Positions 1 to 54,189 of a stretch of DNA of 54,189 bases are shown here, one piece after another. The position numbers and the translations under genes are program-made. Source of the DNA: Dehalococcoidia bacterium. GTDB lineage: Bacteria; Chloroflexota; Dehalococcoidia; Dehalococcoidales; RBG-16-60-22. Where the stretch lies: the NCBI GenBank assembly GCA_011192005.1, contig DUFB01000068.1, positions 1-54,189 of the forward strand, written 5' to 3'. The notes under the pieces were generated by a model that made no database searches, was not told the origin of the DNA, and was given only the letters and a program-made list of their open reading frames with translations. Each line of letters opens with the position of its first letter. Positions within the stretch are counted from its first letter, which is position 1.

Positions 1-36
1 GCTCCATTTTATCCCGCGAAGTGACCGCTTTCAGCG

Positions 37-714
37 TTATTTACGGGCCCAAAAGAGTGCTTCACAGCCGATAACATTAACACTACTATCAGGGAAAATG
101 CCTCGAAGACTCTCTACAAGGTCTTCGAGGCTATCGTTTAAATTGGCCATGTATCCCTTTTTATTGGCGTATTTAATCGCAAACGTCGCACGCGCGTTAC
201 GATTAATCCCTTCGTATAATATCGTTGACCCGAAAACGACAGCTCCAGGGTTCATTACTTCTTTAACATGCTTAAAGACGATAGACTTGGTCTTCATGTC
301 CCCGGGAATACAATGCAGGAGATTCATCATGCCAACTGAATCGAACGCCGCCGCATCTAAATTAAAAGGCTCGGTAGCGCTCCTACGATATGTTTCTGGT
401 TTGTAGCGAGACAAACGCCTGCTGGCAGCCCGCAGCGAATTGGGATTCAAGTCCATCAATGCAAGCCTGATATCTGTATCTGGAAATTTACATCTATCCA
501 AGAAGTAACCAGTTCCGACACCTATATCAAGATGGTTGGATGATATGTATTGGTTATATAAATCCAGCAGAAAACGCGCCGGACATTTCCATAAAAACCG
601 AAGGTTGTACCATAAAAAAAAGAAATCATATATCGAAAGGACAAACCGTGAATACATGGCACTGCCGGCTTTGACCTGTTCCGTGTTAAAAGATGTCATA
701 TTCCACTCACTCAA
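37..714 (-). CDS. class I SAM-dependent methyltransferase
   Basis: 225-residue cytoplasmic protein, probably transferring a methyl group from S-adenosylmethionine to an unknown acceptor. The glycine-rich SAM-binding motif I is visible as HLDIGVGTGYFLD (about residues 62-74). An acidic motif II follows (LALMDLNP), and a motif IV region with an Asp lies near AAFDSVGMMNLLHCIPG. The N-terminal 45 residues are aromatic-rich and resemble a substrate-binding lid. It is transcribed leftward, divergent from the IclR gene, and has no visible operon partner in the window. The substrate cannot be deduced. The fold assignment is secure. Confidence 0.85.
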   Translation of the reverse strand: MSEWNMTSFNTEQVKAGSAMYSRFVLSIYDFFFLWYNLRFLWKCPARFLLDLYNQYISSNHLDIGVGTGYFLDRCKFPDTDIRLALMDLNPNSLRAASRRLSRYKPETYRRSATEPFNLDAAAFDSVGMMNLLHCIPGDMKTKSIVFKHVKEVMNPGAVVFGSTILYEGINRNARATFAIKYANKKGYMANLNDSLEDLVESLRGIFPDSSVNVIGCEALFWARK

Positions 715-860
715 TACATATCTCTGATTCTATCATACGGTTATTTTTCGTTAAAGACGAATGCCATATAACAAGTCCCGCTTATGGTGAATCCCGGCAA
801 TATTGAACAAATAAGAATTATCAAGCAAAAGCACCGTGTGATTAATCTTTTTACAGTTAT

Positions 861-906
861 AGTATCAAGTTTTCGGTTTCATTTTGTTAACAAACATAGT
901 GATACT
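861..906. promoter_or_regulatory. nested inverted repeats upstream of the IclR gene (operator candidate)
   Basis: AGTATCA at 861-867 is mirrored by TGATACT at 900-906. The arms enclose a perfect 10-bp palindrome, TTGTTAACAA (884-893). The set ends 11 bp before the -35 box at 918. IclR proteins usually autoregulate from sites of this kind, so these are candidate operators. That role is inferred from position and symmetry only. Confidence 0.45.
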
Positions 907-917
907 TTTACGGTGAT

Positions 918-946
918 TTGACAGCCGTTTTTTTGTGCTATATTAT
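918..946 (+). promoter_or_regulatory. consensus sigma-70-type promoter for the IclR-TRAP operon
   Basis: TTGACA (918-923), exactly 17 bp, then TATTAT (941-946). The predicted transcription start near 952-954 lies downstream of the GTG at 935, which rules that GTG out as the start codon on this transcript. It points to ATG 956 with an almost absent leader. Confidence 0.75.
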
Positions 947-955
947 TATAGAGAC

Positions 956-1783
956 ATGCAAAATGGTAACAACTATTTTGTAGTACGAAACTCTACCTTG
1001 GATAAGGACCAGAAACCGACTTCAATCCGAGCTGTGTACCGTGCCGTGAGAATCCTGGTATGCCTGAGCAACAACACCAACACTCTGACCGAAATAGCAA
1101 ATTGCTGCGGTCTTACCAAACCCACCACCTTCAGATTGATGAAAACCATGGAAGAGTTGAATCTGGTAACCCAGGACCCCACTACCCGTCACTACTATCT
1201 GGGCCCCCTGATTAATCAGATTGCATCTAATCCTCAGGCGAACCATCATTATCTCATAACCAGTGCTCTCGAAGAACTGAGATACCTGTGGGATTTCTCC
1301 GGGGAGACGGCAGAGCTTAATATCATGGTAGGTCTTCAATATATCAGATTGCACGAAATTCAGAGTAAATTCGACCTTAAAGTTGTTCAGGGTCCGGACC
1401 CGGTCGGGCCGATATACGTCGGAGCAACAGCTAAAGTCCTCCTCTCCCAGCTTAACGACGAGGACTTGCAGATAGCCATGAGAAACATAGAAATCAGGCC
1501 CGTTACCGAGTATTCCGTGACGGATAAGAGGGAGTTGAAAAAACAAATCAAACAAATCGGGAAACAGGGATATTCAATCAGCTACGGAGAGAGGATTTCA
1601 GGCGCCTTATGTATATCGGCTCCGGTGAGAAACTACTTCTGGCCGGTAGCCTTAAGCCTGATCGGACCGGAGGTTCGCCTTAAACCGCGACTTGAGGAAA
1701 CTTTAGAGAAGGTCAAGTCAAGTGCGCACCGCGTTTCCGAAAATATTAAGGAATACTTTAAGCTAAAGGGGGTGATAGGATAG
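956..1783 (+). CDS. IclR-family transcriptional regulator
   Basis: One-domain activator or repressor of the IclR family. An N-terminal winged helix-turn-helix (about residues 20-75, with TEIANCCGLTKPTTFRLM as the recognition region) is followed by a GAF-like effector domain to the end. A GTG at 935 would extend the frame by seven residues, but the promoter -10 box is at 941-946. ATG 956 is therefore the likely start, a few bases from the transcription start and without a Shine-Dalgarno sequence, as in leaderless mRNAs. It is first in an operon with a TRAP transporter and probably senses the transported substrate or a product of it. Length is about 275 residues, normal for the family. Confidence 0.9.
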   Translation: MQNGNNYFVVRNSTLDKDQKPTSIRAVYRAVRILVCLSNNTNTLTEIANCCGLTKPTTFRLMKTMEELNLVTQDPTTRHYYLGPLINQIASNPQANHHYLITSALEELRYLWDFSGETAELNIMVGLQYIRLHEIQSKFDLKVVQGPDPVGPIYVGATAKVLLSQLNDEDLQIAMRNIEIRPVTEYSVTDKRELKKQIKQIGKQGYSISYGERISGALCISAPVRNYFWPVALSLIGPEVRLKPRLEETLEKVKSSAHRVSENIKEYFKLKGVIG

Positions 1784-1830
1784 AACATATGGAAAGAATT
1801 ACCAACCGGCTAAACATGATTAGAGGAGGA

Positions 1831-2919
1831 ATGAAACCAACAATGAAGAAATTATTTATCCTGATTTGTATCGCGCTCATTGCATCCCTGTTTACTGGCA
1901 CTCTGGTATCCTGCGGTGAACCGGAAAAGACGACAACACCCACGACACAACCAACGACAACACAACCAACCACCACGGCACCCCCCGAGCCGGTGGTCCT
2001 CAGTTTTGCCAGTGCAGCCATGGGGAACTATCAGGATCTCGAGCTGGCTTTCGCCGAAGCATTTAACGCCCGCTGCGGCCCCGCCTACACCATCGAGTAC
2101 TTCCCGGCCGAATCGAAGCTTGCTTTCCCAGAGCTTCTAGACGGCGTGAGGACCGGTGCGGCCGATATGGCGGCGGTTACCCCCAATTTCAATTCCTTCG
2201 ACGAGCCGAAGCTGGGCGCGGTAGAGATACCCTTCCTGTTTAACAACCTGGAAGCCCACCGATACGCTGTCCCGCAACTCTATCCTTTGTATGCCGAAAT
2301 ACTGGAGAACCAGTTCAACCAGAAGCTGCTGTGCCTGCATAACTACACCGGCATGGCTCTTATCTCCAACCGGTCGGTGAAGACCCTGGCGGATTGGGAC
2401 GGACTGCTGGTACAGGCGATATCCCCCGTGATTGCGTCAACGATTGAGGCACTGGGCGGCTCCGCGGTAACCGGAGTGCCCTATACCGATTCCTATTCAA
2501 TGCTGGAGAAAGGAACCGTGGACGCGGTGATAACGGCACCAGCCGCTATGCGCGTCTTCGGACTGCCGGATGTAGCCGACTACATGACGGCAGCCTACAT
2601 GACCCCGGCCGTACATGGCTTCTCCATAAATCTGGACACCTGGAACAGCCTGCCGGCGGACGTCCAGGCTATACTACTTGAAGAAGCGCAGAAATATTCG
2701 GACATGATCGACCAGTGGGTCGCCGACGAATGGATTACCGACCACCAGGCAATCGCCGATGCCGGAGTGGATATATACTATCCGCCTCAGTCGGAGATAA
2801 ACCTCTGGAAAGCAGCCTGCCAGTCGGTTATTGACGACCTGCTAGCCCAGTACGGGGCGTTTGGCGATCAGATAATGGCAATTGCTGATGAAGCAAATGC
2901 TTTATATCCCAATGATTAG
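1831..2919 (+). CDS. dctP: TRAP transporter substrate-binding lipoprotein (DctP type)
   Basis: Extracytoplasmic solute receptor of a tripartite ATP-independent periplasmic transporter, which uses an ion gradient to import an organic acid-like substrate. It has a lipoprotein signal peptide with lipobox LVSC, then a Thr/Pro-rich linker of TTTQPTTT repeats that would hold the domain off the membrane. The DctP fold follows, including the segment MLEKGTVDAVITAPAAM typical of the family. AGGAGG at 1824-1829 serves ATG 1831 (very close) or ATG 1843 (13 bp); an upstream ATG at 1789 has no such signal. It lies 47 bp after the IclR gene. The substrate is unknown. Confidence 0.92.
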   Translation: MKPTMKKLFILICIALIASLFTGTLVSCGEPEKTTTPTTQPTTTQPTTTAPPEPVVLSFASAAMGNYQDLELAFAEAFNARCGPAYTIEYFPAESKLAFPELLDGVRTGAADMAAVTPNFNSFDEPKLGAVEIPFLFNNLEAHRYAVPQLYPLYAEILENQFNQKLLCLHNYTGMALISNRSVKTLADWDGLLVQAISPVIASTIEALGGSAVTGVPYTDSYSMLEKGTVDAVITAPAAMRVFGLPDVADYMTAAYMTPAVHGFSINLDTWNSLPADVQAILLEEAQKYSDMIDQWVADEWITDHQAIADAGVDIYYPPQSEINLWKAACQSVIDDLLAQYGAFGDQIMAIADEANALYPND

Positions 2920-2920
2920 G

Positions 2921-2960
2921 TAAAAAAAAGACGCGCCCGCGGCTGTTACACCGCGGGCGC
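2921..2960. terminator. strong hairpin between dctP and dctQ
   Basis: A perfect 10-bp GC stem, GCGCCCGCGG (2933-2942) with CCGCGGGCGC (2951-2960), encloses an 8-base loop. It is preceded by an A-tract (2922-2929) and not followed by T residues. On the plus strand it therefore lacks the U-tract of a full terminator. It more likely acts as an mRNA 3' stabiliser or partial attenuator, giving more binding protein than permease. In the minus direction it would read as a classical hairpin plus T-tract. Confidence 0.6.
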
Positions 2961-3003
2961 AAATACGGATTAGAATAAGAATATCCTCAAGGAGTTATCA
3001 TCA

Positions 3004-3543
3004 TTGTTCATCAGGATACTCCGTAAACTGGACTATTGGATTGGCAGTCTCAGTGAACACCTGTTGCTGATATGTGGAACCATGATATTATTGATGGCGT
3101 TTCTGGCAACCTTTGGTGTCATCATGCGACATATATTTGACCCCGAACCCTATTCGTACGAGTTCAGTTACATGTTCCTTCTTTTTAGTGGAGTCCTGGC
3201 CGTAGCTGGCGTGGAGAAGCTTGACCAGCACGTACGTAACGATCTCCTTGCCTCTCGTTTCCCCAATACCATGAAGATAATTATCATCAACATCATCTCA
3301 CCACTGCTGGCGATGGCTTTCTGCACTGTACTCATCTGGAAAAGCATGGATAATGCCCTTTATGCCCTGGACATCGGCCAGACCAGCCAATCTACCTGGC
3401 GGATACCCATAGCCCCAGTAAAATTCTTCATTCCGGCTGGCTTTATCCTGCTCCAGATTATTCTCTTCAGTAAATTTGTTAAGGGTATAAATCTACTTTT
3501 AAGAGGCGGCAAGGGCCCGGAGGAAGGCACTGACACCGGATAA
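3004..3543 (+). CDS. dctQ: TRAP transporter small permease (DctQ type)
   Basis: Four-helix integral membrane subunit that pairs with the large permease and docks the binding protein. Hydrophobic segments lie at about residues 20-42, 50-70, 92-112 and 135-155, and the DctQ pattern of a short cytoplasmic C-terminus is present. The start is TTG at 3004, placed 9 bp after AAGGAG (2989-2994); no ATG gives a better fit. It follows the dctP-dctQ hairpin and lies 24 bp before dctM. 179 residues is normal for the family. Confidence 0.88.
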   Translation: MFIRILRKLDYWIGSLSEHLLLICGTMILLMAFLATFGVIMRHIFDPEPYSYEFSYMFLLFSGVLAVAGVEKLDQHVRNDLLASRFPNTMKIIIINIISPLLAMAFCTVLIWKSMDNALYALDIGQTSQSTWRIPIAPVKFFIPAGFILLQIILFSKFVKGINLLLRGGKGPEEGTDTG

Positions 3544-3567
3544 ATGACGTAAAGAAATTAGGTAACA

Positions 3568-4869
3568 ATGGATCCAACTCTCGCAGCCATAGTATGTGTT
3601 GTAGGTATGCTCTTCTTAATGATGATGGGCACACCGGTTATATATGCTCTGGGTTTTACCGCTTTCGTCGTGGCTCTGTTAGCCTTCGGTCCCTACAGTC
3701 TGGAAAAAATCGGCTGGACTACCTTCAATACCCTCTATAATATTAACTGGACGCCGCTCCCGATATTTGTACTCATGGCATGCCTGATTGCCGAAACGAG
3801 AATCGGCGAGGATATTTATAACGCTGCCCGTAAATGGCTTTCACGTATCCCCGGCGGCCTTATCGTAACCAGCATCTGGGGTGAAGCCGCCATGGCCGCG
3901 GCCATCGGTACCAGCACCGCCACCATCCTGGCGGTGGGCAAGGTAGCCGAGCCGGAGTTTGAACGCTACGGTTACGATAAGGGTTTAGCCATGGGCGGTT
4001 TGTGCTGCGGCGGTGTCCTGGGGCCCCTGATTCCGCCCAGCGCTGGTATGATTATCTACGGCGTCCTCTCGGAGACATCCATCGGACACCTTTTCATGGC
4101 CGGGATGGTGCCGGGTATACTGCTGGCACTGATGCTGGGGGGAGTTGCTGTTTTCATGTGCTGGCGGAATCCCAAGCTGGGTCCTTCGGTAGGCGGCGTC
4201 AGTTGGGGAGAACGAATCTCCTCCCTGAAAAAGGTCTGGCCGATATTCGTGGTCATGCTGTCGATACTCGGTTCAATCTACTTCGGGATAGCCTCGCCTA
4301 CCGAAGCCGCTGGAGTAGGCTGTGTGGTGGTGCTGATTATCGGCGTCGTCGTTTTCCGCCTGCGATGGACAGGACTGCGTCGGGCTTTGCTGGAAGCTGC
4401 CAAGATTAACGGCATGATTCTCTTCATGATGATAGGTGCCTGGTTATTCTCGTATGTTATCGGCAGCTCCGGAGTGGTCAGGACCGTCACCGGATTCGTC
4501 ACCGAATCAAGCCTGTCGCCCTGGCTGATCATTATCGCCATTAACGTCATGCTGCTGATTCTGGGATGCTTTATAGACGCCATCACCATCATGCTGCTGA
4601 CAGTACCCATATTCGTCCCTGTCATCGATGCATTGGGTTTCAACCCCGTCTGGTTCGGTGTTCTTTACGTGGTGAACATGCAGATAGGACTGATTACTCC
4701 GCCGATGGGACTTGAGCTGTTTATGATGAGGACGGCCTTCAACATCCCGGTGGATAAACTCCTGCGCGGAGTCCTGCCATTCCTGATTGTTCTCTTTATC
4801 TTCCTGGCTATCCTCATAGCTTTTCCGGAGATAAGCCTCTGGCTACCCGAGATGATGAGAACCAGATAA
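3568..4869 (+). CDS. dctM: TRAP transporter large permease (DctM type)
   Basis: 433-residue multi-spanning permease that forms the translocation path of the TRAP system. It has about a dozen hydrophobic segments and family-typical stretches such as GGVLGPLIPPSAGMIIYGV and LITPPMGLELF. The length is normal for DctM. The weak Shine-Dalgarno region (TTAGGTAAC before ATG 3568) suggests translational coupling to dctQ. It completes the transporter with the two preceding genes, and the DUF169 genes follow after 71 bp. Confidence 0.93.
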   Translation: MDPTLAAIVCVVGMLFLMMMGTPVIYALGFTAFVVALLAFGPYSLEKIGWTTFNTLYNINWTPLPIFVLMACLIAETRIGEDIYNAARKWLSRIPGGLIVTSIWGEAAMAAAIGTSTATILAVGKVAEPEFERYGYDKGLAMGGLCCGGVLGPLIPPSAGMIIYGVLSETSIGHLFMAGMVPGILLALMLGGVAVFMCWRNPKLGPSVGGVSWGERISSLKKVWPIFVVMLSILGSIYFGIASPTEAAGVGCVVVLIIGVVVFRLRWTGLRRALLEAAKINGMILFMMIGAWLFSYVIGSSGVVRTVTGFVTESSLSPWLIIIAINVMLLILGCFIDAITIMLLTVPIFVPVIDALGFNPVWFGVLYVVNMQIGLITPPMGLELFMMRTAFNIPVDKLLRGVLPFLIVLFIFLAILIAFPEISLWLPEMMRTR

Positions 4870-4940
4870 CAATTAAATCCGTCAGATTATCAAGTTAGAT
4901 ATTACTTTATCAGCCTATTCTATGAGTCAAGGAGGTTACA

Positions 4941-5696
4941 ATGGGACCAGTGTCGCGCGATTATTCAGCGTTCGATAGACTGAAACTGGAAAGGGAGCCG
5001 GTGGGAGTAAAATTCCTGCCGACCCGACCGGAAGGAATCAACCGAATAAAGACAAAGCTGGCTTTCTGCGAGATGTTCTACGAGGCACAGCAGAGCGAGC
5101 CTTTTTACGTTCAGAAGGAAGACTTTTTATGTGTGGAGCCGCTGCTTCTGGGCATGGAAGACCCGGAACCTGTCCTCGTCAGCGGTTTTGCGGGGGGTTC
5201 AGCCGGACTGTTCAAAGAGACCAGAGCCAACCGTAAAGTATACCAGTACATCCCCAAAATGCTGAAAGGGTCGGTTAATGTTGTTGCTTTCTCGACCATC
5301 GACCGGATGGACTTTGACCCGGATGTGCTCGTGATTACGGCTAACGTAAATCAGGCACGGACACTCCTCAGGGCAGAAGGTTACACTACCGGCGATAAAT
5401 GGTCGAGCAACGGCACGCCCATCATGGCATGCGCGTGGATGTATATCTACCCGGTCATAAGCGGCCGGACAAACTTCACGATTACGGGGCTCAGTCTGGG
5501 CATGGAGGCGATTAACTCCCCGATACCGGAGGGACTATTCATCATATCAATACCCTGGAATGTTCTCCCGACAGTCATGGAAAACCTGCGGGATGATGAT
5601 ATCTACAAGAGCTGGCGAAGCTCCGGTAGAGAGGCGCACTTCAAGCGCTTTGAAAAACGGCTAAACCAGTTGCGCCAGGAAATGTCAGATTTATAA
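4941..5696 (+). CDS. DUF169 family protein, copy 1
   Basis: 251-residue soluble protein of unknown function in the DUF169 family. Family marks are the N-terminal REPVGVKFL, the FCEM segment, LLLGM, the central FDPDVLVIT, and the C-terminal PEGLFIISIPW. Three cysteines (C43, C64, C164) are conserved in all three copies in this window, which suggests metal or redox chemistry, though that is inference. A strong AAGGAGG lies 5 bp before the ATG. It sits between the TRAP genes and a second DUF169 gene, so it probably acts on the imported compound or its metabolism. Confidence 0.85.
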   Translation: MGPVSRDYSAFDRLKLEREPVGVKFLPTRPEGINRIKTKLAFCEMFYEAQQSEPFYVQKEDFLCVEPLLLGMEDPEPVLVSGFAGGSAGLFKETRANRKVYQYIPKMLKGSVNVVAFSTIDRMDFDPDVLVITANVNQARTLLRAEGYTTGDKWSSNGTPIMACAWMYIYPVISGRTNFTITGLSLGMEAINSPIPEGLFIISIPWNVLPTVMENLRDDDIYKSWRSSGREAHFKRFEKRLNQLRQEMSDL

Positions 5697-5737
5697 GAAC
5701 CGTTTTTAATGGAGAAAACACGCTAAAGGAGGAAAAT

Positions 5738-6490
5738 ATGAATCAGACCAGATGGGATTATTCCGTATTCGATAAATTCAACTTTGAAAGAAAGCCGGTA
5801 GGCATCAAGTTCCTGCTAAACAGACCGGAAGGACTGGAACAGACGGATAAAATAATGCCTATCTGCCGGTTGTTTACAGAAGCGCAGACGGGACAGCCCT
5901 TTTATGCCACCAAAGATAACTTTTCCTGCGTTGACAGACTGATACTGGGAATGATCGACCCCGAGGCTTATATGGTTAGCGGGCAAATCGGCGCCAAGGA
6001 AAAGATATATCAGGAAGCACGGGCCAACAGCAGGATATATCACCATATCTATAAAATACCCAGAGATACCGTCAGGTATGTGGCTTTCTCCTCTCAGGAT
6101 AAACTTACTTTTGAACCAGACCTGCTGATTATTACCGCCAAGCCGTCCGATGCCGAAATCATATTCCGGGCTCTAAGCTACTCCATCGGTAAGCCGTTAA
6201 CATCAAAATTTACCCCGGTACTCATGTGTGCCTGGGTTTTTGGTTATCCGTATATCACCGGAGAACTGAACTACACCGTTACCGGAATCGGCTACGGCAT
6301 AAGAATGCAGAGAGTACTGCCCGAGGGCCTTTTCCTGATATCCGTACCGTATGATTTAATCCCGATGCTGATAGATAATTTAAAGGAAATGGAATGGGTT
6401 CTCCCGATGACCACGCTCAGCGAGGAAGACAGAAAAGTATTTTCTGCCAGGATAATGGAGGAAATACAGGAAGAATACAAAAACGGTTAA
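5738..6490 (+). CDS. DUF169 family protein, copy 2
   Basis: 250-residue paralog of the preceding gene, collinear with it from end to end (RKPVGIKFL, LILGM, FEPDLLIIT, PEGLFLISVPY). The same cysteines stand at residues 43, 64 and 164. It is separated from copy 1 by 41 bp and has its own AAAGGAGG, so the pair looks like a tandem duplication kept as two genes. Divergence is large enough that they may form a heteromer or act on different partners. The function is not known. Confidence 0.85.
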   Translation: MNQTRWDYSVFDKFNFERKPVGIKFLLNRPEGLEQTDKIMPICRLFTEAQTGQPFYATKDNFSCVDRLILGMIDPEAYMVSGQIGAKEKIYQEARANSRIYHHIYKIPRDTVRYVAFSSQDKLTFEPDLLIITAKPSDAEIIFRALSYSIGKPLTSKFTPVLMCAWVFGYPYITGELNYTVTGIGYGIRMQRVLPEGLFLISVPYDLIPMLIDNLKEMEWVLPMTTLSEEDRKVFSARIMEEIQEEYKNG

Positions 6491-6523
6491 ACCACAGGAT
6501 AACAGGCCGGGTAAGGAGGAAAA

Positions 6524-7348
6524 ATGATCGGGAAAATCGTCATTGACGAGGTGAAGAAGCAAAGAATAATTGATAAAGCCGGTCATCTCGGGGCCGGAGA
6601 GGGAGTAAATTACGGAGCCTGAGCGCCGTCCTCATTCGCTTCAATATGCGAAGCCTTCAGGTCTGAAGGCATAGAGTTATTTACACCGGAAGTACAGGTA
6701 ATAATACTCCAGGGGTTGATGGGACTACATTCCGGTATAGCCTATACGGGAGTAGGCACTTGCGGCGGTGTTACCGGCAGCGCCTTTGCCGTCGCTTATG
6801 TCGTCGGCGTTACCGCCGAAGATATAGCCAAAAATCATCGCACTTTCATCGCTCCGTGCATCCCTGTCGTGGAGGATATCGTGGACAGGTTTGAGGAGAC
6901 GTACGGCGCCATAGATTGTCTTAGATTACGTTATAACCGTATCCAGCGTGCCTATGACTTTCTTGACCCCGACGCCGCGGTATACGAAGCGCTTTTTGCT
7001 ACCTCTCAAAGGCAAAAATGTGGAGTACTGGCGGACTGCTACGAGTGCGGGCGCGACCAGGGGATGCCCTCGGTCGGTGCGCGCTGGGGCGCGGAATCTA
7101 TTTGCGACTTATTAAATATGGAACCTGAAGAGCGGAAGAAGCTCCCACCGCATCTGGAAGGCTATGACATGGAAACACTCATGCCGAAGGTCCAGAAGGT
7201 CGCCGAACTGATGAAAGAACTGGGACTCGGGCGCCCTGACGAGAAGATATCCTGGCGGGAGTACCGGACACTCAAGCTGAAAGGTAAGAAGGGAGTTGAA
7301 GAAAGCAGGCCTTGCGGGGTCGATGCACCAAAGAAGGAGAAATATTAG
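6524..7348 (+). CDS. C_GCAxxG_C_C family redox protein, selenocysteine-containing (UGA at 6620-6622)
   Basis: ATG 6524 follows GTAAGGAGG and reads 32 codons to an in-frame TGA at 6620. The same frame then stays open to 7348 (274 residues in all). Around the TGA the protein reads EGVNYGA-U-APSSFASI, matching the family's first conserved cysteine in C-A-x-S/A-S/T. The remaining family cysteines follow: TCGGVTG (C80), YGAIDC (C132) and CGVLADC (C166, C172). A hairpin with apical loop GGTC at 6653-6670 fits a bacterial SECIS. Family members are thought to be redox-active and often lie near transporter genes, as here (TRAP, two DUF169 genes). The unusually long charged C-terminal tail has no known role. 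The alternative is a pseudogene with one nonsense mutation, judged less likely. Confidence 0.82.
6653..6670 (+). promoter_or_regulatory. putative bacterial SECIS hairpin for the C_GCAxxG protein
   Basis: Perfect 7-bp stem GCCTTCA/TGAAGGC closing the loop GGTC (6660-6663). From memory, an A-U-closed GGUC loop is the one found in the E. coli fdhF SECIS. The loop begins 37 nt after the UGA, at the outer edge of the spacing usually accepted (about 16-37 nt). It lies within the coding region, as bacterial SECIS elements do. Confidence 0.7.
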
Positions 7349-7670
7349 ACTCCCGGAGAATACAAAGAACAGCACCAATCCGTCAGACATATCTGGGACT
7401 GGATATCAGCCCCTGATGAGATAAAAAGATTGCTATTGTAACCACCAGCTCCGGAAGGTTATTTTTCACTGAGTAGTTGCCCACCGTCCTCATCCAGCCT
7501 TCATTTTGCAGCAGATGGCGGCAATCCCACCGATATTTAATAGCACTACATGATAATAGTGTCTTCTTTTATAGTTGCATTTTTGACAATCATCATTCAA
7601 ACGACTATATTATTACTACTTCCAGAGAAATAAGCGCATAATAAATCCGTATTTACGAAAGGAGCTAAAA
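7349..7670. other. intergenic region, 322 bp
   Basis: No credible coding frame or RNA gene is seen. No T-tailed terminator was found for the upstream operon. The distal part carries the promoter at 7583-7611 and the AAAGGAG ribosome site of the hydrolase gene. Confidence 0.6.
7583..7611 (+). promoter_or_regulatory. consensus promoter of the S15/CocE hydrolase gene
   Basis: TTGACA (7583-7588), 17 bp, TATATT (7606-7611): near-perfect sigma-70-type elements. The inferred start near 7618 gives a leader of about 50 nt before GTG 7671. Confidence 0.75.
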
Positions 7671-9407
7671 GTGAAAAAGGACTGGCGTGAACTCATAAGT
7701 CAACCCAAGTACGGCATTAAAGTAGAAAAAGATATATTCGTAACCGTGCGTGACGGCGTCCGCCTGGCGGTAAACGTCTACCGTCCGGATGCCAGGGGCA
7801 AGTTCCCGGCTCTATTCGCCATGGGGGGTTACGGTAAAGAATTGCAGGAGGTATTGATTCCGCCGCAGCCTCTTTATAAAAGCGCTGTCTGGGACGGCAA
7901 CATCGAGGCCGGAGATACACCCAACATAGTGCCCCGGGGTTACGTGCATGTCATCGCGGATGCCAGGGGCACCGGCGAATCCGAGGGCGAATATTACGGG
8001 ATGGCGACGCAGCAGGAAGGGAAAGACGGTGCCGACATCGTGGAGTGGATAGCGCAACAGCCCTGGTGCGACGGTAACGTGGGCATGATAGGATACTCGT
8101 ATTACGGAAACATGCAATTAAAAGTAGCTATCCAACAGCCACCCCATCTTAAATCTATATGTGTTTCCCACCTTTTTATTGACTTTTACCGCGATGGCGC
8201 CTATTCCGGAGGTGTCCTGAGATTATTCCTATATGGATTGTGGGACGGCCGCCACGGCACAAGCGGTTGCGCACCTAAAAACGCCGTATCGGTAATGATG
8301 AAAAATCTGCCTGAAGAAGAATTCGAGCGCCGACGTAACGAACTCCTGAACGACCCCGATATCCAGCACTACCCCAATATTTACCACCTGTTGAAATATC
8401 CCCAGAAAAATCCCCCCTTCTTCGATATAGTAATGAATCCGTTCGACGGACCTTTTTACCAAGATAAGTCTGTTTACCCTTACTTCGATAAGATTAAAGT
8501 CCCTACATTCGTAGTCGGAAAAATCGGAGGGGCTAAAGGTTACTGGGAAGCTTACGACAATATAGATACCGTTAAGAAACTCTTCGTCAAGCCCACCGGC
8601 CCCGAAGAGCGACCCTGGAGAGAGGATATAGAGACCATTCTACGGTGGCATGACCACTGGCTGAAGGGTAACGATACCGGTATCATGGATGAACCTCCTA
8701 TCAAGATGTGGGTCTCCGGAGTCAATAAGTACCGATACGAAAATAAATGGCCTTTAGAGGGGATTGAATATACCGATGTTTACCTCCGCCGCTGGGAAAA
8801 TCTTTCTTTCGAGCCCGAGCTTTATCAGCCGGAACCCGACTGCTTCCTGCAGCAACCGCTTCATCTTTCCAATAAGAGAGACTCGGTGAAGTACGTCAGT
8901 CCGACTCTACCGGCGGATCTGGAGGTAATAGGGCAGGGAGCCATAAACCTGTTCGCCTCCATTGACCAGGATGACACCAACTGGATAATCAAGCTGTCCG
9001 ACGTAATGCCGACCGGCGCCGAGCGACCGGTAGCCAGAGGAGGGCTGAAGGCATCGCATAAAGCCCTGGATAAAGCCAGGTCCAAGCCCTATGACCCGTA
9101 CCACCCGCATACCAGCGCCGAACCGATTAAACCGGGCGAGATAACTGAATACAATATCGGTCTGGGGCACATAGTAAACGTATTTAGAGCAGGACATAGA
9201 ATTAAGCTGGAGATAGAAAGTCTGGAATCGCCGCGAGACCCCGAGATGCAGATTCACTATCATCCGTCGCTGAACAGCTCCAAGACCACTCTCCATAAGA
9301 TTTACCGGAACAAGGAATACCGGTCGCATCTGATACTGCCGGTCCTTTCCGGTAAGGAGAATGTACTGGAAGTAATGAGCGACGATAATTTCCAGAGCAG
9401 TCTATAA
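7671..9407 (+). CDS. CocE/NonD-type alpha/beta hydrolase (peptidase S15 family)
   Basis: 578-residue serine hydrolase of the X-Pro dipeptidyl peptidase/cocaine esterase family. Members cleave acyl esters, amides or acyl-amino compounds. Visible marks are the N-terminal VTVRDGVRLAVNVYRP, the oxyanion-loop region DARGTGESEG (about 97-106), the nucleophile elbow GYSYYG with Ser143, and the C-terminal jelly-roll domain characteristic of the family (from about residue 340). There is no signal peptide, so it is cytoplasmic. The start is GTG after AAAGGAGC. It has its own promoter and is transcribed alone, between the TRAP/selenoprotein operon and the convergent SDR gene. The substrate is unknown. 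Confidence 0.88.
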   Translation: MKKDWRELISQPKYGIKVEKDIFVTVRDGVRLAVNVYRPDARGKFPALFAMGGYGKELQEVLIPPQPLYKSAVWDGNIEAGDTPNIVPRGYVHVIADARGTGESEGEYYGMATQQEGKDGADIVEWIAQQPWCDGNVGMIGYSYYGNMQLKVAIQQPPHLKSICVSHLFIDFYRDGAYSGGVLRLFLYGLWDGRHGTSGCAPKNAVSVMMKNLPEEEFERRRNELLNDPDIQHYPNIYHLLKYPQKNPPFFDIVMNPFDGPFYQDKSVYPYFDKIKVPTFVVGKIGGAKGYWEAYDNIDTVKKLFVKPTGPEERPWREDIETILRWHDHWLKGNDTGIMDEPPIKMWVSGVNKYRYENKWPLEGIEYTDVYLRRWENLSFEPELYQPEPDCFLQQPLHLSNKRDSVKYVSPTLPADLEVIGQGAINLFASIDQDDTNWIIKLSDVMPTGAERPVARGGLKASHKALDKARSKPYDPYHPHTSAEPIKPGEITEYNIGLGHIVNVFRAGHRIKLEIESLESPRDPEMQIHYHPSLNSSKTTLHKIYRNKEYRSHLILPVLSGKENVLEVMSDDNFQSSL

Positions 9408-9452
9408 TAAAAGCACTCGAAGATAACTAATAGACTAACAATAGCATATTAC

Positions 9453-10211
9453 TTAATGTAAATATTCGCCTGCGTTGACAGCCAGCGTCTGGCCGGTAAT
9501 CATCCTGGCTTCGTCCGAGGCGAGAAAGACCACGGCGGCGGCGATGTCCTCCGGCTGGACGGCTTTCTTGATGAGCTGCCGGCCCGTCTGGTCGCCGCCT
9601 CCTCCGGAGTGCAGAGCCTGCATTGCCTCGGTATTGACCACGCCGGGCGCCACGGCATTTACGTTGATATTGAACTCGCCGAGAGCGGTCGCCAGGCCGC
9701 GGGTCATCGTCATCACACCACCCTTGGAAGTACTGTAGTGCAGGAAGTGAGTCGAGCCGTTGAAGCCAGCCGTCGAGGCGATATTCACAATGCTGCCCTG
9801 GCCCTGTTTCTTCATATAGGACATCACAGCCTTGCAGCAGTTAAAGGTGCCCTTGATATTTACCTCAAGATACCTGTCCCAGTCCTTGGCCACCATCTCT
9901 TCCACCGGTTTAATAAAATCGGGGATTTCAATACCACCGATAGCCCCGGCATTATTGACCAGAACATCTATCCTTCCGAATCGCTCGATGGTTTTTTGAG
10001 CCATCACGGCAACATCGTTTTCACTGGTAATATCGGTTTCTAGAGCAAGGACTTCTCCGTCGTTGGCCTCTATCTCTCTGGCAACCGGCTCGCATTCCAG
10101 GATATCGCAGACGGTCAATTTAGCCCCTTCCTGAGCGCAGCGCAAGGCAATAGCCCTGCCCAGACCGCGGGCACTCCCCGTAACGATACAAACCTTGTTT
10201 TCCAGTCTCAT
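9453..10211 (-). CDS. short-chain dehydrogenase/reductase (SDR)
   Basis: 252-residue classical SDR that oxidises or reduces an alcohol/ketone pair with NAD(P). The cofactor motif TGSARGLG is at residues 11-18 and the NNAGA motif is present (VLVNNAGAIGG). The catalytic Tyr-Lys pair is in YSTSKGG, preceded by a Ser in the IAST stretch. The C-terminal VNAVAPGVVNT is typical. It lies 26 bp downstream of the AthL-like molybdenum enzyme and is almost certainly co-transcribed, so it may handle a hydroxylated or alcohol intermediate of that pathway. Confidence 0.92.
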   Translation of the reverse strand: MRLENKVCIVTGSARGLGRAIALRCAQEGAKLTVCDILECEPVAREIEANDGEVLALETDITSENDVAVMAQKTIERFGRIDVLVNNAGAIGGIEIPDFIKPVEEMVAKDWDRYLEVNIKGTFNCCKAVMSYMKKQGQGSIVNIASTAGFNGSTHFLHYSTSKGGVMTMTRGLATALGEFNINVNAVAPGVVNTEAMQALHSGGGGDQTGRQLIKKAVQPEDIAAAVVFLASDEARMITGQTLAVNAGEYLH

Positions 10212-10237
10212 TTTTCCACCCCCCTCTCCGAGATTTG

Positions 10238-12871
10238 TTACACTACCCAGGCATTAAAGCGTAGCCCGGAAGCAGGGTCGTATTCTCTTTCAAAGGCGGC
10301 AGGATATCGCTCTCGCCATTCTTCCATCTGAGCCATAGATACTTTCTCGACTTCGACCAGATAGCCGCTGGTAGCCATGCCGGCAGAATTTTTGGACGTT
10401 ATACCCTCCGGCGAGATGAGGTTGATGGCACCGCCTCTGTCCAGCTCTCCCGGAATAATAAAGTCGACCCTGGCCCCGTGGTCGATATAAGCTACACCGG
10501 GCATCAGGCGCTCGGTGACGTAAGCACCTGCAAGGACAGTACCTCTCTCGTTGTATATCTTTACTATATCGCCATTCCTGATACCCCGCTCAGCGGCGGT
10601 CTTGGGATTGAGCCATAGGGGCTCGTACATGTAACCGTCCCAACCCCTGACCTTGCCCGTCGGGGTCTCCCGCGTCCATGAGATATCGTCGCACTGGGCA
10701 TGCACCCGCCACCGGCCGTGGTTGGACATCAACAGAAGCGGGTACTTTTTGGCCCTTTCGCTGGAAAGCCTCTCATCATGCGTAGGGCCTTTTTCAACCC
10801 ATTTTGGCACCGGGGGCCTTTCTTCATCATCCGGGAAGTGCTCGGCTAATCTCGCCGAGTATAACTCAAGCTTGCCGGAAGGCGTAGGCAGGGGATACTT
10901 GTCAGGGTCTTTATAAAACTGGCTCATGCCGGGCGGGTCTTTCTCCCAATCAGGAGCCGTGGGATAGACGTAATACTGCTTTTCGTTGAAGTCTTCCCAG
11001 CTGATAACCTCTTCCAATCCAAGACCCTCATAGACATATTTAATTAAGTCCTCCACAGTACGCCCAGCGGTAATTTCCTCGTATTTGCCCAGCTTTTTAG
11101 CTACTTCGAGCATTATCTCGTAATCGCTCTTGGACTCGCCAATGGGTTTAATAGCTTGTTTTTGCAACAATACGTTCTCGAACTGCACGCCCTGCATTGT
11201 GTTGGGCATGATATCGTCGACCTCGAAATGGGTATTGGCCGGCAGGACGATATCGGCGGTAAGGCAATCGTTCTCCATCCAAGGGTGCTGGACGATAATA
11301 CATTCTATCTCGGGGCTCCTGAGCTCTTCAATCACCTTATTACCATAATTCCAGCAGGTAGGCCGGCAGGGCGTATCGGACCATATCATGTGTATTTCAG
11401 AACCGCCTTCTTCCTTGGGAGCGGGGAAATTGTACTGCACGAACTGGTCTTCTACCTGTGCGGCTGCCGAACTCGTACCGTACCAAGAGACGGGGGGATT
11501 TTGCAGGATAGAGTGCATGAGGACCTTGGGGAAATGCTGTTTCTGGTAGGCCAGGGCATGGGCGGCGAAGGAGCGCAGTATCGGGTCGGCGTACACCTCC
11601 TCGGTGCTCTTCCCGCCCAGGGATAAAGTAGCGTTTTTCGGCTTTACTGCCCGAGGCATCGAGGGGTTTACCCAGTACGGATTGCACTGGTGAACGCCCG
11701 GTGCGCCGAGTCCCTGCATCGCCAGTAGAATACATTCCAGGCGGGCAGGTTCGGTAGAGTACGGGCCCCTGATATAAGAGCCTCCGTAACCATGCGCAAT
11801 CGTCGTTACGTTGGCAGCAAACTCACGCGCCAGCGCTTTAATCGTCCATACCGGCACGCCGCACTTGGGCGACGCCCACTCGGGCGTCTTGGGCACGCCG
11901 TCTTCTTTGCCCGTAACATAGGCCTCTACCTCATCGAAGCCAACGGTGTGGGTAGCGATATATTCCTTATCGTAGGTGCCTTCTCTTATCCAGGTGTAAA
12001 TTATCGCCAGCTGCAGGGCGGCATCGGTGTTGGGCAATACCGGGACCCACTTATCGGCATGGACAGCGGCGCCGTAGTTAAGCTCGGGGCAGATATACAC
12101 CTGTTTGATACCAGCATCCCGCCAGAAATAGCTCAGGCGACTGGGAAACTGCCCACAGAATCCCCACGCCGACGTCTCCGGGTCGAAGCCCCAGCACAGT
12201 ATCAGCTCGCTGTTTTCGGAAACATCCTTAATGATGTTGGCTGCCGGGGCCATCATGCCCTGGTAGCCGGTCCCCCAGACATGCATCGAGCCCCAGTACC
12301 AGCCTTCCCAGCTGTCCGCATTCCTTATCTGCTGGGTAAAGCCCCCCATTTTACCCATGAGAGTCGACGGGGAGCCATGAGATGGATGCACTGTCTTGGA
12401 CTCGCCATGGCCTTCGGTCTGCGTACAGATCGCCAGCGGCCCGTATTTCGCCTGAATCCTCTTTATCTCGTGGGCGATGATATCAGTAGCCTCGTCCCAG
12501 GAGATTCTCTTATACTTGCTGATACCCCTGTTTTGAGTATTTCTCTCACCGTTGGGGTCCCAGTCAACCCTTTTCAGGGGATATTTTATCCGGTTGGGCG
12601 AATAAGCCCTCTTTTTATAGGCAATATTGAAAGGGGGAGGCAACGACTTCATATTCGGTTCCAGGTTGGCGCCGTTCCGCTCGATTTTCCAGGGATTCAG
12701 TTCTTCTTTTTGGTATTTCCAGTCATAGTGAAGCGGTCTAACCCGGACAATTCTCCCGTTCTTAACATCGCACACACCCTCGGCACCACCGCCCATGATA
12801 CCCATGAGACTCAGTGTCCTGACGAAAGTCTCCTCTTTACCTTCGGCGATAATCCTGTTTTCATCCGACAT
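10238..12871 (-). CDS. molybdopterin oxidoreductase resembling the transhydroxylase (pyrogallol hydroxytransferase) large subunit
   Basis: 877-residue bis-MGD enzyme of the DMSO reductase superfamily. The N-terminus lacks the CxxCxxxC Fe-S motif of most relatives, as does the 875-residue transhydroxylase subunit AthL. From memory AthL shares the stretches RISWDEATDI, DSWEGW-WG-MH-WG, and ARGI-NGD-Y--RG. Asp186-Ser187 and His155 fall where AthL has its Asp/Ser (metal ligand) and catalytic His, offset by a constant 11-12 residues. There is no Tat signal, so it is cytoplasmic. AthL needs the Fe-S subunit AthS, and no such gene is near. Its neighbours are an SDR and an MFS carrier. Oxygen-atom transfer on an aromatic or polyol is plausible; the substrate is unproven. 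Confidence 0.85.
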   Translation of the reverse strand: MSDENRIIAEGKEETFVRTLSLMGIMGGGAEGVCDVKNGRIVRVRPLHYDWKYQKEELNPWKIERNGANLEPNMKSLPPPFNIAYKKRAYSPNRIKYPLKRVDWDPNGERNTQNRGISKYKRISWDEATDIIAHEIKRIQAKYGPLAICTQTEGHGESKTVHPSHGSPSTLMGKMGGFTQQIRNADSWEGWYWGSMHVWGTGYQGMMAPAANIIKDVSENSELILCWGFDPETSAWGFCGQFPSRLSYFWRDAGIKQVYICPELNYGAAVHADKWVPVLPNTDAALQLAIIYTWIREGTYDKEYIATHTVGFDEVEAYVTGKEDGVPKTPEWASPKCGVPVWTIKALAREFAANVTTIAHGYGGSYIRGPYSTEPARLECILLAMQGLGAPGVHQCNPYWVNPSMPRAVKPKNATLSLGGKSTEEVYADPILRSFAAHALAYQKQHFPKVLMHSILQNPPVSWYGTSSAAAQVEDQFVQYNFPAPKEEGGSEIHMIWSDTPCRPTCWNYGNKVIEELRSPEIECIIVQHPWMENDCLTADIVLPANTHFEVDDIMPNTMQGVQFENVLLQKQAIKPIGESKSDYEIMLEVAKKLGKYEEITAGRTVEDLIKYVYEGLGLEEVISWEDFNEKQYYVYPTAPDWEKDPPGMSQFYKDPDKYPLPTPSGKLELYSARLAEHFPDDEERPPVPKWVEKGPTHDERLSSERAKKYPLLLMSNHGRWRVHAQCDDISWTRETPTGKVRGWDGYMYEPLWLNPKTAAERGIRNGDIVKIYNERGTVLAGAYVTERLMPGVAYIDHGARVDFIIPGELDRGGAINLISPEGITSKNSAGMATSGYLVEVEKVSMAQMEEWRERYPAAFEREYDPASGLRFNAWVV

Positions 12872-13000
12872 GACAAAATACTCCTGTAAGATTTATCTTA
12901 TACTTAATTCCAGTGATATTATTAATTCATACCGGTTTATCATATGAAATATGCCAATTTGGTGACCATAATCTAACATATTCAACAAGTTTTTAGAAAT

Positions 13001-14236
13001 CTATCCCATCGGGCGGGAAATGGTTTCTTCCGTTCTATAATGTGTTTCTTTTACCATAAGGAGCAGGGGCAATGCCACGACCGACAGGATTGCCCAGAAG
13101 AAAATGGGCAGGTCATCGTTGAAGTGGGTAAGGCTGTTGCCAATCGGGGGCGAGATGGTAGCCCCCAGCATCCCCAGGGTAGCTGTCAGACCGATTGCCG
13201 TCCCGCCGTAAGTTCCGCTAACACCCTTGATTTCGAAAATCATGGTATTAGCCAGAGCCGCAACACCAGACCGTAATACCCCGCCAGCAATAAGGACTAT
13301 CCAGACTCCGGTAGGATTGACGAGAGGGACCAGTCCCAGGCTCAATGCCAGGACGAGGACAGCGAATGTAATTACTATCTTTCGGGAGCCTATTCTGTCC
13401 GAAATCAATACCATGGGAATTACGCCGAGAATCCCGATGCCACTGAAAGCAGTCATGGCGCCATCCGCCAGCTCCGGTTCCCAGCCGATGTTACGGAGAT
13501 ATAGCGGCAGGTACCCTCCGAAGCCCAGATTGGCACCCCAGTAGGTCAGTAGAAGAGCGCCTATAAGCCACACATCTTTGATACGCATGACCCTAGCCAA
13601 CGTACTGCGGAACGCCTCTCTGGTGATTGGTGCAGTCTCGGTGTCCTGCCCTTCGGGTTCGCGTCCCGTGAACCACCAGAGCAACCCCAGCAGCACCGGA
13701 GGCGCACCGAAGAAAAACAGCACGTTCCGCCAGCTACCCAGTAACGGTGAAAGAAGCGTGGCACTGGACAGGGTCGCCAGCACGGCGCCGATAGACCAGG
13801 CCACATTCAACATACCGTTAGCCAGGCCCAGACGCTTATCGGCAAACCACACCGCGGTAACCTTGGGTACGATACTCGGCGTAACCGCCGCCATCAGGCC
13901 GAAAAGGAACATGAAAGCCGCCATGCTGAGGAAATCCACCGAAAATCCCCTTAGCGCTGCGAAGATACCTGCCAGTATACAGACTATCGTTAACATACGC
14001 TTTACCCCGAACCTGTCGGCAAGAAGACCGCCCGGTAGACCCAGGAATACTCCGGCCAGGGGGTCCATGCCCCAGATAGTACCGATAGCCACCATGCTCA
14101 AGCCCAGTTCGGCGGAGATTTCCGGGAAAAGCACGGGCATGCAGAGTCGGGCTGAGCCGGCGATGGAGCCGTATGTACCCATAGCCAGGAGAAGGATATA
14201 CCATCGGTAATAAGAACCGCTTCGCATGGATTTCAT
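13001..14236 (-). CDS. major facilitator superfamily transporter
   Basis: 411-residue secondary carrier with about twelve hydrophobic segments. MFS motif A is in the loop after TM2 (GGLLADRFGVKRM), and a second copy is in the C-terminal half (LISDRIGSRKI). It heads a minus-strand group with the AthL-like enzyme (129 bp downstream) and the SDR, so it probably imports the substrate or exports the product of that pathway. The direction of transport and the solute cannot be read from the sequence. Confidence 0.9.
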   Translation of the reverse strand: MKSMRSGSYYRWYILLLAMGTYGSIAGSARLCMPVLFPEISAELGLSMVAIGTIWGMDPLAGVFLGLPGGLLADRFGVKRMLTIVCILAGIFAALRGFSVDFLSMAAFMFLFGLMAAVTPSIVPKVTAVWFADKRLGLANGMLNVAWSIGAVLATLSSATLLSPLLGSWRNVLFFFGAPPVLLGLLWWFTGREPEGQDTETAPITREAFRSTLARVMRIKDVWLIGALLLTYWGANLGFGGYLPLYLRNIGWEPELADGAMTAFSGIGILGVIPMVLISDRIGSRKIVITFAVLVLALSLGLVPLVNPTGVWIVLIAGGVLRSGVAALANTMIFEIKGVSGTYGGTAIGLTATLGMLGATISPPIGNSLTHFNDDLPIFFWAILSVVALPLLLMVKETHYRTEETISRPMG

Positions 14237-14378
14237 AGTTAATATCCTGACGGAATAGCCCCGGAAGTAAATTCCGGGTACCCAATAATCCTACCACCTT
14301 TATCAATCCCGATGCCAGTTTGTAACGTTGAGATATCTATCTAGGGAATTCGATGGAAAAAAAGAAGTATTGAAAATA

Positions 14379-14387
14379 TGCTATAAT
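14379..14387 (+). promoter_or_regulatory. extended -10 promoter of the VOC-AOR-molybdoenzyme operon
   Basis: TGCTATAAT, a TGN-extended consensus -10. There is no good -35 at 17 bp, which the extended motif can replace. The inferred leader is about 75 nt to ATG 14470. Confidence 0.55.
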
Positions 14388-14469
14388 GACTCTAAATTTC
14401 ACTACCGGATTTATTATCAGCAGTATTTATATCACATACAATCACGACTTTTTAAATAGGAGGTAATCA

Positions 14470-14931
14470 ATGCCAAATAAATGGGAATTTTCTCACGCAG
14501 CTCTGGTAGTCAGGGACATAGATAAAGCCGCTAAGTACTTAGAGGCCCTTAATGCGGGCCCATTCCCGCCTTTTCTGGGGGGCTCGGGGATGTCATTCAG
14601 CGGAAAAACGGTCCGGGGCGAATCGTCCGACTACGATATGGACCTGAGAATCGGCCGCGGTGATATCGGTGGGTTGAAGATGGAGATAATACAGCCCCTC
14701 AAGGGGAACTCAATATACAGTGAGTTCCTGGAAGAAAAAGGCGAAGGCCTGCACCACCTCGCTTTCATGGTTGATGACGTCGATGCGGAAATAGCGGAGC
14801 TTAAGAAAAAGGGGCTCAGGGTAATCCAGACCGGAGCCATGCCGAACACCAAATGGGCTTACCTGGAAGGCGAGGAATCGGGCGGCATGATAATAGAGTT
14901 ATGCCAGAGGCCGAAAGGACAGGCTCACTAA
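14470..14931 (+). CDS. VOC-superfamily protein, methylmalonyl-CoA epimerase-like
   Basis: 153-residue metalloprotein with two beta-alpha-beta-beta-beta modules. The likely metal ligands are His9 region (FSHAALVV), a Glu in KMEIIQP, the His in GEGLHHLAF and the Glu in MIIELCQ. The segments EGLHHLAFMVDDVD and IIEL match methylmalonyl-CoA epimerase more than glyoxalase I, although many VOC proteins of this size are uncharacterised. AGGAGG lies directly upstream. It lies 23 bp before the AOR gene. Racemisation of an acyl-CoA or an aldehyde adduct is a reasonable guess only. Confidence 0.8.
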   Translation: MPNKWEFSHAALVVRDIDKAAKYLEALNAGPFPPFLGGSGMSFSGKTVRGESSDYDMDLRIGRGDIGGLKMEIIQPLKGNSIYSEFLEEKGEGLHHLAFMVDDVDAEIAELKKKGLRVIQTGAMPNTKWAYLEGEESGGMIIELCQRPKGQAH

Positions 14932-14954
14932 AACAAACAGAAGCGGGTATTAAA

Positions 14955-16793
14955 ATGCTAAAAGGTTATAACGGGAAAATCCTGCGTCTTGATTTATCCA
15001 CCGGGAGTATAGATTACGAATCCATCGATGAAGATATCGCCAGGAAATACATCGGCGGCGTCGGCCTGGCGGCGAAAATCCTCTGGGACGAAACAACCGT
15101 CGATACGGCGCCCCTTTCGCCCGAAAACGAACTGGTATTCATGGCAGGCCCGGTCACGGGCAGCGCGCTACCGAAGAGCAGCCGGTATATCGTGGCGGGA
15201 ATATCCCCGGCAACCGGCATCTGGGGTCAGGCACATTCCGGTGGTTACTTCGCCGATGAGCTGAGGCATGCCAGCCTCGACGGCATAGTGGTCAGGGGAC
15301 AATCGAGCAAGCCGGTGTATCTCTGGATTAAGGACGGCAAAGTGGAATTACGTGACGCCGCGCATGTCTGGGGCAAGGATACCTGGGAAGTATCCGATAT
15401 GCTACAGAAGGAGACCGATGCTAAAGCCAGTGTCGCCTGCATCGGGGTGGCGGGAGAAAAGCTGGTAAAAATCGCCGGGATAATGAACGACGGCAAGCAG
15501 GGAAGAGCCGCGGCCCGGTGCGGTCTGGGGGCTCTGATGGGGTCGAAGAAGCTGAAAGCTATCGCCATAAGGGGAACGCTGCCTCTCAGCTTTTACGATG
15601 AAGAAAAATTTAAAGAAAGTACGGATAAGATTCTTGCTTTTTGCCGCAACCGGAAGCTGGAAGAGAGAATCGCCGGCGACAGCCACGTGTTCAGGAGCTT
15701 CTTCGAGTTCGGCCGCGTGCCGGTAAAAAACTGGTCGGAAGGCTCCTTCGAGGAAGGATACGTTTACACGGATGCCATGCGGGACGCCGTACCCCTGCAT
15801 TGCGCCCGCTGTCCTAACAGCTGTCTGGAGTCGTACAAGCTTAAAAGCGGCGAGCGGCACATGGTATGGGAAGCCTGGGGTCCCCTGGGAACCAACTGCC
15901 TGATAGCCGATGCCGAGGTGATGCAGCAGGCGTACACCCTCTGCAACAAATACGGCCTGGACACGATATCAGCGGGGGCCGTCATCGCTTTCGCCATGGA
16001 ATGCTACGAGAATGGATTGATTACGAAAGAGGATACCGACGGCATCGACCTGGTGTGGGGCAATCAACTAGCAACGATGGAGATGTTAAAGAAAATAGGC
16101 GAGAGGGAAGGACTCGGGGAGTTGCTGGGTGAGGGTGTGAAAACAGCGGCGGAGCGTATCGGAGGGGATGCTTACAAATATGCCATGCACGTCAAGGGGC
16201 TGGAGTTCCCCGCTCATGAGCCCAGAGCGCTGGCAAGCCACGCCCTGGGATACGCCACCGGCAGTATCGGGGCGGCGCACATGGAGACCGCTGGAGCCGA
16301 CCACCTGGAAAACTGCATGGAACTCGATGACCCCCGGACCTCTCCGGAACTGGGTTTCCCGGTGGCTTTACAACGGTTCGAGACCGAAGGCAAAGGCAGG
16401 CTGGTGGCGGTAACGCAGGACTTAAGCTGCATGATGGACTCGCTGACGGTCTGCCTGTTCCTAGGCATGGGCCCGGGGATACAACCGTCGCATTACGTGG
16501 CAGTCCTGAACAGTGCTACCGGGTGGGACATGAACCTGAAAGACTTCTTAAAGACAGGAGAGCGCATCCATAACATGAAACGCATGTTCAGCGTGAAGCG
16601 CGGCATCAGCCGCAGGGACGATACGCTGCCGGCGAGAGTTCTCACCGACAGACTTACCTCCGGAGGTACCAGAGGTAATATTTTCGACATGGACGTAATG
16701 CTGGACGAATACTACTCCTACAGGGGATGGAATGAAGACGGTATCCCGACCCGGGCGAAACTGGTTGAGCTGGGGCTGGAAGAGTGCCTTTAA
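14955..16793 (+). CDS. aldehyde:ferredoxin oxidoreductase family tungsten enzyme
   Basis: 612-residue AOR-family enzyme that oxidises an aldehyde to an acid with ferredoxin through a tungstopterin and a [4Fe-4S] cluster. The N-terminus GYNGKILRLDLSTG and GGVGLAAKIL are family signatures. The cluster ligands CxxCxxxC are C283, C286 and C290, with a later Cys in the CLFLGMGPG region. The frame is open upstream to 14853 but would overlap the VOC gene; ATG 14955 matches the family N-terminus. It lies between VOC and a second molybdopterin enzyme in one operon. The subfamily is not the classical archaeal AOR, and the substrate is unknown. Confidence 0.9.
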   Translation: MLKGYNGKILRLDLSTGSIDYESIDEDIARKYIGGVGLAAKILWDETTVDTAPLSPENELVFMAGPVTGSALPKSSRYIVAGISPATGIWGQAHSGGYFADELRHASLDGIVVRGQSSKPVYLWIKDGKVELRDAAHVWGKDTWEVSDMLQKETDAKASVACIGVAGEKLVKIAGIMNDGKQGRAAARCGLGALMGSKKLKAIAIRGTLPLSFYDEEKFKESTDKILAFCRNRKLEERIAGDSHVFRSFFEFGRVPVKNWSEGSFEEGYVYTDAMRDAVPLHCARCPNSCLESYKLKSGERHMVWEAWGPLGTNCLIADAEVMQQAYTLCNKYGLDTISAGAVIAFAMECYENGLITKEDTDGIDLVWGNQLATMEMLKKIGEREGLGELLGEGVKTAAERIGGDAYKYAMHVKGLEFPAHEPRALASHALGYATGSIGAAHMETAGADHLENCMELDDPRTSPELGFPVALQRFETEGKGRLVAVTQDLSCMMDSLTVCLFLGMGPGIQPSHYVAVLNSATGWDMNLKDFLKTGERIHNMKRMFSVKRGISRRDDTLPARVLTDRLTSGGTRGNIFDMDVMLDEYYSYRGWNEDGIPTRAKLVELGLEECL

Positions 16794-16819
16794 AAATACA
16801 CGATCGATTGGAGACCGAT

Positions 16820-18961
16820 ATGTCCCCGGAAACAAATGAAAAACATGACGAGAAAGTAGTTAAATCCACCTGCCGGATGTGCCACGGCGTCTGCGGCGTT
16901 TTGGTACATATTAAGGATGGCAGGGTGGTCGAGGTTACCGGCGACCCGGACTGTCCCACCAACCTGGGTTATATCTGCCCGAAGGGCAGGGCATCGGTGG
17001 AATTCCTGTATCATCCCGACCGCCTGAAATACCCGATGAAGAGAACCGGTGAGCGCGGCGAGAACAGGTGGCAGAGAATCAGCTGGGACGAAGCCCTGGA
17101 CACCATCGCTGAAAAGCTCATGAAATTTAAGAGTGAATCGGGGGCAGAGTCGGTAGCGACCATCATCGGCACGGGGCGTCCCCTGCTGCCAATGTACATG
17201 CGTTTTTCCAACTGTTTCGGCACACCGAATCATCTCAGCATTATCAATAACTGCTACTTCCCCAGGATAGCCGCGGCACGCATGACCAGCGGCAAGTTCC
17301 CGGTCTGCGATTACTACGGTTTCGGCGGACAGACCCCGAAGCTGATATTGAACTGGGGTTGCAACATCGTGGGCTCGGGGGCCGCCGACGGCATGTGCGG
17401 TTACCAAGTAACGCGAACGGTAAAAAACGGCACCAAGTTGATAGTCGTCGACCCGAGGAAGACCGGCCTGGCCGCCCAGGCCGACCACTGGCTGCAGATA
17501 CGCCCCGGCACTGACGACGCCCTGGCGCTGGGAATGCTGAACGTCATTATCAATGAAGAACTGTACGATAAAGAATTCGTCGATAAGTGGACAACAGGAT
17601 TTGATGAGTTTGCCGAAAGGGTAAACGAATATCCCCCGGAAAGGGTCGCGGAGATTACCTGGATACCCGCCGAAGAAATCAGGGCGGCAGCGCGACTATA
17701 CGCTACCACCAAGCCTGCCTGCATACAGTGGGGTAACGGCCTCGACCATAATATAAATACCTTTCAGACCGTACGCGCCATCCACTGCCTTTCGGCGATT
17801 ACAGGTAACCTGGATACCCCCGGCGGTGATGTTTTTCTGGTTACACCGGATGGTCTCGTATCATTCGCAGTTCATAGCACTCATAGACATACGATGCATG
17901 AAAGAATTACCCCCGAACTAAAGGCAAGAATGGTCGGCGGCGGTAAATACAGGGTCCTTGATACGGCGGTGATTCACCCGCGCCACCTGCTCGATACCAT
18001 CATGTCCGGCGAGCCATACCCCATCCGCGCTTTATTCGTCATGGGCAGCAACACTTTACTGAACCAGACCGACCCCATCAGGACAGCGCAGGCATTCAGG
18101 AAGGTTGAGTTCACGGTGGTAACAGAGCTGTTCATGACGCCGACCGCACAGCTGGCGGACATACTGCTTCCGGCATCAAGCTGGTTGGAAAACGACGAGA
18201 TTGCCGATACCCACATGGGCTGGGTCGCCCTCGTCAGGCAAAAAGTGGAGCAGATAGGCGAGTGTCGCGACGATAAACAAATCCTCTTCGATTTAGCTCA
18301 CAGAATGGGGATGCACGATGATTTCCCCTGGAAAAACGTCATCGAGTTCTGTGACTGGATATTGAAAGGCGCTGGTATTACATTCGAGGAATTCAAGAAG
18401 CTTGGCATAATAACAGCCAAAATGCGGTATAAAAAATACGAGCAGGACGGATTCAATACGCCCTCGGGGAAGGTGGAACTGAAGTGCTCGACGCTGGAAG
18501 CGATGGGATACGACCCCCTGCCTTATTACGTCGAGCCGCCGGAGAGTCCCTACTCTACGCCCGAACTTGCCAGAGAATACCCCCTGATTATCACCCTCGG
18601 CAGCCGGATTCTGGGATTTTTCTGCTCCGAAGGACGGCAGATAAAGTCGCTGCGCAAGCTCAATCCCGACCCCCTCATGGAAATCCACCCCGATACGGCG
18701 GGCAAACTGGGCATCAAGGAAGGTGACTGGGTCTGGATTGAGAGCCAGCGGGGCAGGATAAAGCAGCGGGCGAAACTAACCGACGGCATTCATCCCAAAG
18801 TAGTTCATGCCCAGCACGGCTGGTGGTTCCCCGAGAAAAAGCCGCCGGAGTACGGCTTCACGGAATCCAACGTGAACCTCTTAGCCGCCGACATGCCCTG
18901 CGATCCTCACACCGGTTCCGAGTCGCTCCGTTCGTTTCTATGTAAAGTGTATAAAGTATAG
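16820..18961 (+). CDS. molybdopterin oxidoreductase with [4Fe-4S] cluster (acetylene hydratase/thiosulfate reductase-like class)
   Basis: 713-residue bis-MGD enzyme. The N-terminal cluster motif is C18, C21, C25 and C53 (CRMCHGVC...CPKG). A cysteine at residue 145 (INNCYF) is the probable Mo/W ligand, as in acetylene hydratase and formate dehydrogenases. The MopB domain and the C-terminal molydopterin-binding domain (from about residue 600) are complete. There is no Tat signal. An ATG at 16784 would overlap the AOR gene; ATG 16820 is preferred. No electron-transfer subunit follows, so ferredoxin or AOR itself may be the partner. The reaction (redox or hydration) cannot be decided from sequence. 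Confidence 0.87.
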   Translation: MSPETNEKHDEKVVKSTCRMCHGVCGVLVHIKDGRVVEVTGDPDCPTNLGYICPKGRASVEFLYHPDRLKYPMKRTGERGENRWQRISWDEALDTIAEKLMKFKSESGAESVATIIGTGRPLLPMYMRFSNCFGTPNHLSIINNCYFPRIAAARMTSGKFPVCDYYGFGGQTPKLILNWGCNIVGSGAADGMCGYQVTRTVKNGTKLIVVDPRKTGLAAQADHWLQIRPGTDDALALGMLNVIINEELYDKEFVDKWTTGFDEFAERVNEYPPERVAEITWIPAEEIRAAARLYATTKPACIQWGNGLDHNINTFQTVRAIHCLSAITGNLDTPGGDVFLVTPDGLVSFAVHSTHRHTMHERITPELKARMVGGGKYRVLDTAVIHPRHLLDTIMSGEPYPIRALFVMGSNTLLNQTDPIRTAQAFRKVEFTVVTELFMTPTAQLADILLPASSWLENDEIADTHMGWVALVRQKVEQIGECRDDKQILFDLAHRMGMHDDFPWKNVIEFCDWILKGAGITFEEFKKLGIITAKMRYKKYEQDGFNTPSGKVELKCSTLEAMGYDPLPYYVEPPESPYSTPELAREYPLIITLGSRILGFFCSEGRQIKSLRKLNPDPLMEIHPDTAGKLGIKEGDWVWIESQRGRIKQRAKLTDGIHPKVVHAQHGWWFPEKKPPEYGFTESNVNLLAADMPCDPHTGSESLRSFLCKVYKV

Positions 18962-19007
18962 TCGAGGGCACTAAATCCTCGGGGTAAACTGAAACAACCC
19001 AAGAGAG

Positions 19008-19769
19008 CTAGGGATTCTGGCTCTCCTCGTGCGTTTCCCTGGTTACCTTGGCATCCCACTCAACAAATTCTTCCCGGGTGGGTATCTCGTATCCCGGGGG
19101 AACCCACTTCATTTCCTTCAGGTTCTGGGCGATGGTAGGTATCCACTGGTAAGGGATGGATATCAGCATCAGGCCGTCCGGAAATACCCTCCGCCCGTTC
19201 ATACCGTAAGACATCCCGGTTACCATGTAATTCACCTTGCCGCTGAGATAGGGGTAGATATACAGCGAGGCACACTCACCCACAATCGTGCCGCGGCTCT
19301 CGTACATCTCACCGGTGGAATAGGTCATCGCCCTCATGATCAGTTCCCCCTGGCGCGGGGTAGCTAGGAGAACGAGAAGGTCCGGCTCGTACTGCAATTT
19401 GTCCAGCGGCGAATAAACAACATAATTGACCGAATTGTTCTCAAAATGAGGTACGAAAGTGCGGAGCCGCATGTTGGCACGCCCGTCCTGGAAAATTTCA
19501 AGCCTGACTCCAAGCGCGCCGCCGTCGGGACGGCGGGGAGTATCGTCCCTCATGCCGAGAAAGAACTTGCCGATACAGTTCTCTTCCTCCCTAGTCATAT
19601 AGAAAGGCGTGCCCCTTTCCTGCGCCTCTTTGACCATCTCGCAGAAGCCCAGCTGCTTATCCAGCTTCTCGATACCTTCCGGCTTGTGCAATGAATAGTT
19701 GATAGCCACGGGCGGTTTCACCAGATCCAATTTAAGGTAGATGGACAGGTCAGTTTGAAGCGGTCTCAT
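19008..19769 (-). CDS. DUF169 family protein, copy 3
   Basis: 253-residue relative of the two DUF169 proteins near the window start (KPPVAINYS, FFLGM, YEPDLLVLL, PDGLMLISIPY). The conserved cysteines are C43, C65 and C166, aligned with those of the other copies after a one- to two-residue shift. It is convergent with the molybdoenzyme gene and not in an operon with copies 1 and 2. Function unknown. A third copy beside Mo/W enzymes again puts the family next to anaerobic catabolism. Confidence 0.85.
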   Translation of the reverse strand: MRPLQTDLSIYLKLDLVKPPVAINYSLHKPEGIEKLDKQLGFCEMVKEAQERGTPFYMTREEENCIGKFFLGMRDDTPRRPDGGALGVRLEIFQDGRANMRLRTFVPHFENNSVNYVVYSPLDKLQYEPDLLVLLATPRQGELIMRAMTYSTGEMYESRGTIVGECASLYIYPYLSGKVNYMVTGMSYGMNGRRVFPDGLMLISIPYQWIPTIAQNLKEMKWVPPGYEIPTREEFVEWDAKVTRETHEESQNP

Positions 19770-19831
19770 AACAGTCTCCTTTTAATGCAGTGATGCGTGT
19801 TTGAATATTATATAACCATAGCAAGCGGGAC

Positions 19832-20932
19832 TCAACTCCTGACCAGCGAGATGTTTCTGAAAACAAACTGTAATCCCGAAAAGGGATGATTAACCAGACA
19901 GTTAATCAGATACCCGCAAGTGCAGTAGGGGCATTCCAGCCGGTACATTTGCTGCAGTCTTTCCTTATATTTAGGCGATTTGAGAAGCGTTTTCAGCTCC
20001 TCCCGCTCCAGATTACCTATCGGCGGCAGCGCCCAGCACCCGGAATAGACGTTTTTATATGAATCTATATATATCCTGACGTAGCCCAGGACGCAATGAA
20101 AGAACGGCTCTTTACCTTTGAGATATTCGTGGGCGAAATTCAAACCAACAGGGTCGATACCGACCATCGACTTGGGGTCTTTTTTCCTTTCCCGGCTCAT
20201 ATGCTCGATGGTTTCGTCGATTACTTTCTCGTCTATCTGTTTGAGAGCAAGGGGGTCGTCGAGGTCCCGAAAGTGATAGGCACTGGTATCGAACAGATTA
20301 AAAGACCAGGATATGTCCAACTCCCTGGCCAGGTCTATCAACTGGGGAACCTGATGAATATTATGTGATACCAGTGTAGAGCCTATATTGATTGTAACCT
20401 TCCTCTTGGGGTCAAGCCTTTTCAACTCCTCAATTCCTTCGATTATTCTCTGGTAATCACCGGGAACGCCCCGTATCATGTCATTGACTTCTCCGATGCC
20501 GTCAAGGGAAATGCAGACAATATCAATCCCGCTGTCCAGTACCTCCTGAGCTTTCTTTTTTAAAAGCAGCCCGTTGGTAATGAGCAGGATTTTAGATTCC
20601 TTCATGATGGACTTGACCTTCCTGGCCAGTTCACCGATGTCATCCCTCAAGAGGGGCTCTCCCCCGTAAAACCCGATTGTCTTAATTTTAATCGCTTTAA
20701 ACTGGTAGAACAGCTTCTCCAGTTCCTCGAAAGTCAGTTCCGGCTTATCGGCCTGCTCCCGCCAGATATTGCAGGTAATGCAGCGGCTGTTGCATCTTTC
20801 GGTTACTTTCAGGCAAACGTCAATCGGCGAGGGCGATATCATCTTGAGGAGATTCCGATAATATCTGGCCAGAAAGACAGGGGGAAATTTAAACCCGAGT
20901 TTGATGACGGAGGTATTGTATAGTATGGACAT
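19832..20932 (-). CDS. radical SAM protein with C-terminal cysteine-rich (SPASM-like) region
   Basis: 366-residue radical SAM enzyme. The cluster motif CxxxCxxC is C47, C51 and C54, the GGEP motif follows (FYGGEPLLRDD), and SLDG marks a later strand. The C-terminus has eight or so cysteines (for example CPYCTCGYLINC), compatible with auxiliary clusters as in SPASM/Twitch proteins that modify peptides or other molecules. An amphipathic N-terminal 30 residues could associate with membranes. It lies 62 bp upstream of DUF169 copy 3 on the same strand, so co-transcription is possible. No small peptide substrate gene is obvious nearby. Confidence 0.85.
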   Translation of the reverse strand: MSILYNTSVIKLGFKFPPVFLARYYRNLLKMISPSPIDVCLKVTERCNSRCITCNIWREQADKPELTFEELEKLFYQFKAIKIKTIGFYGGEPLLRDDIGELARKVKSIMKESKILLITNGLLLKKKAQEVLDSGIDIVCISLDGIGEVNDMIRGVPGDYQRIIEGIEELKRLDPKRKVTINIGSTLVSHNIHQVPQLIDLARELDISWSFNLFDTSAYHFRDLDDPLALKQIDEKVIDETIEHMSRERKKDPKSMVGIDPVGLNFAHEYLKGKEPFFHCVLGYVRIYIDSYKNVYSGCWALPPIGNLEREELKTLLKSPKYKERLQQMYRLECPYCTCGYLINCLVNHPFSGLQFVFRNISLVRS

Positions 20933-21068
20933 TCTTCTCCACGTTTAACCGGATTATCCAACATCTGGCTGCGGGTATAGATATTGATGCCTAAATCTAC
21001 CACTCACCACGTTGCTTTGTCAAAGAAGTACGATCAGGCGGTGGTTTCTCCTGTTTTCATCAGGTTAA

Positions 21069-21674
21069 TCAAGAAGAAATCACCCGTTCCGGTTTCCTAG
21101 CGCTGACGAAGTAGTGTTCCTGACTCTCGGAAATATAAATATCTGTAAATCCAGCTTCAGAAAGGAGGCGCTGCATTTCCTCATTTTCTGGGAAGGCGTG
21201 GCCGCATACCTCGGGTAGACTGCGGTGAATATCATTAATCACCTGCCGACCCGAGGTATGAGCTATAAAAATACGACCACCCGGCTGGAGAACCCGGCAT
21301 ATTTCGCTTAAAGCTCTGGGTTTATCTTCAAAGTGCGGAAAGACGGAATAACAGACTATGGCATCGAAAATCCCGTCCGGAAGCCCGGAATTTTCTATAT
21401 CCGCGCAGATAAATTCTACATTACCATTGAAATTCTTGCGGCGGGCGATATCGAGCATATCCTCGGCATAATCAAGGCAGACAAGCCTGCCTTTATCACC
21501 AATCTTCTGCAGGAGAAATGGCACGAAAATACCGGTACCCGTACCCACATCCAGAACAGCATCACCCGGTGTAATCTCCATACGGGCCAGCATCGCCTCG
21601 AGTCTGGATACGTCTTTTTCTGCCACCTTTTCATCCCAGGTGGCTGCCCTAGCATTAAAGAAGTCTTTACTCAC
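21069..21674 (-). CDS. class I SAM-dependent methyltransferase in a metal-uptake operon
   Basis: 201-residue methyltransferase (motif I VLDVGTGTGIFVPF at about residues 40-53, motif II VCLDYAEDML, post-motif LQPGGRIFIAH). The N-terminus FFNARAATWDEK is characteristic of a subgroup related to arsenite and quinone methyltransferases, but the cysteines of arsenite enzymes are absent. Its start codon overlaps the permease stop by 4 bp, so it is translationally coupled to the transporter. A role in metal homeostasis, for example modifying a chelator, is inferred from context alone. Confidence 0.87.
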   Translation of the reverse strand: MSKDFFNARAATWDEKVAEKDVSRLEAMLARMEITPGDAVLDVGTGTGIFVPFLLQKIGDKGRLVCLDYAEDMLDIARRKNFNGNVEFICADIENSGLPDGIFDAIVCYSVFPHFEDKPRALSEICRVLQPGGRIFIAHTSGRQVINDIHRSLPEVCGHAFPENEEMQRLLSEAGFTDIYISESQEHYFVSARKPERVISS

Positions 21675-22513
21675 GTCATGTTCTCCTGTACGGGTTTCTG
21701 CTGCCAGCGTTTTACCTTGCGCTTCGGTGAAAAGATAACCGCCACCAAGAAAATTACCGAGGAAGTAACGACGATGGTGGCGCCGCTGGGTATATCGAAC
21801 AGATAGGAAAAAAGCAGTCCCACCCAGCCGGAAACGACACCGAAGATGGCCGACAACAGGAACATCAGTTTCATGCTATAGGTAAGCTGGTAGGCGGCTG
21901 CGGCCGGATTAAGAATCAGGCTGAAAACGAGTAGGCCGCCGATGGAACGTAACGATGCGGTTACGGTGGTTCCGGTGAGGAAGAGGATACCGTAGAAAAT
22001 AATAGTAGCCGGCAGGCCTACCGCCAGCGCCATATTACGGTTAAAAATTGTGGCCTTAATTTCCTTGTAAAACACAACTACCAGCCCCACCACCACCACC
22101 GCCACAACCGCCAGTATAGCGATGTCCACCCGAGTATTGGTGAGTATGCTGCCCCAAAGCAGCTCCATCGCCGAGGAGCGGGCGTAGGGGATCAGCCCCA
22201 TAAAGAGGAAGGCAATGCCCAGCATCAGGGAAAAGATTACACCCAGCGAAGTCTCCGGGCTGAGCTCGCCGCGGTCAGCTAAAGGGCCGACCACCGCCGC
22301 CGCCAGCAGGCTTACCACCAGGGCGCCAATAAGTGGCTCGAAACCTAGCCAGAGGCCGAGAAGGGCACCGGCGAAAGCGGCGTGAGACATGGCCACGCCG
22401 ATAAAGGGCATATGCATCAGCACCACGAAAACACCGATAATCGAGCAGACGACTCCACCCAGAAAGGCGGAGACGATGGCGTTCTGCATGAACTGATAAC
22501 CGAAGATTTCCAA
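21671..22513 (-). CDS. znuB: metal ABC transporter permease (ZnuB/MntB type)
   Basis: 280-residue membrane subunit of the ABC-3 family with about eight hydrophobic segments (for example GVVCSIIGVFVVL and LGVIFSLMLGIAFLFMGL). The chosen start is TTG at 22513, one base after the ATPase stop and about 10 bp after GAGGAG. This gives the family N-terminus (LEIFGYQFMQNAIVSAFLGG). ATG 22543 (inside the ATPase gene) and ATG 22489 are alternatives. It works with the ATPase and binding lipoprotein to import Zn, Mn or a related divalent cation. Confidence 0.87.
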   Translation of the reverse strand: MEIFGYQFMQNAIVSAFLGGVVCSIIGVFVVLMHMPFIGVAMSHAAFAGALLGLWLGFEPLIGALVVSLLAAAVVGPLADRGELSPETSLGVIFSLMLGIAFLFMGLIPYARSSAMELLWGSILTNTRVDIAILAVVAVVVVGLVVVFYKEIKATIFNRNMALAVGLPATIIFYGILFLTGTTVTASLRSIGGLLVFSLILNPAAAAYQLTYSMKLMFLLSAIFGVVSGWVGLLFSYLFDIPSGATIVVTSSVIFLVAVIFSPKRKVKRWQQKPVQENMT

Positions 22514-22514
22514 G

Positions 22515-23303
22515 CTAATGTCGCTCCTCTTCCTTGTGGACATGAGGCTGGCGCTCCCGGAGCACCGGCAGGGGCATATCAAAGAGGCGGCTGAGGCTCT
22601 CGGCGGATACAACCTTGTCCGGGGGGCCGTCGCCGATAATCAATCCGTCCTTCATCAGCACTGCCCGATCGCAGGTGTGGGGCAGAGCATCCAGGTCGTG
22701 GGTAACAAAGAGAGTGGTGAGTTGGCGCGACCTGTGGATTCGTTTGACCAGCTCAAGTATGCCGGTCTGGGCTTTCCAGTCCAGCGAGGCGGTCGGCTCA
22801 TCAAGCAGGAATATCTCAGGTTCCTGGGCCAGGCACCGGGCGATGGCTACCCGCTGCTGTTCACCCCCGGAGAGGTGACCGATGGGTCGACGGGCAAGAT
22901 GGGTCATTCCTACCAGTTCCAGCATCTCGTCGACCAGGGCCCAATCGCGCTTCCCGGGCCGGTGGAAGAGACCGAGCACTCCGTATCGTCCGATCATTAC
23001 CACCTCCCGTACGGTCATCGGCATACGACGGTCGATGTCTTCCGCCTGAGCAACGTAGCCCACCCTCTTTCTCAGGGCATGACCGTTGGACGGATCCAAG
23101 GCGGCACCCAGCACCCGCACCCGGCCACTAAGCAGCCGGCCCAGTCCGTTGACTACTGTAAGCAGCGTCGTCTTGCCGGCCCCGTTGGGACCAATGACGC
23201 CGATAAACTCGCCGGCGGTCACCTTAAGGGAAACACCCCGCAGGGCGACATCCTCCCTGAAGGAAACCACGGCGTCTTTTATATCAATGATGTAATCGGT
23301 CAT
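22515..23303 (-). CDS. znuC: metal ABC transporter ATP-binding protein (ZnuC type)
   Basis: 262-residue ABC ATPase. Walker A is GPNGAGKT (about residues 37-44), the signature motif is LSGGEQQRVAIARCL, Walker B is IFLLDEPTASLD, and the switch His is in FVTHDLDAL. The C-terminus is His-rich (HVHKEEERH). It is flanked by the binding-protein gene (32 bp) and the permease gene (1 bp), forming a complete importer. Confidence 0.92.
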   Translation of the reverse strand: MTDYIIDIKDAVVSFREDVALRGVSLKVTAGEFIGVIGPNGAGKTTLLTVVNGLGRLLSGRVRVLGAALDPSNGHALRKRVGYVAQAEDIDRRMPMTVREVVMIGRYGVLGLFHRPGKRDWALVDEMLELVGMTHLARRPIGHLSGGEQQRVAIARCLAQEPEIFLLDEPTASLDWKAQTGILELVKRIHRSRQLTTLFVTHDLDALPHTCDRAVLMKDGLIIGDGPPDKVVSAESLSRLFDMPLPVLRERQPHVHKEEERH

Positions 23304-23335
23304 CGAGTACTCCAGCCTGGGACCTAATAAAAAGA

Positions 23336-24178
23336 TTATTCTTTCAATGCTTCCAGCAGGAGGTTAATGTTATAATTTACAGCCCCTTCCCAAGTCTCGG
23401 TCTCCGCATTCACACCGGGGAAGTTGATCAGGATCACCCGGGGACATCCTAACTCAGTAGCTATCGGCAGGCCAGCATCCTTATTATCGTGTAGGTTATC
23501 GACGATCAGAGTAACCCCCTCCGCTCGACCCAGTTCCACCAGATCCTGGATATCGGCCGGGGTCGGCGCTGTGGGTAGGCCGTAGGTACCGACGATGTTA
23601 AAGCCAGCCCAGCCGAGAAATCCAGCCTGCCAGCCGGCGCAAATAACATTGACGGCGGAGACGTCGATTTCAGCCAGCCTAGCTCGAATCTCGGATTCCT
23701 CTGTCTGGACAGCAGCCTTGTAGTCCTCAGCAGCATCCTGATAGGCGGCACCATTTTGACTATCCACCTGGCTGAGAGCAGCCGCTACCAAGTCAGCCGC
23801 CTGCCGCTGCACCGGTGGAGTCATCCAGGAGCCTTGAATATCGATAGCAATAACAGTCATATCCGGGTTATCGGCTGATTCAAGTAGACCGGGAACGTAT
23901 AGCTCGCCCGGCCAGTTGTGCCAGAGAAAGAGGTTAGCATCAGCCAGCTTCTTAATATCGCCGGGGCTGGCATCAAAGTCGCCCGGGTGCGAGGCCGAGG
24001 GTACGATATTAATGACATCGACCCGGTCACCCCCTATCCTCTTTACCAGTTGCTCCAGGTGAGAAGTGCTGGTAACCACCTTGATACCCTTGGCCCCTTC
24101 ATCGGTGCAACCGGCCAGCAAGGAGCTTGCTAATATGCCGATGATAATGATAGCTAAAACAATAGATACCTTTTTCAT
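23336..24178 (-). CDS. metal-binding lipoprotein of an ABC importer (ZnuA/TroA-like, atypical ligands)
   Basis: 280-residue cluster A-I binding protein with lipoprotein signal peptide and lipobox LLAGC. The first ligand site is present as SASHPGDFDASPGD. The usual second-half His in a sHxAF motif is replaced here (VICAGWQAGFLGWAGF), and the His-rich loop is missing. A LIVDNLHDNKDAG segment may supply an alternative His/Asp. It is therefore in the family by fold and context, but its metal (Zn, Mn, Fe or a chelate) is uncertain. It lies behind an operator at 24209-24224 and is cotranscribed with the ATPase and permease. Confidence 0.85.
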   Translation of the reverse strand: MKKVSIVLAIIIIGILASSLLAGCTDEGAKGIKVVTSTSHLEQLVKRIGGDRVDVINIVPSASHPGDFDASPGDIKKLADANLFLWHNWPGELYVPGLLESADNPDMTVIAIDIQGSWMTPPVQRQAADLVAAALSQVDSQNGAAYQDAAEDYKAAVQTEESEIRARLAEIDVSAVNVICAGWQAGFLGWAGFNIVGTYGLPTAPTPADIQDLVELGRAEGVTLIVDNLHDNKDAGLPIATELGCPRVILINFPGVNAETETWEGAVNYNINLLLEALKE

Positions 24179-24208
24179 ATCTCCTCATTCTCATATTTAT
24201 TTCTCCAG

Positions 24209-24224
24209 ATGCAACTAGTTGCAT
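24209..24224. promoter_or_regulatory. Zur/Fur-type operator upstream of the metal-binding lipoprotein gene
   Basis: A perfect 16-bp palindrome, ATGCAACTAGTTGCAT, in the gap between the Fur-family gene and the transporter. Its core GCAAC-N2-GTTGC recurs at 24674-24685 before the regulator itself, supporting a shared repressor site. Confidence 0.75.
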
Positions 24225-24249
24225 TATAAATCAAAAAAATTTAAATGTT

Positions 24250-24666
24250 CTATCTGGATTTCTTCCGACAGGCGGAACAGAGTCCTGTTATCATAATGTG
24301 CTTGAAATCCGCCTGAAAACCGTACCTGTTCGCCAAGACATCCTTGACAGAGGAAAAGAGATTTTCATTGCAGTCCTGCGTTTTACCGCAGACCCGACAG
24401 ACGAGATGGTGATGATGCCCCTCCTCGGCGTGGTGGTAGATAAAATGACCGTCGATTTCGCTCTTTACCACGCACCCCGATTCCTCCAGAAGGTCAAGGG
24501 TGCGGTAAACGGTCGATTTATTTATGCCGGGCGCCCGTGTCTCCAGGAAACTGATAAGCTCATCGGCGGTAAGGTGAGACTGGTTATCGTGAATATACTC
24601 GACGATAAGACGACGCTGGGGGGTCATCTTGTAACCTTTTTGTTTGAGGATAGTAGAACAACTCAT
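24250..24666 (-). CDS. Fur-family metalloregulator, probably Zur-like
   Basis: 138-residue Fur-family repressor. A winged helix N-terminal domain (MTPQRRLIVEYI, then TADELISFL and STVYRTLDLLEESG) is followed by the dimerisation/metal domain. It has the regulatory His cluster HHAEEGHHHHLVC and two structural zinc pairs (CRVCG and CSACRKK). Being first in a metal ABC transporter operon, with matched palindromic operators in front of both itself and the transporter, it is most likely a zinc uptake repressor. Mn or Fe sensing is not excluded. Confidence 0.9.
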   Translation of the reverse strand: MSCSTILKQKGYKMTPQRRLIVEYIHDNQSHLTADELISFLETRAPGINKSTVYRTLDLLEESGCVVKSEIDGHFIYHHAEEGHHHHLVCRVCGKTQDCNENLFSSVKDVLANRYGFQADFKHIMITGLCSACRKKSR

Positions 24667-24673
24667 CGTAATT

Positions 24674-24685
24674 GCAACCAGTTGC
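24674..24685. promoter_or_regulatory. second Zur/Fur-type operator, upstream of the regulator gene
   Basis: GCAACCAGTTGC, the same GCAAC-N2-GTTGC core as at 24211-24222, lies 7 bp before the start codon of the Fur-family gene. It implies autoregulation. The surrounding ATTGCAACCAGTTGCTAT is a near palindrome. Confidence 0.7.
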
Positions 24686-24742
24686 TATTATATACGTTTT
24701 ATATCATAATGTCAACAGCGTTTACGGGAATATGCAGACTTT

Positions 24743-25210
24743 TTATGGCAGAAGCAAGTCTTCGCTTTCCATGCCAAGTTCTTCCAAGGATGCGGTGAAC
24801 AATGCCATCAAACACAAGCGTAATTGCTCCTGCTGCTCACCGGTCAGCGAATCCATGATACCGTGAATCAGGTCCTCGCCCATTACTTTACGGCATAACT
24901 CGCGTCCCCTGGTGGTGATAGAAAGCCTGACCACGTTTCCCCGGTTCTTATCCCTGGCCTTGGTAACAAGCCCCTTCTTCTCCATCCTGACGATAAGCTC
25001 GGATACAGAGTGAGGTTCCAGGAAAAGCTGCCGCGATAACTCCACGGGCGTAATCCTGCCATCGAAAGCCCAGATGGTAACCAGCGCCGCCGCCTGGTTG
25101 GGCGGGAGGTATTGCCCCACCTTTTTGTGCCTGAGTTTAAATATTGCCGAACGCGTCTTGTTAAGCAGCAACCAGAGTCGGTAATCTTCGTTTATCTTCA
25201 GCTTTTTCAT
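24743..25210 (-). CDS. MarR-family transcriptional regulator
   Basis: 155-residue winged-helix regulator. The recognition helix region is TPVELSRQLFLEPHSVSELIVRMEKKGLV, and the wing DKNRGNVVRLSITTRGREL shows the conserved D-x-R-x3-V/L-LT pattern. It is divergent from the FAD oxidase/CCG operon across 168 bp that contain a consensus promoter and a 16-bp palindrome. It is a likely repressor of that operon. The inducer is unknown. Confidence 0.9.
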   Translation of the reverse strand: MKKLKINEDYRLWLLLNKTRSAIFKLRHKKVGQYLPPNQAAALVTIWAFDGRITPVELSRQLFLEPHSVSELIVRMEKKGLVTKARDKNRGNVVRLSITTRGRELCRKVMGEDLIHGIMDSLTGEQQEQLRLCLMALFTASLEELGMESEDLLLP

Positions 25211-25283
25211 ACAGTATACTATCAGATAATAACGATAATATCCCCGGGCGTCAATATATTCCAGTTATAACCATGCATCACGC

Positions 25284-25313
25284 TTGACAGTATAATCCGG
25301 CGAATGGCATAAT
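25284..25313 (+). promoter_or_regulatory. promoter of the FAD oxidase-CCG protein operon
   Basis: TTGACA (25284-25289), 18 bp, CATAAT (25308-25313). The inferred start is near 25320, about 60 nt before ATG 25379. Confidence 0.6.
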
Positions 25314-25333
25314 TGGGAATAGTCGTAGTACGA

Positions 25334-25349
25334 TATATTTATAAATATA
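25334..25349. promoter_or_regulatory. 16-bp palindrome in the leader, candidate MarR operator
   Basis: A perfect palindrome, TATATTTATAAATATA, just downstream of the inferred transcription start and flanked by GTAC on each side (25328-25331, 25354-25357). A repressor here would block elongation or initiation. The divergent MarR gene is the obvious candidate. Confidence 0.5.
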
Positions 25350-25378
25350 GATTGTACACGATTCAAAAGGAGAGGACG

Positions 25379-26848
25379 ATGGTCGACACAGCGCTGGAGA
25401 AAATCGTCGGTAGCGAAAACATCCTCACGGCGGCAGACGTACTGGCCGAATACGCTGACATATCACCAGCAGTTACTCCAAAAACACCCGGATACGCGGT
25501 TAGGCCGGAGAACGCCAGGGAAGTTGAAGCAATCGTGAAGTGGGCTAACGAAAACCGGACTCCTCTGGTACCGGTAAGCTCGGGACCGCCTCACGGTCGC
25601 GGCGACACGGCACCGTATACAGACGGCACGGTTATCGTCGACCTGAGCCGGATGAAGAGAATCATCCGGATAGACAGTCGCAACAAAGTCGCCATGATAG
25701 AACCCGGCGTTACTTTCGGAGAATTACAGGCAGCGCTGGCGAAAGAAGGATTGTGCGCTTATATGCCCCTGCTACCCCGCCGCAACAAATCGGTAGTCTG
25801 CAGCGTGCTGGAAAGGGAGCCAATTACACGACCGGGCCATCACTGGGATAGCACCGACCCCCTGCTCTGCGCCGAGGTGGTCTTCGGGAACAGCGACAGG
25901 TTCCGGACAGGTGAGGCATCGGGGCCGGATACTGTCGAGGAGCAGTGGGAGATGGACCGGGTGCAGATGAATCCTTTCGGGCACAGCCACGTGGATTTCC
26001 AGAGGTTGCTCTCCGGCGCCCAGGGCACGATAGGCATCGTTACCTGGATAACGGTAAAGTGCAGTTACCTCTCAAAGGTAAGCAGGTCTTACCTGGTACC
26101 GTCTGATGATATCGAACCTTTGCTGGATTTATGCTATCAGCTGGTTAAATTCAGGTTCGGCGGGAATATCTTTATCGTAAACAGTCTCAATCTGGCCTGT
26201 TTGTTAAGCAGCAACCATCAAGAGATTCAGGATATTAAGAAAGAACTGCCTTCGTGGATTATGTTAACCTCCTTCGAGGGTTACGGAATCTTACCCGGGG
26301 ATAAGGTAGCCAGCGAAGAGGCCGATTTTAAGGCCCTGGCGGAGGAATACAGGCTGAAGCCGGTGACGACTACCGGCAACGCCAGCGCCGCAAAGGCATC
26401 GCAGTTACTCTTACAGCCATCTCCGGACCCCTACTGGAAGACGAGGTACCGCGGGGCAGGTCAGGACGTCTTCTTCCTGACAACGCTCGATAAGACCCCG
26501 GATTTTTCTGCTGAGATGAACAAGCTGGTCGAGTCCTGTAAATACCCTCCCCAGGACATTGGCGTATATATCCAGCCGATTGTCCAGGGCACGAGCTGTC
26601 ATTGCGAGTTTAACTTTTATCACGACCCCGCCGAAGCCGACGCGGTAAACGAGTTAACCAACCAGGCCTGCGAAAAGATAGCCGCGATGGGAGGTTTCTT
26701 CTCTCGTCCCTACCCTGCCTGGAAAGATATAGCCTACCAGCAGGCGGCGGGCACGGCAGAAATGCAGCGTAAGATAAAACATTTATTCGACCCCAATGAC
26801 ATTCTTAATCCGGGCAAGTTATGTTTTAGTATCCCGGAGGTAAGGTAA
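25379..26848 (+). CDS. FAD-binding oxidase (GlcD/FAD_binding_4 family)
   Basis: 489-residue flavoprotein of the PCMH/vanillyl-alcohol oxidase superfamily, which oxidises alpha-hydroxy acids, phenols or similar. The FAD-binding segment EAIVKWANENRTPLVPVSSGPPHGRG and DLSRMKRIIRID are visible. The C-terminus ends with the family FDPNDILNPGKL. An upstream ATG at 25313 would be in the promoter -10; ATG 25379, 5 bp after AAGGAGAGG, is chosen. The stop overlaps the next start as TAATG, so the oxidase and the CCG Fe-S protein are translationally coupled and probably form one complex, like GlcD-GlcF. Confidence 0.88.
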   Translation: MVDTALEKIVGSENILTAADVLAEYADISPAVTPKTPGYAVRPENAREVEAIVKWANENRTPLVPVSSGPPHGRGDTAPYTDGTVIVDLSRMKRIIRIDSRNKVAMIEPGVTFGELQAALAKEGLCAYMPLLPRRNKSVVCSVLEREPITRPGHHWDSTDPLLCAEVVFGNSDRFRTGEASGPDTVEEQWEMDRVQMNPFGHSHVDFQRLLSGAQGTIGIVTWITVKCSYLSKVSRSYLVPSDDIEPLLDLCYQLVKFRFGGNIFIVNSLNLACLLSSNHQEIQDIKKELPSWIMLTSFEGYGILPGDKVASEEADFKALAEEYRLKPVTTTGNASAAKASQLLLQPSPDPYWKTRYRGAGQDVFFLTTLDKTPDFSAEMNKLVESCKYPPQDIGVYIQPIVQGTSCHCEFNFYHDPAEADAVNELTNQACEKIAAMGGFFSRPYPAWKDIAYQQAAGTAEMQRKIKHLFDPNDILNPGKLCFSIPEVR

Positions 26849-28122
26849 TGGCCTACCAGGACTATACGCACGATATGCAGCGGTGCACCAGGTGTTCCTA
26901 CTGCAAGTGGATACCCTACCGCTACATTAAAAATACCGACTTCATGGAGGGGTGTCCGTCGGTGGCGCGCTACCTCTGGCACGCCTATTCGGCCAGCGGT
27001 AAATTCAACATGGCTTATTCCCTCCTTAAAGACAGGATAGAAATCGATGAGACTTTCCTGGACGTGCTTTATCACTGCCATATGGACGGCAGCTGCGATG
27101 TTTCCTGCAAGGTACAGCAGGACCTGGAGCCCCTGCAGCTGATGCAGGAACTGAGGATCAAGTGCGTCGAAGAGGGGCAGTTGCTGCCCGTTCACATGCT
27201 GGTCATCGAGGGACTGCGTAAAGAAGACAACATGATGCAATCTCCGAAAGCCGACCGCGGTAAATGGGCGGAGGGGCTCGATGTTAAAGACCTGGCCAGG
27301 GAAAGTGCCGAAGTCGTCTATCATGCCGGCTGCCGCTATTCCTACGATGAAGAGCTGCAACCGATAGCCAGGGCGGGGATGCAAATCCTCAGGAATACCG
27401 GGGTGGACATCGGCATTATGGGCGTTGACGAAGCCTGTTGCGGAGGCAGGGCTTACGAACTGGGGTATGCCGGTGAACTCACCAAGTACGCCGAGCACCA
27501 GCTGGAAACCTTACGAACGGCGGGAGTTAAAGTTTTGGTTACCCCGTGCGCCGACTGCTACGCCGCTTTCAAAGTCCTCTACGATAAAATCGGCAAGAAA
27601 CCGGAGATAGAGATATTTCATATCACCCAGTACATCCACCGCCTGATAGAAGAGGGTAAAATCAGTTTTACAAAAGAAATACCGCTGACGGTGACCTACC
27701 ATGACCCATGCCACCTAGGAAGGCTGGGAGAGCCCTGGATACACTGGCAGGGCAAGGAGACAAGGGCGATGGGCCCGATGATTATCCATGACCCGCCCAA
27801 GAAATTCCGTCGCGGCACCAACGGCGTGTACGAGACTCCCCGGGAAATCCTCAAAGCGATTCCCGGTCTGCGCCTGGTTGAGATGTACCGCATCAGGGAA
27901 TACGCCTGGTGCTGCGGGGCGGGGGGTGGCGTTATCGACGCGCACCCCGACTTCGCTGTCTGGACCGGCAACGAGAGACTCAAGGAAGCCCGTGCCGTCG
28001 GGGCGGAAGCCATCGTCAGCGCCTGCGGGTGGTGTAAACGCAACTTCCTGGACGCCGCCGCAGCCAGCGGGGATAACATGGAGGTCTATGACATCATCGA
28101 ACTGGTACAGAAGGCACTCTGA
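26848..28122 (+). CDS. Fe-S oxidoreductase with two CCG domains (GlcF/HdrD-like)
   Basis: 424-residue electron-transfer subunit. N-terminal cysteines C13, C16, C19, C36 and C77, C83, C87 can hold two [4Fe-4S] clusters. Two cysteine-rich CCG domains follow, marked by EACCGGRAYE and YAWCCGAGGG with upstream YHAGC and YHDPC, as in heterodisulfide reductase and glycolate oxidase subunit F. It probably takes electrons from the preceding flavoprotein and perhaps from the following one. The first cluster motif has wider spacing than a standard ferredoxin. Confidence 0.88.
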   Translation: MAYQDYTHDMQRCTRCSYCKWIPYRYIKNTDFMEGCPSVARYLWHAYSASGKFNMAYSLLKDRIEIDETFLDVLYHCHMDGSCDVSCKVQQDLEPLQLMQELRIKCVEEGQLLPVHMLVIEGLRKEDNMMQSPKADRGKWAEGLDVKDLARESAEVVYHAGCRYSYDEELQPIARAGMQILRNTGVDIGIMGVDEACCGGRAYELGYAGELTKYAEHQLETLRTAGVKVLVTPCADCYAAFKVLYDKIGKKPEIEIFHITQYIHRLIEEGKISFTKEIPLTVTYHDPCHLGRLGEPWIHWQGKETRAMGPMIIHDPPKKFRRGTNGVYETPREILKAIPGLRLVEMYRIREYAWCCGAGGGVIDAHPDFAVWTGNERLKEARAVGAEAIVSACGWCKRNFLDAAAASGDNMEVYDIIELVQKAL

Positions 28123-28127
28123 GAATT

Positions 28128-28199
28128 GTCATTCCCGCGAAAGCGGGAATCCAGCGGTGAAAAGTGGATGTGGATTCCCGGGTCAAGCCCGAGAATGAC
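28128..28199. repeat. REP/MITE-like extragenic inverted-repeat element
   Basis: 72-bp element bounded by GTCATTC and GAATGAC. The first half is a perfect hairpin (ATTCCCGC-GAAA-GCGGGAAT, 28131-28150); the second half carries GGATTCCCGGGTCAAGCCC. Elements with the same ATTCCCGCGAAAGCGGGAATCC core are dispersed in many bacterial genomes. It sits between two genes of one operon and may affect mRNA stability or partial termination. Confidence 0.7.
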
Positions 28200-28250
28200 G
28201 ATAAAATGAAATTATCTATCCTCGGCTAAACAGTAACCGGAGGCAATGCT

Positions 28251-29933
28251 ATGAAACTAGCCGAAGAAGAATATAAAGCCCTGGAGGCAATAGTAGGTGC
28301 CGAGTATATCACCCGGGAACCGGTAATACTGGATACCTATAACCAGGTATGGGGAAATGTGTTCTTCTTCGATGAAAAACACTCGGTACGCCCCGCGGCA
28401 GTCCTGCTGCCCGCCAATACCGCGGAAATCTCGGAAGTAATCAAGGTATGCAACAAATACGGCATACTATTTAAACCGTTTTCGTCGGGTTTTGAATACC
28501 TGTCCCTTTCGCTGGCCAACACCAGGGGTATTCTACTCGACCTGAAAAGAATGAACCGGATACTGGAGATAGACGCTAAAAACATGAGGGCGGTCGTCGA
28601 GCCGTACGTCTCGGTGTACCGACTTCAACTTGAAGCCGCTAGACACGGGCTCTACACGGGCCGGATAGGCGTCGGCTACAGCGCCGGGGTGATTGCCGCC
28701 GAGTGCTGTCATCACGGTTGCCAGCACACCATGGTATTCACCAGCGGCTACGGGCGTAACACGCTGGGTGTAGAGTGGGTGCTGCCGACCGGCGAAATAT
28801 TGAATATGGGCTCGGGGGAGAGCGGGGGCGATTTATTCTCCGCCGACGGGCCGGGCTTTAGCCTGCGCGGTATCTTAAGAGGCAGGACCGGCGCCAACGG
28901 CGGGCACGGCGTGGTTACCAAAGCCAGCGTCAAGCTCTATCCCTGGTACGGGCCGCCGCAGTGGGAACAGACCAGGAAACCGGGCGAGCCGCCGTCTTTC
29001 GGGCAGCTGGAAAGAGTACCGGACGGCTATAGAGTCTTCGTGCCGAGCTTTAAAGACCTGGATGCCACCCTGGAGGTTTCGGAAGAACTCTGCCGCGCCG
29101 AAATCCTCTACGCCTTCGGCATCGGCATCATCGGCACCGCTCAGATGCAGGAAGGCAATGACGAGGAATGGGCAATGATACAGCAGATGATGCAGAAAGG
29201 TAACCAGAGCTTCGACCCTGCCAGCGGGATATCCGTAGCCAACTCGGTGGTATGCGTTATCGGCGGGCGGTCCGCCGGAGAACTGGAATACAAGGAGAAA
29301 TGCCTGCGGGTAATCACTGGGAAATATGGTGGCAGTTTTTCCGAGCAGTTCAACGAGCCGGGAGCGCTGGCACGGGCCTTCGCCGACATTATATGGTCGA
29401 ACGGTGTGAACCTGCGGGCCACCGGCGATTTCTTACCATCTTCTTCCAGTCCGGACGGCTCACCGGCCATGCTGAAAAAACTGGCTCTCGAGGAAGCCGA
29501 GGTGAAGAGGCGTTACGAAGAAAGCGGGGCGTTCCTCTCGATGGGTGGGGGCAGGATGGTATCCTGGCGACCGGAAGAGCACCTGTCCATCGGGGCGCAG
29601 GGCATATCGACCGCTCAGTACGACCCCTATGACCCGGCTTCGCTGGCAGCCGCGCGGGAATTCATCGATAAACTATTCGACCCCCGAAGTCCCTTCAACC
29701 GCTACGGCGTTCCCTCGCGGGGAGGCTGCCTCCAGATAGAGCCGGTTACCCATATCCACCAGAACTGGGGACGGTTGTATGATAACTACGACGTTTACCT
29801 GAGGAAGATAAAGAAGATGCTGGACCCCAATACCGTAGCCGACTGGACAGCCTTCATTCCCCCGGAATATCCGGATTACGCCAAAGACGGAGACTACGTG
29901 CTTCCTTCATACGGCAAAGAAGAAGAGATATAG
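28251..29933 (+). CDS. FAD-binding oxidase, vanillyl-alcohol-oxidase superfamily
   Basis: 560-residue flavoprotein, a distant relative of the oxidase at 25379. FAD-domain marks are PANTAEISEVIKVCNKYGI, FSSGFEYLS and the LGVEWVLPTGEIL strand. The CCHHGCQHT segment is unusual and could be a metal or redox site. The C-terminal half is longer than in GlcD and resembles the 4-cresol dehydrogenase/vanillyl alcohol oxidase substrate domain. It lies 128 bp after the CCG protein with a REP element in the gap, so co-transcription is likely. An aromatic or phenolic alcohol is a plausible substrate, unproven. Confidence 0.85.
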   Translation: MKLAEEEYKALEAIVGAEYITREPVILDTYNQVWGNVFFFDEKHSVRPAAVLLPANTAEISEVIKVCNKYGILFKPFSSGFEYLSLSLANTRGILLDLKRMNRILEIDAKNMRAVVEPYVSVYRLQLEAARHGLYTGRIGVGYSAGVIAAECCHHGCQHTMVFTSGYGRNTLGVEWVLPTGEILNMGSGESGGDLFSADGPGFSLRGILRGRTGANGGHGVVTKASVKLYPWYGPPQWEQTRKPGEPPSFGQLERVPDGYRVFVPSFKDLDATLEVSEELCRAEILYAFGIGIIGTAQMQEGNDEEWAMIQQMMQKGNQSFDPASGISVANSVVCVIGGRSAGELEYKEKCLRVITGKYGGSFSEQFNEPGALARAFADIIWSNGVNLRATGDFLPSSSSPDGSPAMLKKLALEEAEVKRRYEESGAFLSMGGGRMVSWRPEEHLSIGAQGISTAQYDPYDPASLAAAREFIDKLFDPRSPFNRYGVPSRGGCLQIEPVTHIHQNWGRLYDNYDVYLRKIKKMLDPNTVADWTAFIPPEYPDYAKDGDYVLPSYGKEEEI

Positions 29934-29946
29934 GTATCAGGTAGTT

Positions 29947-31284
29947 TCACCAGTCTAATTCTTTACGTTCTTCAGCAGGAAGCTTCGGGATACGCACCAG
30001 ACAGCTTACCACCACGGCCATTACCGCCAGCACCAGGCCTGTGATAAAGGCATTGTTATAACTATGAGTGGTATCGAACACCCACCCGTAAAAAACCGGG
30101 GCGAGCATACCCAGCGGTGAAAGGACAGCCACCGTCGTACCGAGTATGGAACCGAAAGCCTTCCTCCCGAAATAACGTCCCAGGACGATAATTACAAGCG
30201 GTGTTACCGCGCCGGAACTCAGGCCGTGGCATGCCAGCAGGACATAGGCCGCCGGTATATTCTGAAATGCCAAATACGTACTCAGACCGATAACCTGGAA
30301 AAGGAAAGCCACTGTTAAGAGATATTGAATACGGTTCTTGGGGACACGGTCGGCTACCAGCCCGCCAAAAAACCTAGAAGGCACAGTGAAGAATATCATA
30401 AATCCCATCATGGCGCTGGCAGTTTCTTCGGTCAGGCCAGCGTCGGTTAAAAAGGGATGAATATGCAGATTGAAACCCCCGGAAACGATATTATGCACGC
30501 TGAAGGTAGCCAGCAACAGCCAGAATGTCGCGGTCTTGATTGCCTGCCTGAAAGTATACTCTATCTCCTCATAGCTGGAGGCATACCCGGCACCACGGGA
30601 TTCCATATCTACTTCTTCGCCTTCTTTTCGTTCGCCGATATCAGCGCCGTCCGGCAGCATCCCGTAGTGTTCGGGACGATGGGGTCGTACAAAAACATAA
30701 GCCAGGGGAATACTGGCTAGTATTATGATGCCGAAAAGAAAACAGGTGAACCGCCAGCCGGGTATTTCACCCTGCTGGAATATTTTCATCAGCGGTGTTA
30801 TAACCTGGACAACGATGATCCCCAGGATACTGATAGCGGCAAACTTGATACCCTGAGCCAGTCCCCGCCGGCGCATAAACCAGTCGTTGATGGTTTTATC
30901 AACAGCGACCGTCAGGCCTATATTGAGTCCTAGTCCTATCAAGGCACCCCAAGCAATGTAGTACTGCCAGGCTTCGGTGATAAAATTCATGATTATCATA
31001 CCGGCACCGGCTACTAAGATGCCGAATACAACAATCCATCTCGGGCCGAATTTATCCGAGAGCCAACCGACCAGCGGTGATGTAAAACCCCCTTCCAGCC
31101 GTCCGATACCGGGAGCCCACGAGGTAGCCGCCCGGTTAAGCCCCAGTTCAGCGGAAATCGGCAGAAAGAGCACGGAGATACCGTAGGTATTAAAGCCGTG
31201 ACCCACTCCGGATATCAGGCCGATAAAAGATACGGACCACCATCCGAAGAATATGCGGGAACGTGATTTTTTCTTTACCGACAA
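29947..31284 (-). CDS. major facilitator superfamily transporter (OFA-like)
   Basis: 445-residue carrier with about twelve hydrophobic segments, motif A GWLSDKFGPRWIV after TM2, and a central hydrophilic loop (about residues 205-240). The N-terminal YGISVLFLPISAELGL and the overall pattern resemble oxalate/formate antiporter and monocarboxylate-type carriers. It is convergent with the FAD oxidase (13 bp between stops) and lies 58 bp downstream of an Lrp/AsnC gene on the same strand. The solute is probably a carboxylate; that is family-level inference. Confidence 0.88.
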   Translation of the reverse strand: MSVKKKSRSRIFFGWWSVSFIGLISGVGHGFNTYGISVLFLPISAELGLNRAATSWAPGIGRLEGGFTSPLVGWLSDKFGPRWIVVFGILVAGAGMIIMNFITEAWQYYIAWGALIGLGLNIGLTVAVDKTINDWFMRRRGLAQGIKFAAISILGIIVVQVITPLMKIFQQGEIPGWRFTCFLFGIIILASIPLAYVFVRPHRPEHYGMLPDGADIGERKEGEEVDMESRGAGYASSYEEIEYTFRQAIKTATFWLLLATFSVHNIVSGGFNLHIHPFLTDAGLTEETASAMMGFMIFFTVPSRFFGGLVADRVPKNRIQYLLTVAFLFQVIGLSTYLAFQNIPAAYVLLACHGLSSGAVTPLVIIVLGRYFGRKAFGSILGTTVAVLSPLGMLAPVFYGWVFDTTHSYNNAFITGLVLAVMAVVVSCLVRIPKLPAEERKELDW

Positions 31285-31342
31285 TACATCACCTCTAGTT
31301 CAGGACTGTTGTACATCGATTATGGGAGAGTATTCCAGGTCG

Positions 31343-31810
31343 TTAACCCCTGCAGAGGGCTCCAATATCCAGATTATTTTCCCAGGGACTGCGTGAAATA
31401 TGCATGACAACGAAGGTTCTCGTCCTGATAATCTCGGGAATACCGGCAATCTCATTTTTTACAAAATCGTCAAATTCCGAGGGACCATGAAAAAGAAAAA
31501 TACCGATAATATCCATGTCACCGGTACAGCCACAGAGATAGTAGACATTGGGGCATTTTACCAGGCGCTCTTCAACACTTTCGACGGTGCCCACCTTCGC
31601 CTCAATACCCATGATACACATGAAATCAAGTCCCAACTGCACGGGATTGGGAATGGCGCTTATTTTGATGGTATTGGTATTCAGCATTACCCTTACTCTG
31701 TTACGCACGGTTCCTTCCGAAACCCTGAGTTTTCTTCCTATCTCTCGATAACTCTGTCTGGCATCTGCCTGTAATTCCTGTACTATCTTCTGTCCGAGTT
31801 CATCAAGCAT
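31343..31810 (-). CDS. Lrp/AsnC-family transcriptional regulator
   Basis: 155-residue regulator: N-terminal HTH (IVQELQADARQSYREIGRKLRVSEGTVRNRV has the family helix-turn-helix; quoted in two parts in effect by the turn at KLRVS) followed by a RAM effector domain with the glycine-rich GCTGDMDIIG. The RAM domain usually binds amino acids or small metabolites at an octamer interface. It lies upstream of the MFS gene on the same strand and probably controls it and itself through repeats at 31859-31903. Confidence 0.88.
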   Translation of the reverse strand: MLDELGQKIVQELQADARQSYREIGRKLRVSEGTVRNRVRVMLNTNTIKISAIPNPVQLGLDFMCIMGIEAKVGTVESVEERLVKCPNVYYLCGCTGDMDIIGIFLFHGPSEFDDFVKNEIAGIPEIIRTRTFVVMHISRSPWENNLDIGALCRG

Positions 31811-32174
31811 AAAGCACCTCCCATGGAAAAGAACGACGAGATATCTACCTTATAATATATGCAAATCCGTATCATAATGCAAATATAATACGATAATGCG
31901 TAATATATCGTTGATGTTTCACGTTTGAAATACTTTTTTCATTACATAAAGAGGATTTATCGTCACCCGCAAAATGCCAGGAAAGCTGCTGTCATTTACA
32001 CTATTTACACGTTGTTTATGTATTTTTAAAGGATATTTATGACTTATTAGCGATAAAAAAGGTAATCTGTAAATAGAATAAAGGTTATCAGCGGTAAATG
32101 ACTCCGTCCGGGATTGATGAACTCCGTTAAATACAAGCACCGGTCCAGGACGAATACCAGAAAGCAACATACCC
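31811..32174. other. intergenic region, 364 bp, between divergent regulator and TackOD1 genes
   Basis: AT-rich and without a plausible gene. It contains the ATGCAAAT repeat array next to the Lrp/AsnC gene (31859-31903). No clear -35/-10 pair was found for either direction. Confidence 0.5.
31859..31903. repeat. phased ATGCAAAT direct repeats upstream of the Lrp/AsnC gene
   Basis: ATGCAAAT at 31859-31866 and again at 31877-31884, then the variant ATGCGTAA at 31896-31903, with starts 18 and 19 bp apart. Regular arrays close to an Lrp-type gene suit a multimeric regulator wrapping DNA. CGTAT and ATACG also flank the middle copy as an inverted pair. Confidence 0.5.
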
Positions 32175-33734
32175 ATGGAGATATTAATGAGACTCGGCAG
32201 GAAATTAAAAGAAAAGAAGATAGAAGATAAAGAAAGTAACCAGCCTCTTCAAGATGCGAAGAGTGAAAATTCATACGATACAGACGAAGAGGTGATAACC
32301 ATCGAACCAAACACGCTTCACCTTTGGAAGAACCCGAAGGCTGTGAAATTGGTCAGCTGGCTGTTAAGCCACAAAGACGCCCGGATAGACCCCGAAATCA
32401 ATTTGCAGAGCCGGGAAGGATACAACTACCGTACTGCCGACGATATCATGGAAACATCCGGCAAGACCACCTGGTCGATTCTGGAATCGCTGGCGGAAAA
32501 GAATGTCTTATTAAAAGACGACTTCGAGAGGATATTACTCACTCTCGACGGCTCTATTCAGCTAATCCCGGTGGAAAGGTGCCCCAATTGCGATTCTGCA
32601 CACCTGTCCCGCGGTAAAATGATCGAACACTTTGCCTGCGGACATGTCGGCTTTGAAGAAGACTTTGTATCGGGATTGAAGACGGTCTGTCCTAAATGCA
32701 AAAAGGAACTGAAGCTAATCGGCACAGACTACCGTAACCCGGGACTACGGTATACCTGCAAGAACTGCCAGGGAATCTTCCCGCTGCCGACGATTAAATA
32801 CCGCTGCCTGAAGACAGGAGAAATATACTCGCTGGAAGAACTGAACCATGTCTGGTTATATTCCTATCGCCTCAATGAAAACTGCCGCACACGACTAGAA
32901 TTCGAGCTGGAACCGAAAAAGAGGTTCGTGGACTATTTGTATAAACTGGGCTATAGCGTACAGGAGTCAATGAAACTCCAGGGAAAGTCCGGCGCCACCC
33001 ATACCATCGACCTGCTGGCGACGATGGACGACCCCATAGCCAGGCATACCGTGGCAATAGGCATACTTGCCGCCCCACAGGGTGAAGAGGCCGTAAATAT
33101 CGATTCCCTCTTCAGCCTGGATAGTAAGATTTACGATATAGGCATCAAACACAAGATTGTCCTGGCGGTGCCTAGGCTCGCGCCCGATGCGAAAAAATTC
33201 GCCGAAAGACAGGGCATCAGGGTTTACGGGCTGGAAGAACTGGGGGCTCTGTTATCAGGACAGACCGATGTTCCAACCCCGGCAAACCGGGAAACACAGG
33301 AAATTGCCGGAGAAAGCGAAATGGAGCCGGAATTATCCAAGCTCGGTCCCAAGGGTTTCCTGAAATATTTACTGGAGAAAAAGGGCTACATGGTCACCGA
33401 AAACGCCAGAGTTACCGGCAGGTCCGGAGTCGAACATACGCTGGAACTCTACGCCCAGAAAGATGACGGTATTACCTCACACCAGGTAGCAGCCTGCGTT
33501 ATACTCAGCGGGCACAACGACGGTAACGGGGTGAATGAAGTTGTCCAGTTTGATACCGCTGCCTATGATGCCGGGATAACTGATAAGGTAATCATTACCA
33601 TCCCCAGACTCAGTAAAGCCGCCAAGCAGTTTGCCGAATATCAACACATCAAAGTACTTGAGGCAAAAGACCTGATTGAGTTTTCCAATCAGTTCCTGGA
33701 TTCGAAGACGAATACAAACAACAAAGTAAAATAG
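32175..33734 (+). CDS. TackOD1-type zinc-ribbon protein with two nuclease-like repeat domains
   Basis: 519 residues. The N-terminal 45 are charged and disordered; a winged-helix-like segment follows (about 50-125). Then comes a multi-cysteine zinc region: C136/C139, H152/C155, C172/C175, C195/C198, C211, with IEHFACGHVG and IGTDYRNPG diagnostic of the TackOD1 output domain. Two tandem domains (about 249-362 and 400-513) repeat the plan K-x-F-x-x-Y-L...G-Y...G-x-S/T...HT-x-x-L/D..A...KI/VVIT-x-P-R-L. They recall Mrr-like restriction-endonuclease folds, although catalytic residues look incomplete. It lies 22 bp before a glycosyltransferase, a pairing that suggests control of polysaccharide synthesis. 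Function unproven. Confidence 0.75.
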   Translation: MEILMRLGRKLKEKKIEDKESNQPLQDAKSENSYDTDEEVITIEPNTLHLWKNPKAVKLVSWLLSHKDARIDPEINLQSREGYNYRTADDIMETSGKTTWSILESLAEKNVLLKDDFERILLTLDGSIQLIPVERCPNCDSAHLSRGKMIEHFACGHVGFEEDFVSGLKTVCPKCKKELKLIGTDYRNPGLRYTCKNCQGIFPLPTIKYRCLKTGEIYSLEELNHVWLYSYRLNENCRTRLEFELEPKKRFVDYLYKLGYSVQESMKLQGKSGATHTIDLLATMDDPIARHTVAIGILAAPQGEEAVNIDSLFSLDSKIYDIGIKHKIVLAVPRLAPDAKKFAERQGIRVYGLEELGALLSGQTDVPTPANRETQEIAGESEMEPELSKLGPKGFLKYLLEKKGYMVTENARVTGRSGVEHTLELYAQKDDGITSHQVAACVILSGHNDGNGVNEVVQFDTAAYDAGITDKVIITIPRLSKAAKQFAEYQHIKVLEAKDLIEFSNQFLDSKTNTNNKVK

Positions 33735-33756
33735 CCAGAAAGCTTTATAAAGTATC

Positions 33757-35226
33757 ATGGTAAAAAGCAGTGTCATCGGCGCCCTCATGTTCATCCTGCT
33801 GACTCTTCTCGTATTAATAGTACCTTCCCGGCCGTCTTTACTCGCCTATGCTGCCGGCTCCTGTGCTGCACTGGTTATTATCATTCATTACATTTTCTCA
33901 GCACGTAACAGCAACAAAAAGACGGGAAAAGCGGCGTTGCTGATACCGATGATAAGTCTATCTTCTCTTTTCCTGCTTCTACCTTTTTTCTTTACAGCAA
34001 TTTTGTTTGTATGGGGGGCCCTTTCCTTTTTTACCTGGATGCTCGTGATCAGTCTTTGTATCGTCTTCTACATCAATTTTCTCTGTGTACCGCTGGCAAT
34101 ATACCAGAAACGACGTGAGATAAGACAAGCCGCTTCTCTTAATTACTTTCCATCCATTAGCATCCTGATTCCAGCCTACAACGAAGAAAAGGTATTGCGC
34201 CGGGCTATAGAGACTACCATCGAAACTGCCTACCCCGCTAAAAAAGAAATTATCGTTATTAATGACGGTTCTACTGATATGACCTACTCGATAGCACAGG
34301 AGTATATCAATAAAGGCGTAAAGGTAATACATCGACCCAACGGAGGCAAAGCCGTCGCGATAAACCACGGCCTTCGCTTCGCCCAGGGTGAAATTATCAT
34401 CATCGTTGATGCCGACAGCCTGGTGGGGAAGAATACACTGATAGATCTGGTGCAACCCCTGCGAGACCCGAATATCGCCGCTGTTGCGGGGAATATTAAA
34501 GTGCTGAATCGCACGAACTGGCTGACCAGATGCCAGGCTCTGGAATACATAGCGAGTATAAATGTCTACCGTCGCGCGCTGGACGTATTCGGCAGTGTTA
34601 CGGTAGTTCCCGGTGCTCTGGGCGCCTACCGACGTGAAGTGCTCGAAGGCAGCGGCCTCTATGATCCGGATACACTGGTAGAGGACTTTGACGTTACCAT
34701 GAAGACCCTCAAGACCGGAAAGGTGGTCCAGGCCAGTACAACGGCCATCGCCTATACCGAAGCTCCCCAGACTTTAAGAGACCTGATCAGGCAGAGGCTA
34801 AGGTGGTATCGGGGCAACTTCCAGGCATTATGGAAACACCGCGATGCTGCGTTCAATGCCAGATACGGCTTCCTGCAAAAGCTGGCGTTTCCTTTTATGA
34901 TAATATCAATGGTATTCACCCCTTTCGCCGGTATGATAACCATTCTCTCAGCCATCATGGTTATCGCCAGTGGCGGCGGAATGTTGCTGATACCCACTTT
35001 CTTATTCTTCTGCCTGCTACAATTCCTTTTTTCTTTGCTAGCGATAGAATTGGATCACGAAGACCTCAAACTTACTCTATATACACCACTTTTTATCTTC
35101 GGTTACAAACAACTGTGTGATTTCACAGTGCTAAAGGGAATGATCGACGTTATTTCACACCGCGGACTTAAGTGGACTAACGTCAGGAGAATCGGAACTA
35201 AAGTTTCTAAAAGCGCCCTGTCCTGA
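33757..35226 (+). CDS. processive family 2 glycosyltransferase (membrane polysaccharide synthase type)
   Basis: 489-residue membrane enzyme adding sugars from nucleotide-sugar donors to a growing polysaccharide. Three or four N-terminal TM segments precede the GT-A domain: NDGSTD, then DAD (IIIVDADS), GALGAYRRE, the catalytic EDFD, and RQRLRWYRG (the Q/RxxRW motif of cellulose and hyaluronan synthases). Two to three C-terminal TM segments follow. It is coupled to the TackOD1 protein. The polymer (GlcNAc, glucose or other) is not identifiable. Confidence 0.9.
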   Translation: MVKSSVIGALMFILLTLLVLIVPSRPSLLAYAAGSCAALVIIIHYIFSARNSNKKTGKAALLIPMISLSSLFLLLPFFFTAILFVWGALSFFTWMLVISLCIVFYINFLCVPLAIYQKRREIRQAASLNYFPSISILIPAYNEEKVLRRAIETTIETAYPAKKEIIVINDGSTDMTYSIAQEYINKGVKVIHRPNGGKAVAINHGLRFAQGEIIIIVDADSLVGKNTLIDLVQPLRDPNIAAVAGNIKVLNRTNWLTRCQALEYIASINVYRRALDVFGSVTVVPGALGAYRREVLEGSGLYDPDTLVEDFDVTMKTLKTGKVVQASTTAIAYTEAPQTLRDLIRQRLRWYRGNFQALWKHRDAAFNARYGFLQKLAFPFMIISMVFTPFAGMITILSAIMVIASGGGMLLIPTFLFFCLLQFLFSLLAIELDHEDLKLTLYTPLFIFGYKQLCDFTVLKGMIDVISHRGLKWTNVRRIGTKVSKSALS

Positions 35227-35320
35227 AGATATCACCTCTTAAAGCCTTCCGAGTAGTGTGCGATAAAGACCAGAATAACAGTATATATCAGTTTTTTTAT
35301 GCCAAATCAGTCTGAATCTA

Positions 35321-36181
35321 TCAGTAAACGAAGCGCACCACCAGATACCCGATGAGCGATGTAAAAGCAATAGGCGGCAGTGCCGGCATTGGTTTACCCT
35401 TGAGCCAGATTAGCTGAATCAGGTATGCACTCATCAAGCCAGCCAGGGCAAATGCCCCTATTATAATCGCGCTGGGTAATCCCGTCTGGTAAAAGACAGA
35501 TACGGCCAGCATCAGAGGAAACCCGATATCACCCCCGCCTAGTATGGATTGCTCGCGTTCCTCTGATTTCTTCTCAGATAACTCACCAACTTTCACATCG
35601 TGTAGCTTAGCCGTCCAGTCCCGCAGTTTCTTGGGGAAAATAAAGGCGGGCAGACTCTCGGATTCGGAAAGACGGTCGGCCATCCAGACCATGAAGCCGA
35701 ACCTTACCGCGACGACGTCATAAACGGCGATAATCAGCATAAAAATCATGAACGTCAGGGGAGAAAACAGATAACCGAAAACCGAGCCGGCCCCGGCGAT
35801 GGTAACCAGCAGTAAAATATTGTGAAGCCATATTCTTGCCCAGAGCAGCCAGGCGATACCCCCGATAACCGCCAGGGTATAGGATGCCCACATAGGTAAA
35901 GAAAAGCCCGATATGATGAGCACGCCCCAGGCGAACATGAGAGCGAATAACACCCGGAAAACCAGGCGCAGTTTGCCGAGAGGTATAAAAAAGAGAATCA
36001 GCGCTATAACGATTACAACGCCGAAAAAATAGCCGATGATAGGCCCGATGGAGATGTCCGGTGAAACGAAACCCTGCTCCTCGAAATATGTCTCACCCTG
36101 CCGGGCATTAGCCAGCGCCAGGACCAGCGCCAGCACCATGACCAGGGCGCTCCAGAAAAGGGGACTCAGCTTAGATTTCAT
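35321..36181 (-). CDS. presenilin-like intramembrane aspartyl protease (peptidase A22, PSH)
   Basis: 286-residue polytopic membrane protein with about nine hydrophobic segments. It has the catalytic pair of GxGD proteases: YD at residues 154-155 (IIAVYDVV) and GGGD at 215-218 (ILGGGDIGF), plus the PAL motif at 266-268 (MPALPP). The 40-residue hydrophilic loop between the two aspartates is the position where presenilins are auto-cleaved. It should cut transmembrane helices within the bilayer. It is divergent from the GrdB-like selenoprotein gene, with no co-transcribed partner. Homologs are common in Archaea and rarer in Bacteria. Confidence 0.88.
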   Translation of the reverse strand: MKSKLSPLFWSALVMVLALVLALANARQGETYFEEQGFVSPDISIGPIIGYFFGVVIVIALILFFIPLGKLRLVFRVLFALMFAWGVLIISGFSLPMWASYTLAVIGGIAWLLWARIWLHNILLLVTIAGAGSVFGYLFSPLTFMIFMLIIAVYDVVAVRFGFMVWMADRLSESESLPAFIFPKKLRDWTAKLHDVKVGELSEKKSEEREQSILGGGDIGFPLMLAVSVFYQTGLPSAIIIGAFALAGLMSAYLIQLIWLKGKPMPALPPIAFTSLIGYLVVRFVY

Positions 36182-36250
36182 GAATAAATAACGTCCGCGG
36201 GTTTCTCCCCATTATAGGTAAGGAGACCACACGAAAGCAACGCGGTATCC

Positions 36251-36279
36251 TTGACACGTAATAGGCACTATGCTAATTT
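36251..36279 (+). promoter_or_regulatory. promoter of the GrdB-like selenoprotein gene
   Basis: TTGACA (36251-36256), 17 bp, TAATTT (36274-36279) with an upstream TG in extended -10 position (TGCTAATTT). The leader to ATG 36341 is about 55 nt. Confidence 0.65.
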
Positions 36280-36340
36280 ACCTTTATAAATCCCCCTGAA
36301 ATAAATCACAAGCAACATTTAACACGAAGGGAGACGACAG

Positions 36341-37567
36341 ATGGTCCGCATGGAAGCTTTAAGTCCGGAAGAGCGAGAGTTGATGATAAGGCTCCCCACC
36401 CCCTCTTTTGACACCAACCCCTGGGTCACCGCTCCGCCTCTGGAAAAAGTCCGCCTGGCTATCATCACCACGGCCGGACTGCACACCCGGAACGACCGCC
36501 CTTTCCAGATTGACCCCAACGATTTCTACCGCGTTATACCGGGTGACGTTCAGGCTAACGACCTGGTGATGTCCCACCTGGCTGCCAGCTTCGACCGCAG
36601 CGGCTACCAGCGCGACTGGAACGTGGTCTTCCCCCTCGACCGGCTGCGGGAGATGGTATCTGAAGGTATTATCAGCAGCTTGGCATCTTTTCATTACTCG
36701 GTCAGCGCCGTGCACACCAAGGAAGAGTTCGATGCTCCGACGCGGGAAATCGCCCGTCTCCTGAAAAAGGATAACGTCAACGCCGCCCTGCTCTTACCCG
36801 TCTGACCGGGCTGTACGTCCGCCGTTGGCGTACTGGCTCATTATATCGAGGATGAGGGTGTAGCCACCACCGGTATCAGTCTTATCCGGCCCCACACGGA
36901 GGTTATCAAGCCGCCGCGGGCTCTCTGGGTGTCTTTCCAGCTCGGTCATCCCCTGGGCGCCCCGAACGACCCTGATTTTCAGAGAAAGGTATTGATAGCC
37001 ACTTTCGAGTTGTTCAAGGCACCCTCCGGACCGGTGCTGGAGGATTTCCCCGAAGATGAACCAGAGAACGATGAAATAACCATGCTGGCATGCCCGGTGA
37101 ACTTCGCCCGTAATATAGATAGCAGTAGAGAGACCGACGCGAAGAAGGTAGCCTTCCGGAGAGAAATGACCGCGATGCGTCCGTGGTACGATATGGCCGT
37201 CACCAAAAGAAAACGCACCACCGTGGGCGCCAGCTGTATCGACATCGAAAAGCTGGGCGACTTTATCTACGCCTTCCTGGAGGGTAACGAACCGGAGAAC
37301 CCCCGCAATGACGTACCCCTTTCGAATACGCTGAAACTGGCCGTCGAAGACCTGAAGTCATACTACATCGAAGGGATTACGGCACAGCCGGGCCAGGAAG
37401 ATGCCTCAAGCAAGTTGCTCCAGAACTGGTTCTGGGACGAGACGGTTGGCGGCAAAATCCTTCTGGATTTAAAGAAAGTATGCGAGGCAAGTCCGGATAA
37501 AATGATGAGCTTGATCGGCAGTCATTTTATCGTCCCCGGGGATGTCGCTCGACGGCAGACCGCCTGA
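36341..37567 (+). CDS. glycine/sarcosine/betaine reductase selenoprotein B family protein (Sec at UGA 36803-36805)
   Basis: One 408-residue gene that reads as two ORFs because of an in-frame TGA at codon 155. Across the TGA the protein reads LLLPV-U-PGCT, matching the U-x-x-C-T redox motif of GrdB-type selenoproteins (Sec155, Cys158). Both flanks are family sequence: the N-terminal part with LAIITTAGLHTRNDRPF and the C-terminal SLIRPHTEVIKPPRALWV and QLGHPLGAPND. A hairpin downstream of the TGA fits a bacterial SECIS. GrdB cleaves C-N bonds of amines with GrdA and GrdC/D, but none of those is here, so this is an orphan member with an unknown reductive role. The ATG follows AAGGGAG by 9 bp. 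Confidence 0.85.
36813..36833 (+). promoter_or_regulatory. putative bacterial SECIS hairpin for the GrdB-like protein
   Basis: Starts 7 nt after the UGA. One fold has GTACG/CGTAC outer arms, a bulged T (36818), a CC/GG step and the loop GCCGTT. The other has CGCC/GGCG closing GTT, with the loop G 18 nt from the UGA, the same distance as I recall for E. coli fdhF. Both put a G first in the loop as required. Confidence 0.6.
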
Positions 37568-37587
37568 GGAAAAAGTTTATTCGGGTA

Positions 37588-38799
37588 TTATCTTACCTTA
37601 ACCCTGCCCCCGCATTTGGTACAGAGAACTTCGGGGTCAGGGAAGTTGGGGGGTATTTTCCACCTGGTCCCGCAGGAGCATTGCACAATACGGTAATCGT
37701 TCAGCTTCAGCATCACGTCCTCCACCTCTCTCTTACGGCTAATCTCCTCACGGGTCGACTTTTTCTCCTCGGGAGAAGCCTCCCGCAAGCCCACTGCACC
37801 GGCGGTATATTGCGTTGCCTGCGAGATAACACTTCTGCCCCCGGGGTGGACCTGACGGTAAGCCCGGTCATATTCAGCGAAAGAGGCACCGCCAGCCATG
37901 GAACGTAAGATGCGTATTCTCTCGGCTACGGGTGGATGGGTGCTGGTGGCGTTCGAAAGGCTCATGCCCTTCGTGCGAAAAGGATTGATAATATACATCG
38001 GTGCCGTGGCTTTGTTGGCGGTTTTAAGCTCTACCGTCGAGCCGGATATTTTTTCCAGAGCCGATGCCAGCCCCTCAGGATACCTGGTATACAACGCCGA
38101 AGAGGCGTCAGCCAGGTATTCCCTCTTCCTCGAAATGGCATAATATATCAACTGCGCCAGGATGGGGGCCAGAATCATGAAGACGATACCAACGATCAAG
38201 ATAATCAATTGTGCCTGACCGCCTCCGCCTCTGGCAGAACTGCGGGAGCGTCCCATGCTGCCGAAGATGAGCAATCTGGACACATACCATGCCAGTATCA
38301 CGATTGTCCCCAGCATGACGGCGGTGATAGCCATGAGCAGAACATCACGGTTTTTTATGTGCGCCAGCTCGTGGCCAATGACCCCCTGGAGCTCGTCACG
38401 GTTGAGCTTTTCCAGCAGTCCGGTGGTGATAGCCACCGAAGCTTTACTGGGGTCACGCCCGGTGGCGAATGCATTCATGGCTTTATCGTCGATGATATAG
38501 ACATCCGGCATCTTTTCCAGTCCCGAGGCTATTTTCATCTCCTCGACGACGTTATAGAGACGGGGATAATCATTGGGACCGATTTTCTTGGCTCTGGCCA
38601 AAGAAAGCAAGATATTATCGCCGCTGTAGAAAGCAATCAGGGTCATGATAAACCAGATAACCAGGGCAATAAATAATCCGGCAAGGCCGTTTTCAAATAT
38701 ATAAAATCCTAGAAAATAACCGATTGCCAGCAGCATTACCGCCATTACGGTTACCAGTATAATAGACCTGGTTCTATTAGCCCGAATTTGCTCCCACAT
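37588..38799 (-). CDS. htpX: HtpX-like M48 zinc metalloprotease with C-terminal zinc ribbon
   Basis: 403-residue membrane-bound endopeptidase of membrane protein quality control. Two N-terminal TM segments (about 13-33 and 38-58) precede the catalytic HELAH at 143-147, with a later Glu in the YLADASSALYTRYPEG region as the third ligand. Two more hydrophobic segments lie between them. Canonical HtpX is about 290 residues. This protein adds a linker and a C-terminal CxC...CxxC zinc ribbon (C374, C376, C393, C396). It lies 18 bp downstream of lemA, a common pairing. Confidence 0.9.
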   Translation of the reverse strand: MWEQIRANRTRSIILVTVMAVMLLAIGYFLGFYIFENGLAGLFIALVIWFIMTLIAFYSGDNILLSLARAKKIGPNDYPRLYNVVEEMKIASGLEKMPDVYIIDDKAMNAFATGRDPSKASVAITTGLLEKLNRDELQGVIGHELAHIKNRDVLLMAITAVMLGTIVILAWYVSRLLIFGSMGRSRSSARGGGGQAQLIILIVGIVFMILAPILAQLIYYAISRKREYLADASSALYTRYPEGLASALEKISGSTVELKTANKATAPMYIINPFRTKGMSLSNATSTHPPVAERIRILRSMAGGASFAEYDRAYRQVHPGGRSVISQATQYTAGAVGLREASPEEKKSTREEISRKREVEDVMLKLNDYRIVQCSCGTRWKIPPNFPDPEVLCTKCGGRVKVR

Positions 38800-38817
38800 G
38801 ATTGCGCTGTCTCTCTT

Positions 38818-39384
38818 CTAGTTAAAACTTACTTTAGGCGCTTCTCTCTCCGCCGGCACCTCGACTTCAAAGAATTCACCGAGCTGGAAATTGAATAAGC
38901 TGGCCACGATGTTTGAAGGAACCACCTGAATCTTGTTGTTGAAACGCAATACGGAGTCGTTATAATACTGCCGTGAGAAGCTTATTTTATTCTCGGTTGA
39001 AGTAAGCTCCTCCTGTAACGCCAGGAAGTTCTGGTTAGCTTTGAGGTCGGGATAGTTTTCAGCAACAGCCAGCAGCCGACCCAGAGCCGCACCCAGTAAG
39101 CCCTCGGCCTTTCCCCGTTCTCCGGCTCCGGCCCCGGAGACCTGCTGCGCCATATTACGGGCATTGGTAACTGCTTCAAGAGTCTCCCGCTCATGCTTCA
39201 TATATCCCTTGACCGTCTCCATAAGGTTGGGGATAAGGTCGAAGCGTCTTTTAAGCTGAACGTCTATCTGCGCCCAGGCATTTTTCACCTCGTTGCGGAG
39301 CCTGACCAGACCGTTATAAAGGCCGACAACAATGAACAATAAAATTACTACGATGCCTATGATAATCCATACCCAGTAATCCAT
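38818..39384 (-). CDS. lemA: LemA family protein
   Basis: 188-residue membrane-anchored protein with one N-terminal TM helix (about residues 5-25) and a cytoplasmic or extracytoplasmic helical domain. LemA marks are [32 protein letters not shown], and the C-terminal [19 protein letters not shown]. The function is not settled in the literature. Pairing with HtpX is widespread and suggests a membrane-protease cofactor or substrate-presenting role. Confidence 0.92.
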
Positions 39385-39448
39385 AAGATACCTCCCTATT
39401 TCTATATTATCACAGAATTATTCAGCTATTGTTAACCGGGTTATGCAG

Positions 39449-39883
39449 TCAATACTTGAAAACATCACCGAGAAAACCCATCACCTCTTCCCGGGAGCCA
39501 GCTTTCTCCGACCTGCCAGAGACAAGCTTTATCAGGTGCGCCACCTCGCCACCATCGAACCATATACCGTGCTCTTTCTTACAGATGTCCACGAGCAGTT
39601 TATTATCCTCATCTATATAGGATTTTTTCATCTTCTTATTACAGATAGGGCATCTCCGCTTCTTTTCCGGCGAACTCGCTTCCTCTGAATCGATTATCCG
39701 CTCCAAAAAGACTCCGTAGTTTTCCATCCCGGCAGCTTCCAGCAGCATCTCCAGTTCGCCCGAATCAAACCAGACACCCCTGCAACTGGTACAGTAGTCA
39801 AGCTCTATATTCTCATGTTCGACAATTACCATGGCGTGTTTACAGGCGGGACATATCATACAGTCGTTACCCCATCTGAACAA
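39449..39883 (-). CDS. protein with two zf-TFIIB-type zinc ribbons
   Basis: 144 residues with two related modules: CPACKHAM...YCTSCRGVWFDSGELE (about 11-48) and CPICNKKMKK...CKKEHGIWFDGGEV. The GVWFD/GIWFD-G-E-x signature defines zf-TFIIB. It probably binds zinc and a protein or nucleic acid partner. The ATG at 39859 (eight codons in) has GGGG upstream and fits the family start better than 39883. It lies 64 bp upstream of lemA on the same strand, so it is probably the first gene of a zf-TFIIB/lemA/htpX operon. Confidence 0.87.
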   Translation of the reverse strand: MFRWGNDCMICPACKHAMVIVEHENIELDYCTSCRGVWFDSGELEMLLEAAGMENYGVFLERIIDSEEASSPEKKRRCPICNKKMKKSYIDEDNKLLVDICKKEHGIWFDGGEVAHLIKLVSGRSEKAGSREEVMGFLGDVFKY

Positions 39884-40032
39884 GAATAATAATTAATTCT
39901 AGCTAGGTATAAATGGGTTGTCAAGGATTTCATTCAGGTGTGCTGTTGGGGCAAGACTAAGTAGAGAGGAGGGTTTTATCAATGAATGAAGCAACTAAAT
40001 CACACTTTGCTTCATGCCTTAAGATGATACAA

Positions 40033-41082
40033 TCACTTTATTGATACCCTCGACTTTACAGCTACCCTTTTACGATTGGGTACAGCCACCGGGGAGCCGC
40101 TGGCTATGCTGAAGAAGGCATTCACCACCACAGGGTCAAACATGTGACGTGACTGCTTTTTTAGCTCGTCAATGGCTACGTTGGGTTTCATGGCTTTACG
40201 ATAGGGACGGTCGGAGGTCATGGCATCATAAATATCCGCTACGGCTAAAATCCTAGCGCCCAGAGGTATACGCTGCCTGGCTAGTCCATCGGGGTAGCCG
40301 GTGCCGTTATACCTTTCATGATGATGCCTGACTATTTTCAATATTTCTTCATCGTTTATTGCCGGTCTCAGTATATGTTCGCCGATGACGCTGTGGGCCA
40401 TGATATGTGAATATTCCTCATCCGTAAGCGGTTCTTTTTTCATGAGGATAGATTCCTTTATTCCTATCTTCCCGATATCATGTACCAGACCGGCCAGCGT
40501 GACTTTTTCAGTATAGCTCTGCTTCAGTCCGAGTCTCCGGCATATCAACAGGGCTATCTTGGATACTCTCTGGGAATGACCGCTGGTGTATTTATCTCTT
40601 GCCTCCAGGGCAAAAGCCAGCGACGTAATGGAGTTGAGGAAGGCTTCGTGGATTTTCTCGGTCTGCTCTTTGACCTTGTCTTCAAGGTGAAGCCGGTACT
40701 CTTTATTTTCCAGCACCAGCTTCCGGCGGTCCAGTGCCTTGCGTACCCTGATGGGTAGTTCGCTCAAGTTCACGGGCTTGATGATGTAATCACAGGCCCC
40801 CATTTTCATCGTCTCAATTACTGTTCCGGCATCGTCCCGCGAGGTGACCATTATCACCGAGGTATCCGGATATATGGCGAGGATTTCACGTAATACCTCT
40901 ATCCCGGACTTTCCGGGCATAGAGACATCAAGCAGCACAAGGTCATACTCAAATTCGGATATGGCTTCCAGCGCACTATCACCATCAGGAACCTCCCGGC
41001 ATTTGTACCCCTCGCTGACAAGCTTGCGGTAAACGATCTTCCTGATGGAAGCCAGGTCATCCACTATTAAGATATGTTCCAT
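40033..41082 (-). CDS. response regulator with HD-GYP phosphodiesterase domain
   Basis: 349 residues. The N-terminal receiver has phospho-acceptor Asp52 (LVLLDVSMPG) and Lys in YIIKPVN. An HD-GYP domain begins near residue 150: AFALEARDKYTSGHS, VHDIGKIGI, and RYNGTGYPDGL, all hallmark residues present. It should hydrolyse cyclic di-GMP, or in some homologs cGAMP, on phosphorylation. It is the last gene of a phosphorelay operon with a single-domain receiver and a giant hybrid kinase. Confidence 0.92.
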   Translation of the reverse strand: MEHILIVDDLASIRKIVYRKLVSEGYKCREVPDGDSALEAISEFEYDLVLLDVSMPGKSGIEVLREILAIYPDTSVIMVTSRDDAGTVIETMKMGACDYIIKPVNLSELPIRVRKALDRRKLVLENKEYRLHLEDKVKEQTEKIHEAFLNSITSLAFALEARDKYTSGHSQRVSKIALLICRRLGLKQSYTEKVTLAGLVHDIGKIGIKESILMKKEPLTDEEYSHIMAHSVIGEHILRPAINDEEILKIVRHHHERYNGTGYPDGLARQRIPLGARILAVADIYDAMTSDRPYRKAMKPNVAIDELKKQSRHMFDPVVVNAFFSIASGSPVAVPNRKRVAVKSRVSIK

Positions 41083-41125
41083 ATGGGTCTCTTTACCTTT
41101 TTAATACACCAACGGTAGATGGACA

Positions 41126-41554
41126 TCATGCCAGAGTGGATATCTCAGAAAACCAGATGACATTCTTCACCGACCTGACCAAGTCATCGGCGGAAATGGG
41201 TTTTTGCAGAAAGTCGTCAGCGCCACATTCGAATGCCATGTTTATTTCCTGCAGTCCGACCGTAGAAGCACCTTCCTTCGATTCTATATTTTCCTCAGAA
41301 CAGAGGAATATTATGGGTATGTTATTCGTATCAGGGTGCTGCCTTAATACCCGACCGATCTCATAGCCATCAATATCGGGCACAAGAATGTCGAGAATAA
41401 TAGCGTCCGGTTTTTCTTCTTTGGCTTTATCAAATCCATCAATCACGTTTATAGCGGTGATAACCTCATAATCCTGGTCCTGTAAAATCCGTTCAGTAGC
41501 CGAAGCCAGAACCCGGCTGTCATCAATAACGAGAATGCGTTTCCTACTTGCCAT
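41126..41554 (-). CDS. single-domain response regulator receiver
   Basis: 142-residue CheY-like receiver with the acidic pair D11/D12, phospho-acceptor D55 (AIILDILVPDIDG) and conserved Lys in FLQKPIS. There is no output domain, so it probably shuttles phosphate between the hybrid kinase Hpt domain and another protein, or regulates by contact. It lies between the hybrid kinase gene (21 bp) and the HD-GYP regulator gene (43 bp). Confidence 0.92.
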   Translation of the reverse strand: MASRKRILVIDDSRVLASATERILQDQDYEVITAINVIDGFDKAKEEKPDAIILDILVPDIDGYEIGRVLRQHPDTNNIPIIFLCSEENIESKEGASTVGLQEINMAFECGADDFLQKPISADDLVRSVKNVIWFSEISTLA

Positions 41555-41575
41555 GTAAAATACCTTTCTAAAATA

Positions 41576-44500
41576 TTAAATTTCCACCGTTTGAGAATAA
41601 TAATCCGCAAAACGTTTCAGCTCATGTTCCAGTTCGTCAGCCAGTTTTAGGGCACCTCCGAGTTTTCCGCTACGTCCCGTCTCTTCGAGGCGCAGGGCAA
41701 TATCGCCGAGGACAGTGCCGCCCAGACTTCGTGCCGCACCCTTAATCGAGTGTGCCGCTGCCCTAACAGCGTCGGCATCGCCCTTCTCAATCCCTTCCCG
41801 TAACAACTTCAATTGTTGTGGATAGTCCTCATTCAGGAATAGATAAACGGCTTCCCTTAAAAGCTCTTCATCGTCACCGAATATCTGTCTGGCAGCTTCA
41901 ATATCTACGGCTTTAGCGTCCTCAACCTGAGGTTCCGGTAATGACTTTGAAGTACCAGCCGGTTTTACTTTAACCGGTTTTTTCTTGCCAGCGAATAAAC
42001 TGGCTACTATGTCGTTTATTTCTTCAGATTTGGCGGGTTTGGAAAGGTAGCCGTCCATTCCCGCCGCAAGGCATCTATCTTTATCCTCTTTCATGGCATA
42101 AGCAGTCATGGCAATAATCGGGATGTGCCTGCCGGAGGCTCTTTCATTCTTTCGTATCAGGCGTGTAGCTTCAAGTCCGCTCAAAATGGGCATTTCAGCG
42201 TCCATCAACACAAGGTCGTAATCACCCTTTTCCGTCATTTTCACTGCTTCCGAGCCGTTTTGCGCTATTTCCACGTGATGCCCCATTTTCTCAAGGGTCT
42301 TCCTAGCAATTAGCTGAGAAGTGGGATTATCTTCAGCCACCAATATATTTAAAGCTGGAATACGGGCCTGTTTATCAGCAGTCTTCTTCACGCTTTCTTT
42401 TGACCCGGGTTCCTTACCCATTGCGGTGAGTAGGGCTCTTTGCAACTCAGATTCTCTGATTGGTTTGATAACGTAGTTGGAGATTCCCAATTTCTGGCAA
42501 CGGGAGAAATCATCGCTGACACTGTGGGGCGGCAACATCATAATTATCTCCGATGGCATAGTAGAGCCATTCAGCATCTGCTCGGCTAGGGCAAAACCAT
42601 CCATGCCATCCATGGTCTTGTCCAGCATAATTATGCGGTACGATGCGGACTTTAACCCGGCATTTTCCATTTCTTTTACTGCTGCCGAACCATCGCTCAC
42701 ATCCGTTACGTCGAATCCCCATCTCGTAAGAATATCTTTCACCATCAGACGGTTGGTATCGTTATCATCAACCAGGAGCAGCGGCAGACCCTTAACCTCA
42801 ATCAAATTTTTCAATCCATTACCGGAATGCTTGCCATTTGTCTGTTTGGTAAACTTGCCCGTGAAATGGAAGATGCTACCCTTTTTGGGGCCTTTTTCAA
42901 CCCAGATACGCCCTCCCATCTGATCAATAAGATGACGGGAAATAGTCAAGCCCAGACCGGTACCACCGTACTTGCGGTTGATTGAACCGTCAGCCTGCTG
43001 GAATGGTTCGAAAATCATATCGAATTTGCTTTTAGGTATCCCGATACCGGTATCGCGGACGGTGAAATGCAGTTCCGTTTCTTTTTTACCGTCAGCTATC
43101 GGCTCTACGTATAACGCCACCTCACCCTTTTCGGTGAATTTAATGGAGTTCCCAATGAGATTAATCAATACCTGGCGGAGATGCCTGGGGTCGCCGACCA
43201 AATCCGTAGTCACTCCGCCCAGAAGATGGCAGGTGAGTTCCAGACCCTTATTGTGGGCAGTTACCGCCATTGAGTCCAGAGTGTCCTCGATGGTTGTCCG
43301 GAGGTTGAATCCTTCACGTTCCGGTTCCAGTTGACCTGCCTCTATCTTTGACAGGTCAAGAATATCGTTAATGATATTCAGTAATGCTTCCGCCGATGAT
43401 ATCGCCATCTTCAGGTACTGGCGCTGGTCATGTTCCAGCTTACTATCCAGCACCAGATTAATCGTACCCAAAACTCCATGAATGGGCGTGCGGATTTCAT
43501 GGCTGGTACGCGCCAGGAATTCACTTTTTGCCCGGTTGGCTGTCTCGGCTTCATCCTTGGCTGCCAGTAAGGCCACCTCGGCTTTCTGGCGTTCCTTCAA
43601 CTCGTGCTGGAGTCTCTTATTTAATTCGGTCAACTCCGCGGTTCTTTCTCGCACCAGTTCTTCAAGATGGTCACGGTGCACTCTTAATTCATTTTCCATC
43701 TGTTTGCGCTCGGTGATATCAAGCCAGTTTGACAGGCTATATACAAATTTACCTTTACGTTTCACCGGAGCGGAGGTAACCTCAACCCAGAACTTCTCAC
43801 CGTTCTTCTTTTGAAAGAGCCTCTCCTTACCGCGTACTCCTTTTAGAATGGAATCTTGATACTTACCGGTATTTTCTAGATCCGGCTCGTCAGTCCACCA
43901 GGGCATGGGAGGTTTTTTACCCACGACTTCAGCCGAGGAAAATCCCGTCAATTTTTCAAACGCAGGATTTACATATCTCAACGAAGTATCCCCATTAATC
44001 ACCAGTATCGGAATAGCCGAGTTTCTCATCATGCTCGAACTGAATTCTTCACTTTCTCTTAATGCCGCTTCAGCCCGTTTTTGCTCCGTGATGTCCATGT
44101 TAATCGATATGTTACACGGTTCGTCGCCAATATCTATGAGTTCGGCAAAGAACAACCAGGTACGTATTTCACCTGACTTTACCCTGAAGTTATATTCATG
44201 ATTGCGTATTCTACCGTCTCTCTTAAGCGTACGGAGCATTTTTCTCCGGTCTTTAATGTTCGCCCAGATATTGAGATTCTCAGCGGTATTACCAATTACC
44301 TCTTCCCTCGTATAGCCGGTAAGTTTGATGAAACCATCATTAACATCAACAAATCTACCTTCCTTGATAGTAGTAATCACAATTGCACTGGGACTGGAAC
44401 GGAAGGCTTTAGAAAATTTCTCCTCGGATTCCTTCAAGGCTTCATCCATTTTCTTGCGTTCGGTAATATCCGTGGAGCTTATCAAACAATATTGAAGTTC

Positions 44501-46372
44501 ATCATCATGTTTCACACCAACCCAGTTGAGGTCCAACCAGTAGAATTCTCCATTCTTTTTTCGGGCAATGGTTTCAACGTTCCCGGTGTCCATCTGAATG
44601 GCCTCTTTATACTGTTCTATTGCCTCCTCGGTATTTAGTTCATCCGTCCACCAGGGATAAGGAGCTTTTATGCCGATAATCTCGTCAAGAGTCCAACCGT
44701 TTACTTCCTCAAACTTGGGATTTGCATACCGTACAGAGGTGTCCGGGTTAACGACGAGGATTTGATGCGGGGCTTGCTCCAGCAGGCTGTTATTGAATTC
44801 CTGACTCGCTTTGAGGTCTTCCTCGGCCTTCTTTCGCTCGGTGATATCCGTGGTCACCGCTATCATGCACTCCTCACCGAATATTGTGATCGACTCGGCA
44901 GAGAACAGCAAAGTGCGTATCTCGCCCGATTTAGTGCGGAGGCGGTACTCCTGATTATCCACCCTCCCCGTTTCTCTCATGCTGTTCACTATCTTATCGC
45001 GGTCATCATAGCTAACCCAGATATTAAGGTCCTCGGCACTATGTCCCATTACTTCATCACGGGTATATCCGGTAATGATCATGAAGCTGTCATTCACCTC
45101 AATGAACCTGTGGTCTTTTCGTGAACTGATTGCCATCGGGTGCGGACTGGAGCGGAAAGCAACCGAAAACTTCTTTTCAGATTCCCGGATTGCCGCTTCA
45201 GCCTGTTTACGACTGGTAATATCGCGGAAAATACCCTGCATGGTCGGTCTGCCATCCAATTCAACCAGGCTGGCCGAGATATCAACCGGGACCTGGGTAC
45301 CATCGGTGCGCTGCACCACCATATCCTCGCTTAATGTATTACCCTTCTCTATATGTTCGCGGAACAGTTCTTTATATTTATCCGCCATTTCCTCAGGGTG
45401 TATCTGCGATTGGTGCATGCCAATTATTTTTTCTTTTGGTTGTCCCAACAACTCGCACCCGGCCTGATTGACATCGATTAATAAACCATTTTCAACATCG
45501 GCTAGGAGGATGGCATCTTTGGCGTTCTCGAAGAGAACTCTGAACTTCTCCTCGGACTTTTGCAGGGCGGCCTCGGCCCTTTTACGCTCGTTAATTTCGG
45601 CATTGAGATTATCAACTGAGGTCATGGTCTTTGTTAAACCTTCGGTCATCTGGTCGAAAGCCCGTGAGAGCTGGCCAATCTCGTCGTTGGCTTTGGTCCC
45701 TACTTTAAAATCAAGATTGCCCCTGGCTATCATCTCCGTGCCCTTACGCAGCTTATGTAACGGTTTAATAATCGACCGCGTTGTCAGGATAGCGGCAACC
45801 AGACCTATCAACGTAATTAAGGCAACACTGATAAGAATAGAATGTAGACCAGTGGTATAGGTGTTACTGAAATCAGCTTTAGCTATAGCCAATTCCTGAC
45901 TGATATATGATTTCTGAATACTCGCGGCCCGCTGGAGCGAAAGTAGCGCCGGAAGTCCCACTATCTGATCCATGACCATAAGGTCTTCAAGAGTAGCGCC
46001 GTTATCTTTGGTAGAAATTATACTGGTGGTAGCGATTTCATACTGGTCAATCGCGGCATATAATCCCTGAATAATGTCATCATCATACGACGGATTAGCT
46101 TCTTCCATGCTGGCCAGACGGTCCAAAAGAGACAGGGTATTTAGTTTGGTTTCCTCCGAGCCATGAAGTATATAATCGAGGGTGCCCCGGTATGTCTCAT
46201 TGGCTAATCTTTCAATGTTGGTGATAAACAGGGTGTCCGAGATAATCTTCTCTTCAACATTGAGAAATTGTTCGTTAAGATTTCGGTAACTCACACTGGT
46301 AAAAAAGGCTATCAACCAGAGGAGAACAACGATAATAGAGAAACCGATTATCAGCTTGGTTCTGACGTTCAT
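41576..46372 (-). CDS. hybrid sensor histidine kinase: TM-HAMP-PASx5-HisKA-HATPase-REC-REC-Hpt
   Basis: 1598-residue phosphorelay kinase. TM1 (about 7-24), a helical sensor region, TM2 (177-197), HAMP (198-250), then five PAS domains (about 272-390, 397-515, 521-640, 648-766, 772-890). HisKA carries His958 in SHEIRTP. The ATPase domain shows N1073 (LIGNSIKF), DTGIGIP and GGTGLGL. Two receivers follow with Asp1251 and Asp1391, and a C-terminal Hpt with His1541 (AAHSIKGAARS). PAS2-3 and PAS4-5 are a duplicated pair, each 251 residues apart. Receiver 1 has LVDDN and a K in VIKP, so both receivers look competent. Its direct partners are the receiver and HD-GYP genes downstream. Confidence 0.93.
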   Translation of the reverse strand: MNVRTKLIIGFSIIVVLLWLIAFFTSVSYRNLNEQFLNVEEKIISDTLFITNIERLANETYRGTLDYILHGSEETKLNTLSLLDRLASMEEANPSYDDDIIQGLYAAIDQYEIATTSIISTKDNGATLEDLMVMDQIVGLPALLSLQRAASIQKSYISQELAIAKADFSNTYTTGLHSILISVALITLIGLVAAILTTRSIIKPLHKLRKGTEMIARGNLDFKVGTKANDEIGQLSRAFDQMTEGLTKTMTSVDNLNAEINERKRAEAALQKSEEKFRVLFENAKDAILLADVENGLLIDVNQAGCELLGQPKEKIIGMHQSQIHPEEMADKYKELFREHIEKGNTLSEDMVVQRTDGTQVPVDISASLVELDGRPTMQGIFRDITSRKQAEAAIRESEKKFSVAFRSSPHPMAISSRKDHRFIEVNDSFMIITGYTRDEVMGHSAEDLNIWVSYDDRDKIVNSMRETGRVDNQEYRLRTKSGEIRTLLFSAESITIFGEECMIAVTTDITERKKAEEDLKASQEFNNSLLEQAPHQILVVNPDTSVRYANPKFEEVNGWTLDEIIGIKAPYPWWTDELNTEEAIEQYKEAIQMDTGNVETIARKKNGEFYWLDLNWVGVKHDDELQYCLISSTDITERKKMDEALKESEEKFSKAFRSSPSAIVITTIKEGRFVDVNDGFIKLTGYTREEVIGNTAENLNIWANIKDRRKMLRTLKRDGRIRNHEYNFRVKSGEIRTWLFFAELIDIGDEPCNISINMDITEQKRAEAALRESEEFSSSMMRNSAIPILVINGDTSLRYVNPAFEKLTGFSSAEVVGKKPPMPWWTDEPDLENTGKYQDSILKGVRGKERLFQKKNGEKFWVEVTSAPVKRKGKFVYSLSNWLDITERKQMENELRVHRDHLEELVRERTAELTELNKRLQHELKERQKAEVALLAAKDEAETANRAKSEFLARTSHEIRTPIHGVLGTINLVLDSKLEHDQRQYLKMAISSAEALLNIINDILDLSKIEAGQLEPEREGFNLRTTIEDTLDSMAVTAHNKGLELTCHLLGGVTTDLVGDPRHLRQVLINLIGNSIKFTEKGEVALYVEPIADGKKETELHFTVRDTGIGIPKSKFDMIFEPFQQADGSINRKYGGTGLGLTISRHLIDQMGGRIWVEKGPKKGSIFHFTGKFTKQTNGKHSGNGLKNLIEVKGLPLLLVDDNDTNRLMVKDILTRWGFDVTDVSDGSAAVKEMENAGLKSASYRIIMLDKTMDGMDGFALAEQMLNGSTMPSEIIMMLPPHSVSDDFSRCQKLGISNYVIKPIRESELQRALLTAMGKEPGSKESVKKTADKQARIPALNILVAEDNPTSQLIARKTLEKMGHHVEIAQNGSEAVKMTEKGDYDLVLMDAEMPILSGLEATRLIRKNERASGRHIPIIAMTAYAMKEDKDRCLAAGMDGYLSKPAKSEEINDIVASLFAGKKKPVKVKPAGTSKSLPEPQVEDAKAVDIEAARQIFGDDEELLREAVYLFLNEDYPQQLKLLREGIEKGDADAVRAAAHSIKGAARSLGGTVLGDIALRLEETGRSGKLGGALKLADELEHELKRFADYYSQTVEI

Positions 46373-46844
46373 TTTCCTACTACATCCCTAAATTTACAGC
46401 CCACTCCTTTTACTCAATGCCCCCGCTTTTCCCGCTAATTGTATACAGGCAGAAGTACATTGCATCAGCCTTCAGAAAGCATAAAAAAATACAGGTTACT
46501 TTCCGTACCCTGACACCGTCGGTCTGTTATTGAGTTGAAGCGCCTGTAATATTCCGCCGGTAATTATATTGGCAAGCGTCGCCTTTAGATACCGCTATGA
46601 TACTACTGACAACCGGAGAACATCTCAATAAAGTCGACGCCCAAATTACGTGGGGGGCAGCACGTAGTTTTTGGTGTAAACGCGTGCTACGTTCGGGAAA
46701 AATCCCCTATTTTTTAGTAAATACGGAAACAATAAGGCAAAAATTAGCTAAAGGATTTTGATAAGAACATCCATCAGAACCGGCAAAACACCAGACTGGC
46801 CGCGAGGGTAATTATTTGTAACTATATAAACCCGACGGGCAGGA
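46373..46844. other. intergenic region, 472 bp
   Basis: No protein frame, tRNA, riboswitch or terminator with a U-tract is recognised. It separates the 5' end of the hybrid kinase gene from the 3' end of a URO-D gene, so the kinase promoter should lie at its left edge, but no strong hexamers were seen. Confidence 0.4.
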
Positions 46845-48092
46845 CTACCCGTAAACACCGTATTCTTTGGTGAATTCGATCATTGCCTTCAGGTTTTCCG
46901 GCTTTACCTCATCGGTGGAGCTCCGCGGTGACAGGATGTACCCGCCGCCTTTACCCACCACGTCGATGAGTTTCTTACAGTGGTCTTTGACGTCCTGAAC
47001 ACTTCCCATCTGCAATAGCGATGACGGTACGTTACCCTCGATGCAGATGTGGTCTCTCAGGACCTCTTTGGCTCTAAATATGTCCGTCGTATCAAAGCGA
47101 GCCAGTATCGAGCCCTTGGGAAACTCAAGTAAATATTCGAGTCGGGAAGTAAATTTTCCCTCGAAGAAGATACATGGCGTCATCCCCCGCTCTACCAACG
47201 CCAGAACAAGCTTCTTAAAGGTAGGCCAGTAGAAAGTATCGAACTGCTTCTTCGACAGGAAGTCATCGGAGCCCCTCGTGTTGGTCATGAATATCCGAGT
47301 ATTGCCGTATTCGTTGGGCGGTGGCGTCGGCCTTTCAAGCGTTTGCTTAAGGATGAATTCACACAGTTCAATGAGTTTATCGGGCTGGCGGAACATATCG
47401 AACATGGTACCGCTCATCCCGCGCAGGGAGTGTGAAATGACGTCATAAGGCGGCATGGCGGCACCCTGCAAAAACTGGGGGAAACCCATATCGAGTACCA
47501 TTTGATTGAATTTATCAATCTTGGTACGCCACTTCCTCATCTCACGACCGGCTTTCTGGAGAGTGCTGATCGCCTTTACCAGCTTCGGCTCGGCAAAAGC
47601 CATCGCAAGCATCTGTATGCCAAAAGGACCACCCCCAAGGTCGGATAGTTTCGGTAACAGTGCCAGGCCTGCCATCTTATCACTGGTGCGGGACATAAAC
47701 ACCCGCAGCATGAAGTCAGACGGGTCATCCATATACCGGTCAAACTCATCTGCCTTCAGATTATCGATTTCTATAGCCTGGTGTCCCTGGTTTGGTTCTA
47801 CGCCGTAACCCGGCCATCTCATCGTTTTCGGCTCAAGTATTTCCAGCGCCTTACCCGGCGTAAAACCCTGCTGGTACACCATATCCGGTTGAAAGTCCCG
47901 AAGCGTCTTTTCATAAGCCGCATACCAGGCATCGTAGTCGTAATAGGCAGCGGAGCAGGGAATGCCAGCGTATTTGGCGGCAAAGTAGCCGATAGCACTG
48001 ATAACGGGTACCCTGTCCGGTATCCTCATCCTGATGGCATCCATCACCCTTTTTTCTCTTTCCTGACGCAGTTGCGCTGCGGTCTTATCCAT
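46845..48092 (-). CDS. URO-D (uroporphyrinogen decarboxylase/corrinoid methyltransferase) family protein, copy 1
   Basis: 415 residues with the URO-D TIM-barrel. This is not haem HemE but the MtaA/MtbA-like branch in general look. Visible are RIPDRVPVI near the N-terminus, a central SLRGMSGTMFDMFRQP and the C-terminal HICIEGNVPSSLL. The frame is open to 48254, but AAGGAG before ATG 48092 marks the true start. MtbA-type enzymes bind zinc by HxC plus a distant Cys. HIC is present, but the distant Cys is replaced in YILSPRSS. It is divergent from copy 2. A methyl-transfer role is inferred weakly. Confidence 0.82.
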   Translation of the reverse strand: MDKTAAQLRQEREKRVMDAIRMRIPDRVPVISAIGYFAAKYAGIPCSAAYYDYDAWYAAYEKTLRDFQPDMVYQQGFTPGKALEILEPKTMRWPGYGVEPNQGHQAIEIDNLKADEFDRYMDDPSDFMLRVFMSRTSDKMAGLALLPKLSDLGGGPFGIQMLAMAFAEPKLVKAISTLQKAGREMRKWRTKIDKFNQMVLDMGFPQFLQGAAMPPYDVISHSLRGMSGTMFDMFRQPDKLIELCEFILKQTLERPTPPPNEYGNTRIFMTNTRGSDDFLSKKQFDTFYWPTFKKLVLALVERGMTPCIFFEGKFTSRLEYLLEFPKGSILARFDTTDIFRAKEVLRDHICIEGNVPSSLLQMGSVQDVKDHCKKLIDVVGKGGGYILSPRSSTDEVKPENLKAMIEFTKEYGVYG

Positions 48093-48316
48093 TATCAGCT
48101 CCTTAAATAATTGACAATTTTTGAAAACTCTAAAATGGTAATCGGTTGAGCATACAGCTTGAAATAAGCCAATCCTACTGTTCGAATAGTGAATAATAAC
48201 CGGATTAGGTTGAAATACCCAACTCCTTGGAATTATAGCAGTTAGCAGACGCAATTACCAAGTAAACCAGACTAGTAGAAACGGCGAAAACGATATATCA
48301 ATACATCTCTATTCTG

Positions 48317-48325
48317 TGGTATACT
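48317..48325 (+). promoter_or_regulatory. extended -10 promoter of URO-D copy 2
   Basis: TGGTATACT: a TGN-extended -10 (TATACT at 48320-48325). Weak -35. The inferred leader is about 35 nt and includes AAGGAG before ATG 48368. Confidence 0.5.
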
Positions 48326-48367
48326 GGAGACCGAAAAATCCCATCTCAATTTAAGGAGACTAACGTC

Positions 48368-49705
48368 ATGGAAAAAGAGTGGTCAGCATTATCCCAGGAA
48401 GAGAAGCGTGATAGAAGACTGCAGGATTATATCTCTGGAAAAGGGATAAATTTCCGTGATGCCAAGGCAGAAAAATTTTATAAAGAGCGGGTAACCCGCA
48501 TTCTGAAAGCAAATATGTGTGAAGAACCTGACCGCGTTCCGGTTTCACTGCCCACCGGTAACTATCCGGCTTACTATGCCGGTACCAACCTAAAGACGGT
48601 CATGTACGATTATAAAATCCTGGTGAGTTCCTGGAAGAAGTTCATGGAGGATTTCTACGAAGACATGGACAGCTTCATGGGTCCCGGACTGATATGGCCG
48701 GGTAAGATGCTGGAAACCCTCCGGTACAAGCCCTATAAGTGGCCCGGACACGGGGTGGGGGATGATGTAAGCACCTACCAGTTCGTCGAGGAGTCCTATA
48801 TGAGGCCCGATGAATACGACGCCCTGATGAAAGACCCCTCGGATTTCTCTTTCCGCGTGCTGGTACCACGGACGATACTGGCTGCCGAAGAGTTGAAAAA
48901 CTTTCCGCCGCTCCACAATTTCATGGGTATGCCCATGATTATGGCCTACCCCTTCGCCCGACCGGAAATGAGGGAGGTCTTTAAAAAGTTCATCGAGGCC
49001 GGTGAAGAAATGGAACGATGGCAGAAAGAAATTATGGCTTTTAACATCGAGCTCCTGGAAGCCGGTTTCCCCATGAGCAGAGGCGGGTTGGCGGTAGCGC
49101 CGTTCGATGTCATCGGCGACTTCCTCCGGGGAACCCAGGGAGCGGCCATCGATATGTTCCGCCAGCCGGAAAAGCTCCTGGAATGCATCGATATGATTAC
49201 AGAACTGACCATACCCAGGTTGATAGATTCCGTCAACATGGCCAAAGGTCATTCGGTAGGCTTCCCCCTCCACAAGGGCGACGACACTTTTATGTCACGA
49301 AAGCAATTTGAGAAATTTTACTGGCCCAGCTTGAAAAAGGTCATGGATGCCTTGATAGAAGAGGGAATAATGGTATTCCTGTTTGCCGAGGGAGCCTATA
49401 ATCAGAGGCTGGAGTATATAGGTGACTTCCCCAAAGGCTGGGTAACCTGGATGTTCGACCATACGGACATGGCTAATGCCAAGAAGATGGTCGGTAAGAC
49501 CTGCTGCATCAGCGGCAATGTTCCCGCCTCATTGATGATTACCGGCACTCCCCAGGAAATCAAGGAGTACTGCCGTAAACTCATCGAAACCTGCGCCCCC
49601 GGGGGCGGGTACGTTCTTACCGGTGGCTGCACAGCTACCGAAACCAAGAACCCGGACAATTTCCGTGCTTTTATGGAAGCCGCCATCGAATACGGAACTT
49701 ATTAA
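48368..49705 (+). CDS. URO-D family protein, copy 2
   Basis: 445-residue paralog of copy 1, with a longer N-terminus (about 40 extra residues). Shared marks are DRVPVSLPTG, RGTQGAAIDMFRQPEKLLE and ISGNVPASLM. Unlike copy 1 it keeps cysteines in both expected places (KTCCISGN and VLTGGCTATETKN), so a zinc site is possible. Such proteins bind a methylated cofactor or corrinoid, or a substrate yet unknown. It is followed by a bidirectional terminator at 49728-49760. Confidence 0.82.
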   Translation: MEKEWSALSQEEKRDRRLQDYISGKGINFRDAKAEKFYKERVTRILKANMCEEPDRVPVSLPTGNYPAYYAGTNLKTVMYDYKILVSSWKKFMEDFYEDMDSFMGPGLIWPGKMLETLRYKPYKWPGHGVGDDVSTYQFVEESYMRPDEYDALMKDPSDFSFRVLVPRTILAAEELKNFPPLHNFMGMPMIMAYPFARPEMREVFKKFIEAGEEMERWQKEIMAFNIELLEAGFPMSRGGLAVAPFDVIGDFLRGTQGAAIDMFRQPEKLLECIDMITELTIPRLIDSVNMAKGHSVGFPLHKGDDTFMSRKQFEKFYWPSLKKVMDALIEEGIMVFLFAEGAYNQRLEYIGDFPKGWVTWMFDHTDMANAKKMVGKTCCISGNVPASLMITGTPQEIKEYCRKLIETCAPGGGYVLTGGCTATETKNPDNFRAFMEAAIEYGTY

Positions 49706-49727
49706 AACCGGATAATTATAAATGAAA

Positions 49728-49760
49728 GAAAGCCTCCTGAAATTCGGGAGGCTTTCTTTT
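49728..49760. terminator. bidirectional intrinsic terminator
   Basis: Stem GAAAGCCTCC (49728-49737)/GGAGGCTTTC (49747-49756), 10 bp with a 9-base loop, then TTTT. On the minus strand it is also followed by T-rich sequence. It serves the convergent URO-D copy 2 and the SnoaL-like gene at 49783. Confidence 0.8.
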
Positions 49761-49782
49761 ACTATGTATATTATACCCCTGA

Positions 49783-50532
49783 TCAGTCTGCGCCCAGCGG
49801 TTTCAAACAGGCGTTCCGCACCGCTTCGCTGGTCTCTTTTCCGGTTACCGGGTGTTTAAAATGGAAGGGAAAGATATACCCGGATACATAACGCAGGTCA
49901 TCAGGGTCTATTGGTATATCGGGTACGGGCATGGGAACCCGGGGTCTCTGACCTTCATTCTGTGACGCCGACGGGGCTTCACCCTTAACAAAGCGCCCGC
50001 CGATATCCTCCGGCATAGCCCATCCTTCCGGTATTCTCACACCGTATGGTATGACCCATTTGACAGAGAGCATTTTCCAGATGCCGTCTTCCTTGATATA
50101 CCTCATCTCGTATATGCCGCTGGTTAACGACCCGCCGTTGACTTTACCTCTGTCCGACCAGAAAATACCACCGAAAACGTACCATCTCCCCTTGGCCGTC
50201 CTGCCGTCCGGGGCGACGGTGATAAGACCGGCGGTAGGCATCAGCTGGTGGGAAAACCCCGGAGGGGCATCACCACTGGCGACACGCGCAAAATACTTCT
50301 TTACTCCTTCTTTACCCAGCCATTTGCCTTCGAGCCAGTCCAAAACCACATCGGGACTATCCGAAAAACAGTCGATGATGGCGTCGCCCAGCATGTGCTC
50401 AACGTAGTAATTATAGGCTTTTTGCAGTCTTTTTATCGCCTCGATGTCTTCCAGCAGGGTAATCTTCTTCTCCTGAGCCTTAACCTGCTCTTCCAGGGCT
50501 TTAAGTCTGGATTCCATTGCCGCCATGTCCAT
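49783..50532 (-). CDS. SnoaL/NTF2-like protein with N-terminal coiled coil, copy 1
   Basis: 249 residues. The N-terminal 35 form a heptad coiled coil (ESRLKALEEQVKAQEKKITLLED), followed by the NTF2-like cone (KRLQKAYNYYVEH, CFSDSPDVVLDWLEGKW, KGRWYVFGG, DGIWKMLSVKW). The pattern matches two plus-strand genes at 53028 and 53672. Such folds act as lyases, isomerases or dehydratases in other families, and no catalytic role is known for this one. The C-terminal extension beyond residue 175 is Pro-rich and ends in FHFKHPVTGK, shared with the copy at 53028. Confidence 0.85.
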   Translation of the reverse strand: MDMAAMESRLKALEEQVKAQEKKITLLEDIEAIKRLQKAYNYYVEHMLGDAIIDCFSDSPDVVLDWLEGKWLGKEGVKKYFARVASGDAPPGFSHQLMPTAGLITVAPDGRTAKGRWYVFGGIFWSDRGKVNGGSLTSGIYEMRYIKEDGIWKMLSVKWVIPYGVRIPEGWAMPEDIGGRFVKGEAPSASQNEGQRPRVPMPVPDIPIDPDDLRYVSGYIFPFHFKHPVTGKETSEAVRNACLKPLGAD

Positions 50533-50745
50533 TCTCAGTCTCCTTCTCCCGTATTGTCGAGCTATAAATCCTAAATTACACCAGATTAGCGTAATTTTTT
50601 CAGGCTAAACCCGTAGACGGTGTCCCATTCTCCGCGATAAAAAGCGGTACCGGCCTGCTGATCTTACTTAAATCTAGAGGCAGGCGGTATAATCGTCATG
50701 GAACGAAAACCAGAGCAGTTTTCTTGATTATATATAAATTACGTA

Positions 50746-51528
50746 TTATGGGAACTGCGATGCCAGAAAGGTAATATAGTATATATTGTCGGATTTTATG
50801 ACTCTCACCGCTCCATAGGCGGCATCTTCAGCAAGGATATTATCTTCATACGATAACACATGAGCCTGCCAGATTGTCATGGCCGCATTAACAAGCCTGT
50901 CCAGCGAGCTATATCCCGTGGCCATAAAAGCCCTCTGAAACGGAACCGCATGAGTCGTGTATTGCTCCAGTTGTTTGGATACCACCATATTCTGGCAATT
51001 CACCAGAGCCCAGTTTACCAGATTTGGACCAATCTGTAATTCATTCAGACCGCTGGCCACCCTTACCTGATTTATCAGGTCGAATAACGCCTGCTCTATA
51101 TTTTCTTCATTAACCTCCGCAGCCGCTCCTACCATAGCATCATACTGTGCCTTCAGTACATCATAATCATAGGCACAATCGGCTAACTCGTTGATTTTTA
51201 TATCAATCTCTTCCGCCAGCTGGGCAAGTTCACTTTCCAGTTCGTCAATCCGAGCTTCCATCGTCGCTATTTCACCAAGATTGGTTGTATTCTGTTCGGA
51301 TAATTCATCGTACTGAACCACCAGCGCATCATATTGCGAATCACACTGCGCTTGCAGAAGCTGAGCTGCCGCCAGATCGTCCTGTAATTGAACAAGCTGA
51401 GCGTGAGCTTCTTCATATTGTGCCACCAGGATATCATATTCGGCCTGCAGGTCATCTTGGCCACAGGAACTCAAACCCGCGAGAACAAGTATACTTAATA
51501 ATACAATCCCGATTATTATATTTTTCAT
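50746..51528 (-). CDS. lipoprotein with coiled coil and C-terminal CAP/SCP-like domain
   Basis: 260 residues. The signal peptide ends in lipobox LSSC (about 18-22). A long coiled coil (about 25-130) repeats the module YD-x-L-x-x-QYD at least three times. The last 120 residues start with NIEQALFDLINQVRVASGL and EL-IGPNLVNWALVNCQNM, the CAP/SCP-like start, although active-site His/Glu residues are not evident. It is exported and lipid-anchored, with an extracytoplasmic role. Substrate binding or cell-wall contact is speculative. Confidence 0.7.
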   Translation of the reverse strand: MKNIIIGIVLLSILVLAGLSSCGQDDLQAEYDILVAQYEEAHAQLVQLQDDLAAAQLLQAQCDSQYDALVVQYDELSEQNTTNLGEIATMEARIDELESELAQLAEEIDIKINELADCAYDYDVLKAQYDAMVGAAAEVNEENIEQALFDLINQVRVASGLNELQIGPNLVNWALVNCQNMVVSKQLEQYTTHAVPFQRAFMATGYSSLDRLVNAAMTIWQAHVLSYEDNILAEDAAYGAVRVIKSDNIYYITFLASQFP

Positions 51529-51666
51529 TTCCCACCATCCTCAATATTATTTACTATAATATTATCATAATATTGTAATATTCGCTTCCCTACTTTGTAC
51601 CTATATTAAGCATTACTATAGGGCATTTCTCAGAAACAGGCAATATCCAGAAAACACAGGAATGCA

Positions 51667-52818
51667 TCAGTCTAAAACTAATTCCGATTCCTCGTCAACC
51701 TCATAATCCTGGGAGGCCCGATAGACAGTATTATCTCTGGCAGTTACCTTAGAACCCCCTGCATTTTCTTTAAGTAATGGTGAAAAAGGCCGGCTCAATG
51801 AAGATAGCTGGTAATCGTATATAGCCATGGCTACCTGGGTGCAGTCTATTCCGTTATTTTTCAATTCCACTTTTCTTCCATTCCTGATTTCTATACCGTT
51901 TTGTCCGGCCAATGTAATGCGATTTCGTTCGATGGAAACCAGGCTCGAGTCTTCAACCAATATACCGTGCCCCCACCCCTGCTGGTATTTTTCAGGTTGC
52001 AGGGCATGCACAGGCACCGTCCAATCAACTCCCGTTCCTTCTATCCAGTTGTCACTGATGGTAATATCGGCCTCCCAGCTGTTGTATTCCACGATAATAG
52101 CCGACCATCCCGTATTCCGGATAACGTTGGAAGTGACCAGACTGTGCGAAGCGTTCCTGTAATCCTCGAAATCTATGGCGTCCTGTCCGGTATACTCGAT
52201 TATATTGCGAGTTATCTCGACGAAGGCATCTGGAGAGGCTTCCCGGTTCATGATAAGGATGGCGTGGGGAAAGCTGCCGTAGAAATAGTTCCCCGCCACA
52301 AACACCGAAGAACCCTCACCGATGACCAGTGCATTATGTCCGTTGTTATTTTCGAACCTGCTTCCCGTTACCTCGGCTTTACTGTCGTGTATGCCCAGCC
52401 CGATATAGTTGTCAGTGAACTGGCAGTTCACCACAGATATGTTCTCAGACTGGTATACCATCAGTGCCGTCTGTTCGTATGCGTTTAGCCCGGTATAAAT
52501 GGAGTTGCGAAATGACACGTTATTTCTATTATTCACGAACACCTGGCTGTTGACGAACATGGTATTCCTGATTTCAATATCGTCACCGTTAACCACCACC
52601 TCGGTGTTTTCAAACAGATAGCCTTCTAAACTGCTTTCAAGACTATACCTCTGGTCTTTTATCTGGACATCCGGTACGGAAAGAGTGAATTTTTCAGGCA
52701 TATCAATATCAGGGGGAACGGTTGGGAATAACAAAGGGGTCCTATCAGATGCGATACTACAGCCCGAGGCCAGAACGAGAAAAACAGAGAAGAAAGATAG
52801 CAACAGCGCCTTCTTCAT
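51667..52818 (-). CDS. lipoprotein with right-handed parallel beta-helix (NosD/pectate-lyase-like)
   Basis: 383 residues. The signal peptide and lipobox (VLASGC) give an exported lipid-anchored protein. The body has many short coils of about 22 residues with N, V, I and G at fixed places (for example VVNCQFTDNYIGLGIHDS and ITRNIIEYTGQDAIDFEDY), typical of right-handed beta-helices of the NosD/polysaccharide-lyase class. It may bind or cut polysaccharide, or act as a surface stalk. The chosen start is ATG 52818, as TTG at 52830 adds only four residues. It lies 138 bp upstream of the CAP lipoprotein gene and may be cotranscribed with it. Confidence 0.78.
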   Translation of the reverse strand: MKKALLLSFFSVFLVLASGCSIASDRTPLLFPTVPPDIDMPEKFTLSVPDVQIKDQRYSLESSLEGYLFENTEVVVNGDDIEIRNTMFVNSQVFVNNRNNVSFRNSIYTGLNAYEQTALMVYQSENISVVNCQFTDNYIGLGIHDSKAEVTGSRFENNNGHNALVIGEGSSVFVAGNYFYGSFPHAILIMNREASPDAFVEITRNIIEYTGQDAIDFEDYRNASHSLVTSNVIRNTGWSAIIVEYNSWEADITISDNWIEGTGVDWTVPVHALQPEKYQQGWGHGILVEDSSLVSIERNRITLAGQNGIEIRNGRKVELKNNGIDCTQVAMAIYDYQLSSLSRPFSPLLKENAGGSKVTARDNTVYRASQDYEVDEESELVLD

Positions 52819-52961
52819 ACCATTTATCAAGACTACCCTACCTACCGGGGCGTGTCAATAAATTGACAATAAGTACCTTTTTACGTTATATTTCAACACC
52901 GAAAGCAAAATATACCTCTTTTTCGCAAAGCAGGCATTATGACAACCGCACGTACCGATAT

Positions 52962-52990
52962 TTTACGCAATCCGAATAATAAAATATAAT
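52962..52990 (+). promoter_or_regulatory. promoter of SnoaL-like copies 2 and 3
   Basis: TTTACG (52962-52967), 17 bp, TATAAT (52985-52990). The leader is about 30 nt with AAGGAGG before ATG 53028. Confidence 0.65.
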
Positions 52991-53027
52991 CTATAGCTTT
53001 CATTTAAATATTTTTAAGGAGGATAAG

Positions 53028-53657
53028 ATGGCAACAATTGAAGAACTGCAGAAGAGAATCCAGAGGCTCGAGGACATCAAGCAGATAGAGAAGCTGCAGA
53101 GAATTTACGGCTATTACCGCGACTACGAGGATTGGGAGAAGGTGGTCGACCTTTTCAGCGATAATGCCGATTCCGTCGAGGAGTGCGATTACGGTGTCTA
53201 CAAGGGCAAAGAGGGCGTCCGCCGGTATTACATCGACCTTCTCAAGGGGGGCAAGAATGTCAAGCCCCGGCCCGGTTACATGTCCATCGGCATGCAGATT
53301 CAGGGCGTGGTCACCGTCGACCCCGATGGCAAGAACGCCAGGGGACGCTGGTACGGTTTCTTTGTGGAAGCACGCCCTACCCTCACCCTCCACGACGGCG
53401 AGTTACGCCAGCTGTGGGCCCATGGCATCTATGAGAACGAGTATATCAAGGAGAACGGCAAGTGGCTGTTCAAGAAACTTCATTTCTTCCTTAATTTCCG
53501 CACCCCCTACGAAGACGGCTGGCTGAAGACACCGGTGGTCGGGCATAACGGGCCCAGTCCGGATGTTCCACCCGATGCCCCACCCACCACTTGGCGTCCC
53601 TACCCCTTCGGCTACCACTTCCCCGTCCACTTCAAGCACCCGATTACCGGCAAATAA
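53028..53657 (+). CDS. SnoaL/NTF2-like protein with N-terminal coiled coil, copy 2
   Basis: 209 residues. The N-terminal heptad helix EELQKRIQRLEDIKQIEKL is followed by the NTF2-like fold (YGYYRDYEDWEKVVDLFSDNADSVE, a turn GVYKGKEGVRRYY, then strands GRWYGFFVEA and NGKWLFKKLHFFL). It ends in FPVHFKHPITGK, as in copy 1. It is probably a small binding or catalytic domain with a hydrophobic pocket. It is promoter-proximal to copy 3 with a 14-bp gap, so the two form an operon and perhaps a hetero-oligomer through the coiled coils. Confidence 0.85.
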   Translation: MATIEELQKRIQRLEDIKQIEKLQRIYGYYRDYEDWEKVVDLFSDNADSVEECDYGVYKGKEGVRRYYIDLLKGGKNVKPRPGYMSIGMQIQGVVTVDPDGKNARGRWYGFFVEARPTLTLHDGELRQLWAHGIYENEYIKENGKWLFKKLHFFLNFRTPYEDGWLKTPVVGHNGPSPDVPPDAPPTTWRPYPFGYHFPVHFKHPITGK

Positions 53658-53671
53658 TAAGGCGGTCTAGC

Positions 53672-54189
53672 ATGAACCTTGAAGAACTGGAAAAACAGGT
53701 AACACGCCTGGAGGATATTCAGGAGATAGAAAACCTCCAGAAGCTATACGGTTATTATTTCGATAACGCGATGTACCAGGAAGTAATCGACCTTTTCTCC
53801 GAAAATACCGAGTCGGTTGAAGTTACCGACCACGGTGTATTTCGCGGCAAAGAAGGCGTAAACAGGATGTACGCCGGCATGGTAGGCATGCCGCGACCGG
53901 GATGGATGTTCTTTGAGGTTATGCAGTCGCAGGGCGTTATCGAAATCACCCCGGACGGTAAGACGGCTACAGGACGCTGGTACACTCCGTCGTTCGAATG
54001 CCGGCCCTTCGGCGGTACGAAGAAGCAGACCTGGCAGTTCGGTGTGTATGACAACGAGTACATCAAGGAAAACGGCAGGTGGTATTTCAAGAAGTTGCAT
54101 TGGAACCTGACCTACTGGACGTCTTTCGAGAGGGGGTTTCTCAAGGTACCCAGGCTCTCGGATACACCGTTTCCGCACGCGGACGCACC
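53672..54189 (+). CDS. SnoaL/NTF2-like protein, copy 3 (partial, runs off the window)
   Basis: Open from ATG 53672 to the window end (172 full codons), so the C-terminus is missing. The N-terminus EELEKQVTRLEDIQEIENL and the core YGYYFDNAMYQEVIDLFSENTESVEV, GVFRGKEGVNRMY and GRWYTPSFE align with copy 2. Both have the same coiled-coil plus NTF2-like layout. It is presumably co-transcribed with copy 2. Confidence 0.85.
   Translation, partial: MNLEELEKQVTRLEDIQEIENLQKLYGYYFDNAMYQEVIDLFSENTESVEVTDHGVFRGKEGVNRMYAGMVGMPRPGWMFFEVMQSQGVIEITPDGKTATGRWYTPSFECRPFGGTKKQTWQFGVYDNEYIKENGRWYFKKLHWNLTYWTSFERGFLKVPRLSDTPFPHADA

Follow-up and report, generated by a model that had tools for sequence, protein, structure and literature searches.

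The DNA analysed here, referred to below as the window, is a stretch of 54,189 nucleotides from a Dehalococcoidia bacterium of the order Dehalococcoidales, in the anaerobic Chloroflexota. Near its beginning, transport genes and two genes of the DUF169 type are followed on the same strand by a gene with a seeming stop codon. Judged from its sequence, the most likely product is a redox-type protein of 274 residues, with selenocysteine (Sec) where the relatives have a conserved Cys. The features of the locus are listed below.

1789 to 4869, + strand: TRAP transporter DctP-DctQ-DctM (DctM by PF06808; DctP and DctQ by position and by likeness to related loci)
4941 to 5696, + strand: second DUF169-like gene, similar to that at 5738-6490
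5738 to 6490, + strand: DUF169 (PF02596) gene, directly upstream of the putative selenoprotein gene with a gap of 33 nt
6513 to 6519, + strand: Shine-Dalgarno AAGGAGG, seen in the sequence, with a similar site 5′ of the start codon in orthologs
6524 to 7348, + strand: putative selenoprotein gene of the C_GCAxxG_C_C type (PF09719), 274 residues when read through TGA
6620 to 6622, + strand: UGA very probably read as Sec33; the codon is TGA in two orthologs and codes for Cys in the remaining relatives
6635 to 6652, + strand: proximal hairpin of 5 bp with an 8-nt loop, the loop 17 nt after the UGA
6653 to 6670, + strand: candidate bacterial SECIS, GCCUUCA-GGUC-UGAAGGC, the loop 37 nt after the UGA

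The frame runs from ATG 6524 to TAG 7346-7348, and TGA 6620-6622, at residue 33, is its sole internal TGA. The preliminary description had read the same frame with this single break, and had expected a standard gene call to start at TTG 6716 and lose the N-terminus; the sequence bears out the first point and the mechanical ORF list the second, since its table-11 ORF begins at that TTG. The listed start would suit a two-piece gene, whose translation would end at the TGA and resume further on, giving a shorter protein that lacks residue 33 and still includes Cys80 and Cys132. However, the codons at which translation could resume differ between the orthologs: codon 65 (TTG) here, codon 63 (ATG) in the ortholog from genome G002, and codon 36 (ATG) in the ortholog W403. 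Residues 1-32 are also under coding constraint. The nucleotide differences in codons 1-32 number 1, 2 and 13 at codon positions 1, 2 and 3 in comparison with G002, and 5, 6 and 16 in comparison with W403; 3′ of the TGA the ortholog comparisons have the same third-position bias. Because the differences concentrate at third positions, codons 1-32 are taken to be translated in one frame with the remainder of the gene; both a pseudogene and a separate start further downstream are disfavoured by this. All other relatives have Cys at the residue of the stop, and we consider a restart very unlikely. The corrected gene call matters in itself, as the standard start would omit a probable active-site residue.

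How is the TGA form distributed among related genes? A protein search of 151 genomes gave a match in 28, and seven close full-length relatives came from five genomes. Two copies are present in genome G002: one shares 92% identity and has the TGA at the corresponding codon, and the other, 61% identical, has an open frame. In a scan of a genome collection the G002 match was record JAUWGD010000077.1 (Dehalococcoidales bacterium); the same scan gave W403 (DUFA01000153.1, Dehalococcoidia), which is 81% identical and likewise has TGA at this codon, and a Cys form from a Peptococcaceae bacterium. A profile search of 156 genomes of the order found TGA-bearing members in the source genome, G002 and G845, the G845 match having the position of the W403 match, and none beyond these three. 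In the tree, the Sec proteins of these genomes group on a single branch with support of 100/100. The Sec form and the Cys form of G002 (L071 and L070) occur together, each with a DUF169-like gene upstream. The Peptococcaceae Cys form (L063) has paired cysteines (ACCP, 6097-6102) at the Sec position.

In the alignment of 17 relatives, where Sec was entered as Cys, so that three of the C33 entries are Sec residues, the only invariant cysteines are C33, C80 and C132. The UGA is conserved in the orthologs and aligned with the Cys of homologs, and residue 33, the first conserved Cys of the family and Sec here, is invariant across all 17. The preliminary description had looked to Cys-containing homologs as support for its reading, and residue 33 is Cys in every other aligned relative, with no random codons. 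Its statement that the other family cysteines are intact holds only in part, the GCAxxG motif being replaced by TCGGxxG (TCGGVTG here, and TCGAV in many Cys relatives).

These comparisons bear on the possibility of a pseudogene or an assembly error, in which the TGA would be a nonsense mutation or a miscalled Cys TGC or TGT. Every genome compared is a metagenome assembly and the TGA is one base off the homologs' Cys codon, which such an explanation would account for. Yet the same-codon TGA recurs in three separately assembled genomes, which tells against a sequencing error; the third-position bias holds on both sides of it, and the TGA form is seen only in genomes with SelA. A TGA common to three genomes at 81-92% protein identity, with a strong third-position bias, is more than chance would give. 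The orthologs largely refute this explanation, and we regard it as extremely improbable.

The reading of residue 33 as Sec agrees with the gene content of the source genome (G000; 2.13 Mb, 79.6% complete). The sel genes, whose lack would have told against the preliminary description, are all present: selA (564.4 bits), selB (353.5 bits) and selD (400.7 bits, with its own in-frame TGA), together with tRNA-Sec (73.4 bits). SelA has been found in G000, G002, G016 and G845. Each of the three TGA-form genomes thus has it, as does G016, whose own form has Cys. It was not found in G062, G097 and G480, genomes with only Cys forms. G002 with both paralogs and the three Cys-only genomes without selA make up a natural Sec/Cys experiment.

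Two other genes of the source genome have a similar interruption. In selD (L046 and L073; contig C69, 20620-21546, minus strand) an in-frame TGA lies in the motif GSGUACK, because of which selD is probably a selenoprotein itself. A formate-dehydrogenase-like molybdopterin protein (L109; contig C72, from 16685) has one in-frame TGA in ARIUHSPT, a context of Sec type (RIUHSPT).

If TGA were generally reassigned, to Trp or Gly for example, or read through non-specifically, an in-frame TGA would likewise be seen, and nothing else was found in favour of either reading. Against both, the homologs have Cys, not Trp or Gly, the Sec machinery is complete, and TGA-interrupted frames with family support number just two in the 54-kb window, the other being PrdB/GrdB-like, of a known selenoprotein family. 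Such decoding is so unlikely here as to be scarcely credible. The PrdB/GrdB-like frame (36341-37567, + strand) has 408 residues and one TGA, 36803-36805, in the motif LLPVUPGC. It matches PrdB (TIGR04483) at 99.6 bits, below the cut-off of 300, and also GRDB (PF07355), and by its sequence is a probable second selenoprotein in the window. The sequence also allows a CGCC-GUU-GGCG hairpin whose loop lies 18 nt past this TGA, though the MFE fold does not contain it; the standard call for the frame would start at GTG 36929. Four other TGA-interrupted frames of the window that were scanned had no family support, and a frame of this kind at 15402-16067 (− strand), antisense to an aldehyde ferredoxin oxidoreductase gene, lay outside the family scan.

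The Sec machinery, the TGA orthologs, the Cys of the remaining relatives and the constraint on both sides of the TGA uphold the selenoprotein reading of the preliminary description. We infer from them that UGA 6620-6622 is, very probably, decoded as Sec.

If Sec is inserted at this codon, then we can ask: which RNA element could direct it? The hairpin GCCTTCA-GGTC-TGAAGGC had been placed at 6653-6670, and lies exactly there with its 7 bp. It agrees with the four bSECIS constraints published in PMC13188914: a 4-nt loop starting GGU, a 7-bp stem, a folding energy of -10.6 kcal/mol, and a UGA-to-loop spacing of 37 nt, the upper limit of the 16-37 nt in the published model. A GGUC loop on a stem of at least 6 bp is present in 3/3 Sec genes and 0/7 Cys genes, and in both G002 and G016 the TGA of formate dehydrogenase is followed by a hairpin with the loop GGUCU. 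Synonymous changes relative to W403 are depleted in the hairpin codons 41-56 (2/15 vs 0.52 gene-wide; hypergeometric p = 0.0016, for a stretch picked after seeing it). In a synonymous-recoding control 9.9% of recodings gave a stem of 7 bp or more in this place, and 3.4% had a fold at least as good. The stem is not improbable because the coding sequence (FRSEG) favours it, and after this control the hairpin was dropped as a stand-alone proof of Sec. The idea that it is exclusive to Sec forms was dropped as well, since the Cys homolog L030 folds a 7-bp stem with the loop GGGC. The fold of the 67-nt region is modestly stable (z = -1.9), and the 37-nt spacing exceeds the 16-18 nt read for selD and formate dehydrogenase in the same lineage. 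On these features the distal hairpin is a probable SECIS.

The proximal hairpin (6635-6652) directly adjoins this candidate. All three Sec orthologs retain its stem despite codon differences; its distance from the UGA is the more usual one, and its loop, without the required G, places it outside the published model. Rfam gave no relevant match for the window at gathering level or for 6500-6760 at E up to 5.

The predicted model of the protein (mean pLDDT 80, pTM 0.76) consists almost entirely of helices, with helix starts at residues 33, 81 and 132, which coincide with or adjoin the invariant positions. Neither the sequence nor the fold gave a meaningful match among solved structures, and the biochemical role is weakly based for this reason. 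The DUF169 gene at 5738-6490 is a probable operon partner, and an SDR dehydrogenase, molybdopterin oxidoreductases and an aldehyde ferredoxin oxidoreductase are also nearby. The neighbours of the relatives vary; those that recur are TRAP or branched-chain ABC transporters, SDRs, aldehyde ferredoxin oxidoreductases and DUF169 proteins. The linkage to TRAP and DUF169 genes proposed earlier stands insofar as DUF169 genes lie beside three of the related genes and TRAP genes in some genomes, but the TRAP linkage is not constant. The open-access literature on DUF169 has mentions alone, with no function bearing on the selenoprotein gene. The helix starts of the predicted model and the neighbouring genes fit, without proving, a redox or metal centre in anaerobic substrate oxidation.

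A scheme can be proposed on this basis. SelA and SelD would make Sec-tRNA(Sec), and SelB would deliver it at UGA 6620-6622, most likely via the GGUC-loop hairpin 6653-6670, so that Sec33 would take the place of the Cys33 of the Cys-form relatives. Sec33, Cys80 and Cys132 would together form a redox or metal-binding centre. The protein would then probably serve as a thiol/selenol redox or electron-transfer partner of the neighbouring DUF169 proteins, in the anaerobic breakdown of an organic acid, the presumed substrate, imported by the TRAP transporter. We infer this redox-partner role and its substrate tentatively, as a possibility somewhat short of even. The invariant residue 33 offers a definite starting point for work on the biochemistry of this redox family.

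The assignment to the family holds at the Pfam level, with PF09719 (C_GCAxxG_C_C) matching residues 65-145 at 30.4 bits against a cut-off of 27, but not for TIGR01909, where 24.4 bits fall below the cut-off of 47.4. By its sequence the protein represents a divergent, longer C_GCAxxG_C_C subfamily. The preliminary description took Sec in this family to be new, which does not hold: two Sec forms of C-GCAxxG-C-C proteins are on record in PMC13188914 and one in PMC9312934, and the NCBIfam name of TIGR01909 itself contains “(seleno)protein”. The gene thus belongs to a kind of selenoprotein that was known already. Its subfamily and the lineage may be new with respect to the open-access literature, which was the literature covered. 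It is conceivable, though rather unlikely, that they represent a separate, undescribed Dehalococcoidales Sec subfamily. In it, DUF169 proteins and a long selenoprotein of the C_GCAxxG_C_C type would act as a redox module on an imported substrate, and Sec would be inserted via an unusual tandem-hairpin element whose recognition loop lies at the maximum UGA distance.

Among known systems, the HUGP/GUXX-star fusion selenoprotein (NF045501) has weak profile similarity to 14/17 of the aligned relatives, and Cys33 of L063 aligns to its profile position 24; the family name suggests that HUGP denotes a Sec motif at the same position. The present protein reaches 15.4 bits against a cut-off of 325, and the GUXX-star part is not seen in it. 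The Cys paralogs of Dehalococcoidia and a Peptococcaceae bacterium (L029, L003, L004, L005, L030, L059 and L063) are 58-61% identical to it over the full length and share its invariant cysteines; they differ in the Cys codon at residue 33, and three of their genomes are without selA. The C-GCAxxG-C-C (seleno)protein (PF09719/TIGR01909) belongs to the same Pfam family, with Sec members on record. PMC13188914 and PMC9312934 list Sec forms 1 and 2 without giving their Sec motif; the Sec forms on record are WP_012158890.1 and MGD8741185.1. Residue 33 aligns to model position 3 of TIGR01909, where the match starts, consistent with the first Cys of that model. In contrast to proteins of the TIGR01909 type, the protein encoded here is longer, with 274 residues and a C-terminal extension of about 110, and has TCGGxxG for GCAxxG.
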